Assembly (NCBI GenBank): GCA_019347945.1
Contig: JAHWKK010000027.1
Span: forward strand, 1-40,132
Reading direction: 5' to 3'
DNA length: 40,132 nt
From: Acidobacteriota bacterium
Lineage (GTDB): Bacteria > Acidobacteriota > Thermoanaerobaculia > Gp7-AA8 > JAHWKK01
Shown: positions 1 to 40,132 of the stretch, piece by piece
How positions within the stretch are numbered: position 1 is the first letter of the stretch
How the letters are laid out: each line of letters starts with the position of its first letter
The notes under the pieces: generated by a model
Told to the model about the DNA's origin: nothing
What the model saw: the letters and a program-made list of their open reading frames with translations, nothing else
Database searches by the model: none
Position numbers and translations under genes: made by a program

Positions 1-179
1 AAACAACCCCCACCCCGCGGGGGCGGTCGCGCTGGGTGCTGTTTGTTGGGGCGGGGTTGTGGGGGGGGGGGGGTGTGTTTTCTCATTATCAAATAACCCG
101 CGCTTTAAGTTGAACCTCGAGCCCTGCGCCTTTTTTTTTAAACATAGACCCCCCCGACCCCGCCTCCTGGCTGTCCCGC
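1..179. other. Low-complexity contig end, no gene
   Basis: This stretch is dominated by runs of C, G and T: a 14-G run near 60, a 9-T run near 131 and C runs near 148. It shows no credible reading frame and its composition is unlike the coding DNA that begins at 180. The opposite contig end has the same character, so I read it as assembly or sequencing artefact rather than biology. Any terminator for rpmA would lie here and cannot be judged. Confidence 0.7.
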
Positions 180-446
180 TTACTGTTCGGCAGAGGCGGG
201 CTCGATGGCGATGAACCGCCCGAGACGTCCGCGATCCCGGTATTTCACGACGCCGTCGACCTTGGCGAAAAGGGTGTGATCCCGGCCCATTCCGACGTTG
301 GGTCCCGGATGAAACCGGGTACCGCGCTGGCGCACGAGGATCGACCCGCCGGTCACGAGCTGACCGTCGAACTTCTTGCATCCGAGCATTTTGGGATTCG
401 AATCACGACCGTTTCGCGATGAACCCTGTCCTTTTTTATGAGCCAT
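180..446 (-). CDS. rpmA: 50S ribosomal protein L27
   Basis: Structural protein of the large ribosomal subunit, near the peptidyl transferase centre. The 88-residue product starts [20 protein letters not shown] and continues with [16 protein letters not shown] and [11 protein letters not shown], the standard L27 signature. A longer open frame runs upstream, but the family always begins at this MAHKKG, so the ATG at 446 is used. There is no cleavable N-terminal extension of the Firmicutes type. It follows rplU by 19 bases on the same strand, the usual rplU-rpmA order. Confidence 0.97.
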
Positions 447-465
447 CCTGCGCCTCTCGTTCTCT

Positions 466-777
466 TCAGACCGAAATCTTCTCGATCCGGATGTTGACCA
501 GATTCTGTCGATGTCCCGTCTTCCGCTTGTACTGCTTGCGCCGCTTTCTGCGGAACACGATGATTTTCTTTCCGCGCTCCTCACCGAGGATTTTGGCCTT
601 GACGGTTGCCCCGTCGACCAGCGGGCTTCCCACCTTCGGCTCGTCTCCGCCGAGCATCATGACGTCGAGCTCCACCTTGCCGTCCTTCTCGGACCCGAGC
701 ACGTCCCGCTCGACCGAAAGGGTGTCTCCCTCGGAGACGCGATATTGTTTCCCACCAGCACGAATCACTGCGTACAC
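466..777 (-). CDS. rplU: 50S ribosomal protein L21
   Basis: Structural protein of the large subunit that binds 23S rRNA. The product is 103 residues, normal for the family. It begins (M)[19 protein letters not shown] and ends in the basic stretch [18 protein letters not shown] chose the GTG at 777 because it matches the family N terminus and has a GGAGG seven bases upstream; a longer frame to 891 is open but has no L21 homology. It is co-directional with rpmA, 19 bases apart, and follows the parvulin gene after 142 bases. Confidence 0.96.
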
Positions 778-857
778 GATTTGACCTCCGGATTGCGCAG
801 CACCCGGCAAAATATTGGTCCGCCAGGGCTGGCGCGAAGCAAGACACCTAACGCACC

Positions 858-901
858 CCCGCGGTGACCCTATTCCGCGGGACCGGGCCACGAAGCGTGG
901 C
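858..901 (-). promoter_or_regulatory. Two hairpins upstream of rplU
   Basis: Between the parvulin stop (920) and the rplU start (777) lie two perfect inverted repeats: CCCGCGG/CCGCGGG with a 10-base loop (858-881) and GCCACG/CGTGGC with a 3-base loop (887-901). Neither is followed by a T tract on either strand. They could be processing sites, a weak terminator of the parvulin transcript or part of an L21 leader; the sequence does not decide. Confidence 0.3.
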
Positions 902-919
902 GAGCCCCCGGCTGCTGAC

Positions 920-1816
920 TCAGAGGTTTTCGCGGTTGATGCTGACCCGGCTCACCTGGCGGAGATCCCGCGTCAGAATCTGAATCTCACGGATGATGTC
1001 ACCCGTCCGGCCTTCGAGAAGCTTCTCCCGGATCTCCTCACGCACCTCGGAGTACGGAAGGAAGCCTTCCTCCCGGCGATCCTCGAGCAGCACCAGATGC
1101 CAGCCGAACTCGGTCTGGAAGGGCTCGCTCATCTCTCCCGGTTCGAGAGAAAAAACGACGTCGTCGAACTGTCGGACCATCTTCCCTCGCCCGAACCATC
1201 CGAGATCGCCACCCGATTCAGCCGAGCCATCCTCGGAGAACATCATCGCCATTTCAGCAAACTGCTCCTCGTTGCCCTCGAGCTGAGCGGCGAGTCCGAC
1301 GATCTTCGTCCGGGCCTGCTCCATGCTCGTGGCATTGCTGTTGGTCCTGTTGATCACGTTCGCGCTGTCCGCTGTCGCAATGATGTGCCGCGCGCGAACC
1401 TGAACCGGACGGCGATACAGAGGCCGATTCTGTTCGTAGTAGGCCCGCGACTCTTCCTCCGGAACGACCCGGAGCGAGATGACGTCCCGGACGTAAGCGT
1501 CGAAAAGCGCAGATTCCGCCGCCTGCTCCATCAGGAAACGTACCTCGGGCTGCGACTGGAAGCCGTCCTTGAACGCCTCCTGCAGCAGGAGTTTCTTCTG
1601 AATGTGGTTGTCGAGAAAGTTGATCCGTCCGCCCGTCAGTTCGTAGTTCTTCCGCATCTCCGGAGAAAGGTTCATCCAGAGCCGGTCGAACTCCTCCCGG
1701 GTCAGCACTTCCCCGTTGATGTTGGCGACGATCGCATCCGGATCAGTCGCCTTCACCTGCGCCAGAGACGCACCTGCGAGCCCGACCATGGTGAGAAAAA
1801 GAATCGTTCGTTTCAT
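920..1816 (-). CDS. Periplasmic parvulin-type peptidyl-prolyl isomerase (SurA/PrsA-like)
   Basis: Folding factor that isomerises proline bonds in exported proteins. The 298-residue product starts MKRTILFLTMVGLAGASLAQ, a signal peptide with an ALA-like cleavage region. I chose this ATG over an in-frame one 11 codons upstream because a GGAGG lies just before it and it gives a clean signal peptide. Residues about 30-135 form a SurA-like N-terminal helical domain (DAIVANINGEVLTREEFDRL). The parvulin domain follows at about 140-265, with RARHIIA, GGDLGWFGRG and EPFQTEFGWHLVLLEDRR. A charged helical tail closes the protein. It lies upstream of rplU-rpmA on the same strand. Substrates cannot be inferred. 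Confidence 0.88.
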   Translation of the reverse strand: MKRTILFLTMVGLAGASLAQVKATDPDAIVANINGEVLTREEFDRLWMNLSPEMRKNYELTGGRINFLDNHIQKKLLLQEAFKDGFQSQPEVRFLMEQAAESALFDAYVRDVISLRVVPEEESRAYYEQNRPLYRRPVQVRARHIIATADSANVINRTNSNATSMEQARTKIVGLAAQLEGNEEQFAEMAMMFSEDGSAESGGDLGWFGRGKMVRQFDDVVFSLEPGEMSEPFQTEFGWHLVLLEDRREEGFLPYSEVREEIREKLLEGRTGDIIREIQILTRDLRQVSRVSINRENL

Positions 1817-2042
1817 TGATACCTCCGTCGATTGCTTACGACGGCGCAATCAACGGATGGGTTACGGCAGCGATTCCATCGCGATCTTTGCTCTGCGGTT
1901 CGTCGGACCTGTTCCTGATGACGATAGGCATCTCGTTGAGACGAGCGATTTCTTCCAGTGTCGCCGCTTCATTAGGACGTTCCAGTAGCGCTATACGGGT
2001 GACGGAGGAAACACGCCCGGGCGCAGACGGGTCAAATCGCGG

Positions 2043-2615
2043 TCAGCCCGGCGGGGAGAAGCTCCGGAGAAATTCGATGAAAACGTCGCGATTCTCGTCC
2101 ATCGTGGCCGCCGGGCCGGTCGCTTTCACGAACCAGGGTCCTCCCTGGCCCTCCACTACGGCAGCCAGCATCTTCGATCCTGGGCGCGGCTCGGCGATTC
2201 CCGCCATCGGAGACGGAAGGAGCGTCCCCGAGGCTTCGAGCATGCTCACCTGGTAGTCGCCCGCTCGAAAGACTTCCCTCCGCGGCGGGCCATCGACGTC
2301 GATCTGACCGAGCCAGCGATCGAGATTTGCCTCGACGGACCCCCCCTGGCCCTCTCCGAAAAAGAAGACCACGACCTCTCCTTCGCCGGCCGATCCCGGG
2401 ATGGTGGCCTGAAGAACCCGCATCGAGCTCGAGGGCGCCGTTTCGCGCCACTCCGGCGGGACCACCCAGCCGGGAGCTCGCCCGGCCAACGGCCCGGGAG
2501 CTTCCGCGGGCCGGGAAGCCTCCACGCCATCCATTCTCGGCGGCCCGATCTCCTCTTCCGGAACCGGACCTCCGCAGCCTGCCATGAGCAGCAGAACGGC
2601 GGTGAACAGCCTCAT
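2043..2615 (-). CDS. Hypothetical lipoprotein
   Basis: The 190-residue product begins MRLFTAVLLLMAGCGG, a short signal with lipobox MAGC, so it should be lipid-anchored at Cys14. A Pro/Glu/Gly-rich linker follows (about 15-55), then a compact domain with WVVPPEWRETAPSSSMRVLQ, GEGEVVVFFFGEGQGG and GPWFVKATGPAATMDENRD. That layout resembles proteins built to measure or bind at the cell surface, but I do not recognise the family. Its ATG overlaps the transglycosylase stop by four bases (ATGA), so the two are translationally coupled. It ends 226 bases before the parvulin start, with no clear gene between. Confidence 0.75.
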   Translation of the reverse strand: MRLFTAVLLLMAGCGGPVPEEEIGPPRMDGVEASRPAEAPGPLAGRAPGWVVPPEWRETAPSSSMRVLQATIPGSAGEGEVVVFFFGEGQGGSVEANLDRWLGQIDVDGPPRREVFRAGDYQVSMLEASGTLLPSPMAGIAEPRPGSKMLAAVVEGQGGPWFVKATGPAATMDENRDVFIEFLRSFSPPG

Positions 2616-3742
2616 CGAATCCCCCCGACCGCCTCGGAAAGCGAATCGCGGGTCGCCGGAATCTTCACGACGTAGCGATCGGTCTCGGGAAGGTTGCGCA
2701 TCAGCCCGGCGACCAGTCGCTTCACGTTGTGGGATCCGCCGTTGTAGAGCGCGAGCGCCCACCGTTCGCGATCGGCACCGCTGAAGCCGAGCGCCTCGGC
2801 GTCGTCGAACCGGCTGTCGAGATGACGTACGAGGAAACGCGCCGACTCTGCGGGAAGAAATCGTGCGTCGAGCTCGCATCCGAGAAATTCGGCGATCAGA
2901 TAGGCATGGTTCTTCTTCGCCTGCTCCGGATCGAGCCCGAGACCTTCGCGGATCAACCGGTCCCGCAGGCCCGTGATCTCGTCGTGATAGGCAACCCAGT
3001 TCTCCCGCTGGGTTTCCTTCATCAACTCGTACCAGAGGAGAGCTTCCTGCCCAACTCGATCGATCTCTTCGTCGTCGGGCCTCGCGAAGAGTTTTTCGAG
3101 CCGCCTGACGATCTGCTCGTTCCTGACCGACGCCTCCTCGGTTGCGCGGAAAAGCTCGGGCGAACCGAAGCGAGCAAGCGTCTCGATCTGCTCGTCGCCT
3201 TCTTCGATGAGCGTCCAGGTCTGGTCGAGCAGTCTGCGGGTTTCCTCATCGGGACCGCACTCGAGCATCCGGCGAGAGACGACCCACGCGTCATAAAGCG
3301 GCTTTTTCTGCAGATACGCGCGCGTACCTTCGAGGTAGGTCTCGGTGACGAAGAGCTTCCCGCCGAAACCTTCGTCGATCCATGCGGCCGGGGTCGCCTG
3401 TGCGAGCCCGACTGCTCCGGCCTCGGAAACGAGCCACGGCCGGCCGTTGGTCTCCGCATGAGCAACCGCGAGAATGAGCTCGGTGCCGAGCTCCGAGCCT
3501 TCGAGCTGCCGTGCGTCGCTGATCATGCGAACCAGTGCCGCGGAATCGCGCGTCCACATCCGCGACAGCCGGCGCGCGAGCGCAGCTTCGCCGGCACTGA
3601 GCGGAAAATGAGGATCGGGATTGAAGGCGAAGCCGCCATCCGGGCTTCGGACATTTCTCGGCGGCTCGGCGGGCTCGGAAGCAGACAAACCGGTGGCGAA
3701 GATCAGGATCGCCAACAGGATTCCCGCCACTCTCGCCATCAC
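2612..3742 (-). CDS. Lytic transglycosylase-like protein (SLT fold)
   Basis: Probable periplasmic murein lyase. The product of about 376 residues has an N-terminal signal (VAGILLAILIFATGLSAS). The SLT-type core appears as LILAVAHAETNGRPW (candidate catalytic Glu), GAVGLAQATPAAW (the family GLMQ motif) and, far downstream, LALYNGGSHNVKRLV (the AYNGG motif). A long helical insert of about 170 residues, rich in Arg/Glu, separates the second and third motifs, so the protein is not a minimal SLT domain. The start may be the GTG at 3742 (GGAGG eight bases upstream) or the ATG at 3739. It overlaps the downstream lipoprotein gene by four bases and is divergent from gltX. Confidence 0.75.
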   Translation of the reverse strand: MMARVAGILLAILIFATGLSASEPAEPPRNVRSPDGGFAFNPDPHFPLSAGEAALARRLSRMWTRDSAALVRMISDARQLEGSELGTELILAVAHAETNGRPWLVSEAGAVGLAQATPAAWIDEGFGGKLFVTETYLEGTRAYLQKKPLYDAWVVSRRMLECGPDEETRRLLDQTWTLIEEGDEQIETLARFGSPELFRATEEASVRNEQIVRRLEKLFARPDDEEIDRVGQEALLWYELMKETQRENWVAYHDEITGLRDRLIREGLGLDPEQAKKNHAYLIAEFLGCELDARFLPAESARFLVRHLDSRFDDAEALGFSGADRERWALALYNGGSHNVKRLVAGLMRNLPETDRYVVKIPATRDSLSEAVGGIR

Positions 3743-3855
3743 ATCAACCGCCTCCGCAAAACGAAGTCTATTCTCTGAGGCACTCGATGTGAAGGAATCT
3801 TTTCAGAGATGAAACGATTGGTCGCGCCGAACGAACCATCCGATCGGATCACGAC

Positions 3856-5256
3856 ATGAGACTCCGTTTCGCACCTTCCCCCACCGGCTTCCTCCATGTC
3901 GGAGGAGCGCGCACCGCGATCTTCAATCTTCTCCACGCGAGACGTCATGGCGGACGCTTCATTCTTCGGATCGAGGACACCGACGTCGAGCGGTCGGAGA
4001 CGCGCCACGCCGATCAGATTCTCAGATCGATGGAATGGCTCGGCGTCGAATGGGACGAAGGCCCGCACTTTCAGAGCCAGCGCCTCCCCCTCTACCGCGA
4101 GAAGGTCGAACAGCTTCTCGCCGCCGGCCGCGCCTATCGCTGCTTCTGCACCGTCGAAGAGCTCGCCGAGGAGAGGAAAAAGACCGAAGCGTCCGGTCTC
4201 CCATACCGCTACTCGGGAAAGTGCCGCGAGATCCCGGGCCTCGACCCGGACGTTCGTCACGTGATCCGCTTCCGCGTTCCGGATGGAGACGCCATCGTCA
4301 TCCGGGATCGCATCAGAGGCGATGTTCGCGTCGACCGAAGCGTTCTCGACGACTTCATCCTCGTCCGGACGGACGGCAACCCGACCTATCACCTCTCGGT
4401 CGTCGTCGACGACATCGACATGGGGATCACGCTCGTCGCTCGCGGTGAGGATCATCTCTCCAATACTCCGAAACACGTCCTCCTCTTCGACGCGCTCGGA
4501 AGCAGCGTTCCGGAGTTTGCTCACGTACCGCTCATCCTCGGCCCTGACAAGAAGCGGCTCAGCAAGCGGACCGGCGCGACGTCCGTCGAGGAATACCGCG
4601 ATCTCGGCGTTCTTCCGCAGGCTCTCTTCAACTTCCTGACGCTTCTCGGATGGTCCCCGGGCGATGACCGGGAGATCATCACGCGCGAAGAGGCCGAAAA
4701 GGTCTTCGATCTCGGGGACGTCAACCGCTCCGCGGCGGTTTTCGACACCGACAAGCTGATGTGGATGAATGGCCAGTACCTCGGAAGCGCCCCGCTTTCC
4801 GAGGTGATGACCGGCGTCCGGCCTTTCATCCGCTTCGAGATCGACGACGCAGAGAGACTCGAGTCGGTCGTCGAGCTGAATCGAACGCGTGCACGCTCGC
4901 TCGCAGATCTCGCGGAGTCGATCAAGCCATACTTCGCGAGCGATGACGAGATCGAGTACGACGAACAGGCCGTGAAAAAACACCTTCGCGGGGAGAAGCT
5001 CGGTGAGCGGATCGAGCGTCTTCGCGATCGATACCAGGGGCTCGAACCGTGGACAGTCGAATCAACCGAGCAAGCGCTGCGGGAGGTCGCCGAGTCGATG
5101 GAGCTCGGCGGAGGCAAGCTGATTCACCCGCTGAGGCTCGCGGTGACGGGTCGCGGAGTGTCTCCTCCGATTTTCGACGTTCTGGCGCTGGTCGGGCAGC
5201 ATGCCACGGTCGCCCGTCTCGACCGGCTCCTGGAATTCGTGAAGAGTGAAGAGTGA
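3856..5256 (+). CDS. gltX: Glutamate-tRNA ligase
   Basis: Class I aminoacyl-tRNA synthetase charging tRNA-Glu (or both tRNA-Glu and tRNA-Gln if non-discriminating). The 466-residue product starts MRLRFAPSPTGFLHVGGART, with the HIGH-type motif HVGG at 16-19. VERSETRHADQILRSMEWLG follows, and the KMSKS-type motif KRLSKRTGA lies near residue 233. The C-terminal anticodon-binding helices end GRGVSPPIFDVLALVGQ. The last five residues and the stop codon (V-K-S-E-E-stop) are written by a period-7 tandem repeat that runs past the gene, so the natural C terminus has probably been overwritten. No strong ribosome-binding site is visible. Divergent from the transglycosylase with a 113-base gap. Confidence 0.96.
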   Translation: MRLRFAPSPTGFLHVGGARTAIFNLLHARRHGGRFILRIEDTDVERSETRHADQILRSMEWLGVEWDEGPHFQSQRLPLYREKVEQLLAAGRAYRCFCTVEELAEERKKTEASGLPYRYSGKCREIPGLDPDVRHVIRFRVPDGDAIVIRDRIRGDVRVDRSVLDDFILVRTDGNPTYHLSVVVDDIDMGITLVARGEDHLSNTPKHVLLFDALGSSVPEFAHVPLILGPDKKRLSKRTGATSVEEYRDLGVLPQALFNFLTLLGWSPGDDREIITREEAEKVFDLGDVNRSAAVFDTDKLMWMNGQYLGSAPLSEVMTGVRPFIRFEIDDAERLESVVELNRTRARSLADLAESIKPYFASDDEIEYDEQAVKKHLRGEKLGERIERLRDRYQGLEPWTVESTEQALREVAESMELGGGKLIHPLRLAVTGRGVSPPIFDVLALVGQHATVARLDRLLEFVKSEE

Positions 5257-5266
5257 AGAGTGAAAG
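5239..5266 (+). repeat. Period-7 minisatellite (GTGAAGA)n overlapping the gltX end
   Basis: About four tandem copies of GTGAAGA start 18 bases before the gltX stop codon and run 10 bases beyond it. The unit is seven bases long, as in the other minisatellites of this window (GGCAACY and GGTTGGA), although the unit sequence differs. Confidence 0.85.
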
Positions 5267-5680
5267 AAGAGACGCCGCGAAGGTAACCTCTCCGTACTCT
5301 CCCTTTCACTCACGAGCCCGTCCCCGGATCCTTCGCCGTCCTTCGACGGCTCATAATGAAACGACCACGAAATTGCGTGGACTTCGACCCACTTGCAGCG
5401 CTTCGCCTGGCCTGATGTCCCACCCTGCAAGGTCCCTCGCTTGCCCACCCGACCGCCCGCTCGGGACGACGTCGGTTTGAGTATGGGGCGATGGAGTTTT
5501 GCGGGCTCCGGTTTTCATTCCCGCTTCGCCGGCGCAACGCGACGGGGCGGCTCAGCAGGAGCTTCGCCCTCCCGGTGATGCTGGACATCACGCAAGCTCG
5601 TGGCGGTGCGGCTCGGGTAATTGTTTGGATGTCGCGAGATCCACGAGATCGACCGGACCCGGATCTCATAGAATTCATCG
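5267..5680. other. 414-base intergenic region with a REP-like copy
   Basis: No gene is supported here. Positions 5548-5579 hold a REP-like sequence, CAGCAGGAGCTTCGCCCTCC followed by CGGTGAT, that recurs in reverse orientation near 34321-34350 with about two mismatches. Similarity may continue downstream (AATTGTTTGGAT near 5619 against a like sequence beside the other copy). The promoter for the metallopeptidase gene at 5681 should lie at the right edge, but no convincing -35/-10 pair stands out. Confidence 0.6.
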
Positions 5681-6979
5681 ATGCGATTCTCCATCCTGCT
5701 TCTTTCAAGCATGATCTTCATCGCGTCCTGCGCGACCGATACGATCCAGCGATCCACTCCAATGACACTCGACGACATCGCAAACGAATACGTCAGGCTG
5801 GTTCTTGCCCTCGGACATCATGACGAGGGTTACGTCGACGCCTACTACGGTCCCGAGGCGCTTGCCCGCGAGGTCGCGGCTGACACTCCGGACGTCGCAT
5901 CGATCGCCGTCAAAGCACGATCTCTGATCGGTACGCTCGAGTCGATGGACGAACCGGGCGACGAGATGCTCGCCCTGCGCCGGAATTATCTCGTCCGCCA
6001 GCTCCGCGCGCTCGAGTTCCGCACCCGGATGCTACGAGGTGAGCGCTTCTCCTTCGATGAAGAGAGCGCCGCTCTCTATGGCGCCGTCGCACCACACAAC
6101 GACGTGGCGGTCTTCCAGAGGATCATCGATCGGCTCGACACCATTCTTCCCGGCACGGGCCCCGTTGCCGATCGTTATCTCGAGTTCCGCAGAAATTTCG
6201 TCATTCCTCCCGAGAAGCTGGACGAGGTGTTCGTCCGTTCGATCGAGGAATGCCGCGCCCGCACCGCTCCGTGGCTCGATCTTCCCCAGGGAGAAAGCTT
6301 CACCGTCGAGTACGTCGGTGACAAGCCGTGGAGCGGCTACAACTGGTATCAGGGCGGTTTCATCAGCCTCATCCAGGTCAACGCCGACTACGACATTTAC
6401 GTCGATCGAGCGATCGATCTCGCGTGCCACGAAGGCTACCCGGGGCATCACGTCTACAACGCGATGCTCGAAAAGAATCTGGCGCGGGAGAGAGGCTGGA
6501 TCGAGACGACCGTCTATCCTCTCTACAGTCCGCAGTCGTTGATCGCGGAGGGAAGCGCAAACTACGGAATCGAGATGGCGTTTCCCGGGGAGGAGAGAAC
6601 TGCCTTCGAGCGCGACGTTCTCTACCCGATTGCCGGTCTCGATCCGGGCCTGGCCTCGCGCTACGCCGAGGTGCGTGCCCTGGTCGACCAGCTCGGGTAT
6701 GCGGGAAACGAAGCGGCGCGACGTTACCTCGACGGCGAGATATCGCGGGAGGAAGCAACGGAGTGGCTCGAGACCTACGCTCTCTCCGAGCCCGACCGGG
6801 CGGCCCAGCGCACCCGCTTCTTCGACACCTACCGCTCGTACGTCATCAACTACAACCTAGGAAAGGATCTCGTCCGGGAGTGGGTCGAATCCCATGGAGA
6901 CTCGCAGGCTGCCCGCTGGGCGGCGTTCCGCAGGCTTCTCTCGACACCCCTCCTCCCGCAGGATCTCGCCGTCGATTGA
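5681..6979 (+). CDS. DUF885-type zinc metallopeptidase, lipoprotein
   Basis: Probable cell-envelope metallopeptidase. The 432-residue product starts MRFSILLLSSMIFIASCA, a lipoprotein signal with Cys17. HEGYPGHH at residues 250-257 matches the HExxPGHH zinc-binding signature of DUF885 proteins, whose typical members are longer (about 550-600 residues). The surrounding sequence also fits: WSGYNWYQGGFISLIQVN upstream, and a Glu-containing EGSANYGIEMAF segment about 35 residues downstream that could give the third ligand. It stands alone between gltX and smc. The substrate is unknown; exopeptidase or carboxypeptidase activity is only a guess. Confidence 0.8.
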   Translation: MRFSILLLSSMIFIASCATDTIQRSTPMTLDDIANEYVRLVLALGHHDEGYVDAYYGPEALAREVAADTPDVASIAVKARSLIGTLESMDEPGDEMLALRRNYLVRQLRALEFRTRMLRGERFSFDEESAALYGAVAPHNDVAVFQRIIDRLDTILPGTGPVADRYLEFRRNFVIPPEKLDEVFVRSIEECRARTAPWLDLPQGESFTVEYVGDKPWSGYNWYQGGFISLIQVNADYDIYVDRAIDLACHEGYPGHHVYNAMLEKNLARERGWIETTVYPLYSPQSLIAEGSANYGIEMAFPGEERTAFERDVLYPIAGLDPGLASRYAEVRALVDQLGYAGNEAARRYLDGEISREEATEWLETYALSEPDRAAQRTRFFDTYRSYVINYNLGKDLVREWVESHGDSQAARWAAFRRLLSTPLLPQDLAVD

Positions 6980-7110
6980 GATTCGATCACCTCAAAACGC
7001 CGTTTCGAGAAATGCACGGCGGTCCGTCCCGGTTGATCCACCCCGTAACCGGTCCGATCGATCTCAGATCCGCCGAGCTCGATCCGCGTTCCGGGAAAAA
7101 CCTCATATAG

Positions 7111-10100
7111 ATGTTTCGTCTGGAAAAAGTCTTCATCTCGGGCTTCAAGTCGTTCTGCGACCCGGCGGAGCTCTCCTTCCCCGAGCGGCTCACCGCCGTG
7201 GTCGGGCCGAACGGATGCGGCAAGTCGAATATCAGCGACGCGATCCTCTGGGTTCTCGGGGAGCGGCGCGCCAGCCATCTGCGCGGCGACAAGATGGAGA
7301 ACATCATCTTTCAGGGATCGTCTCGCCGACGGGCCCTGGGAATGGGAGAGGTCGAGCTCACGCTCTCCACCGAAAACGGCCATCCGGCAGCCGAGAACGG
7401 CAAACTGACCATCCACCGCCGCGTCTTCCGATCGGGAGAGTCCGAGTTCCGCCTCAACGGCAAACGGGTCCGGCTCAAGGAGATCGCGGACATCCTGATG
7501 GATACCGGTCTCGGGATCCGGAACTATTCGGTGATGGAGCAGGGGAAGATCGACCTGATCCTCTCCAACAAACCGCAGGATCGCCGCAAACTGATCGAAG
7601 AAGCCGCCGGGATCACGAGCTACAAGGCCAAACGGCGTGCCGCCGAGCTGAAGCTCGACGAAACTCAGGCCAATCTTCTCCGGATCGACGACACGCTCTC
7701 CGAGATGACGCGGAGTCTCAATTCGCTCAAGCGACAGGCTTCCCGCGCGCGGCGCTACGATGAGCTGGCATCGCGTCTGTCGGAGGCGAAGCGGTCGCTC
7801 TACGCGGCAAAGCTGATCGAGGCGAAGCTCGCGATCGAAACCGCGGCAAAAGCGCTGGACGAGTCGCGTGAATCCGAGACGGCGATGAGCTCGTCGCTGC
7901 AGGAGATCGAGTCGAATCTCACGGACGCCCGGAAGTCTCTGGCCGAAAAATCCGCCCTTGCCTCGCGTCTGCGCGACGAGCTGTCGCGGCTCAACGCCGA
8001 AGCCGAGCGTGTCCGGACCTTCATCGAGGAATCGGAGAAGAGCGTCAGCGATCTGACCGCGAGAGAAGAGGCGGCTCGCGCACAGATAGGCGAGCTCGAC
8101 CGCGAGGCCGGCGAGCAGCAGGAGCTCGTGCAGCAAAAGTCGACTGAGCTCGCCAGCGCTACCGAGACCCGGGATCGGCTCAAAGCCGAAGCCGATGCGC
8201 TCGAGCAGACACGACAGTCGCATGCCGACCAGGTGCGCCGGCACGAGCGTGCAATCGCCGAGGCCCGCGAGAATCTGATGCTGACGATCGCACGCATCTC
8301 GGACGCGCGCAACCAGTCCCACCAGATCGACATCGCCGTCGAAAAATGCGAGTTCTACCTCGGCAAGCTCGACGCCGCGGCTCAGAAAGTCAGCGAAGAA
8401 CGCGACTCCGCGAGATCGGTCGCCATGGACTGGGAGGGAAAGGTCCGTGCGACCGAGCAGCGTCTCGTCGAGCTGCAGAGGCTCGCCAGAGCCGCTCTCG
8501 ACGACGTCGAACAGATCCGGATCGAGCACGAGTCTTCCCGCGAGAGCCTCGCCCAGTCCCGCGACCTCATCTCTCAAACAACCTACAAGATCGATTCGCT
8601 TCGCACTCTGATCACATCTCTCGAAGCGCAGGAAGAGACCGTGCGTGGGGCGATCCTCGAGATTTTCCCGCACGCCGAGCCCGCCGTCGGCACCGTGCGA
8701 GCGGAATCGGGATACGAAGCCGCCCTCGATACGGCTCTCAGCGAGATCATGCGCGCGGTTCTCATCGGCAACACCGACGATGCGATCTCCGCGGTAAGTC
8801 TCCTCAACAGCCAGCAGGCCGGTCGTGGAGCCTTCGTCCGGACGGATTTTCGGGCCACTCCACCTGAACACTCCGGGCTCCGTTCGCTCGCCTCGGTCAT
8901 CGTCGGCGAAGGCACCGAGGCCGATGCCGTCCGGGCAGCGGTCGGGGGGATCGCGGTGACCGACACGCTCGAAGAGGCTCTGGCCCTTTCGAGCAGCCAC
9001 CCGGGAATTCGCTTCGTCGCAAAGGACGGATCACTCGTTCACGGATCGCTCGTCGCCGGCGGCTCGAGAAAAGAGAGCCGCGGCGTTTTCACGGTCAAGC
9101 GGGAGCTCGAGGATCTCGAGAGCACGATACGCCAGGAGAAGGACCGTTCCGTCGAGATCGACCGGAAACTCACCGACCTCGAGCATCGGCTCTCCTCGGC
9201 GGACGATGCTCGAATCCTGGCCGAGGAGAGGGCCCGCCGCGCCGAAACCGAGCTTCAGGAGATGCGGGCCGCACGCGACAACGCCTCGACTCAGCTGCAG
9301 CGTTTCGAGAGGGACTTCGAAACGACCTCGGAAGAACGATCCATCTTTCTCGAAGAGAAGCAGCAGCTCGCCGAGCGAAAAGCGCGGGCTCTCGAGGAAC
9401 TGCGAGCGCTCGAGGCGAATGAAAGCGAGATGGAGTCCGAGCTCCACGAGCACGAGAACGCACTCCGCACCGCTCGGGGACAGTTCGAGGAATCGACTGA
9501 CGCCGCATCGCACGGACGCGTGGAGCTGGAAGCCGCCACCGGCAGGCTTCAGACGGTTCGTCGGGAGCACGAGAACCTCGCGAGACTGGTTCATTCGCTT
9601 CAGAACCGGCGGGACCAGCTCGGTAACGAGATCGAGAATCTCCAGTCGCGAATTGCCCAGACCACCGAAGCCATCACGACCTCGCAGAGCCGCCTCGAGG
9701 AGCTCGACAACAGCCTGAGCGAAGGCGAGCAAAGACGCGTAGCCTGGGATCAGGAGATCGCCGAGCTCGAGGCCAGGGTCGCCGAGCTCGATGAAAACTC
9801 CGCATCGCAGCGATCGCTATGGAACGAAACGCGCGAGGGGCTTTTCGAGGCCGAGCGCGCGGTCGACCGGGCGAACAGCCGCATCGACCACCTCCGTGAA
9901 CAGATTCAGATGGATCTTCACGTCGGAATCGAATCGCTCGCGGAGATCGAGCCTCCTCAGGACCAGGAAGCGCGCGTCGCTCTCGAAGAGGAGGTCGCCG
10001 CACTGACCGAAAAGATCGACAAGCTCGGCCCCGTCAACGTCCTCGCCATCGAGGAGTACGAAGAAATCGAGGAACGCGAAGGCTTCCTTCGAACCCAGCG

Positions 10101-10638
10101 CGACGATCTGGTCCAGGCGATCGAGTCGCTCAGAACAACGATCCGGAAAACCAACGCGACATCCCGCGAGCTCTTCCGCGAAGCGTTTGCCGCGGTCAAC
10201 GAGAATTTCGGCAAGATCTTCGTCTCGCTCTTCGGCGGAGGCTCCGCTTCGATGCAGCTTCTCGACGAAGACGACATCCTCGAGAGCGGAATCGAGATTC
10301 ACGCCCAGCCTGCCGGCAAGAAAACCCAGATCGTGGGACTTCTCTCGGGTGGCGAGCGAGCGCTGACCGCCCTCGCTCTTCTCTTCGCGATCTTTCGCTA
10401 CAAACCGAGCCCCTTCTGTATCCTCGACGAGGTCGATGCCCCGCTCGACGAGGTCAACAACGAACGGTTCGTCAAACTCCTCCGCGCGATGGCGCACGAT
10501 ACGCAATTCGTCGTGATCACGCATTCAAAGCGCACGATGGAAGCGGCCGACGTTCTCTACGGCGTCACGATGGAGGAAGCGGGATGCTCCAAGCTCGTGT
10601 CGGTCTCGTTCAGCGAGGTCGAGGGAGGCGCGGCTTAG
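7111..10638 (+). CDS. smc: Chromosome segregation protein SMC
   Basis: Condensin ATPase that compacts and segregates the chromosome with ScpA/ScpB. At 1175 residues it has the usual bacterial length. The N-terminal head carries Walker A GPNGCGKSN at 32-40 after the typical MFRLEKVFISGFKSFCDP. A coiled coil rich in Ala/Glu/Arg runs to a Gly-rich hinge at about 510-660 (RAVLIGNTDDAISAV and FVAKDGSLVHGSLVAGG). A second coiled coil returns to the C-terminal head, with ABC signature LLSGGERALTALALLFAIF near 1078 and Walker B CILDEVDAPLDEV near 1102-1114. No scpA or scpB lies nearby. The ribosome-binding site is weak. Confidence 0.97.
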   Translation: MFRLEKVFISGFKSFCDPAELSFPERLTAVVGPNGCGKSNISDAILWVLGERRASHLRGDKMENIIFQGSSRRRALGMGEVELTLSTENGHPAAENGKLTIHRRVFRSGESEFRLNGKRVRLKEIADILMDTGLGIRNYSVMEQGKIDLILSNKPQDRRKLIEEAAGITSYKAKRRAAELKLDETQANLLRIDDTLSEMTRSLNSLKRQASRARRYDELASRLSEAKRSLYAAKLIEAKLAIETAAKALDESRESETAMSSSLQEIESNLTDARKSLAEKSALASRLRDELSRLNAEAERVRTFIEESEKSVSDLTAREEAARAQIGELDREAGEQQELVQQKSTELASATETRDRLKAEADALEQTRQSHADQVRRHERAIAEARENLMLTIARISDARNQSHQIDIAVEKCEFYLGKLDAAAQKVSEERDSARSVAMDWEGKVRATEQRLVELQRLARAALDDVEQIRIEHESSRESLAQSRDLISQTTYKIDSLRTLITSLEAQEETVRGAILEIFPHAEPAVGTVRAESGYEAALDTALSEIMRAVLIGNTDDAISAVSLLNSQQAGRGAFVRTDFRATPPEHSGLRSLASVIVGEGTEADAVRAAVGGIAVTDTLEEALALSSSHPGIRFVAKDGSLVHGSLVAGGSRKESRGVFTVKRELEDLESTIRQEKDRSVEIDRKLTDLEHRLSSADDARILAEERARRAETELQEMRAARDNASTQLQRFERDFETTSEERSIFLEEKQQLAERKARALEELRALEANESEMESELHEHENALRTARGQFEESTDAASHGRVELEAATGRLQTVRREHENLARLVHSLQNRRDQLGNEIENLQSRIAQTTEAITTSQSRLEELDNSLSEGEQRRVAWDQEIAELEARVAELDENSASQRSLWNETREGLFEAERAVDRANSRIDHLREQIQMDLHVGIESLAEIEPPQDQEARVALEEEVAALTEKIDKLGPVNVLAIEEYEEIEEREGFLRTQRDDLVQAIESLRTTIRKTNATSRELFREAFAAVNENFGKIFVSLFGGGSASMQLLDEDDILESGIEIHAQPAGKKTQIVGLLSGGERALTALALLFAIFRYKPSPFCILDEVDAPLDEVNNERFVKLLRAMAHDTQFVVITHSKRTMEAADVLYGVTMEEAGCSKLVSVSFSEVEGGAA

Positions 10639-10685
10639 GAACGCCGGTCCGGAGTCAGCGGACACCGCATCCCTGAGGCTGCAAT

Positions 10686-11057
10686 TCAGTTGCTCATCGC
10701 GCCGGCGACGAGCGTGGTGAGCTCGGAAACGTCGAAGGGTTTCCGGATGACCGCTTTGACGAACTGTCGGGGAATGCGCTCGACCATCGCATCGTCGGCC
10801 GCCGTCATCACGACGATCGGAGGGACCGTCTGATGCCCCCCGAGTCGCTGAAGGACCTCGAGCCCGTCGATTCGCGGCATCATCAGGTCGAGCATGATCA
10901 GGTCATACTTGAAGCCGGCGATTTTCTCGAGAGCTTCTCCGCCGTCGGAGGCGGCGTCGGCTTCATAGCCCGCTCGTCTCAGAATCACTCTGACCAGATT
11001 TCGGACGAATTCGTCGTCATCGACGACGAGAATCCGTTGAGTTTCGCTTGCCGGCAT
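10686..11057 (-). CDS. Single-domain response regulator (CheY-like)
   Basis: Stand-alone phosphoacceptor domain of 123 residues. It has the acidic pocket VVDDDE near residues 11-16, phosphoacceptor Asp57 in IMLDLMMPRIDG, Thr85 in VVMTAADD and Lys106 in IRKPFDV, so all active-site residues are present. There is no output domain. The ATG at 11057 is preferred; an in-frame TTG three codons upstream is possible. No histidine kinase lies nearby. It converges on smc, 47 bases away, with no clear terminator between, and its cognate pathway cannot be told. Confidence 0.88.
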   Translation of the reverse strand: MPASETQRILVVDDDEFVRNLVRVILRRAGYEADAASDGGEALEKIAGFKYDLIMLDLMMPRIDGLEVLQRLGGHQTVPPIVVMTAADDAMVERIPRQFVKAVIRKPFDVSELTTLVAGAMSN

Positions 11058-11131
11058 TTGAACCAAGAGACCTCACACCCGAGACGTCGTGAGAATCGGC
11101 CTGCAGTTCCGATGCCGCATGCGATCGAACA

Positions 11132-11803
11132 CTACAGCTCCGGGAGGGTCAGTGCCCGGTCCGACCAGAATTTACGTCCGACGCTCAACGCTTCCTCGAG
11201 CCGGTCGAGAAACTCTGACCGCCCGATGAGCCGCGCTCCGAGCCGCGCCATATGTGGCGTCATCACCTGCACGTCGATCCAGCTCTGACCGTGCGCACGG
11301 AGGCGCTCGACCAGCGCCAGCAGCGCGATTTTCGAAGCGCCGTCTTCGAGATGAAACATGCTCTCTCCCGAAAAAGCGCCTCCCGGATCGACGCCGTAGA
11401 GCCCCCCGATGAGCCGCTCGCCATCCCAGACCTCGACGCTGTGCGCATGGCCGCTCCGGTGGAGCCGGCTGTATGCATCAATCATTTCGGGCAGGATCCA
11501 GGTGCCGTCCTGGTCGGGTCTGGAGATCTCGGCACAGTGCTGCATGACCCTCTCGAATGCAGCGTCGATCGTGAGCTGGAAGCGCGAGCGCCGAATCTCC
11601 CTTCGGAGGGTCCGCCCGATCCTGAGCCGGTCGAAGTCGAGCACCGCCCGGCGCCGGGGACTGAACCATACGATGGGCGTCTCCTCGTCGACCGGCCACG
11701 GAAAAATCCCCTTCGAGTAGGCATCGAGCAACGTTGCGGTGGAGAGATCATTCGAAAGACCGATCACGTCGTGGGGCGCATTCCGGGGAGACGGAAATCG
11801 CAT
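11132..11803 (-). CDS. aat: Leucyl/phenylalanyl-tRNA-protein transferase
   Basis: Transfers Leu or Phe from tRNA to N-terminal Arg or Lys of proteins, marking them for ClpAP by the N-end rule. The 223-residue product has the family signatures YSKGIFPWP, PIVWFSPRRRAVL, GTWILPEMIDAYSRLHRSGH, HSVEVWDGERLIGGLYGV and GGAFSGESMFH. Length is normal. It is encoded 12 bases downstream of the amidohydrolase start side of the neighbouring gene block and on the same strand as its neighbours. No clpA or clpS is present in the window. Confidence 0.96.
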   Translation of the reverse strand: MRFPSPRNAPHDVIGLSNDLSTATLLDAYSKGIFPWPVDEETPIVWFSPRRRAVLDFDRLRIGRTLRREIRRSRFQLTIDAAFERVMQHCAEISRPDQDGTWILPEMIDAYSRLHRSGHAHSVEVWDGERLIGGLYGVDPGGAFSGESMFHLEDGASKIALLALVERLRAHGQSWIDVQVMTPHMARLGARLIGRSEFLDRLEEALSVGRKFWSDRALTLPEL

Positions 11804-11815
11804 TTCAGTCGCTTC

Positions 11816-12670
11816 TCATGACATTGCGCCGAAGAGGCGTTCGGCGTTCTCCCGGAGGACGAGCCGCTCGATCTCCTCGCCGTACCCGAGCGCCCGGAAC
11901 GCCTCGACGTTGGATCGGATCGATGTCACGCCGGGAGATGGCCAGTCCGTGCCCCAGAGGACCTTCTCCGCGATCGACTCCAGCCTGGGAACGTAGTGTG
12001 GCAGACGCGAGGGGGGGATACCGGAGAGCTCGAGGTGGACGTTCGGATGGCGTCTCGCCAGAAAGAACGCAGTCTCGCCATACATCGGCCGTCCCGCATG
12101 CGCGAGAATGATCGGGAGATCGGGAAAATCGACCGCGACGTCGTCGACGGGCATCGGATCGGCGTAAACGTTCCGGGCTCCCGGGAAAACCGAGGTCCCC
12201 GTATGGACCATGACCGGCACGCCGCGCTCTTCGCAGATTTCGTACAGATCGCCAAGCCGGGGGAGCTCGTCACGATACGAGTTCACCCGGAAGAGCTGGT
12301 GGGGCGGATGGAGCTTCACCATCCGGACACCGAGGGCCAGAATGCGCTCGGTTTCCTCACGGACGTCCGGCGTCGCGAGAGGGTGGACCGAGCCGACCGG
12401 CAGCAGCCGTCCATTCGTTCCTGCGGCGTAGGAAGTGATCCAGTCGTTGACCTCCGCAGTGAAGCCCATCACGTCGGGGGCGACGTAGTTGATTGCACAG
12501 GCGCGTCCGACCCCCTCCCTCGCGAGGTACGCCATGAGATCGGGAGGACTCTCGATGAGTGCGCGGACGCCGTCGTGCGCCTCGTCATCCATCAGGCTGA
12601 CTACGGCGGGCTTCATCAGCGACCACGGTTGCACGTGAATGTGAACGTCGAACACTTCCATTGCGGTCAT
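11816..12670 (-). CDS. Amidohydrolase-2 family metal-dependent hydrolase or decarboxylase
   Basis: TIM-barrel metalloenzyme of 284 residues in the family that includes aminocarboxymuconate-semialdehyde and gamma-resorcylate decarboxylases. The metal-binding DVHIH lies at residues 8-12, followed by RMVKLHPPHQLF, VPVMVHTGTS, IILAHAGRP and KVLWGTDWP, the order expected for the fold. I start it at the ATG at 12670, which overlaps the acetyltransferase stop by four bases (ATGA); another ATG at 12661 is possible. The arrangement suggests one transcript with the SIMPL and GNAT genes. The substrate is unknown. Confidence 0.85.
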   Translation of the reverse strand: MTAMEVFDVHIHVQPWSLMKPAVVSLMDDEAHDGVRALIESPPDLMAYLAREGVGRACAINYVAPDVMGFTAEVNDWITSYAAGTNGRLLPVGSVHPLATPDVREETERILALGVRMVKLHPPHQLFRVNSYRDELPRLGDLYEICEERGVPVMVHTGTSVFPGARNVYADPMPVDDVAVDFPDLPIILAHAGRPMYGETAFFLARRHPNVHLELSGIPPSRLPHYVPRLESIAEKVLWGTDWPSPGVTSIRSNVEAFRALGYGEEIERLVLRENAERLFGAMS

Positions 12671-13158
12671 GAAAATATCAGCCGCATGCTCGTTGCGGTA
12701 TCCGGACACGCGCCGCGTAACTCCTCCGAGGCCTGCAGTGCGTCGGGAAGTATCGATCGGGGCACCGTCTCGAACCCCCGCGCTCGAAAGAATTCCTCCG
12801 CCGTCGTCGTCAGGAGATAAAACTCCCGGATACCGCGAAACCTGAGCCGATCGAGGATTTCCTGAACGAGCCGGCGCCCGAGGCCACTACCCTGCCGGTC
12901 CTCGGCGACCGCGAGCGATCGGATCAGCGCCACTTCTCCATAGACCTCGGCTCCCACGCAACCGACCAAGTGTTCATCCTCTCGAGCCACGACGTAGCGC
13001 AAATGATGTCCGGTGATCCCGGCGACGGGAAGATCGCTCCGCTTCAGCAGATCGATGACATCGTCGATGTCTCCCTCCGATGCCCGCCGTATCGTCAGAT
13101 GGTCGAAGCGCACGTTGTCCGATGATCGCCAGCTCCAATCCCCATAAATCGGACGCAT
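12667..13158 (-). CDS. GNAT acetyltransferase, ArsN2-like
   Basis: Acetyl-CoA-dependent N-acetyltransferase of about 163 residues. Motif A is IRSLAVAEDRQGSGLGRRLV (acetyl-CoA pyrophosphate loop QGSGLG). FYLLTTTAEEFFRARGFETV and the C-terminal SEELRGACPDTATSM resemble the ArsN2 group linked to arsenic resistance. There are no arsenic genes nearby, so that role is only a resemblance. The ATG at 13158 follows the SIMPL stop by one base (TAGAATG) and the gene end overlaps the amidohydrolase start, pointing to an operon. A GTG at codon 16 is an alternative start. Confidence 0.8.
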   Translation of the reverse strand: MRPIYGDWSWRSSDNVRFDHLTIRRASEGDIDDVIDLLKRSDLPVAGITGHHLRYVVAREDEHLVGCVGAEVYGEVALIRSLAVAEDRQGSGLGRRLVQEILDRLRFRGIREFYLLTTTAEEFFRARGFETVPRSILPDALQASEELRGACPDTATSMRLIFS

Positions 13159-13159
13159 T

Positions 13160-13891
13160 CTATTCCAGCGCGAACACGACGCTGACCATGTAGGCCTTCT
13201 GCTGGCGTCCGGACTCGATCGGAACCGAGCTGTCTGCAGACATCCGCGCTTCGACGGCCATCACTCCAGGACGTGGCGGCGTGATCGCTCCCTCGGTGAT
13301 CGAAAGCGTCGCACCCAGCCGTCGCCCTGCGGCCTCGGCGAGCAGAAGCGCCTTCCTCCGCGCGTCTGCATATGCGCGCGTCAGCCCCTCGTCATCGCCT
13401 TCACCCGGATCCGAAACGATGAACTGAAGTCCACCGCCCGTGTTTGCCCCCGCGTCGATCGCAGCCTGAAGAAGTCTCCCGGCGACCGCGGGATCCCGCT
13501 TCCTCACGACAATCTCATTCGAGACCTGATACCCGACGATGCTCGGTGTCCGCCGCCGGGCACCTTCGTTTCCATAGTCCATCTGCGGCCAAACAGAAAA
13601 GTTTCGCGTCTGGATCTCGCTCCTGTCGGCGCCGGCGGCGAGCAGAGCGTTGATCACCGCCTCGGTTCGGCGGTTGCTTTCGCTGACCGCCCCGTTGACG
13701 GTATCCGCCATCGTCTGAACACCGACCGTGAAGGTCACCATGTCGGGCTCGAGCGAGAGCGTCGACTCTCCAGTGACCGAGATCGTGTTCCGCTCTCCTC
13801 TCGCAGGGGTCGTGGCGGGATCGGTCGACGCCTGACCGTACGCACACGACACCGCCAGAATCAGAGTCATTGCCATCGCTGCTGATCTCAT
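13160..13891 (-). CDS. SIMPL-domain (DUF541) exported protein
   Basis: The 243-residue product has a signal peptide (MRSAAMAMTLILAVSCAYGQ) and a SIMPL domain. It starts NTISVTGESTLSLEPDMVTF and continues with a typical NRRTEAVINALLAAGADRSE helix and QTRNFSVWPQMDY. The C-terminal half has AYADARRKALLLAEAAGRRL. Relatives are envelope proteins of poorly known role, some linked to oxidative or kinase signalling. The ATG at 13891 has AGGAGG five bases upstream; the frame stays open further upstream only through repeat DNA. It heads a probable three-gene operon and is divergent from the ferredoxin gene. Confidence 0.85.
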   Translation of the reverse strand: MRSAAMAMTLILAVSCAYGQASTDPATTPARGERNTISVTGESTLSLEPDMVTFTVGVQTMADTVNGAVSESNRRTEAVINALLAAGADRSEIQTRNFSVWPQMDYGNEGARRRTPSIVGYQVSNEIVVRKRDPAVAGRLLQAAIDAGANTGGGLQFIVSDPGEGDDEGLTRAYADARRKALLLAEAAGRRLGATLSITEGAITPPRPGVMAVEARMSADSSVPIESGRQQKAYMVSVVFALE

Positions 13892-14016
13892 GAAGCCTCC
13901 TGTCTGGAAGATGTGTTGCAGTTCCGGAGTTGGTAACCGCGACATCGGGGATGGTGTTTGCCAATACCTCGCCATTTCCGCGATGTCTCGGAGAATCCGG
14001 AAGAGACCAGACGAAT

Positions 14017-14247
14017 ATGGCCGATCCAAACGACAAAGTACCGGGACAGGTTCCGGGACCATTCTTCGTCGACACCCAGTGCATCGACTGCGATCTCTGC
14101 CGGGAGACCTCGCCCGAGAACTTCCGCAGAAACGACGAGGAGGGCTTCTCCTACGTCTACAAGCAGCCGGAGACCGACGAGGAGAGAGAGCTCTCGCAGG
14201 AGGCTCTCGAGAACTGTCCGGTCGAGGCGATCGGCAACGACGGCTGA
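14017..14247 (+). CDS. Small [4Fe-4S] ferredoxin
   Basis: Soluble electron carrier of 76 residues. Cys22, Cys25 and Cys28 (CIDCDLC) with Cys67 in ENCPVEAIG give one cubane cluster site. The sequence between (ETSPENFRRNDEEGFSYVYK) matches the single-cluster ferredoxins of Thermotoga or Bacillus type. The protein is acidic. The start MADPNDKVPG was chosen because upstream sequence has no ferredoxin character; the ribosome-binding site is weak. Its redox partner is not encoded nearby. It converges on the M48 gene across a repeat-filled gap. Confidence 0.88.
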   Translation: MADPNDKVPGQVPGPFFVDTQCIDCDLCRETSPENFRRNDEEGFSYVYKQPETDEERELSQEALENCPVEAIGNDG

Positions 14248-14251
14248 CACG

Positions 14252-14697
14252 GCCGGTTGCCGGTTGTCGGTTGTCGGTTGCCGGTTGCCGGTGGCCGGTG
14301 GCCGGTTGCCGGTGGCCGGTGGCCGGTGGCCAGTGGGCGGTTGCCAGTGGCCGGTTGCCAGTGTGCAACCAGGTTGATCGTCACCACTCTTGTCCAGGTG
14401 GATTGTTACCACCCTGAGGTGGCGGCAAGAGCTGTGGATCCATGGAAAGGACTGCGGGTGCTCGTCTCTCCTTTGCCCTGAGCGCTTCCCGCGTTTGGTG
14501 TTCGCGATCGGGTCAGCCCGCACCAGCGGGCGACAGATCTTAGCCCCCGGCTTCAGCCGGGGGACAGAAGCTTTCCCAAATTCAGTGTCGAGCCCGCTTC
14601 AGCGGGCGACAGAGTGGTAACAATCAACCTATACATCTCTGTTAACAATGTACCTGGATCGTACCCGGCAACTGGCAACCGGCAACCGGCAGCCGGT
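14252..14697. repeat. Symmetric foldback repeat element between convergent genes
   Basis: The whole gap between the ferredoxin stop (14247) and the M48 stop (14700) is repeat DNA. From the left there is a CCGGTTG-type heptamer array (14252-14370), then two copies of AGGTTGATTGTTACCAC-like sequence (14371-14387, 14396-14412). The core has three hairpins, each followed by GACAGA (14516-14531, 14544-14563, 14592-14607). Two inverted copies of the 17-mer follow (14614-14630 and, diverged, 14641-14657). The complementary heptamer array GGCAACT/GGCAACC closes it (14666-14697). No gene is supported inside. Confidence 0.85.
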
Positions 14698-14699
14698 TA

Positions 14700-15482
14700 T
14701 CAGACTCTCGCGCGGACCGCCTGGTACGCCTGTTCGTCGCGAATCAGATTCGATGGAAGCGACATCCGCGAGATCTGCTCGTTCACGTCGGCGATCCGGT
14801 TTTCCGTCACCGGGTGTGTCGAGAAGAACTTGTCTACGGCTCCGGGAGATCCCCGCCGATTCTGAATCAGAGTCTCGAACATCGACACCATGCCACTCGG
14901 GTGGTACCCGGCAGCCGTCATCCAGTTGACGGCGAGGTCGTCCGACTGGCGCTCGGCGTCACGACTAAAGCTCGCGAGGGCGCCGGTGCCGACGATCTGT
15001 GCGAGGATCGCCTGATACGTTGCGGGATCCTGTCCGAGAACGATGCTCGCGAGGATGTTCAGCCCGTAGGCGCGGCTCATCTGTTCGGTCGCATGCCGCT
15101 CGACGCCGTGAGCGATCTCGTGAGCCATGACGCCCGCGAGCTCGTTCGCCTGATCGGCGGCATTGATCAGGCCCGTCGTCACGTACACGTGGCCGCCGGG
15201 GATGTTGAAGGCGTTGATCTCGTCGGACTGGACCACGTGAAAGTTCCACGGGAGCTGCGCCATCGAGGTTTTCGAGACGATCGCCTGGCCCAGCCGGTTC
15301 ACGTACTGGTTGACCGTCGGATCACGGTTGATCGTCATCTGCCGGGCAATGTCGGCCTCGAGCTGCCGTCCGAGTTGCCACTCCTCCTCGAGCGAGATCA
15401 GATTGAAGCCCCCGCCGCTGCTGCACGCGGGAGCGATGAGGGTCAGGATGATGATTGTCGGAAAAATCAGCTTCGCTTTCAT
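14700..15482 (-). CDS. M48-family zinc metalloprotease, lipoprotein
   Basis: Envelope metalloprotease related to BepA/LoiP. The 260-residue product starts MKAKLIFPTIIILTLIAPAC with a lipobox (Cys20). The zinc motif HEIAH is at 121-125, and the third ligand is probably Glu177 in SRDAERQSDDLAV. Upstream, INAFNIPGGHVYVTTGL is the family substrate-groove segment; STHPVTENRI follows near the C terminus. GGGGAG precedes the ATG at 15482, which gives a clean signal peptide. There are no TPR repeats, unlike BepA. It is divergent from the GGDEF gene, and its end abuts the foldback repeat. Confidence 0.92.
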   Translation of the reverse strand: MKAKLIFPTIIILTLIAPACSSGGGFNLISLEEEWQLGRQLEADIARQMTINRDPTVNQYVNRLGQAIVSKTSMAQLPWNFHVVQSDEINAFNIPGGHVYVTTGLINAADQANELAGVMAHEIAHGVERHATEQMSRAYGLNILASIVLGQDPATYQAILAQIVGTGALASFSRDAERQSDDLAVNWMTAAGYHPSGMVSMFETLIQNRRGSPGAVDKFFSTHPVTENRIADVNEQISRMSLPSNLIRDEQAYQAVRARV

Positions 15483-15629
15483 GAATGCTCCCCTTTCGGC
15501 TTCGTACGCCCCTGGAGAGCAACCTCTCTGCCATTCTGTCGATGCTCGACATGGAGGGCCGCGATTCCCATCCCGAGCCTCCCCTTCGGTTTGCCATCGA
15601 TCACCCTCGAAGCCTATGATTTCGTGCAA

Positions 15630-16748
15630 ATGTCCCCCCGCGGCAAGCAGTCCCTGCCCGAAGCCCTGGCGCTCGTCCTCGCCGCGAGAATTCAGGATCC
15701 GGAAGTGCTGGGAGCGGTCTCGCAGATTGCGGCCGACGAGAAATGGATTTTCGTCCCGTTACGCGAGGCGATCGACGTCGACGAATACCCGTGGGACGCT
15801 CTGATCGTCGATGCCCGAAAGAGCCCCGAGGACGCAATGGAGCTCTGCGCCTCGATCAAGGACGATCCGCATCGCCGGGACCGTTACGTGATCGTCGCCG
15901 CGGCGGCAGAAGATGTCGAGCGGCGAGTCAAATCTCTCGATCGCGGTGCCGACGACGTCGTCTCGATCCCGATCCGGGAACGCGAGCTCGTCTCGCGACT
16001 GAGAATTGCCGCGAGAGCCATCGAGCTGAGACGAACGCTCCTTCTGACTAATACGCGGCTCGAGCGGCTCGCGAGCTCCGACGCGCTCACGCAGCTGCAC
16101 AATCACGCCACGATCCATTCGCTGCTCGCCGGGACATTCTCGATAGTAAAGGAAGCTCGTGGCCGCGTTTCGATTGCGCTGGTCGACATCGATCACTTCA
16201 AAAGGATCAACGACACGCTCGGCCATCTCGCCGGCGACCGGGTCATCGAAACGCTTTCCACGGTTCTGGCGAACGCGGTCGGGACCAGAGACTCGGTGGC
16301 GAGGTTCGGTGGCGAAGAGTTCGCCGTTCTGATGCCCGACTCGACCGTCGATGACGCCGTATCCACCGCCCACACCATCCGGGCAGCCATTGAAGCACAC
16401 TTCCGGGACCAGCCCGAGCTCCCCGACGTCACCGTGAGCATCGGGGTCGCAAACTATCCGCAGACCGCATTCACGAGTGCAGAGGAGATGTTCGACGCCG
16501 CCGACATGGCGCTCTATCGCGCAAAGGACGCCGGCAGGAACACGATTCGAGTCGAGCGTCGCACGTCACCGCGCGAGAAGCATCTGGTCATCGCCACGCG
16601 CAAGAGGCGACGTGAACGCCAGCTCGGAATCCCCCCGAAAGTCGAAAAGATCGTCGATTACGACGGCGACGACACAATCTCCTCGCGTGCAGGCCTCCCG
16701 AGTTTCCTTCGGGAAACGGACGACGAAAGCGACCGGATCGAAAATTAG
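15630..16748 (+). CDS. Diguanylate cyclase with degenerate receiver domain
   Basis: Makes c-di-GMP from two GTP. The protein of about 372 residues has an N-terminal receiver-like region (about 45-135) with one Asp in ALIVDARKSPED. The acidic pair and the conserved Lys are missing (the KP position reads SIP), so phosphorylation is doubtful. The GGDEF domain follows (about 150-310): RLASSDALTQLHNHATI, VSIALVDIDHFKRINDTLG, RFGGEEFAVLMP and FDAADMALYRAKDAGRNTI. The position of the inhibitory I-site (RxxD) reads GTRD, so product inhibition may be lost. A basic tail of about 65 residues overlaps the start of murJ. The start ATG at 15630 is one of several possible. Confidence 0.88.
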   Translation: MSPRGKQSLPEALALVLAARIQDPEVLGAVSQIAADEKWIFVPLREAIDVDEYPWDALIVDARKSPEDAMELCASIKDDPHRRDRYVIVAAAAEDVERRVKSLDRGADDVVSIPIRERELVSRLRIAARAIELRRTLLLTNTRLERLASSDALTQLHNHATIHSLLAGTFSIVKEARGRVSIALVDIDHFKRINDTLGHLAGDRVIETLSTVLANAVGTRDSVARFGGEEFAVLMPDSTVDDAVSTAHTIRAAIEAHFRDQPELPDVTVSIGVANYPQTAFTSAEEMFDAADMALYRAKDAGRNTIRVERRTSPREKHLVIATRKRRRERQLGIPPKVEKIVDYDGDDTISSRAGLPSFLRETDDESDRIEN

Positions 16749-18459
16749 CCAGACCGAATCAGGCCCGGTTCTCGACAGGGGTCCGGACGCGGCCGAGCCC
16801 GGGACCCCGCAGAAACCCCCTGCGGCGCACGCTGCGCTCGTGGGTGCCGGAATCCTCATCTCCCGCGTGTTCGGCTTCGCTCGCGAGAGCGTCATGGCCT
16901 TCTATCTCGGGGCCAGCGGACCCGCCGACGCCTTCCGCGCCGCGCTCAGAATCCCCAACTTCCTCCAGAATCTCCTCGGTGAGGGCGTCCTCTCGGCATC
17001 CTTCATCCCGGTCTACGCAAAACTGATCGCAGAAAAGGACGAGAAAGCCGCCGGACGCGTTGCCGGCATCATCTTCAGCCTTCTCGTCGTCGTGGTCGGT
17101 GTACTCGTGATCGCCGGGATGCTGCTTGCCGAGCCGCTCGTCGATCTGATCGCGGGCGGCTTTTCGGGTGTGAGACGTGAGATGACGATCTCACTCACGA
17201 GAATTCTCTTTCCGGGCGTCGGACTCCTCGTCCTCTCGGCGTGGTGCCTCGGGATCCTCAACAGCCACCGGATGTTTTTCCTCTCCTACGTCGCCCCGAC
17301 GATTCTCAACCTCGTGATGATCGGTACGCTCATCTATTTCGGGGCGAGGATCCAGGGATATTCGCTCGTGACGGCGCTCGCCTGGGGAACGGTCGTCGGA
17401 ATGTTTCTCCAGTTCGCCGTACAGGTTCCGTTCGTCTACCGTTATGCGCCGACACTCCGATACGGACTCGACGCCGCTTTCGAGCCCGTCAGGGAGATCA
17501 TCCGCAATTTCGTGCCGGTGGTTCTCGGCCGGGGCGTCGTCCAGGTCTCTGCATTCATCGACATGGCCATCGTCAGCCTTCTCGCGGCAGGAACGATGGC
17601 GACGCTCGGATACGCACAGGTCCTCTACCTGCTCCCCGTGTCGCTGTTCGGCATGTCGGTCGCCGCATCGGAGCTGCCGAAGATGTCCAGCGTCCTGGCG
17701 CCGGACGCGGAAGCGAGAGAGATCCTTCGCGAGCGCCTTCATGCAGGACTTCGACAGATCGCCTTCTTCATCGCTCCGTCCGCGATGGCCTTCGTATTCA
17801 TCGGCGATGTACTCGTCGCAGCGATTTACGAAAGGGGGCGATTCACTTCCGGCGACACTCGGCTGGTCTGGTACATCCTGATCACGATCTCGATCGGGCT
17901 TCTCGCGGCGACGTTCTCCCGGCTTCTCTCGTCGACCTACTATGCGATGCGCGACACGAGGACGCCGCTTCGATACGCGATCGTCCGGATCACGGTGAGT
18001 GCGGCGCTCGCGTACCTCTTCGCAATTCCACTCCGCCCCCTGATCGTCGAGCTCTTCCGGACGACCGGCATCCCGATTCCGGCGGTCACGAACCCGACGA
18101 ATGCGCTCGGGCTCATCGGCATTGCGATCGGTGGAACCGTCGGTGGCTGGGTCGAGTACTTCCTTCTGAAGCGGACTCTCACCCGAAGGATAGGGAAGTT
18201 CAGCGAAGAACCGTCCTTTCTCATGAAGCTCTGGTCCGCCGCCCTCGGCGCGGGAATCGTCGCATCACTGGCGGCGAGACCCGCAGCGGAGTGGGTACGC
18301 TCGATCATCACCGGCCGGTTCGGGATCAATCACATCGCCGGCGGCGCGGTCGCCGCACTCATTTTCGGGCTCGCCTACCTCACCTTCGCCGCTCTGCTCC
18401 GGATCCCCGAGACCCGGAAGCTGCTGCGCCGGATTCCGCTGCTCAGGCGATGGGCATGA
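16687..18459 (+). CDS. murJ: Lipid II flippase MurJ
   Basis: Inner-membrane MVF/MOP-fold flippase that moves lipid II outward for peptidoglycan synthesis. The core begins ALVGAGILISRVFGFARESV and continues with GASGPADAFRAALRIPNFLQ and GEGVLSASFIPVYAKL, the family hallmark, then about 14 hydrophobic helices. The start is uncertain. No ATG precedes the first helix; the GTG at 16687 overlaps the GGDEF gene by 62 bases and gives 590 residues with a hydrophilic N-terminal tail of about 50, longer than usual. A GTG at about 16840 would start inside the first helix. The stop at 18459 is certain. Confidence 0.93.
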   Translation: MQASRVSFGKRTTKATGSKISQTESGPVLDRGPDAAEPGTPQKPPAAHAALVGAGILISRVFGFARESVMAFYLGASGPADAFRAALRIPNFLQNLLGEGVLSASFIPVYAKLIAEKDEKAAGRVAGIIFSLLVVVVGVLVIAGMLLAEPLVDLIAGGFSGVRREMTISLTRILFPGVGLLVLSAWCLGILNSHRMFFLSYVAPTILNLVMIGTLIYFGARIQGYSLVTALAWGTVVGMFLQFAVQVPFVYRYAPTLRYGLDAAFEPVREIIRNFVPVVLGRGVVQVSAFIDMAIVSLLAAGTMATLGYAQVLYLLPVSLFGMSVAASELPKMSSVLAPDAEAREILRERLHAGLRQIAFFIAPSAMAFVFIGDVLVAAIYERGRFTSGDTRLVWYILITISIGLLAATFSRLLSSTYYAMRDTRTPLRYAIVRITVSAALAYLFAIPLRPLIVELFRTTGIPIPAVTNPTNALGLIGIAIGGTVGGWVEYFLLKRTLTRRIGKFSEEPSFLMKLWSAALGAGIVASLAARPAAEWVRSIITGRFGINHIAGGAVAALIFGLAYLTFAALLRIPETRKLLRRIPLLRRWA

Positions 18460-18536
18460 CCCCGCTCCCGTTGTGACCGGAAAGGATCAACCGATAGACT
18501 TCCGTCAGTCCTGGCGCTGGCAACGGGAAATTCTTC

Positions 18537-18612
18537 CGGCAACCGGCAACTGGCAACCGGCAACTGGCAGCCGGCAACCGGCAACGGCAACTGGCAACTG
18601 GCAACTGGCAAC
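18537..18612 (+). repeat. Period-7 minisatellite (GGCAACY)n
   Basis: About eleven tandem units of GGCAACC or GGCAACT, with one shortened unit, fill the space between murJ and oppD. The same unit flanks the foldback element at 14252-14697. Any promoter for oppD would have to lie inside or beside the repeat. Confidence 0.9.
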
Positions 18613-18651
18613 TCTCTTTCTGGCACCGAATTTTCTTGGCAATCCCTCAAC

Positions 18652-19731
18652 GTGACCGTCGCAACCACAAACGAAGTGCGCACTCCCGACGGCCTCCCCC
18701 GCGAGATCGGCAATCAGCTGCTCGAGGTCGACAACCTCAGAACGGGGTTTTCGACTCCGGGCGGTTTCGTTCTGGCGGTCAATGGAGTGACGTTCTCGGT
18801 CGGGCGGGGCGAAGCGGTCGCGCTCGTCGGGGAATCCGGCAGCGGGAAGAGCGTCACCGCGATGTCGATCATGCGGCTCATCCAGTCTCCGGGCCGCATC
18901 CTTTCCGGCTCGGTTCGCTACAGGGGGAGGGATCTCCTCGGGATCAGCGAGAACGAAATGCGGAAGATCAGGGGAAGCGAGATCGCCATGATCTTCCAGG
19001 AGCCGATGACTTCCCTCAATCCGGTGTTCCGCGTCGGCGACCAGCTCGCCGAAGCGATCATGATCCACAAAAACCTCGGTAAGAAGGAAGCGAAACAGGA
19101 AGCCGGACGGATGCTCGAGCTCGTCTCGATTCCCGATCCCTTCAAACGGCTCGACGACTATCCGCACCAGCTTTCCGGAGGGATGCGACAGCGCGTGATG
19201 ATCGCGATGGCGCTTTCCTGCGATCCCGAGCTTCTGATCGCCGACGAGCCCACCACCGCACTCGACGTCACCATCCAGGCGCAGATCATGGAGATTCTCG
19301 CGGAGCTCCAGCAGAGGCTCGGTCTCGCCATCCTTCTGATCACGCACGACCTCGGAGTCGTCGCCGAATTCTGCAAACGCGTCGTCGTCATGTACACCGG
19401 AAGAGTGGTCGAGGACGCGGAAGTCACCCAGCTCTTCGGCGATCCGAAACATCCCTACACGCGCGGCCTGCTCAGCTCGCTGCCGAGTCTCGACGAGGAA
19501 GCGCACGGGCGGCCGGAGCGGCTGAGTACCATCCCGGGAATGGTCCCCGGCATCGACAACCTACCGTCCGGCTGCAAGTTCCACCCTCGCTGTCCGGATG
19601 TGATGGAAGTCTGCTCGGGGCTGGAGCCCGCTCTCTACGATCTCGGGCAGCAGCGCGAAGTCCGCTGTTATCTTTACGGCGATGCGCCCGACCCGGAGCT
19701 CAATCCGCCTGATCCGGAGCTCAACCCGTGA
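18652..19731 (+). CDS. oppD: Peptide ABC transporter ATP-binding protein
   Basis: Cytoplasmic ATPase of an oligopeptide or dipeptide importer. The 359-residue product has Walker A GESGSGKS at 60-67, Q-loop [11 protein letters not shown], signature LSGGMRQRV, Walker [13 protein letters not shown] and switch ITHDLGV. The OppD-type C-terminal Cys cluster [16 protein letters not shown] may bind an iron-sulfur cluster. The start is a GTG after a heptamer repeat. The tail [13 protein letters not shown] is a 21-base duplication (three times seven). It overlaps oppF by four bases. No permease or binding-protein gene is in the window, so they must be elsewhere. Confidence 0.93.
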
Positions 19732-20822
19732 GTGAAGCCACCGCCGACACCGCCCAGAAAGCGCCGAAGGTTCCCGCCGGCGAGGGCGAGCCGCTTCTTG
19801 TGGTGCGGGACCTCAAAAAGTACTTTCCGGTCAAGCGGGGGATCCTCTCGAGGACCGTCGGGCAGGTGAAGGCCGTCGACGGCGTTACGTTCTCGCTCGC
19901 GAAAGGGGAAACGCTCGGCCTCGTCGGCGAATCGGGTTCCGGGAAAACGACCACGGGGAGATCGATCCTCAGACTGATCGAGCCCACCGAGGGGAGCATC
20001 CGGTTCGAGGGCACCGAGCTGACCGATCTCGGAAGCCGCGCCATGCGCGAAAAGCGCCAGGACATGCAGATCATCTTTCAGGATCCCTACGCCTCGCTCA
20101 ACCCGCGTATGACGGTCGGAACGATCGTGGGTGAACCGCTGGTGATTCACAGCGATCTTTCGAAAGCGGGACGGCGGGAACGTGTTGCGCAGCTGCTCGA
20201 GACCGTCGGTCTCGATCCCTCGTACCTCAAGCGGTTTCCCCACGAGTTCTCCGGCGGGCAGCGTCAGCGGATCGGCGTCGCCCGCGCGCTCGCTACGAAT
20301 CCGAAATTCCTGGTCCTCGACGAACCGGTCTCGGCGCTCGACGTCTCGATCCAGGCTCAGGTGGTCAATCTTCTGATGGATCTCCAGAAGGAGCTCGGCC
20401 TCACGTATCTGTTCGTCGCGCACGATCTCGCGGTCGTCGAGCACATCTCGCAGCGGGTCGCCGTGATGTATCTCGGCAAGATCATGGAGCTCGCCTCGCG
20501 TGATCGGATTTACGACGATCCGCTTCATCCTTACACGAAGGCACTGCTCTCAGCGGTACCGCTGCCGAAGCCGAACAGGAAAAAGTCGCGGATTTTTCTC
20601 GACGGCGACATCCCGACTCCGATCGATCCGCCGAGCGGCTGCGTGTTCCACACGCGCTGCCCGATCGCCCAGTTTCCGATCTGCTCCGAGGAGGTCCCGG
20701 CGCTGCTCGAGCACAAGGCGGGACAGTTCGCCGCGTGCCATTTCGCCGGCGCGGACGTGCCGCTGCGACGCTCGGTCATCGATGAGAAGCCCGGGCCGAA
20801 ACCGGTGCCCTCCCCGGCCTGA
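19728..20822 (+). CDS. oppF: Peptide ABC transporter ATP-binding protein
   Basis: Second ATPase of the same importer. The 364-residue product has [20 protein letters not shown] (OppF-typical N terminus), Walker A GESGSGKT at 67-74, [17 protein letters not shown], signature [15 protein letters not shown], Walker [13 protein letters not shown] and switch [11 protein letters not shown]. The C-terminal cluster [17 protein letters not shown] also occurs. It starts at a GTG overlapping the oppD stop (GTGA), so the two are coupled. The pairing of unlike OppD and OppF subunits is the normal arrangement. Confidence 0.93.
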
Positions 20823-20858
20823 GCAACTTGTCTTCTGCTGTTACAATTCAGCACTCCC

Positions 20859-21370
20859 ATGAAGACGACCGAGAGACTTCTGGCCATGGCCGAGCTGCTC
20901 AAGGGCTCGAGACGCTGGCGCACCGCCGCGCTCGCCGAGGAGCTCGGCGTTTCCGAGCGGACGGTCTACCGTGACATTGGTCGGCTCGAGGCCGCGCGGC
21001 TTCCAGTGGTCAGAGACGATGAAGGTTATCGGTTGCTCGATGCGCTCCGGCCCCGGGCGATCGCGCTGACCCTGGACGAGCATGCACTTCTCGCAACCGC
21101 GCTCGATCAGGTCGCGTTTCGAACGATTCCAGGCGTCGGAGAAAAAGTTGATCGCCTCCTGGAGAAGCTGTCACCCGGCTTCGATCACGAGCCCCCGGTC
21201 GAGATTGCGGGCCGGAGCGGAGCGGCGGCGTGGAGCGGGACGTAACGGGAATCATCGAGCGGGCGCTCCGCGAGCGTCGCAGCCTCCACACGCGGTACAC
21301 GTCCCTGAGCTCTCAGCAGACCCGATGGCGTATGATCGACCCTTGGCGTCTTCTTCACCGTGACGGGCAG
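20859..21370 (+). pseudogene. Broken HTH/WYL-family transcription regulator
   Basis: The first 128 codons (20859-21245) encode an HTH_11 domain (RTAALAEELGVSERTVYRDI) and the start of the linker of a WYL-type repressor, then end at TAA after AAWSGT. In another frame the family sequence resumes at once: GIIERALRERRSLHTRYTSL and then RMIDPWRLLHRDGQ, the opening of a WYL domain, from about 21225 to 21370. So there is one frameshift in the GCGGAGCGG-rich stretch 21215-21240. Then the gene is cut: nothing after RDGQ matches WYL, and the period-9 repeat and CRISPR array follow. WYL proteins often control CRISPR or phage-defence genes. The frameshift might be a sequencing error; the truncation is not so easily explained that way. 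Confidence 0.8.
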
Positions 21371-21410
21371 AATAGCTCAAATCGGCGGCGTGAAATCTGA
21401 GAGGCCTGTG

Positions 21411-21445
21411 GGACCGTCAGACCTGTCGGACGCGTCTGACCTGTC
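21411..21445. repeat. Period-9 repeat at the left edge of the CRISPR island
   Basis: Tandem units read GGACCGTCAGAC, CTGTCGGAC, GCGTCTGAC, CTGTC: nine-base units with GTC-N-GAC. The last unit merges into the first, degenerate CRISPR repeat. Similar blocks occur at 23864-23899 and 31271-31315 and nowhere else that I noticed. Confidence 0.7.
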
Positions 21446-22061
21446 AATGGGGCCGCACCTTTTCAGAGGCGGAAAGCCACTACCGAGCCGATCAAGCTGG
21501 TAGCTGAGGCTGCGAACCTTCAATGGGGCCGCGCCCTTTCAGACGCGGAAAGCTCAGGCGTCGAGTGGGTTGTGATCGACACGTTCTCCCTTCAATGGGG
21601 CCGCGCCTTTTCAGACGCGGAAAGAACTGCGAGCACTCAACGTCGTCCTTATCCCCGAGACGCTTCAATGGGGCCGCGCCTTTTCAGACGCGGAAAGGTG
21701 GCCCTCGGACGGGAGACACGTTCGGAAAGTGGAGCTTCAATGAGGCCGCGCCTTTTCAGACGCGGAAAGCCGGGATGTTACAGGGGGCGAGGCGATCCGG
21801 GCCAGCTCACCTTCAATGGGACCCCGCCTTTTCAGACGCGGAAAGGGCGGCGTCCGGGTCGAGGATCTCGGCGACGAAGCGCTTCAATGGGGCCGCGCCT
21901 TTTTAGACGCGGAAAGTGTACGAGCCCGGAACGGTGGTGGATCACGTGTGGCCGCTTCAATGGGGCCGCGCCCTTTCAGACGCGGAAAGGACGAAACGCA
22001 GGTGGGGGGGCAATCCTGTCTCGCGGCTTCAATGGGGACGCGCCTTTTCAGACGCGGAAAG
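21442..22061 (-). CRISPR. CRISPR array 1: 9 repeats, 8 spacers
   Basis: The repeats are 35 bases and begin at 21442 (degenerate), 21518, 21590, 21663, 21735, 21811, 21882, 21955 and 22027. On the plus strand they start CTTCAATGGGGCCGCG and end CAGACGCGGAAAG. Spacers are 41, 37, 38, 37, 41, 36, 38 and 37 bases, all unrelated. Most copies carry one or two point changes; those at 21590 and 21663 match the consensus. The crRNA strand is minus: the reverse complement ends CATTGAAG, as in type I handles, and folds into an 8-pair stem (CCGCGUCU/AGGCGCGG) with a GAAA loop. The worst repeat is at the left, leader-distal end. Confidence 0.97.
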
Positions 22062-22261
22062 GGCCCGCGTTCCCGAGCCCGTCAATACAAGCCAATTTCG
22101 TTGCTTTGCGAGCGGTTCGTGCCCCGCCCCGCTCGCCAGCGCACGGCCAGCGTGTTTCGATTATCAAAGACCCCGGAATCACGGCGACGAGCGGTGCCCT
22201 CCGACGAACTTCGGCGCCCCACCGTCGCGACACATTCCCGGTTCATTCTCGATTCTAACCT
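22062..22261 (-). promoter_or_regulatory. Leader of CRISPR array 1 (duplicated sequence)
   Basis: About 200 bases directly right of array 1 match the sequence directly right of array 2. Shared stretches include ATACAAGCCAATTTCG, GCCAGCGCACGGCCAGCGTG, a GGCGACGAGCGGT block and TCTCGATT(C/T)TAACC at the far end. Similarity stops there. The position beside each array on the 5' side of the transcribed strand fits a leader holding the promoter and integration signals. Because the two copies have diverged, duplication is not recent. Confidence 0.75.
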
Positions 22262-22580
22262 AGGGAGTTGGCGGAGCACGTTTCCTCGCACGCAACCTCG
22301 GCAGGCTAACGACCTAGGCTAGCTTCGAATCTGTCCGCGCTTCGCATTACGTCACGCCTGCTGATTCAAAGATGCGAATGCGGGGCAACTGTTCTAGACA
22401 GCCGATGCTTGCCCATGCGGCCCGCTTTCGTCCATCGCTGCACCGGAGTCTCCGGCTGCGGGGAGCTGACCACTGAGAAAGACCCAACGAAATGCGAAAC
22501 TTCGCCGCGGATGGCCGTAAAGGTGCGGCGTCTCTTCAGTCGGGGGAGGCCCCGATCTCGCGGTGCAGCTGCTCCGCGGC
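22262..22580. other. Spacer region between leader 1 and array 2, no gene
   Basis: No coding frame of any quality is seen. A perfect short hairpin CCGGAG/CTCCGG lies near 22443-22455. Near 22523-22548 the sequence GCGTCTCTTCAGTCGGGGGAG resembles the second half of the CRISPR repeat, and 32 bases later the first recognised repeat of array 2 starts; this may be a decayed leader-distal repeat with its spacer. Confidence 0.5.
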
Positions 22581-23486
22581 GTTCAATGGAGCCGCGCCCT
22601 TTCAGACGCGGAAAGTACGAAGTACAAACTGGGCAACAACTTCAACGACGTGCTTCAATAGGGCCGCACCTCTCCAGGCGCGGAAAGCTGAAACTCAGGA
22701 TCTACGTCAGCGACAACTTCGTGCTTCAATGGGGCCGCACCTTTTCAGGCGCGGAAAGTCCGACTGATGGTCATGCCCGCATCCCTCGCAGCAGCTTCAA
22801 TGGGGCCCCACCTTTTCAGGCGCGGAAAGAACCTCCGCTGTGAGAACTGCCGACGAATCGACGAGGCTTCAATGGGGCGGCACCTTTTCAGATGCGGAAA
22901 GCCCCGGACCCCGCCGTCTCAAGGTCAACTCTCGCCGACTTCAATGGAGCCGCGCCTTTTAGACGCGGAAAGCGACCGAAAGCCGGAAACCTCGGGGCGC
23001 CAGATTCCAGCTTCAATGGGGCCGCACTTTTTCAGGCGCGGAAGGAAGCTCTGCCGCTCACCTCGAACCAGTATGATCGCTTCAATGGGGGCCGCACCTT
23101 TTCAGACGCGGAAAGCCACCAGCCCCGGGTGCGCGGATGGTTCGCGCACATCGTGCTTCAATGGGGCCGCGCTTTTTCAGACGCGGAAAGCCGCAAGCCC
23201 GGAGTGCGGCATCGGCTGATGGATGTGCTCCTTCAATGGGGCCGCACCTTTTCAGGCGCGGAAAGGGTAACTTCGGGGTCCATCGACAGCGCGGCTTCGG
23301 CGCTTCAATGGAGCCGCACCTTTTCAGTTGCGGAAAGCCGGTGTTGCCGAGAAACGCGTTCCAGAGCCGGTTCCTTCAATGGGGTCGCGCCTTTCATTGG
23401 CGGAAAGCTGGTAGAAGTCCGCCCAGAGAATGCCCGGCCCGGCCCGGCCCAGCTTCAATGGGCCGCACCTTTTTAGGCTCGGAAAG
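22581..23486 (-). CRISPR. CRISPR array 2: 13 degenerate repeats, 12 spacers
   Basis: Repeats of 34-36 bases begin at 22581, 22653, 22724, 22795, 22867, 22939, 23011, 23080, 23156, 23231, 23303, 23374 and 23453. Spacers are 37, 36, 36, 37, 37, 38, 34, 40, 40, 37, 36 and 45 bases. The main variant differs from array 1 at two linked sites (CCGCACC and CAGGCG). Several copies have single-base indels: a lost base at 22939, 23374 and 23453, a gained one at 23080. The three rightmost, next to the leader, are among the worst. The last spacer is the longest and contains a CGGCC repeat. Transcription is leftward, as for array 1. Confidence 0.95.
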
Positions 23487-23690
23487 GCCCGCGGTTCCGA
23501 GCCCGTAAATACAAGCCAATTTCGCTGTCTCGCGAGCGGTTCGCCCCGTCACACTCGCCAGCGCACGGCCAGCGTGTTTCGACTGTCAAAGATCCCGGAT
23601 TTACGGCGACGAGCGGTCCTTCCGACAAACTTCGGCACTCCACCCCTCGCGACGCTTTCTCGGTTCATTCGCTTCTCGATTTTAACCCGG
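23487..23690 (-). promoter_or_regulatory. Leader of CRISPR array 2 (duplicated sequence)
   Basis: Homologous along its length to 22062-22261, starting with CGAGCCCGTAAATACAAGCC and ending near TTTTAACC at 23688. Its right boundary coincides with the end of the cas2-like coding remnant, the usual place for a leader in a cas-leader-array layout read on the minus strand. Confidence 0.75.
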
Positions 23691-23692
23691 TA

Positions 23693-23870
23693 TACCTCCG
23701 TCGCAGAGGGCCGCCGGAAACGCCTCGGCCACCCGAGCACCTCGATCCCCGCCGATGACCTGGCCGTATTCCGTCTCAGAAGCCAATCCGCGTCATGATC
23801 GAGGAGCTCGTCGAGGCGGGACCGCATCACCGCCTTCTGCAAAGGTGTCTACTCCTCGTAGAAAGTGGGA
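23693..23870 (-). pseudogene. Possible relic of cas2 (C-terminal part)
   Basis: Read on the minus strand, this gives FYEE-stop-TPLQKAVMRSRLDELLDHDADWLL and, further on, AGIEVLGWPRRFRRPSATEV. The pattern resembles the second half of Cas2: a VF(x)E strand, an LTPxQ turn, a helix with RLxELxDxxxD, a strand and a closing IEVLG...P..V. A TAG sits where Leu would be expected, and upstream of FYEE the sequence turns into the period-9 repeat, so the N-terminal half with the catalytic Asp is gone. It lies where cas2 belongs, between the effector genes and the leader. The match is by eye only and may be fortuitous. Confidence 0.4.
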
Positions 23871-23899
23871 CTTGCCGGACCCGTCGGACGTGGCTGACA
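23864..23899. repeat. Period-9 repeat at the break in the cas2 relic
   Basis: Units read GTGGGACTT, GCCGGACCC, GTCGGACGT and GGCTGACAG, the same nine-base family as at 21411 and 31271. It joins the truncated cas2-like sequence to about 97 bases of non-coding DNA before the cas8 stop. Confidence 0.65.
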
Positions 23900-23996
23900 G
23901 TTCAACCAGTCTTCATCGGCGCTCACTTTTCGGATTTTCCCGAGGTGGTCATCAGAGTGAGCACGCGGGACGTGCCGTCGCCAGAGCTTGGGCCGC

Positions 23997-25034
23997 TCAC
24001 CGAGCACGCTTCCGATGCTGCGGTTCGATTCGCTCCGACTTGATTGCGGAGAGCGGGAGTGCGCGCGTGAAGTTCATCGACCGGTCATCGATACGTCGCG
24101 ACGTGAAGACCTGCTCGACTCCCAGATGCGAAAGACCTCGCGGCACGAGCAGCTCCGGATGACCAAGCATTGCCCTGATCGCTGAGAGTGAGGCCTGTTC
24201 CCGCCAGATTGGCCAGGAGAACGTAAATCGGCCCCGATCGACTGCTCCCCCTAACACGCCGACCCGCACACGAGTTCTTCTCTGCACGGGGACGACGGTC
24301 ACCGCCGAGAGTCCAACCGAGGCCAGTCGATTGGCTCCGTGCTGGGTTCCAATCTTGTACTTCGTGTCCGTAGGGTCACCGGCCATCATCGCCCAGCGCG
24401 AATCTTCCTCTGCATCCCATCGGAATGAGGTAGTCAGATCATCGTCTCTGCTCCATCGGTCGAAAAGCGTCTGTCGTAGGCATTCCTCGGGCGAGTCGGC
24501 CGACAGCGTCCGTCCTGGCCGCTTCGTCGGAAGATCCTGTCGCGGCACCTGTGCCAACCGCTCGAGAAAATACTGCTGACCACCTCCGAACTGGAGGCAC
24601 AAAGGAGTAGGCTCTACCGAATCTTTCTTCAATCTTAGCGCCTGATCCGTCATGAGTGCTGCAAGCGCATCGGTCCGATCTCGGAACATAGGACTTGCAT
24701 CTGAGATACTTTCTTTTAGAAGTTTCTGGCACTCCTTCTGACTGAAGTCAATCAACTTCCTTCCGCCAAACCCGTGAGCTGGCAGGATGCGAGCAAGCCC
24801 GCTGATCGTCGAGCCAACGATATCGAGTGGGTCGGTCACGCAACTCACATGCAAAATCGGCCGCAACGGCGGATCGTCGAGGGACCATGAGACTCGCGCA
24901 CGAAGCTTCTCTTTCTCCGGCCGGTCACGGTCATCAGCTTCGAGCGCGCGCAACAGACCCAAAAGCGCGAGAAACGAGAGCAGGTTGTCAGGCTCGAACC
25001 CGTCGAGGCGGTGGACGCGGGTTGCATCACTCAT
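23997..25034 (-). CDS. Type I-G Cas8g / Cas3-extension family protein
   Basis: Probable large subunit of the type I-G effector complex, likely to take part in PAM recognition and Cas3 recruitment. The 345-residue product starts MSDATRVHRLDGFEPDNLLSF and continues LALLGLLRALEADDRDRPEK and WSLDDPPLRPILH, a start shared with the I-G Cas3-extension/Cas8u group; the rest is divergent. Its ATG overlaps the cas3 stop by four bases (ATGA). It is the last intact gene of the operon: cas4-cas1 and cas2 normally follow here. Assignment to Cas8 rather than an accessory subunit rests on position and on being the only candidate. Confidence 0.75.
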   Translation of the reverse strand: MSDATRVHRLDGFEPDNLLSFLALLGLLRALEADDRDRPEKEKLRARVSWSLDDPPLRPILHVSCVTDPLDIVGSTISGLARILPAHGFGGRKLIDFSQKECQKLLKESISDASPMFRDRTDALAALMTDQALRLKKDSVEPTPLCLQFGGGQQYFLERLAQVPRQDLPTKRPGRTLSADSPEECLRQTLFDRWSRDDDLTTSFRWDAEEDSRWAMMAGDPTDTKYKIGTQHGANRLASVGLSAVTVVPVQRRTRVRVGVLGGAVDRGRFTFSWPIWREQASLSAIRAMLGHPELLVPRGLSHLGVEQVFTSRRIDDRSMNFTRALPLSAIKSERIEPQHRKRAR

Positions 25035-27958
25035 CCATGCACCTCCATGGCTTTATCCTCGGAGGCCCGGTGATCAGCCAGCCGAAGGATGGCCTCCATC
25101 CGCGCCAGCTCCCAGACGCCGTAGCGCGCCTTCAACGTCTCGAACAGGGTCGGCCAATCGCGTCCCTTCCAGTCGAAGGCGAGTGATTGAGGTCCGACTT
25201 CCGGCGTTTTCTCCGTCGGATCGGAGTGCGGATAGAACGGCCTGCCAAATCCATGATGGGTTCCTACGAGCCACAACACCAAATCTGCGTCCGCGGCGGA
25301 TGTGAGACGCTCATGAGCCATCGCCTTTCGAACGGAAAGCGCTTCATGCCGCCAGTGCTCCGGAAGGCCAGAAGCGGCTCTCGCTTTCCGCGGCAGCGGT
25401 CTCGCCGATTTGGCAATCACCGTTTCGGGATCAGCCCCGAGCGGATCGCCGTAGTAAAGCCATCGTTGGAAGCGCTGATCGCTTTTTCCATGGTCATGAA
25501 GATAGCCTGCGAGACTGAGATCTCTGACGCGATCGGATGACAGACCCACCCTCGAGGCGAATGCTCCGGCCTTTTCTTCGACATCCTTGCTGTGCTGCTC
25601 AAGCGGAAGACAGTATCCCCCAATCGATCCCGCCAGATCGTCCTCGGTACTTTGCGTCGCCAGCCCCCTGGCTTCCGTAGCAGACGCCGCCGCGTCGCGA
25701 GACGGTCCGTCCTTCAGACCCAGCGGTGCTACGAACACGACGCCCCGCGGACGATCCTCCTCGCCCTTTCCGTAGAGATCGAAGTAGTGATGTACCGCGC
25801 CACGTCGAGCCTCGCTCAGCCTTCCGAGGTCACTCGCCAACTGCTCCTCCAGAGGCAGACCCAGAAGAACGTCACGAGCGTCTTTCCAGCGTGCGTTCTG
25901 AACCGAAGCGAGTGCGTCCGAGAGAGCCGTCTCCGACACATTCACCCCCGGGAGAGAGGGATGCACTCTCACCGAGAAGCGTCTTCCGGCGAACGGCGCG
26001 GCTGCCTGTGCTCCGACGTCGGCGACATCGGCATCACTCCCGGGCTTCCAGCCGTACTCGTCAAGACCCCCATAGCTAGCCGGAACGACGACGTTTTCGC
26101 CAGGCCGGATTTCGCCGGGCTCAATCCACTCCGATGCGTCGTCGTCCCCCTTCCATCGAAAGATCTGTCGTCGCGATGGTCGTCTGTTCTCGGAGTCTTC
26201 CCCCGCCTCGGAGGGTACATCCGCGAGATCCTCGATGCGATCGCTCGGACGCTCGAGCCATCGCCGCACCGCCCAGACGGGCAGCTCGATCGTCTCGCCA
26301 GACTGAGGGGGAACGAGCGTCAGCAGCCGCCGGCCTTCAGTGTTGCGGGGCTCGAGGTCCGCGCGCCATGCGACAGTGACCGAGTCGGGTGCGCGGTGCG
26401 GACCGTGGAGATATAGCGCCGAATCCGGATCGGCTGCAGGAATTGGTGAGGTGTGTGACAGCAGGTCGAGATGCGCAGGCATGAGTACCGGCGCGTCGTC
26501 TTTCGGCGCGAGCGCCGGCGGGTCCATTCGGACGGCAAACGTGCTCAACCCGAAGTCTACCCAACTCTTCTTCTTCGATCCCTGTGCCGCTGCCATTCGA
26601 TCCCACGCTTCTTTGATCGCCCCGCCGTATACGGGGTCCTCGTACTTCTTGTGGAGATCGGATGACATCGCGATAACCGCACCCCACGGGGTAATGTCGC
26701 GGCCGGCGCGATTCAGCCGTCCGAATCTCTGACGCAGGGAATCGATCGGCGCCGCTTCTGAAATGACCGCATCGAGATCGACATCGACGCCCGCCTCGAG
26801 ACACTGAGTCGCGACGACGACCATCGTCTTCTCGAGCTTTCTCGTCTCTGCGTCTGTCAAAGTCCGTGTGCGAATCGGTTTCAGTCGATCAGCGAGCTGA
26901 TCGCGATCGATGGATCTGGCTGGTCCAATCATCAGAATCAGGTCGATCTTCTCGTCATCAATCTCGCTCTGGTGTCGCTTCGTCAGTTCTTCGTACACCG
27001 AACGCGCCCGTGCGACGCGGTTGACGATGACGGCTATCGCGGGGCGGGCCGCACCGTTGTCCGAATTTTTGAAGTGTTCGGTTGCTTGTTCGACCGCACC
27101 GACCAGGGCCTCGGTTCGGATGGTAAGATCGCTCTCTACGGGTCCTTTCGTCTCGATCAATCGAACCTTTTTCGAAGCATCGAGGCGCTTTTGCAGGACC
27201 TGATGGTTCCGGTCGTCATCCTTCAGCGAAAACGGCAGAGCCGTGTGGTCGTCCTTCCGGTCACCCGGGGTCGCCGTCAGCAGTGCGAACGCATGCGGAG
27301 AGGATTCACGCGCCTCTCTCCACTTCTCCGACCGGTAAACGTCAATCCAGTGAAGCGTCTGACGGAACGGTTCGGCGAGATGCGCTTCGTCCAGAAGGAG
27401 CAGACAGTCGGCGCCGAGAAGACCTGCGTGCACAGGCTTCATCGAGTTGGTGACTCCATATCCGCGGAAGAGCAGGCGCGAACCGACCTGATCGACGGTC
27501 GAGCAGAGAATCGTCGGCTGCGACGGCGTTCGCGCCCAGTCGTGCTCCCGCGGGATACCCCCACGTAGCCGCCGCGCGATCAGGGGGCGCTCGCTCGATT
27601 CCGCGAGCCGCCCTAGCCTCGCCGCCACTTCAAGGCAGACCTCTCCTTTCGGAGATTGGAGGGCTTTTTCGATCGCAAGAGCCCTCGAGTATGCGTCGTC
27701 GACGACAAGTCTGCGATCCACGATGAATGCGATGCGCACCGGAGCTCGGCGCTCCCTTCCACGCTCGGCCTCGAGTGCGAGGTGGAAAAGCGCTACGTCC
27801 ATTGCTGCCGTTTTGCCGGACCCGGTCGGCAGGTCAAGCACCCTCGGCCATCGTCCGGTATCAAAAACCTCCCGCAAGAGTCTGCTTTGCCACGGAAAGG
27901 GATCGTAGCCGTGGAGTTCCTCGAAGAACTGCCCGAAGTTTTCGGTGGTGAGAGTCAC
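25031..27958 (-). CDS. cas3: Type I-G helicase-nuclease Cas3
   Basis: Effector nuclease-helicase that unwinds and degrades the DNA strand displaced by the crRNA complex. The 975-residue product has a superfamily 2 helicase first: Walker A LPTGSGKTAAMD at 43-54, LLLLDEAHLAEP near 190, FALLTATPGD, and motif VI RQRFGRLNRAGRD. The HD nuclease comes last, with YLHDHGKSDQRF (HD near 821-822), PEHWRHEAL and GTHHGFGRPFYPH. The helicase-then-HD order is typical of I-G. I start it at the GTG at 27958, which overlaps the csb2 stop by four bases. An upstream in-frame extension has no Cas3 homology. All motifs look intact. Confidence 0.93.
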   Translation of the reverse strand: MTLTTENFGQFFEELHGYDPFPWQSRLLREVFDTGRWPRVLDLPTGSGKTAAMDVALFHLALEAERGRERRAPVRIAFIVDRRLVVDDAYSRALAIEKALQSPKGEVCLEVAARLGRLAESSERPLIARRLRGGIPREHDWARTPSQPTILCSTVDQVGSRLLFRGYGVTNSMKPVHAGLLGADCLLLLDEAHLAEPFRQTLHWIDVYRSEKWREARESSPHAFALLTATPGDRKDDHTALPFSLKDDDRNHQVLQKRLDASKKVRLIETKGPVESDLTIRTEALVGAVEQATEHFKNSDNGAARPAIAVIVNRVARARSVYEELTKRHQSEIDDEKIDLILMIGPARSIDRDQLADRLKPIRTRTLTDAETRKLEKTMVVVATQCLEAGVDVDLDAVISEAAPIDSLRQRFGRLNRAGRDITPWGAVIAMSSDLHKKYEDPVYGGAIKEAWDRMAAAQGSKKKSWVDFGLSTFAVRMDPPALAPKDDAPVLMPAHLDLLSHTSPIPAADPDSALYLHGPHRAPDSVTVAWRADLEPRNTEGRRLLTLVPPQSGETIELPVWAVRRWLERPSDRIEDLADVPSEAGEDSENRRPSRRQIFRWKGDDDASEWIEPGEIRPGENVVVPASYGGLDEYGWKPGSDADVADVGAQAAAPFAGRRFSVRVHPSLPGVNVSETALSDALASVQNARWKDARDVLLGLPLEEQLASDLGRLSEARRGAVHHYFDLYGKGEEDRPRGVVFVAPLGLKDGPSRDAAASATEARGLATQSTEDDLAGSIGGYCLPLEQHSKDVEEKAGAFASRVGLSSDRVRDLSLAGYLHDHGKSDQRFQRWLYYGDPLGADPETVIAKSARPLPRKARAASGLPEHWRHEALSVRKAMAHERLTSAADADLVLWLVGTHHGFGRPFYPHSDPTEKTPEVGPQSLAFDWKGRDWPTLFETLKARYGVWELARMEAILRLADHRASEDKAMEVHG

Positions 27959-29412
27959 GACGACTTCTCCCGGAGCGGGCGGCAGAGGCCCAGCCCGAAA
28001 TAACGTCCCGCACCCAAAATCAGCGGGCCCTCGACGGGTTCCTCGAAGCGGATTACGGCGTGCACGAGCTGACGGCTGCTGAGAGACCGCGGCAGCCGCC
28101 AGCCTGTCCAACGTGGCGAGTTGCCGGAAGGGTAGGCTGAAGGGATTCCCTCCAGCGCGGAATGCTTGTCAGCAATGATCTGCGACGGTTCCGGAAATCC
28201 CACGTTCAGACAAGCGGCACTGATGAGCTTTGCGATCTCTTCATCCCGCTGCGCTCCGTTCGTCTTCAAATGGCGATCGAGAGCGATCGGAGTGACCGTT
28301 ACGAACATGCGCGAGGGCATCGTATATAGGCTCGGATTCAACGAAGTCGCACTCGCTTCAAAAGTGGGAGAAAGTTCGATCGAAAACGCCTGAGTAGCGG
28401 GGGTTCTCTCCCGCGTTGTCACCGTGAGAACTCGGCGACCGCGTCGTTCCTCGATCGGAGACACCTCACGCAGGGCGCGGAGAAAGTCACCATCGTCAAG
28501 AATGTTGCTGTCTGCCGGCGGAATCAGCGCGAAGCCCAGGACATGGCCGTCGGCATGAGGAAACCCGGCGAACGGGAGCGGGACGATCGCGAGGTGAGGC
28601 GACTGGCTTGGCGACTTGTCGGGTCGATGGCCGCTCACTACTTCGGGTATCCGGTCTTCGAGACCGATCCGGCGATATCCGCTGGAGATCGCGTCACGAA
28701 TAACCCGGCTGACAAGAGCCGCCGCTCGAAGGTCCCGCATTTCCCCGCCGATGTGCTCGAGGATCAGCCATCGATCAGCGAACACGCCGATTTGTCGTTG
28801 CTCTTTGGGCTGTGCGGTTCTCACGAGATCTCCCCGTTGCGGACGGCGTCCTCGCTCGAAATCTCTTCGAAGCTCCTCGAACCGTCCTGGATAGACCCGC
28901 CGCCCCGCCGGCTTCGCTTCCGCGAGCAAGGCTTCGTCGTGAGTGACTCGGAACCGGCACCGGGTGAGACTCGTGGAATGTCCGACGTACGCCGTTGCCT
29001 GCGCGAGCTGCTGGAGGTCACTCAAAGTTTCTTCATCAGGAATCGAATCGGCCCAGACGAATCGGACCAGGGGATCGGCCGGTCGGGAGGACGGAAATCG
29101 CCGCGGCTGTCGCGACCTGAGCTCCGGTAGCACCCCTCGCGCCACCTTCTTGCGATCACTCCTCGGATCGTTGGGCGGAACGAAAACGACCGGCGCCGTT
29201 CGCGGTTCAGAAGTCGTGGCCACGATCAGTGGCGGTGGAAGATGCTCCAGCCACTCGAGAGAGGCTCTGCGTTCGTCTCCGCGTGCTCCCCAGCTCGCGA
29301 CGAGTGCTGAGAAGACGCGGTCCGGCTGCGGTGGCCAATCGGGCTCTTCGCTGTCAGGACCTACGGCCGCGAAACAGACGCCTGAGAGATACTCGACTTC
29401 CAGAATCAGCAT
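27955..29412 (-). CDS. csb2: Type I-G Csb2 (Cas5-Cas6 fusion)
   Basis: Fusion that caps the crRNA 5' end (Cas5 part) and processes pre-crRNA (Cas6 part). The 485-residue product (GSU0054 group) begins MLILEVEYLSGVCFAAVGPD and has WPPQPDRVFSALVASWGARG, TAYVGHSTSLTRCRF, PHLAIVPLPFAGFPHADGHV and the C-terminal Gly-rich ILGAGRYFGLGLCRPL, as in RAMP proteins. No stand-alone cas6 exists in the window, so this must cut the repeats. Its ATG overlaps the csb1 stop by one base (TAATG) and its end overlaps cas3. Confidence 0.9.
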   Translation of the reverse strand: MLILEVEYLSGVCFAAVGPDSEEPDWPPQPDRVFSALVASWGARGDERRASLEWLEHLPPPLIVATTSEPRTAPVVFVPPNDPRSDRKKVARGVLPELRSRQPRRFPSSRPADPLVRFVWADSIPDEETLSDLQQLAQATAYVGHSTSLTRCRFRVTHDEALLAEAKPAGRRVYPGRFEELRRDFERGRRPQRGDLVRTAQPKEQRQIGVFADRWLILEHIGGEMRDLRAAALVSRVIRDAISSGYRRIGLEDRIPEVVSGHRPDKSPSQSPHLAIVPLPFAGFPHADGHVLGFALIPPADSNILDDGDFLRALREVSPIEERRGRRVLTVTTRERTPATQAFSIELSPTFEASATSLNPSLYTMPSRMFVTVTPIALDRHLKTNGAQRDEEIAKLISAACLNVGFPEPSQIIADKHSALEGIPSAYPSGNSPRWTGWRLPRSLSSRQLVHAVIRFEEPVEGPLILGAGRYFGLGLCRPLREKSS

Positions 29413-30641
29413 TACGAATCACCGGCGCCTTCGTCATCCTCTCCGCCCGCACCGGCAAGAGCGAGCTCCTGACTCTGGCGCACGATTTCGACTAGTTTGT
29501 CCTGAGGCTGGAGGCGCAGGGGCTCGTCGCGAAGGGCGAATCCGGCCATCTTCGCCGCAGCGCGCGCTTCTTCGTACAACGCGTGCGACGCGTCCAGATC
29601 GAGGGACATTTTGTTCGTCGACCCGTCTGACTGAACTTGTTCGATAGCAGCACGTCCGTCGCAGACGAGATCACAGCGCGAACGCAATGCATACCCGCGG
29701 GCATCCTGCTCGGCGAGAGCGACGAGGCCGAGTGCAGCAAGGAGGGCGCGACCGATTTCGTTTTTCTCTGGTGAGCCGAACCGAAGTCGGCGAAGCGCCG
29801 CGAAGCTGAGCACGAAGGTGTGCTCCAGATGGTCACAAGTGATGCCGAGGGCCTGGATTGATGGAGCGATATTTCCATGATTGATCTCGGACGGCCGCAC
29901 TTTTTTGGCTTTCTTGCCCGCTTCAGATTGATCGGTGCTCCACCCGGACTCACCTTTGAAAACTTCAACCTTTCGCAGAACGCCAAGCGGGTCGATGCGG
30001 CTCCCCGTTCTCCGTGCCGCTGTTCGGACGACCAGTTCTCCGGTGCGAGTGACTAAGGATTCTTCAACCGGTACGTCGATGGCGACAATCTCCGAGGTCA
30101 GACTTCGTGCGAACTTCGCTCCAAGCGCGCCACCTTCACCCGTTGAGTGCCACGCGCCAAACAGAAGCGCCGTCGGCGACGCCTCCAGAAGGCTTGATGC
30201 ATCCTGGAGCTTCGCCTTCGCCAGCCGCTTGCCCGTCTCACTCTTCATGAATGGCTCGCCGTCGAGAAGACTGTCACGCAGAATCGCGTCGTACACTCGA
30301 TGCGGAGCATCAAGTGATGTGATCTCTCCGATTCCGTCCAGCCCCGCCTTCGAGAAGTCGACGACCACGTACGGCGCCTTCAAGCCGTTCCGAATCGCCT
30401 CGAGTAGTGATTCTTCGAGACGGTTCGCCTGTGATTGCACGCTGTCGACCAGAACGCACCATTTCTCTTCACCGTTCACGCGACGCCGCTCGTAGACATG
30501 GCGAGGCGGCCCGTTCTTCTCCTCTGCCGGGTACGTCGGTGGAAAGATCTTATCGCCCTTTCCTCCCACGGGCTGCAACACCTGCCTGCGGCGGAACGCC
30601 GCGTCGTCACTGGTCATCGTTCTAAGTTCATCGAACTTCAT
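29412..30641 (-). CDS. csb1: Type I-G Csb1 (Cas7 backbone)
   Basis: RAMP protein forming the backbone along the crRNA. The 409-residue product (GSU0053 group) starts MKFDELRTMTSDDAAFRRRQ and has KIFPPTYPAE, HRVYDAILRDSLLDGEPFMKS and LLFGAWHSTGEGGALGAKFA followed by RSLTSEIVAIDV, the family hallmark. The ATG at 30641 has a near-perfect AAAGGAGG six bases upstream, the strongest ribosome-binding site in the operon, as expected for the most abundant subunit. It is the first cas gene; a HIRAN-domain gene lies 104 bases upstream on the same strand. Confidence 0.92.
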   Translation of the reverse strand: MKFDELRTMTSDDAAFRRRQVLQPVGGKGDKIFPPTYPAEEKNGPPRHVYERRRVNGEEKWCVLVDSVQSQANRLEESLLEAIRNGLKAPYVVVDFSKAGLDGIGEITSLDAPHRVYDAILRDSLLDGEPFMKSETGKRLAKAKLQDASSLLEASPTALLFGAWHSTGEGGALGAKFARSLTSEIVAIDVPVEESLVTRTGELVVRTAARRTGSRIDPLGVLRKVEVFKGESGWSTDQSEAGKKAKKVRPSEINHGNIAPSIQALGITCDHLEHTFVLSFAALRRLRFGSPEKNEIGRALLAALGLVALAEQDARGYALRSRCDLVCDGRAAIEQVQSDGSTNKMSLDLDASHALYEEARAAAKMAGFALRDEPLRLQPQDKLVEIVRQSQELALAGAGGEDDEGAGDS

Positions 30642-30745
30642 TGCTCCTCCTTTGGGGACGTCCCGCTTGTTGTAACGGTTATCGTTCGGCACCCCGGAAC
30701 GCGGCGCGCGCAAGGTTTGATTGCGAGCCCACCGATCCCCCACCT

Positions 30746-31177
30746 TTAGCCACGCTCCACCTCAACGGTGACAGTCAGCCGTTCCCACGGCGGTGCTGGG
30801 GCTGGGTGGATCGCGGCCACGCGAGCCCGCAGCCCAAATCCGGCGTCAGCGAGGCGCGAAGGGATCGCGTTGGACTTCCTCGGGACGTAGCCGAGCTTCG
30901 TGCCGCTCAGCGTATATACCGCGATCGCTCCCGAGTCGTGCACATTTCCGGGCTCGCGCCTAAGATCGAGTTCACTGCCGACACCGAGGCCGCCGAGTGC
31001 CGCGTTGCCTCCATCATGGCGGAAGCCCGCGACCTGCGTAGTAAGAAGCATCGCTGAGGGTGTGGGGCTCCTGGCGGCAAGACGAGTGCCGAGACTGACG
31101 ATGGGAAGCGCGGCAAGGCCTTTCAGAGGCCAGCGCCTGCTGACGCCCCTCGGTTTCGTCCGCGACGCGTGTGACAT
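30746..31177 (-). CDS. HIRAN-domain protein with Tat-like N terminus
   Basis: The 143-residue protein has a HIRAN domain at about 44-141: TTQVAGFRHDGG, LDLRREPGNVHDSGAIAVYT and TKLGYVPRKSNAIPSRLADA. In the helicase HLTF this fold binds 3' ends of single-stranded DNA; small stand-alone bacterial forms are uncharacterised. Residues about 13-36 read SRRWPLKGLAALPIVSLGTR, like a twin-arginine signal (SRRxFLK with Pro for Phe), so export is possible. The ATG at 31177 has GGAGG upstream. It is on the same strand as the cas operon, 104 bases before csb1, with no clear terminator between. Whether it belongs to CRISPR function is unproven. Confidence 0.8.
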   Translation of the reverse strand: MSHASRTKPRGVSRRWPLKGLAALPIVSLGTRLAARSPTPSAMLLTTQVAGFRHDGGNAALGGLGVGSELDLRREPGNVHDSGAIAVYTLSGTKLGYVPRKSNAIPSRLADAGFGLRARVAAIHPAPAPPWERLTVTVEVERG

Positions 31178-31270
31178 GGTTCCTCCCTCCGGGACGGAAG
31201 CGGTTCTCGTTTCGTTGCCTTTGGCGCGATTCTATGCGATTCCGCACGGAGCGTGGCAAGTTTCACCCGG

Positions 31271-31315
31271 AGGACTGACAGGATCTGTCAGAGTCGTCGG
31301 ACGGGTCAGACGCGG
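31271..31315. repeat. Period-9 repeat at the right edge of the island
   Basis: Units include AGGACTGAC, TCGTCGGAC, GGGTCAGAC and GCGGTCTCG, the same GTC-N-GAC family as at 21411 and 23864. It lies between the HIRAN and chorismatase genes. Confidence 0.65.
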
Positions 31316-31342
31316 TCTCGGGGACGCGGGGTGCAAGCGTCT

Positions 31343-32353
31343 TCAGGAGCGTTCGCGGCGGACGAATGCTTCGATCTCGACGAGGAGCTCGGAACGGCAG
31401 ATCTCGGCGTTCAGGTAGAGCACCGAGGCAGGGTCGACCAGCTGCTCGATGATCGATGCGATCTCCGGCTGATCGCTCGCATGCCGGACATAGACCTTGA
31501 GCTTTGGATGAAGGCCCGGCGAGCCGAGCCCGGCACCGGGACCGAACGCTTCGCTGATGACCGCATCGAGATTCCGGATCGTCTCGCTCACCTGACCGGC
31601 GACATCGCCGACGTGAACCGTCTCGTGTCCGACGATGCTCGCGGTTCCCGAGATGAAGAGCGTCTCCGCATCGTAAAGAGCGGCTCGCGCGAACGACGGA
31701 CTTCGCGGTCCGTACCGCCCCGGATAATGAAAGGCGCTGACCTGTCTCGGGTTCTCGATGAACCGGGGAGCTTCGCTCGAGCCGAGCGCGACAACGCTCA
31801 GCAGGCCCGACCGGGACCCGAGTGCACTCCCCGCCGGCAACTCCCGGTCCATGTCGAATCCCTTCTCGAGAAACGCTTCGAACCTTCCGACACAGAATCG
31901 CTGGTAGCGTTCGATCACCTCGTTCTCGTTGATACCGGGAAAGTAGTTCCACACGCGAACGAGATGAGGGGATCCGACCGTGCGCATGAAATCGATCAGC
32001 TCGCCGTAGAGGCGCCGCGTCGCGGAACAGAGGTCCTCGCCCGGTTCCGCCTGCAGCGTCGCGAAAGCGGTCCCCCCGCTGACAGCCGCCCGGATGTTGC
32101 CCTCCCGGATCTCGCGAACCGGTCGGTCGCTCGCCAGGAGCTCACCGCCGCTCTCCGATCCGAGCGGAGGCAGTGCGATCCGGAGCGCCGAGCCCGGCGC
32201 CGGACCCTCGCCGCCGAACCGAACCTCGCCCAGAGCGTGGCCGAACCCAGGGACCATCCGATCTCTCGACGCGAAGCCGTACTCGACGCGCGCGGGTGCA
32301 GCGGTCGCGGCAATCGGACTTCGTTCTGACGAGCTCTCGGTTCGGGAAGACAT
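31343..32353 (-). CDS. Chorismatase-family protein (FkbO/Hyg5/XanB2-like)
   Basis: Enzyme family with a RidA-like fold that removes pyruvate from chorismate, giving hydroxybenzoate or dihydrodihydroxybenzoate products. The 336-residue protein has HLVRVWNYFPGINE, ERYQRFCVGRFEAFLE, LPAGSALGSRSGLL, ENPRQVSAFHYPGRYGPRSP and SGTASIVGHETVHVGD, then a RidA-type end VLYLNAEICRSELLVEIEAF. The ATG at 32353 has GGGAGG about nine bases upstream. It stands alone, with no quinone, pigment or polyketide genes around, so which product it makes cannot be told. It ends 28 bases from the period-9 repeat. Confidence 0.8.
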   Translation of the reverse strand: MSSRTESSSERSPIAATAAPARVEYGFASRDRMVPGFGHALGEVRFGGEGPAPGSALRIALPPLGSESGGELLASDRPVREIREGNIRAAVSGGTAFATLQAEPGEDLCSATRRLYGELIDFMRTVGSPHLVRVWNYFPGINENEVIERYQRFCVGRFEAFLEKGFDMDRELPAGSALGSRSGLLSVVALGSSEAPRFIENPRQVSAFHYPGRYGPRSPSFARAALYDAETLFISGTASIVGHETVHVGDVAGQVSETIRNLDAVISEAFGPGAGLGSPGLHPKLKVYVRHASDQPEIASIIEQLVDPASVLYLNAEICRSELLVEIEAFVRRERS

Positions 32354-32491
32354 TGGACGCTTCCTCCCGAGATTACACTAAAGAGGGAACCGGGTCACTG
32401 GTCTTGCTCCCACGATTCGACCATGCTGACGCCGTCATCCGGAGCGAGCAGTGTCCCGAATATTGCAGTCAACCGCACCACAGGAGGAAAT

Positions 32492-32644
32492 ATGAGCAAA
32501 GATCATGGAAAAAGCGTCAAGGACGACGACAAATACGAAGCGCTGAAGGACAAGGGCTACAGCAAGGAGCGAGCGGCGAAGATCGCGAACTCCGGCAAAA
32601 GCGGTTCCCGAAAGGGCGGCAAAAAATCCGGAAAGAAGAGCTGA
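32492..32644 (+). CDS. Small lysine-rich KDHG-type protein
   Basis: The 50-residue basic protein reads MSKDHGKSVKDDDKYEALKD, then KGYSKERAAKIANSGKSG, and a Lys/Gly/Ser tail. The pattern KDHG-S-K-D-YE-L-G-SKERAA-IAN is that of a widespread small-protein family (DUF7218-like, from memory) of unknown function, with a Rho- or SAP-like helix-turn. AGGAGG lies six bases before the ATG at 32492, so it is surely translated; an open frame further upstream is not part of it. The tail may contact nucleic acid. Confidence 0.85.
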   Translation: MSKDHGKSVKDDDKYEALKDKGYSKERAAKIANSGKSGSRKGGKKSGKKS

Positions 32645-32715
32645 CCTCGGATCATGGGATGTCCGTAAGGGCAGTTCCGGAGTCCGGTATCCGACCAATT
32701 CCGCCGAAGGTCTCA

Positions 32716-33177
32716 ATGGAAACTCTACCTGCCAGATCCAGCGTACTCATCGTCGAAGACGACGATTCGACGGCTCGATTCCTCGAAGCCTTCCTCACCC
32801 GCAACGGCTTTCACGCCAGTACCTGCGAGAACGGCCGTGAAGGATTCCTCAAACTCATCACCGGCAACTATCACGTCGTCATGCTGGACCTGCTGATGCC
32901 GGGGATCGACGGTTTCGATGTTCTGAGGACCGTGAGAGAGACGTACTTTCCCTTCATGAAGCGGATCATCGTCCTCACCGGCGCCTCCGAAATGCTTTAT
33001 CGCGGGCCCATCTACGAGAATGAGATTTTCGCCCGCCTCGGGAAGCCGGCGGATCCGGCCCAGATGATCGACATGGCGACGAGATGCGCCATCGACGCGG
33101 GCGGCGTCTTTCCGGGGCGTCATCGTGTCCCGAAGCTTCGACCTTCGGCAGCCGCTCCATCACGGTTCGAGCACTGA
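32716..33177 (+). CDS. Single-domain response regulator
   Basis: Receiver protein of 153 residues. LIVEDDDSTARFLEAFL gives the acidic pocket; Asp58 in VVMLDLLMPGIDG is the phosphoacceptor, with Thr88 in IVLTGASE and Lys110 in RLGKPAD. A C-terminal tail of about 30 residues rich in Arg and Pro has no output-domain character. The start is the ATG at 32716, with GAAGG close before it; an ATG at 32659 is possible. The partner kinase is not in the window. Confidence 0.87.
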   Translation: METLPARSSVLIVEDDDSTARFLEAFLTRNGFHASTCENGREGFLKLITGNYHVVMLDLLMPGIDGFDVLRTVRETYFPFMKRIIVLTGASEMLYRGPIYENEIFARLGKPADPAQMIDMATRCAIDAGGVFPGRHRVPKLRPSAAAPSRFEH

Positions 33178-33206
33178 TCCGGAGCGCATCCCTGTAAACT
33201 CGGAGC

Positions 33207-33560
33207 GTGGGCACACTGGCCATTTCCACGATCGCAATCGCGGCGATTCTCGCGTTCCTCTTCCTGCTCTGGCGCGACTCGATGAGCAGGAAAGACACTC
33301 ATCCGGCAGCGTACCTGATCCGGGCGTTCCTGATCGGTGCGGTCACCGTCGGTATCGCCACTCATCCGTCGCTCGCGAACGCCGGCTCCGGGGAGCGAGC
33401 TCTCGTTTGGATGGCGATCGGGCTCGGTGTCGTCACGACCATCGTCTTCGTTCTGCGAGCCGCCGGGCGATTCCGGGGACGCCGTGTCGAGGACGAACCG
33501 CTGCCGAGTATTTTCGGGCCGGAAGGCCCACCGGATCGCACGAAGCAGAAGCCCAGGTGA
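33207..33560 (+). CDS. Small membrane protein, unknown function
   Basis: The 117-residue product begins at a GTG and has three hydrophobic segments: about 3-21 (LAISTIAIAAILAFLFLL), 38-54 (IRAFLIGAVTVGIATH) and 66-83 (LVWMAIGLGVVTTIVFVL). A hydrophilic tail ends GPEGPPDRTKQKPR. Its stop overlaps the GTG of the glycosyltransferase gene by four bases, which supports real translation and coupling. I do not recognise the family; it may help anchor or regulate the next enzyme. Confidence 0.65.
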   Translation: MGTLAISTIAIAAILAFLFLLWRDSMSRKDTHPAAYLIRAFLIGAVTVGIATHPSLANAGSGERALVWMAIGLGVVTTIVFVLRAAGRFRGRRVEDEPLPSIFGPEGPPDRTKQKPR

Positions 33561-34240
33561 TCGTCGCCGCCGTCATTCCGGCTCTCGACGAGGAAGCCGC
33601 AATCGCTGACGTGGTGGAGGGGATCGACCGGACGCTCGTGCGCGACGTGATCGTGGCCGACAACGGCAGCACCGATCGAACCGCCGACGTGGCCCTGAAG
33701 GCGGGCGCCCGTGTCGTACCGGCACCCTCGCGCGGTTACGGAGCCGCCTGCTGGGCAGCGATCGAGGCGCTCCGCGACGACGTCGAGATCGTCGTATTCA
33801 TCGACGGCGACGGCTCGGTGGACCTCGATTCTCTTCCTCCCCTCCTCGATCCTCTCCTTCGGAACCAGGCCGATCTCGCCATTGGCTGGAGATCTCCCGA
33901 GCTCACCGAGCCTGGGGCGGTCAGTCCCCAGCAGCGAATCGGTAACACGATCGCCGTCGCATTGATCCAGCTTCTCTATCATCATCGCTACCACGATCTG
34001 GGACCGTTCCGGGCGATCCGGAGATCTCTGCTCGACCGAATCGGAATGAAGGACCGCGGATATGGGTGGACGGCGGAAATGCAGGTGCGAGCACTCCATG
34101 AGAACGCACGGGTGGTGGAAGTCCAGGTCAGGACGAAGCGGCGGATCGGCCGAAGCAAGATCAGCGGCACGATTCCGGGCATCCTGCGCGCGGCCCGCGG
34201 GATCATCGGAACGATCTTGCGGCTCCGCAACAATCGATGA
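33557..34240 (+). CDS. Family 2 glycosyltransferase
   Basis: Nucleotide-sugar-dependent transferase of 227 residues, in the group related to dolichyl-phosphate-mannose synthase. It starts (M)IVAAVIPALDEEAAIADVV and has IVADNGSTDRTADVA, the metal-binding DGD at 83-85 in VVFIDGDGSVDLDSLPPLLD, and DLGPFRAIRRSLLDRIGM with YGWTAEMQVRALHENA. The GTG at 33557 overlaps the membrane-protein stop (GTGA). There are no transmembrane helices, so the upstream membrane protein may tether it. Sugar and acceptor are unknown. Confidence 0.87.
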   Translation: MIVAAVIPALDEEAAIADVVEGIDRTLVRDVIVADNGSTDRTADVALKAGARVVPAPSRGYGAACWAAIEALRDDVEIVVFIDGDGSVDLDSLPPLLDPLLRNQADLAIGWRSPELTEPGAVSPQQRIGNTIAVALIQLLYHHRYHDLGPFRAIRRSLLDRIGMKDRGYGWTAEMQVRALHENARVVEVQVRTKRRIGRSKISGTIPGILRAARGIIGTILRLRNNR

Positions 34241-34253
34241 GCGTCGTGAAAAA

Positions 34254-34284
34254 GGTTGGAGGTTGGAGGTTTGAGGTTGGAGGT
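34254..34284 (+). repeat. Period-7 minisatellite (GGTTGGA)n
   Basis: Four seven-base units, one changed to GGTTTGA, start 13 bases after the glycosyltransferase stop. Confidence 0.85.
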
Positions 34285-34320
34285 GTTCTCGAGAAAAGCG
34301 CGCCCTCGCGATCAAAACAA

Positions 34321-34510
34321 TCACCGGGAGGGCAAAGCTCCTGCTGATCCGCACCGTTGCGTTCCACTCGAATGCAACGTTAGACCGGGAGGGCGAGCCT
34401 CCGGCGAGCCGCAGCTGGCGGGATCGATGGGTGACGCCAACCCCGCACGGATCGTTGCGGGTTTCAGGTTCGGTTCTGAGGATCGCGGCTCGCCGGAGGC
34501 TCGCCCTCCC
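34321..34510. repeat. REP-like palindromic repeats
   Basis: Three related units lie in the 352-base gap before the ATP-grasp gene. One at about 34321-34353 (TCACCGGGAGGGCAAAGCTC...) is the inverse of the copy at 5548-5579. Two others, 34387-34412 and 34485-34510, are perfect 26-base inverted repeats of each other (starting GGGAGGGCGAGCCTCCGG) with a 72-base loop. Each half also holds its own small stem, CTCCGGCGAG-like. No transposase is present. The rest of the gap holds no gene. Confidence 0.85.
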
Positions 34511-34592
34511 GCTCGGGGTGTTTGGTCCGGCGAGATCGGTGCTCGTCGCCCCGGTTCCTGAATCACACCGGGCGTCATAGACTCTCGCTTCG

Positions 34593-35804
34593 ATGACCAG
34601 CCGAACGCCCGCCGACATGAGCATCCTCTGCATCTCGAGCTTCTTCAAGGGGAACCGGTTTCTGCAGACCTGCAAGGAGCTCGGATGCAGGACCTACCTC
34701 TTGACGGTCGAAAAGAAACTGCAGGAGCCCTGGGCGCGGGAGTACCTCGACGACATCTGGGGGCTGCCGGACTTCGAGAATCGGGACGCGCTCGCCCGAA
34801 GCGTCGCATGGCTCTTCCGCGAGCACGACTTCGACCGGCTCGCTCCCCTGGACGACTTCGACGTCGAGCGCGTGGCATGGCTGAGGGAGTACTTCCGGAT
34901 CCCCGGTATGGGTGAGACCACCGCACGCTACTTCCGCGACAAGCTCGCCATGCGATCCCGCGCACGCGATCGCGGCATTCCGATCCCGCGATTCGCCGCG
35001 ATGACCAACCACGCGAGAATCTCCCGCTTTCTGGAATCGGTTCCTCCGCCGTGGCTCATCAAGCCGCGATCGGAAGCCTCGGCAATCGGAATCCGCAAAG
35101 TCGGCAGCGCCGAGGAGGCATGGAAAGTCATCGATGTACTCGGCGACGAGCAGTCCCGCTACCTCATCGAAGAGATGCTTCCCGGGTCGATTTACCACGT
35201 CGATTCGATCGTATGGGAGCGGGAGGTCGTCTTCGCCGAGGCGAGCCGTTACTGGACTCCCCCCTTCGAGATCATGCACGGGGGCGGAGTCTTCGCGACG
35301 ACGACGATGGATCGTGCGGACGCGCTGACCCGCTCGCTCCTCGAGCACAACCGTAAGGTTGCCCGCGAGCTCGGCTTCGTTCGAGGTGTTCTTCACACAG
35401 AGTTTTTGAAGAAGCCGGACGACGACACCTTCTACTTCGTCGAAACAGCAGCAAGAGTCGGCGGAGCAAACATCGCCGAGCTCGTCGAGGCTGCGACCGG
35501 AGTCAACCTGTGGGCAGAATGGGCAAAGATCGAGATCGCCCAGGATGAGCTTCCCTACCAGCCGCCCGTGTCCGAGCGTAATTACGCAGCGCTGGTCGTC
35601 TCGCTCGCCAAGGACGAGCGGCCCGATACTTCATCGTTCGACGACCCGGAGATCTGGTTCCGCCTCGACAAGAAGAATCATGTCGGTTTCGTTCTGAAAT
35701 CGACCTCGAGGGAGAGAGTCGAGAGCCTGCTCGAAGACTACGTAAGGAGAATCCACGAGCAGCATCAGATGTCACTCCCGCCGCCAGCTTCGGCAACTGA
35801 CTGA
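34593..35804 (+). CDS. ATP-grasp domain protein
   Basis: Likely carboxylate-amine or carboxylate-thiol ligase of about 403 residues. An N-terminal preATP-grasp domain (SILCISSFFKGNRFLQTCKE) precedes the ATP-grasp core: RDKLAMRSRARDRGIPIPRF, PWLIKPRSEASAIGIRKV, RYLIEEMLPGSIYHVDSIVW and, for metal binding, FYFVETAARVGGANIAELVE. ATG at 34593 or 34617 could be the start. Proteins of this shape often join small peptides or antibiotics. No partner biosynthetic genes are nearby, so the substrate is open. It converges with the BON-lipoprotein gene. Confidence 0.83.
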   Translation: MTSRTPADMSILCISSFFKGNRFLQTCKELGCRTYLLTVEKKLQEPWAREYLDDIWGLPDFENRDALARSVAWLFREHDFDRLAPLDDFDVERVAWLREYFRIPGMGETTARYFRDKLAMRSRARDRGIPIPRFAAMTNHARISRFLESVPPPWLIKPRSEASAIGIRKVGSAEEAWKVIDVLGDEQSRYLIEEMLPGSIYHVDSIVWEREVVFAEASRYWTPPFEIMHGGGVFATTTMDRADALTRSLLEHNRKVARELGFVRGVLHTEFLKKPDDDTFYFVETAARVGGANIAELVEAATGVNLWAEWAKIEIAQDELPYQPPVSERNYAALVVSLAKDERPDTSSFDDPEIWFRLDKKNHVGFVLKSTSRERVESLLEDYVRRIHEQHQMSLPPPASATD

Positions 35805-35833
35805 GGGTGCCGGGCTTTTCGCCCCTGCACCCT
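35804..35833. terminator. Hairpin between convergent genes
   Basis: AGGGTGC (35804-35810) pairs with GCACCCT (35827-35833), and an inner GGGC/GCCC pair extends the stem around a TTTTC loop. There is no T tract on either side, so this may be a weak two-way terminator or only an mRNA end-protecting stem. Its left arm begins at the last base of the ATP-grasp stop codon. Confidence 0.35.
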
Positions 35834-35860
35834 CGATTTCTCCTGCTACCGGAACCCTGC

Positions 35861-36160
35861 TTACTCGACGTGAATCCGGTTGACGACGCGCTTCACACCT
35901 TCGACGTCATTCGCGGCGTCCGCAATCAGGCGAGCCTGACTCCTGCTCTCCGCGTGACCGTCGAGATAGACGACTCCATCATCGACGTCGACTTCCACGG
36001 CGAAGGTCTTTTCCGGAACGTCTTCAGCGATCTTCGCTCTCACCTCGGCTTCGATCGCTTCGTCGTCCCACTGTGCCGGCGTCACCTGGTTCAGCGACGT
36101 GCATGCGGTGGCCACGAAGAAAACGCTCAGCACGAGTGCTGCAATGGTCATTTTTTTCAT
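35861..36160 (-). CDS. BON-domain lipoprotein
   Basis: The 99-residue product starts MKKMTIAALVLSVFFVATAC, a lipoprotein signal with Cys20. A single BON domain follows (about 35-98), with DEAIEAEVRAKIAED, VEVDVDDGVVYLDGHAES and ARLIADAANDVEGVKRVVNR. Proteins of this type sit in the envelope and may bind phospholipid, like the OsmY/DolP group, which usually have two BON copies. GGAG precedes the ATG at 36160. It is monocistronic and convergent with the ATP-grasp gene. Confidence 0.88.
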   Translation of the reverse strand: MKKMTIAALVLSVFFVATACTSLNQVTPAQWDDEAIEAEVRAKIAEDVPEKTFAVEVDVDDGVVYLDGHAESRSQARLIADAANDVEGVKRVVNRIHVE

Positions 36161-36234
36161 GTCGATCTCCTCATTCTGCCGGACCTCCATGGTCACCGGC
36201 GTTATTAGGAGATAGCAAGGGGTATACCCGTCCC

Positions 36235-37197
36235 CTACGCATCGTGCCGCGTCATTCGGACCACCCCGCCCGTCTCGGTTTCCAGGTAGTCCGAGAGGGC
36301 CTTGTTCGGCAGATCCAGCTCGACGAGCCTCCGGACTTCGGTCTCCGAAGCAGCCTCGAGCCGGCTGTCGAAGGCGGCCAGAGCCCGATCGACGGTACGC
36401 TGGTAATGGCCCGCGATCGTTTCCGAAAGCACCGCCTTCGGATTGACCTGATGCGTGATCGCCAGGGCATCGGCCGCGACGAAATAGACCTCGGTTTTCC
36501 GATCGGTGAGCCACTGCAGCGCCGAGACAAGCGTGATCAGATGCCACTCGCGAAGCGAGCGCCAGACCTTCGAGATCCCAGCGTTCCGGCCGCCTTCCGG
36601 CTTGAGAACGTTCGGCTGAACCTCCCAGATCAGAGCGACCGCACCGGCCGGATCCCACGAGCCGGAGGTCTCCCCGACCGAGCCAGGAATCGTGTGCTGC
36701 CTCCCCTCCGAGATGGCGACTGCCTTGGCCTGACCCGCATCCCGAGGGACCACATCGAAGCTGATGCTCCCGATCCGGCCGCCGAAATGAGCATTTTGGC
36801 TCATCAAAAGCACCACAGAGGGTATGGATTGTTCGCAGGCACCGATCAGCCGGCGTCTCAGCACGGTGTCGGCATCCTTCCCCAGTACCCCGATCGGCGT
36901 TACCAGACCAGCCGCGCGACCCTCCAGCTCCCGCGAATGCCAGAATGACGGCGTCGGCATCCCTTCACTCCACCGCGCGTGACTGCGCGCGACATATCGC
37001 TCGACGACCTCACGATGGATCGGCTGGAGATCCTCCGGGGCAATCTCGTCCATACGCGTGACCCCCTCGGCGAGATCGGCGAAGACGTCGAGCGCGGGAT
37101 TTCCGAGATGCTCGTAGAGCTCGTAGAGCGATGCCTTGGTGTCGGGTCGAAGCCCGTACGCGATCAGAACCTGTTCGATATGGGGGGGAAAGGCCAC
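36235..37197 (-). CDS. Conserved-looking protein of unknown function
   Basis: The 320-residue product starts at a GTG three bases after the dus stop (TGA-GCC-GTG), so it is co-transcribed and probably coupled. It is soluble, with no signal or membrane segment. Visible segments are an N-terminal helical part (EQVLIAYGLRPDTKASLYEL), a central mixed part with VAISEGRQHTIPGSVGETSG and WDPAGAVALIWEVQPNVLKP, and a C-terminal helical part (SALQWLTDRKTEVYFVAADA). I do not recognise the family. Pairing with a tRNA-modifying enzyme is no firm clue to its role. Confidence 0.75.
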   Translation of the reverse strand: MAFPPHIEQVLIAYGLRPDTKASLYELYEHLGNPALDVFADLAEGVTRMDEIAPEDLQPIHREVVERYVARSHARWSEGMPTPSFWHSRELEGRAAGLVTPIGVLGKDADTVLRRRLIGACEQSIPSVVLLMSQNAHFGGRIGSISFDVVPRDAGQAKAVAISEGRQHTIPGSVGETSGSWDPAGAVALIWEVQPNVLKPEGGRNAGISKVWRSLREWHLITLVSALQWLTDRKTEVYFVAADALAITHQVNPKAVLSETIAGHYQRTVDRALAAFDSRLEAASETEVRRLVELDLPNKALSDYLETETGGVVRMTRHDA

Positions 37198-37200
37198 GGC

Positions 37201-38232
37201 TCATGCCGAACAGGCGAGCGGGACTTCTTCGATGCTCTCGGCCGTCTGGATATCGACGAGCTTCTCGTAATCATCGAGAAGGCCAAGCACGTCGGTGATC
37301 GACTCGATCGAGGCCAGACCGCTGCGAATCGACTTGCCGTTCGGAATCCCCTTGGAGAACCAACCGAGGACGGTTCGGGCTTTGTGAAGCTTCCACTTGT
37401 CGATCTGGTCCGCCCCCTCGATCTTGGTCAGATAGCGGCGCATCGCGGAAACGCGGCGCGAGACCTCGTCGTCGACGCTTACGCCCGAAACGTGCGTGAG
37501 GATGTCGCGGAAGATGAAGGGGTTGTGCAGGGCCGCTCGGCCGATCATCACGCCATCACAACCCGTCTGCCGGAACATCCGGACGGCGTCCTCGGGGGTT
37601 TTGACATCGCCGTTGCCGAACACCGGAATCCCGAGCTCGGCTTTGACGCCCCGGATGTAGTTCCAGTCGCTCGCTCCGGTGTATTTTTCCTGCCGTGTCC
37701 GACCGTGGATGGCGATCATCGAGACGCCGATCTCCTCGAAGCGTTTCAGCAGCGGGAGGACGTCGTCGCTCTCCCACCCCTTACGGACCTTGACGGTGAC
37801 GGGGATCTTAACGCGACGGATGATCTTCTCGACGACTCGCGACGCCTTGTCGAAGTCCCTGAGCATCGCAGAGCCGGCGCCGGAGTTGACGATCTTTCGG
37901 ACGGGGCAGCCCATGTTGACGTCGACGATGTCGACCCCCTCGGCCTCGACGATCGCTGCTGCATCGTCCATTCGAGCGGGATCGCCGCCGTAGATCTGGA
38001 TCGAGACTGGCCGTTCCGCCTCGGAGAAGGCGAGCATCTTGTGGCTGCGATCGTTCTTCCGGGTCAGCCCCTCGGCGGAGATGAACTCCGAGACGACGAG
38101 CCCCGCCCCTCCGAGCTCCTTGATCAGAGAGCGGTAGTAGGTGTCGGTCACCTCGGCCATCGGCGCCAGCGCGAGCGGCGGGTCGATGACCAGGTCACGG
38201 ATCCGGAATGGCTTGAGTTCGAGATCGGGCAT
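37201..38232 (-). CDS. dusB: tRNA-dihydrouridine synthase
   Basis: FMN enzyme reducing uridines in the tRNA D-loop. The 343-residue product starts MPDLELKPFRIRDLVIDPPL and has APMAEVTDTYYRSLIKELGG, SIQIYGGDPARM, the catalytic-Cys segment VDVNMGCPVRKIVNSGAGSA, VTVKVRKGWE, IHGRTRQEKYTG and FGNGDVKTPEDAV with VMIGRAALHNPFIF. The ATG at 38232 has GAGG eight bases upstream; in-frame upstream codons are probably not used. The DusB assignment within the family is tentative. It leads a two-gene operon and is divergent from degP. Confidence 0.92.
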   Translation of the reverse strand: MPDLELKPFRIRDLVIDPPLALAPMAEVTDTYYRSLIKELGGAGLVVSEFISAEGLTRKNDRSHKMLAFSEAERPVSIQIYGGDPARMDDAAAIVEAEGVDIVDVNMGCPVRKIVNSGAGSAMLRDFDKASRVVEKIIRRVKIPVTVKVRKGWESDDVLPLLKRFEEIGVSMIAIHGRTRQEKYTGASDWNYIRGVKAELGIPVFGNGDVKTPEDAVRMFRQTGCDGVMIGRAALHNPFIFRDILTHVSGVSVDDEVSRRVSAMRRYLTKIEGADQIDKWKLHKARTVLGWFSKGIPNGKSIRSGLASIESITDVLGLLDDYEKLVDIQTAESIEEVPLACSA

Positions 38233-38270
38233 CAATTTCGCCTCGTAACGGTTGCCTAACATGGGTGATC

Positions 38271-38298
38271 GGAACAATCTTCCGATTCGCTCGTCTGA
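38271..38298 (+). promoter_or_regulatory. Sigma-E/ECF-like promoter for degP
   Basis: GGAACAA at 38271-38277 and TCTGA at 38294-38298 are separated by 16 bases, close to the classic sigma-E pattern (GGAACTT, 16-17, TCTGA/TCAAA) and placed about 57 bases before the degP start. DegP/HtrA genes are classic sigma-E targets in Gammaproteobacteria. No ECF sigma gene is in the window. Confidence 0.4.
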
Positions 38299-38355
38299 TC
38301 GATTGAAAGGGCGCCGTGTCCGCGCCTGTTACTGACCAACGGAGGTAACGCAGAT

Positions 38356-39858
38356 ATGAACCGCTTCTTTTCAAAGGGGCTCGCCATCTTCACGCTGGTC
38401 CTCGTCTCGGTGGGAGCGGGGGTTCTTCTCAGTATGGAGCTGGATCTCACTCCCGTGACGCAGGCTCAGCAGGCGACCTCTTCACTGAACACTCAGGGTT
38501 ACGATGTTCCCGCCATCACAATTCCGTCCTTTGCCGACGTCGCCGAGAGGGTGATGCCGGCGGTCGTATCGGTCACCTCGACCGAAGTCGTTTCGCGAAG
38601 CGAGATGCGGGGCGCGAATCCCTTCGACTTTTTCTTTCGCCCGATCCCGGAAGGCCGCGAGCCGTCACAATTCGACGAGCGCGAGCGTGTGAGTGGCGGA
38701 TCCGGGTTCATCATCACGCCAGACGGTTACGTTCTGACCAACAATCACGTCGTCGAGGGGGCAAGCCGTGTCGAGGTTCGTCTCAGCTCGACCGACAAGG
38801 AGTACATTGCCAATGTCGTCGGAAGCGATCCCTACACCGATCTCGCGCTTCTGAAGATCGACTCCGACGATCGGTTTCCCGTCGCGAGACTCGGAAACTC
38901 GGACGAGATTCGAATCGGCGACTGGGCCCTGGCGATCGGAAATCCGCTGCAGCTCGAAAATACCGTCACCGTGGGCGTCATTTCGGCGAAAGGCCGCTCG
39001 CTCGGCCTGACGACCGACAGCTCGTTCGAGAACCTCATTCAGACCGACGCGGCCATCAACTTCGGCAATTCAGGCGGGCCGCTTCTCAACGTTCGCGGTG
39101 AAGTCATCGGTATCAATACGGCGATTCGGGGCGGCGGGCAGAATCTCGGCTTTGCGGTACCGGTCAACATCGCCAAGCAGATCTATCCGAGACTTCGCGA
39201 CGAAGGCAGAGTCGTTCGCGGATACCTCGGAATCAACATCGACAATATCGATACGCGTGAGCGACGAGCCTTCGGTCTCGAGTCTCGTGACGGCGTCATC
39301 GTGACGAACGTGGCCGATGACCAGGCGGCGGAACGAGCCGGCGTGAAGGCTGGTGACGTGATCGTCGCCGTCGATGACGAACCGATCCGGAATACCCGCG
39401 ATCTCATCGACTACGTCTCGTACAAGAAGCCCGGAACCACGGTCGGACTGACGATCATCCGGGACGGAAAGCGGATGAAGCTCGCCGCAACCACGGGTGA
39501 GCGCCCCGGCCTGAATGCGTCGCCACTCGATGACAGCAGGAGCCGCCCGGGAGACGACACCCGCGAGGAGCTCGGTCTCGTGCTTCGGGAGATCACCGAC
39601 CCGCGCCGCTCCGGGCTCCCCGACACCGCCACTGGGCTGTTCGTCGTCGACGTCAGACCGCTCTCCCCCGCCGCGGACGCCGGTCTGACCCACGGTGACA
39701 TCATCGTTTCGGTCAACGGAAGAGACGTCGCGCGACTGAGCGAGTTTCGACGTATGGTCGAGGATGCGGAAACGGGTGACCTCCTCCGCATCTACGTCAA
39801 CCGTTACACTCAGGACGGAACGAGGCTCTCACGCTTCGCCATACTCGAGGTTCCCTGA
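38356..39858 (+). CDS. degP: Periplasmic serine protease, DegP/HtrA family
   Basis: Envelope quality-control protease and chaperone. The 500-residue product starts MNRFFSKGLAIFTLVLVSVG, an N-terminal signal or anchor. The trypsin-like domain (about 60-260) has His131 in TNNHVVEGAS, Asp162 in YTDLALLK and Ser239 in NFGNSGGPLLN, so the triad is complete. Two PDZ domains follow, at about 285-375 (VRGYLGINIDNID, AERAGVKAGDVIVAVDDEPI) and 400-500 (AADAGLTHGDIIVSVNGRDV). GGAGG lies about 11 bases before the ATG. An ECF-like promoter sits upstream and a strong terminator downstream, so it is its own transcript. Confidence 0.95.
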   Translation: MNRFFSKGLAIFTLVLVSVGAGVLLSMELDLTPVTQAQQATSSLNTQGYDVPAITIPSFADVAERVMPAVVSVTSTEVVSRSEMRGANPFDFFFRPIPEGREPSQFDERERVSGGSGFIITPDGYVLTNNHVVEGASRVEVRLSSTDKEYIANVVGSDPYTDLALLKIDSDDRFPVARLGNSDEIRIGDWALAIGNPLQLENTVTVGVISAKGRSLGLTTDSSFENLIQTDAAINFGNSGGPLLNVRGEVIGINTAIRGGGQNLGFAVPVNIAKQIYPRLRDEGRVVRGYLGINIDNIDTRERRAFGLESRDGVIVTNVADDQAAERAGVKAGDVIVAVDDEPIRNTRDLIDYVSYKKPGTTVGLTIIRDGKRMKLAATTGERPGLNASPLDDSRSRPGDDTREELGLVLREITDPRRSGLPDTATGLFVVDVRPLSPAADAGLTHGDIIVSVNGRDVARLSEFRRMVEDAETGDLLRIYVNRYTQDGTRLSRFAILEVP

Positions 39859-39886
39859 ACCGGGGCTGAACTCAGTAGCAATCGAA

Positions 39887-39913
39887 GGGCAACGGGCATC
39901 CGTTGCCCTTTTT
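39887..39913 (+). terminator. Rho-independent terminator of degP
   Basis: A perfect 9-base stem, GGGCAACGG (39887-39895) with CCGTTGCCC (39900-39908), has a GCAT loop and is followed by TTTTT. It lies 28 bases after the degP stop. Confidence 0.93.
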
Positions 39914-40132
39914 CATTTCGCGCGCGTTTGATACGGGGTCGGGGGGGGTGTTGGGGGGTTTAAAAACCCAAGGGGGGGCGTTTTGGGGGTGGTGGGGGGT
40001 GAGTTACAAAGTGAGCAACCCCCCCCCCACCCCCCCCCACATAAAACGCCCAAAAAACCCCCCCCACCGGGGGCCGCAGCCCCCCCCCCCCCGCCGCCCC
40101 GGGGGGGGGCCGCCGCGCCCCACCCCACCACA
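39914..40132. other. Low-complexity contig end, no gene
   Basis: After about 39930 the sequence becomes long runs of G and C with few other bases, such as a 9-C run near 40020 and longer C runs near 40080. The frame open on the minus strand here is a poly-Gly/Pro artefact. Like the other end, it should not be interpreted. Confidence 0.7.

Follow-up and report, generated by a model that had tools for sequence, protein, structure and literature searches.

Introduction

According to the available part of the report on the type I-G effector of Thioalkalivibrio sulfidiphilus, this effector is made of the same four proteins as are encoded in the locus described here, and its repeat is processed by Csb2, with an 8-nt handle (PMC9638904). 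Unlike the present locus, that of T. sulfidiphilus also encodes Cas4-1, as given in a figure legend of the same report (PMC9638904). Adaptation-less CRISPR loci are already well known, and our locus is a fresh example of this class. Type VII loci, as far as the accessible part of their description goes, are said to be without adaptation modules, and their multiply substituted repeats are taken as a sign of rare spacer uptake; their effector, however, is Cas14 (PMC12669027). The absence of an adaptation module would appear to be a trait of the whole type in type VII, but a loss in a single lineage here. In a literature search, from which most subscription papers were out of reach, no publication was found on this locus, nor on I-G loci that combine a loss of adaptation with repeat decay.

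Three loci of our survey are nearest in kind. L037 (genome G273; on the contig that also gave L074, labelled Granulicella sp. MAG) has the same gene order, cas7-csb2-cas3-cas8g, with 56% (Cas3), 56% (Csb2) and 70% (Cas7) identity, and its repeat plan is common to our locus and to L039. In contrast to our locus, cas8g is separated there from the leader by cas2 (96 aa) and cas4/1 (610 aa), and the array shows 18 repeats of identical sequence. L036 (genome G175) is as close (56%, 62% and 70% identity for Cas3, Csb2 and Cas7) and likewise lacks cas1 and cas2 in the 18 kb around the operon. It differs in having no array in that 18 kb, and its genome does contain Cas1, together with cas2 and a long array, on another contig. 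In Minicystis rosea DSM 24000 (L107) the effector genes are present, leader-near repeats are altered (leader-side repeats 2-5) and no Pfam Cas1 match occurs genome-wide, all as in our case; cas4/1 is reduced to a frame-broken remnant. There, however, the array precedes the operon and lies on the other strand, and the changes in the 48 repeats found are mostly at both ends, with few in mid-array.

Results

The effector operon is complete

The window (the whole stretch of DNA analysed, 40,132 nucleotides) comes from a draft genome of an Acidobacteriota bacterium (3.72 Mb, 49 contigs, 99.65% estimated completeness). The type I-G locus occupies 21442-30641 on the minus strand, with an effector operon at 23997-30641 (minus) and, beyond it, two arrays whose leaders are duplicated. 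The first gene, cas7 (csb1; 29412-30641, minus, ATG at 30641), matched Pfam PF09617 (1.7e-50), PADLOC Cas7g (4.3e-46) and NCBIfam TIGR02570 (1.9e-23), the searches having been made with the longer frame 29412-30743. It is followed by csb2, a cas5-cas6 fusion (27955-29412, minus; PF09609 6.1e-19, PADLOC Cas56g 4.2e-125, TIGR02165 6.2e-92), and by cas3 (25031-27960, minus; TIGR02621 3.1e-240, PADLOC Cas3g 8.5e-248). The start of cas3 is probably near 27960; the open frame extends to 28111, and the TIGR02621 match begins at residue 58 of the 1026-aa frame. The last gene, cas8g (23997-25034, minus), matched PADLOC Cas8g (3.3e-66) and NCBIfam NF049934 (2.9e-34), with no match in Pfam. Profile searches thus recover the whole I-G effector set, Cas7g/Csb1, Csb2, Cas3g and Cas8g. 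Adjacent genes overlap by a few nt and the frames are uninterrupted, so that open frames and family matches bear out the claim of four overlapping, intact effectors made by the sequence-only reading. In Cas3, G99 K100 T101, D241 E242, Q461-R465, H872 D873, H922, H952 H953 and D1013 are invariant in 5/5 aligned sequences, columns which we take to be the helicase motifs and HD residues; in Csb2, the C-terminal H451 is invariant in 7/7.

No adaptation genes are detected

Neither Cas1 (PF01867) nor Cas2 (PF09827) gave a match at E<=0.001 anywhere in the genome, and for Cas4 (PF01930) only a sub-cut-off stretch of 12.5 bits was found. The Cas4/1 protein of L037 found nothing in the genome at E<=10, in a search without a positive control. 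The locus is therefore not a complete adaptive I-G locus with a cas4/1 fusion and cas2; within the limits of a draft of that completeness, the genome appears to be adaptation-less. The absence of cas4-cas1 and of an intact cas2, first noted from the letters, is thus confirmed, and the complete module elsewhere in the genome that had been named as one half of its refutation was searched for without success.

Between cas8g and the leader there are only about 306 nt (23690-23996, minus), at the position where L037 has cas2 and cas4/1, with a weak HMM resemblance to cas2. The score of the best frame was reached by 2/2000 dinucleotide shuffles with a broad HMM and by 8/2000 with a close one. However, an unrelated stretch (29926-30232, minus) scores 3.0 bits against 3.1 for the candidate. 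The cas2 relic proposed earlier therefore keeps its position and the few equal shuffles in its favour, but it is weaker than was claimed.

Repeats are altered up to the leaders

Array 1 (21442-22061, minus; 9 repeats, 8 spacers) has its leader at 22062-22260 (minus), and array 2 (22581-23487, minus; 13 repeats, 12 spacers) at 23488-23680 (minus); blocks of the two leaders are 85-89% identical. Alignment with the leader of L037 was not convincing. Read on the cas-gene strand, the repeat is of I-G kind, about 36 nt with a hairpin and a ATTGAAGC-like end. Among the 22 repeats (with 20 spacers) there are 19 distinct sequences; only 3/231 pairs are identical, and only 4/22 equal the consensus of their own array. 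The other 18 differ, leader-side copies of both arrays included, as the sequence-only reading had said of nearly every repeat. Mean divergence from consensus is 3.5% in array 1 and 7.0% in array 2 (by the survey measure, 1.00 mismatches per 30 nt in array 1; by gapped alignment, 2.5 substitutions per 35 nt in array 2), and some repeats of array 2 carry single-base indels. The two leader-most repeats differ by 2 substitutions in array 1 and by 7 substitutions plus 2 gap columns in array 2. The leader-side repeats are thus no longer identical, which is what a fixed memory predicts.

Within the repeat, the changes spare one element. Across the 20 internal repeats ATTGAAG is unchanged at 140/140 positions, where 8.35 changes are expected at base-matched rates (P=2.4e-4); counted on 25 distinct change events, none falls inside this core (P=0.0019). 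With base 36, changed in 6/20, included, the P for the 8-nt handle is 0.098, and 7 consecutive unchanged columns at any place in the repeat have P of about 0.05. Applied to other changed arrays, this split gave P=4e-5 (L040), 0.019 (L107) and 0.40 (L038). We take the conservation of the handle core as support for a maintained system, and as support only. An Rfam search of the window gave no match.

Across 27 loci, altered leader-side repeats go with lack of a detected Cas1

A first scan of the genome contigs with Cas3 alone returned no loci. The survey was built on the best 80 of 153 from an alignment scan, 20 stretches chosen from phylum matches, and the window, 101 loci altogether. Of these, 89 had cas7, csb2 and cas3; 61, of which 27 have cas1, were dropped because their flanks were short, and the 28 with 4 kb or more to either side represent 27 distinct loci, L074 being a duplicate of L037. 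A real cas1 lies in the stretch in 19 of the 27, Cas1 lies elsewhere in the genome in 6, and 2 are in genomes without detected Cas1. These two are our locus and that of M. rosea, and leader-side repeats are altered in both. An array was found at 18 of the 19 cas1-bearing loci, with repeats averaging 0-0.28 mismatches per 30 nt in 17; the outlier, L044, has 2.00 owing to one bad copy of 4. L082, with Cas1 elsewhere in its genome, has 31 identical I-G repeats. Across the 27 loci, it is therefore a supported pattern that identical leader-near repeats accompany Cas1 in the genome, and altered ones its absence.

Outside this set the picture is less uniform. L040 (G326, short flank) has no detected Cas1 and 8 identical leader-side repeats, a counter-case indicating that absence of detected Cas1 is not always paired with altered leader-side repeats. 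Among the dropped loci, L041, whose genome (G350) lacks Cas1, shows 4 repeats that carry 2-4 mismatches apiece, and L043, with cas1 and cas2, has a 6-repeat array whose leader-side copies are near-identical save for A-run length while the far ones are decayed. For L097 and L099, in MAGs without detected Cas1, the roughly 9 kb downstream show no array. The repeat families of L090 (6 copies), L120 (3) and L149 (3) were un-CRISPR-like and excluded from the array counts; L143 has a 15-copy family unlike an I-G repeat.

Spacer targets, self-matches and ectopic repeats

When the array region was compared with 50,697 phage records, no spacer target was found (25 records matched, with a lowest E of 0.7 among the 20 matches listed), nor was one found in 72,556 plasmid records (10 matched, lowest E 0.2). 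Seven of the 20 spacers, searched in viral contigs as exact codon-wobble patterns in guessed frames, gave 0 matches each. Against the own genome, the region gave matches at E=4.9e-5 and 1.7e-4, which lie outside the spacers, in the interval separating the two arrays and at array 1's outer end. A CreTA-guarded CRISPR-Cas was also considered, and ectopic degenerate repeats near the cas genes were looked for in the window; a consensus scan, which may miss very degenerate copies, gave a best score of 15 outside the arrays, leaving aside one match that overlaps array 2's final repeat, and revealed no such repeats.

It is unlikely, in our view, that the Cas complex is kept for a role other than defence, whether to regulate genes through crRNAs with partial matches or as a CreTA-like RNA addiction module, with the arrays inert as immune memory. 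Such a role would fit effectors that stay intact while repeats drift, as well as spacers without a found invader target. However, the best score outside the arrays is equalled by shuffled windows (13, 15 and 15), and no strong spacer self-match was seen, the best being an exact 19-mer at E=0.165; short partial matches may exist.

Discussion

Gene content, intact frames, the lack of a detectable Cas1 or Cas2, and repeat changes up to the leader are direct observations. The best reading, to which we give a probability of about 0.7, is that of an interference-only, still maintained type I-G CRISPR-Cas with a fixed memory, which took up no further spacers once cas4/1 and cas2 were lost; the analysis supports the sequence-only reading in this, and working interference is the conditional part of it. 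Under the proposed course, the two genes would have been lost from the site where the close relative L037 keeps both, and spacer addition would have stopped thereafter. The remaining parts would act as is usual for I-G. The arrays would be transcribed from their two leaders, and Csb2 would cleave every repeat 4 nt downstream (3') of the hairpin, producing crRNAs that carry an ATTGAAG(C) handle. The surveillance complex would consist of Csb2, Cas7 and Cas8g, Cas3 would degrade matching DNA, and the 20 spacers would be the closed memory. Expression, crRNA processing, interference and upkeep of the locus by selection are what we infer from the genes and repeats.

The locus might instead be a dying relic, in which adaptation was lost first and the effectors, though unused, are still unbroken. 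The repeats have indeed decayed; a stem mismatch is seen in 10/22 in the repeat alignment, and by covariation the hairpin is preserved no better than in shuffles (126/500 as high). In simulations of the four genes (n=300 each), a fraction of 0.11 stayed stop-free at 1% neutral change. That fraction falls, however, to 0.01 at 2% and to 0 at 3% or more, and the mean divergences of the repeats exceed this, although as a gauge of neutral change they are a small sample. The five leader-side repeats alone are changed at 6/175 (array 1) and 16/175 (array 2) positions. Neutral change of 3-5% would be expected to leave 6.2-10.3 stops in the 6,651 coding nt of the cas genes, where 0 were observed; single-base indels occur in array 2 repeats, but none as a frameshift in the cas genes. 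A dying relic is therefore quite improbable.

That spacers are still added by a Cas1-Cas2 missed in the assembly or carried on a mobile element seems very improbable: the genome is a draft in 49 contigs, and trans adaptation is known for another type, according to the part of PMC8092290 available, but the leader-side repeats are altered and mutually different where L082, with Cas1 elsewhere, keeps identical ones, and the adaptation genes are gone from the exact site where L037 has them.

As for why an interference-only system would persist, we suggest, tentatively and at somewhat less than even confidence, a fixed, innate-like defence kept by selection: effectors and handle core would be under purifying selection while other repeat positions drifted by 3-9%, and the fixed set of roughly 20 old guides, or just some among these, would still pay. 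M. rosea would then have followed the same path independently.

If the pattern of the 27 loci holds in a larger set, frozen CRISPR memories could be recognised by a simple test on genomes, with L040 as an exception. In our judgement, the present locus bears on whether CRISPR systems unable to learn are still useful or only on their way out. It offers a clear example from nature, with controls, having intact effectors, no Cas1 detected in the genome, and repeats that record the time since the last spacer. With its cutting genes kept and its memory-adding genes apparently lost, it seems to depend on an unchanging and ageing record of earlier invaders.

An effector operon without adaptation genes

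The window spans the entire contig G000:C27 (40,132 nt) of the host genome G000 (3.72 Mb, 49 contigs, 99.65% complete). The genes cas7/csb1, csb2, cas3 and cas8g follow in this order on the minus strand with overlaps of a few bases, and all four match their family profiles and have open frames. The helicase and HD residues of Cas3 are conserved in 5 of 5 aligned proteins, and the C-terminal H451 of Csb2, a Cas5-Cas6 fusion, is present in 7 of 7; this residue may correspond to the catalytic histidine known from the literature. The sequence-only reading, in which the four effector genes overlap and look intact, is thus borne out. GC3 of the cas genes (23997-30641) is 0.64-0.68 versus 0.77-0.81 in three neighbouring genes (murJ, read out of frame, left out), a difference consistent with a horizontal arrival of the operon. 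Directly upstream on the same strand is a HIRAN-domain ORF of 143 aa (30746-31177, minus strand, E=2.8e-14), which also resembles PDC-M03B (PADLOC), and an FkbO/Hyg5-like chorismatase frame is found at 31343-32353 (minus strand; Pfam 3.7e-29, NCBIfam match under its cut-off).

It had also been proposed that cas4-cas1 and an intact cas2 are absent. Family profile searches of the draft genome gave no match to Cas1 or Cas2; as a positive control, the same searches in 14 genomes matched Cas1 in 9 and Cas2 in 7. A full Cas4/1 protein query gave no match in G000 at E<=10 in a search run without a positive control, and the Cas4 family gave one sub-cut-off stretch and nothing above it. The genome-wide search for a Cas4-Cas1 fusion and Cas2, which had been suggested as a check, therefore found neither in G000, in agreement with the proposal.

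In the close relative G273, whose locus (L037) has the module, the gene order is cas7-csb2-cas3-cas8g-cas2-cas4/1-array, whereas in the window roughly 306 nt separate cas8g from the leader. One frame of this gap resembles the Cas2 stretch around 'DELLDHDADWLL', with a score that was reached by 2/2000 or 8/2000 shuffles, and an unrelated part of the window scored nearly as high by chance. The gap would hold at most a cas2 remnant, which its position makes likely and its sequence suggests weakly. Of the relic proposed earlier, the position stands, as in L037, and the sequence resemblance is weaker than proposed.

Both arrays have altered leader-side repeats

Downstream of the cas genes and on the same strand follow leader 2 with array 2 (13 repeats), then leader 1 with array 1 (9 repeats). 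Together the two arrays have 20 spacers, each 34-44 nt long. The repeat orientation is that of L037 and L039, whose arrays come after the cas genes on the cas strand. The leaders are copies of each other, with blocks 85-89% identical. The inter-array stretch 22389-22447 matches G000:C4:47592-47651 at 78% identity along about 60 nt (E=4.9e-5), and 18537-18613 holds CGGCAACTGG-like units repeated in tandem over a short distance.

The leader-adjacent repeat is the template for each new repeat, so an active array should have identical repeats at its leader. Here 18 of 22 repeats differ from the consensus of their own array, and the two leader-most repeats are 7 substitutions and 2 gap columns apart in array 2 and 2 substitutions apart in array 1, which upholds the earlier statement that nearly every repeat, the leader-side ones included, is changed. 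Mean substitutions against the consensus are 3.5% (array 1) and 7.0% (array 2); in the five leader-side repeats 6/175 and 16/175 positions are changed, respectively, none of them in the handle core. The repeats indicate that both arrays have stopped growing.

Repeat condition and Cas1 among type I-G loci

Profiles of Cas1, Cas2 and the four effectors were used to score 101 I-G loci: the window, 20 stretches that we chose from phylum matches, and, out of 153 named loci, the best 80. Loci with cas7, csb2 and cas3 plus at least 4 kb on each side numbered 28, of which 27 were distinct. A real cas1 was in the stretch in 19 distinct loci of this set, and an array was seen in 18 of these; for 17 of these arrays the mean is 0-0.28 mismatches per 30 nt of repeat, the exception being L044 (2.00, through one copy of 4). 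The same count gave 1.00 for array 1 of the window. Array 2 was split and indel-inflated in this count (3.14, 4.67), and gapped alignment was used instead, giving 2.5 substitutions per 35 nt.

Six loci (L036, L049, L070, L082, L106 and L143) have no cas1 in the stretch but Cas1 elsewhere in the genome, and L082 has 31 I-G repeats with zero mismatches. L036 is an effector operon (G175:C13, 4832-11608) with no array, cas1 or cas2 within the 18 kb examined; G175 does have Cas1, and cas2 plus an array of 50 repeats, on a different contig (L064).

Only two well-flanked loci, that of the window and that of Minicystis rosea (L107), belong to genomes in which the Pfam Cas1 profile found no match. The Minicystis sequence is a complete chromosome (16 Mb), in which a frame-broken cas4/1 remnant adjoins an array of 48 found repeats; pieces resembling the N-terminus of Cas4 and the C-terminus of Cas1 lie in different frames beside the effector genes (L107 4978-5333, minus strand). 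Its leader-side repeats 2-5 are changed and its middle repeats mostly clean, which simple decay over time does not explain.

I-G Cas3 was found in 38 of 396 sampled genomes of the phylum, five of them without a Cas1 match (G000, G326, G159, G333 and G350). G350 has 4 repeats, every one altered, in line with a simple rule linking lack of Cas1 to altered leader-side repeats. G326, with 8 identical leader-side repeats and decayed ones after them, runs against it. Both loci were left out of the 27 because of short flanks.

Probable selection on the cas genes, and conservation of the crRNA handle

Simulated neutral change of 3% placed 6.2 stops on average in the four genes and left 0 of 300 simulations stop-free; at 1%, a fraction of 0.11 was stop-free. 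Since the repeats have changed by 3.5% and 7.0% and the open cas genes lack the simulated stops, the four genes have probably been under selection after the last spacer uptake.

With the I-G cut site described in PMC9638904, the seven bases ATTGAAG make up most of the crRNA handle. This motif is unchanged at 140/140 positions of the 20 internal repeats, where 8.35 changes were expected; the trailer-most repeat of each array, whose handle serves no spacer, is changed within it. Three results count against this signal. Seven consecutive unchanged columns anywhere in the repeat have P about 0.05. At base 36, adjoining the 35-nt repeats (e.g. 22026 and 21954), 14 internal repeats have C, 5 have G and 1 has T; relatives have C there, with a C/G mix also in L038. 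When base 36 is counted in (changed in 6/20), P for an 8-nt handle rises to 0.098. Hairpin conservation was no better than in shuffles. Conservation of the handle supports continued use and does not prove it.

CRISPR loci without adaptation genes are already well described. Types VII, III-G and III-H are reported without adaptation modules in PMC12669027, where the substituted repeats of type VII are taken to mean rare spacer addition, and trans adaptation was shown for a VI-B locus (PMC8092290). The locus in the window looks like a well-controlled case of adaptation lost within a single I-G lineage.

Follow-up and report, generated by a model that had tools for sequence, protein, structure and literature searches.

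A small HIRAN-domain protein, probably exported, encoded next to a type I-G CRISPR operon of an Acidobacteriota bacterium

The locus described here belongs to a stretch of 40,132 nucleotides from an Acidobacteriota bacterium (GCA_019347945.1, contig JAHWKK010000027.1), referred to below as the window. A small HIRAN-domain protein is encoded on its minus strand, directly upstream of a CRISPR operon (Table 1). The open reading frame begins with the ATG at 31177, which is preceded by the Shine-Dalgarno sequence GGAGGGAGGAACC at a spacing of 4 nt. A second possible start, the ATG at codon 43 immediately ahead of the HIRAN domain, would delete the N-terminal region and has no Shine-Dalgarno sequence at a usable distance. 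The Pfam HIRAN profile PF08797 matches residues 46-139 of the protein (profile positions 5-92 of 96) with 53.2 bits, against a cut-off of 24.7. The reading frame and this match confirm that the small HIRAN protein reported in an earlier note on this DNA corresponds to a real gene, the sole HIRAN match in its genome (3.7 Mb, 99.65% complete). The neighboring csb1 is co-directional; its most probable start codon is the ATG at 30641, preceded by the Shine-Dalgarno sequence AAAGGAGGAGCA. With this start, the distance of 104 bases between the two genes given in that note also holds.

Table 1. Features of the HIRAN gene and its surroundings (positions in the window)
Feature	Position	Strand	Evidence or remark
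Small HIRAN protein gene, 143 aa	30746..31177	-	PF08797 E=2.8e-14; Shine-Dalgarno; fold match 3K2Y and HLTF HIRAN
HIRAN domain, placed by profile search	30758..31042	-	
Tat-like N-terminal signal region, codons 1-44 (R14 R15, hydrophobic stretch 18-29)	31046..31177	-	
Intergenic gap of 104 nt (HIRAN stop to csb1 start)	30642..30745	.	No stable fold beyond shuffles
csb1 (Cas7g), neighbor, not counted in HIRAN function	29412..30641	-	PF09617 E=1.7e-50; TIGR02570
Type I-G effector operon	23997-30641		
CRISPR array	22059-22195		
CRISPR array	23483-23617		
Chorismatase-like gene, FkbO/Hyg5-type	31343-32353		NCBIfam model matched below cut-off
Inverted repeat, 44 nt	5536-5579 / 34320-34363		

The CRISPR system is assigned to type I-G by csb1, csb2, cas3 and a Cas8g-type protein. 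It is apparently effector-only, without adaptation genes of its own, since no match to Cas1 was found anywhere in the genome. Two CRISPR repeat arrays lie near the operon. Similar flanks follow each of them (stretches of 61 and 75 nt, 87-89% identical), which suggests the duplication of an array together with its leader. On the other side, the upstream neighbor of the HIRAN gene is the chorismatase-like gene, which has host-like codon usage. The locus had also been described as part of a repeat-bounded island. A long inverted repeat does enclose it; however, the same repeat encloses the housekeeping genes smc and aat and therefore does not delimit a mobile island.

The AlphaFold model, built from an alignment of the window protein with proteins of the HIRAN loci from genomes and no plasmid-derived rows, is confident over residues 41-143 (pLDDT >90 for the most part, lower at some positions) and of low confidence over residues 1-40. 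Foldseek matches it to the bacterial structure 3K2Y and to the HIRAN domain of HLTF, as expected of a HIRAN fold. The best match in both structure (E=4e-8) and sequence (1.6e-17) is 3K2Y, the HIRAN protein lp_0118 of Lactobacillus plantarum. In the deposited 3K2Y chain of 109 residues the profile is matched from residue 7 onward, which leaves no room for a comparable signal. The HIRAN domain of human HLTF (PDB 4S0N, 4XZF, 5BNH) has the same fold as the window protein (Foldseek E about 1e-5), whereas the latter is a stand-alone, probably exported protein without helicase or RING domain.

In HLTF, the bound dinucleotide sits between Y72 and Y93, and the cavity has been probed with an N90/N91 double mutant (PMC4666394). 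The window residues R53, H54, N78, H80, D81, Y97 and R100 align to HLTF R71, Y72, N91, Y93, D94, H110 and K113, respectively, the HLTF numbers being a hand count from the printed alignment. The equivalents of N91 and D94 are thus kept and the position of K113 stays basic, whereas the two stacking tyrosines are replaced by histidines and the position of N90 is occupied by a glycine (G77). Judged by this comparison, the pocket for 3' ends seems to be partly kept, and binding of single-stranded 3' ends by the window protein is plausible.

The N terminus of the window protein contains SRRWPLKGLAALPIVSLG, with a twin arginine (R14 R15) followed by a hydrophobic stretch whose best 12-mer has a Kyte-Doolittle value of 1.73. 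The Tat-like signal proposed earlier is therefore present in its main elements; on the other hand, the strict Tat pattern RR.[FGAVML][LITMVF] is not matched (RRWPL), as a proline occupies position +3. The pattern is matched by each of the seven relatives whose N termini are comparable. The order double arginine, hydrophobic stretch and HIRAN domain is found in the genomes G012, G063 (two copies) and G509 and on plasmids of Pelagibacterium, Haematobacter and Paracoccus. All six rows of the alignment A2 share the double arginine, and the Haematobacter and Paracoccus proteins are two additional examples. Like the window protein, these Tat-type proteins combine a signal-like N terminus with a HIRAN domain in 115-150 aa; those on plasmids are annotated only as "HIRAN domain-containing protein". 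A cas operon was found next to the window gene but next to none of these. The genome of the window encodes TatC (E=3.2e-69). Because the relatives carry a double arginine and a hydrophobic stretch at the same place and TatC is encoded, export of the window protein is likely.

Other relatives differ in their N termini. Two proteins from Pseudomonadota metagenome-assembled genomes (L023 and L024) lack the double arginine, although their N terminus is hydrophobic and signal-like, and Bacillota relatives show no visible signal, both judged by eye and not with a signal-peptide predictor. In a tree of 19 rows the Tat label needs 2 changes, against a mean of 5.9 after shuffling, and is thus clustered; the window row itself is unplaced. 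The HIRAN domain of the window is up to 50-51% identical to probable cytoplasmic relatives and 32-43% identical to most Tat-type relatives.

The earlier note had offered the gene as a possible new CRISPR accessory and had named a lack of recurrence beside cas operons in other genomes, along with a separate promoter and unrelated expression, as counting against this idea. The phylum sample comprised 396 genomes, with HIRAN in 14 and Csb1 in 32 (42 csb1 copies listed). Of the 42 copies, the one in the window is alone in having a HIRAN gene on its contig. Within the class, HIRAN was found in 8 of 149 genomes and Csb1 in 14 of 147; the genome of the window is the only one with both, and it is also the only member of its genus and family in the genome set searched. 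A scan of 44 csb1 loci with a profile of the Tat-type HIRAN proteins gave no match except that of the window, and a repeat search of the phylum with the same profile added no Tat-type member. Beyond the phylum the survey covered plasmids and phages. None of the 20 plasmid records with csb1 was among the HIRAN matches, and in five annotated plasmid examples csb1 is followed by csb2 while the gene upstream of csb1 is different each time. The csb1 closest to that of the window among four compared (L098, 69% identity) has no HIRAN gene upstream. The linkage of HIRAN to csb1-csb2-cas3 is consequently not recurrent in the phylum sample, the class or the csb1 plasmids. As far as recurrence goes, the outcome of the check proposed in the note therefore speaks against an accessory role.

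The DNA between the genes was likewise compared. No conserved DNA was found upstream of csb1 in four relatives; the sole match longer than 8 nt was one of 13 nt on the opposite strand (L095). The gap and the region upstream fold no better than shuffled sequences, and neither a consensus promoter nor a minus-strand terminator was found in the HIRAN-csb1 region. The codon usage of the HIRAN gene is intermediate between those of the host and the cas genes; the gene may have arrived together with the latter. The window gene is probably a chance neighbor of the type I-G operon and not a CRISPR component, because related operons lack a HIRAN gene and related HIRAN genes adjoin many other genes.

These other neighborhoods are diverse. 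On the plasmids of two alphaproteobacteria, Pelagibacterium and Haematobacter, the Tat-type HIRAN gene lies directly after a manganese catalase gene (L064:7157-8402 and L111:5075-6264). In G012 the HIRAN gene and a Ni-SOD gene are some 1.1 kb apart, and in Paracoccus the HIRAN gene is upstream of Ku and LigD. In the two Pseudomonadota genomes mentioned above, the exported HIRAN gene stands just before a SIS-domain (diaA-like) gene (L023:8017-9741, L024:2210-3320), followed in L023 by a BON-domain (dolP-like) gene. The best reading of these contexts is that exported single-domain HIRAN proteins form a scattered family beside many different genes, whose members probably bind 3' ends of nucleic acids outside the cytoplasm. 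The genome G063 carries a duplicated cassette (L056:8268-10418 and L057:388-2538) that consists of a Tat-type HIRAN gene and a gene for a secreted Ig-like protein of 585 aa. The copies are 93.2% identical over 2151 bp, their homology ends at the first start and the last stop, and they are the product of one recent duplication. Each lies directly upstream, on the same strand, of a different defense operon, namely Hma and a BREX-type set with a DrmD-like helicase, BrxA and BrxB.

The explanation judged moderately probable is that the window gene product is a small HIRAN protein most likely exported to the periplasm or the cell surface, probably as a folded domain and by the Tat pathway. Its pocket would there bind single-stranded nucleic acid at the 3' end, and its role would be the handling of DNA ends in the cell envelope, e.g., of released or incoming DNA under stress. 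The position ahead of csb1 would be incidental; at most, a transcript would be shared with the cas genes, without a shared function. Of the two alternatives in the earlier note, the exported DNA-binding protein thus fares better: the clear Tat-like signals of the relatives back the export, while the pocket is only partly kept. The broken Tat pattern, the closer similarity to probable cytoplasmic relatives, the unplaced row in the tree, the intermediate codon usage and the two defense operons headed by the G063 cassettes count against this explanation. The first two points, together with the low model confidence of residues 1-40, favor instead a cytoplasmic protein whose N terminus does not function as a signal (the domain is 50% identical to that of the signal-less L018). 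This protein would bind 3' ends of DNA during replication or repair and have no connection with CRISPR. Such a protein is unlikely, if still credible: a good Shine-Dalgarno sequence precedes the long start only, the double arginine and the hydrophobic stretch align with those of clear Tat-type relatives, and the genome has TatC.

The duplicated G063 cassette is the reason for retaining a role in defense among the rivals. Exported HIRAN proteins would in that case be general accessories that bind DNA ends outside the cytoplasm, in the periplasm or at the cell surface, and are recruited to the heads of anti-phage operons, here type I-G. The two cassettes, which head different defense operons and whose homology stops at the gene boundaries, agree with this proposal, as does the similar placement of the window gene. 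Nevertheless, the two copies go back to a single duplication, other exported HIRAN genes are found near catalase, SOD, diaA-like or Ku-LigD genes, and the type I-G loci examined show no recurrence. The proposal is unlikely. Its broader form, an unrecognized extracytoplasmic layer of DNA-end-binding proteins repeatedly recruited to the heads of type I-G, Hma and BREX-type operons and meeting the ends of phage or incoming DNA before the cytoplasmic system acts, is speculative and improbable. An accessory specific to the type I-G system of the window, binding the 3' ends made by Cas3, would suit the co-directional placement 104 nt upstream of csb1, the region in which no consensus promoter was found and the intermediate codon usage. 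It is highly improbable, as the gene is missing from all other csb1 loci examined and its probable export would separate the protein from the products of Cas3. Finally, the window HIRAN domain is matched by the PADLOC models PDC-M03B for HipN/HipL, HIRAN proteins that are fused to HipS-like or kinase domains and associated with HipA-type kinases; in HipN the HIRAN domain is C-terminal (PMC8262856). The HIRAN domain is common to both, whereas the fusion is not: the match is confined to the HIRAN part, no HipS-like domain was detected in the window protein, and the flanking genes are csb1 and the chorismatase-like gene, with no adjacent HipA-type kinase. A HipN-type antitoxin, or the remnant of a HIRAN-HipA pair, is hardly credible here.

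Bacterial HIRAN domains are known to be linked with HipA-type kinases and with deoxydinucleotide nucleases near defense genes (PMC8262856, PMC11706625). The literature searched, mostly open-access, contains nothing on HIRAN together with type I-G and no description of exported or twin-arginine HIRAN proteins, which is a weak sign of novelty. In that literature, the characterized HIRAN domains have intracellular DNA ends as their targets. A probably exported form that recurs in several bacterial lineages consequently raises the question of which 3' ends it meets outside the cytoplasm. The interest of the locus is modest and rests with these exported proteins rather than with CRISPR biology, for which the case is mainly cautionary: a single gene next to a cas operon is no evidence of an accessory.

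HIRAN relatives are also present in phages and viral contigs; L113, the sole viral protein inspected, has no signal. For a possible secreted nuclease gene downstream of the HIRAN gene in G509, Pfam gave no support, even with the threshold relaxed. The same genome has a second, partial HIRAN copy on another contig (L083:2697-3146 and L084:844-1068; 225 bp at 92% identity). Near the intact copy there is a phage-type integrase gene.
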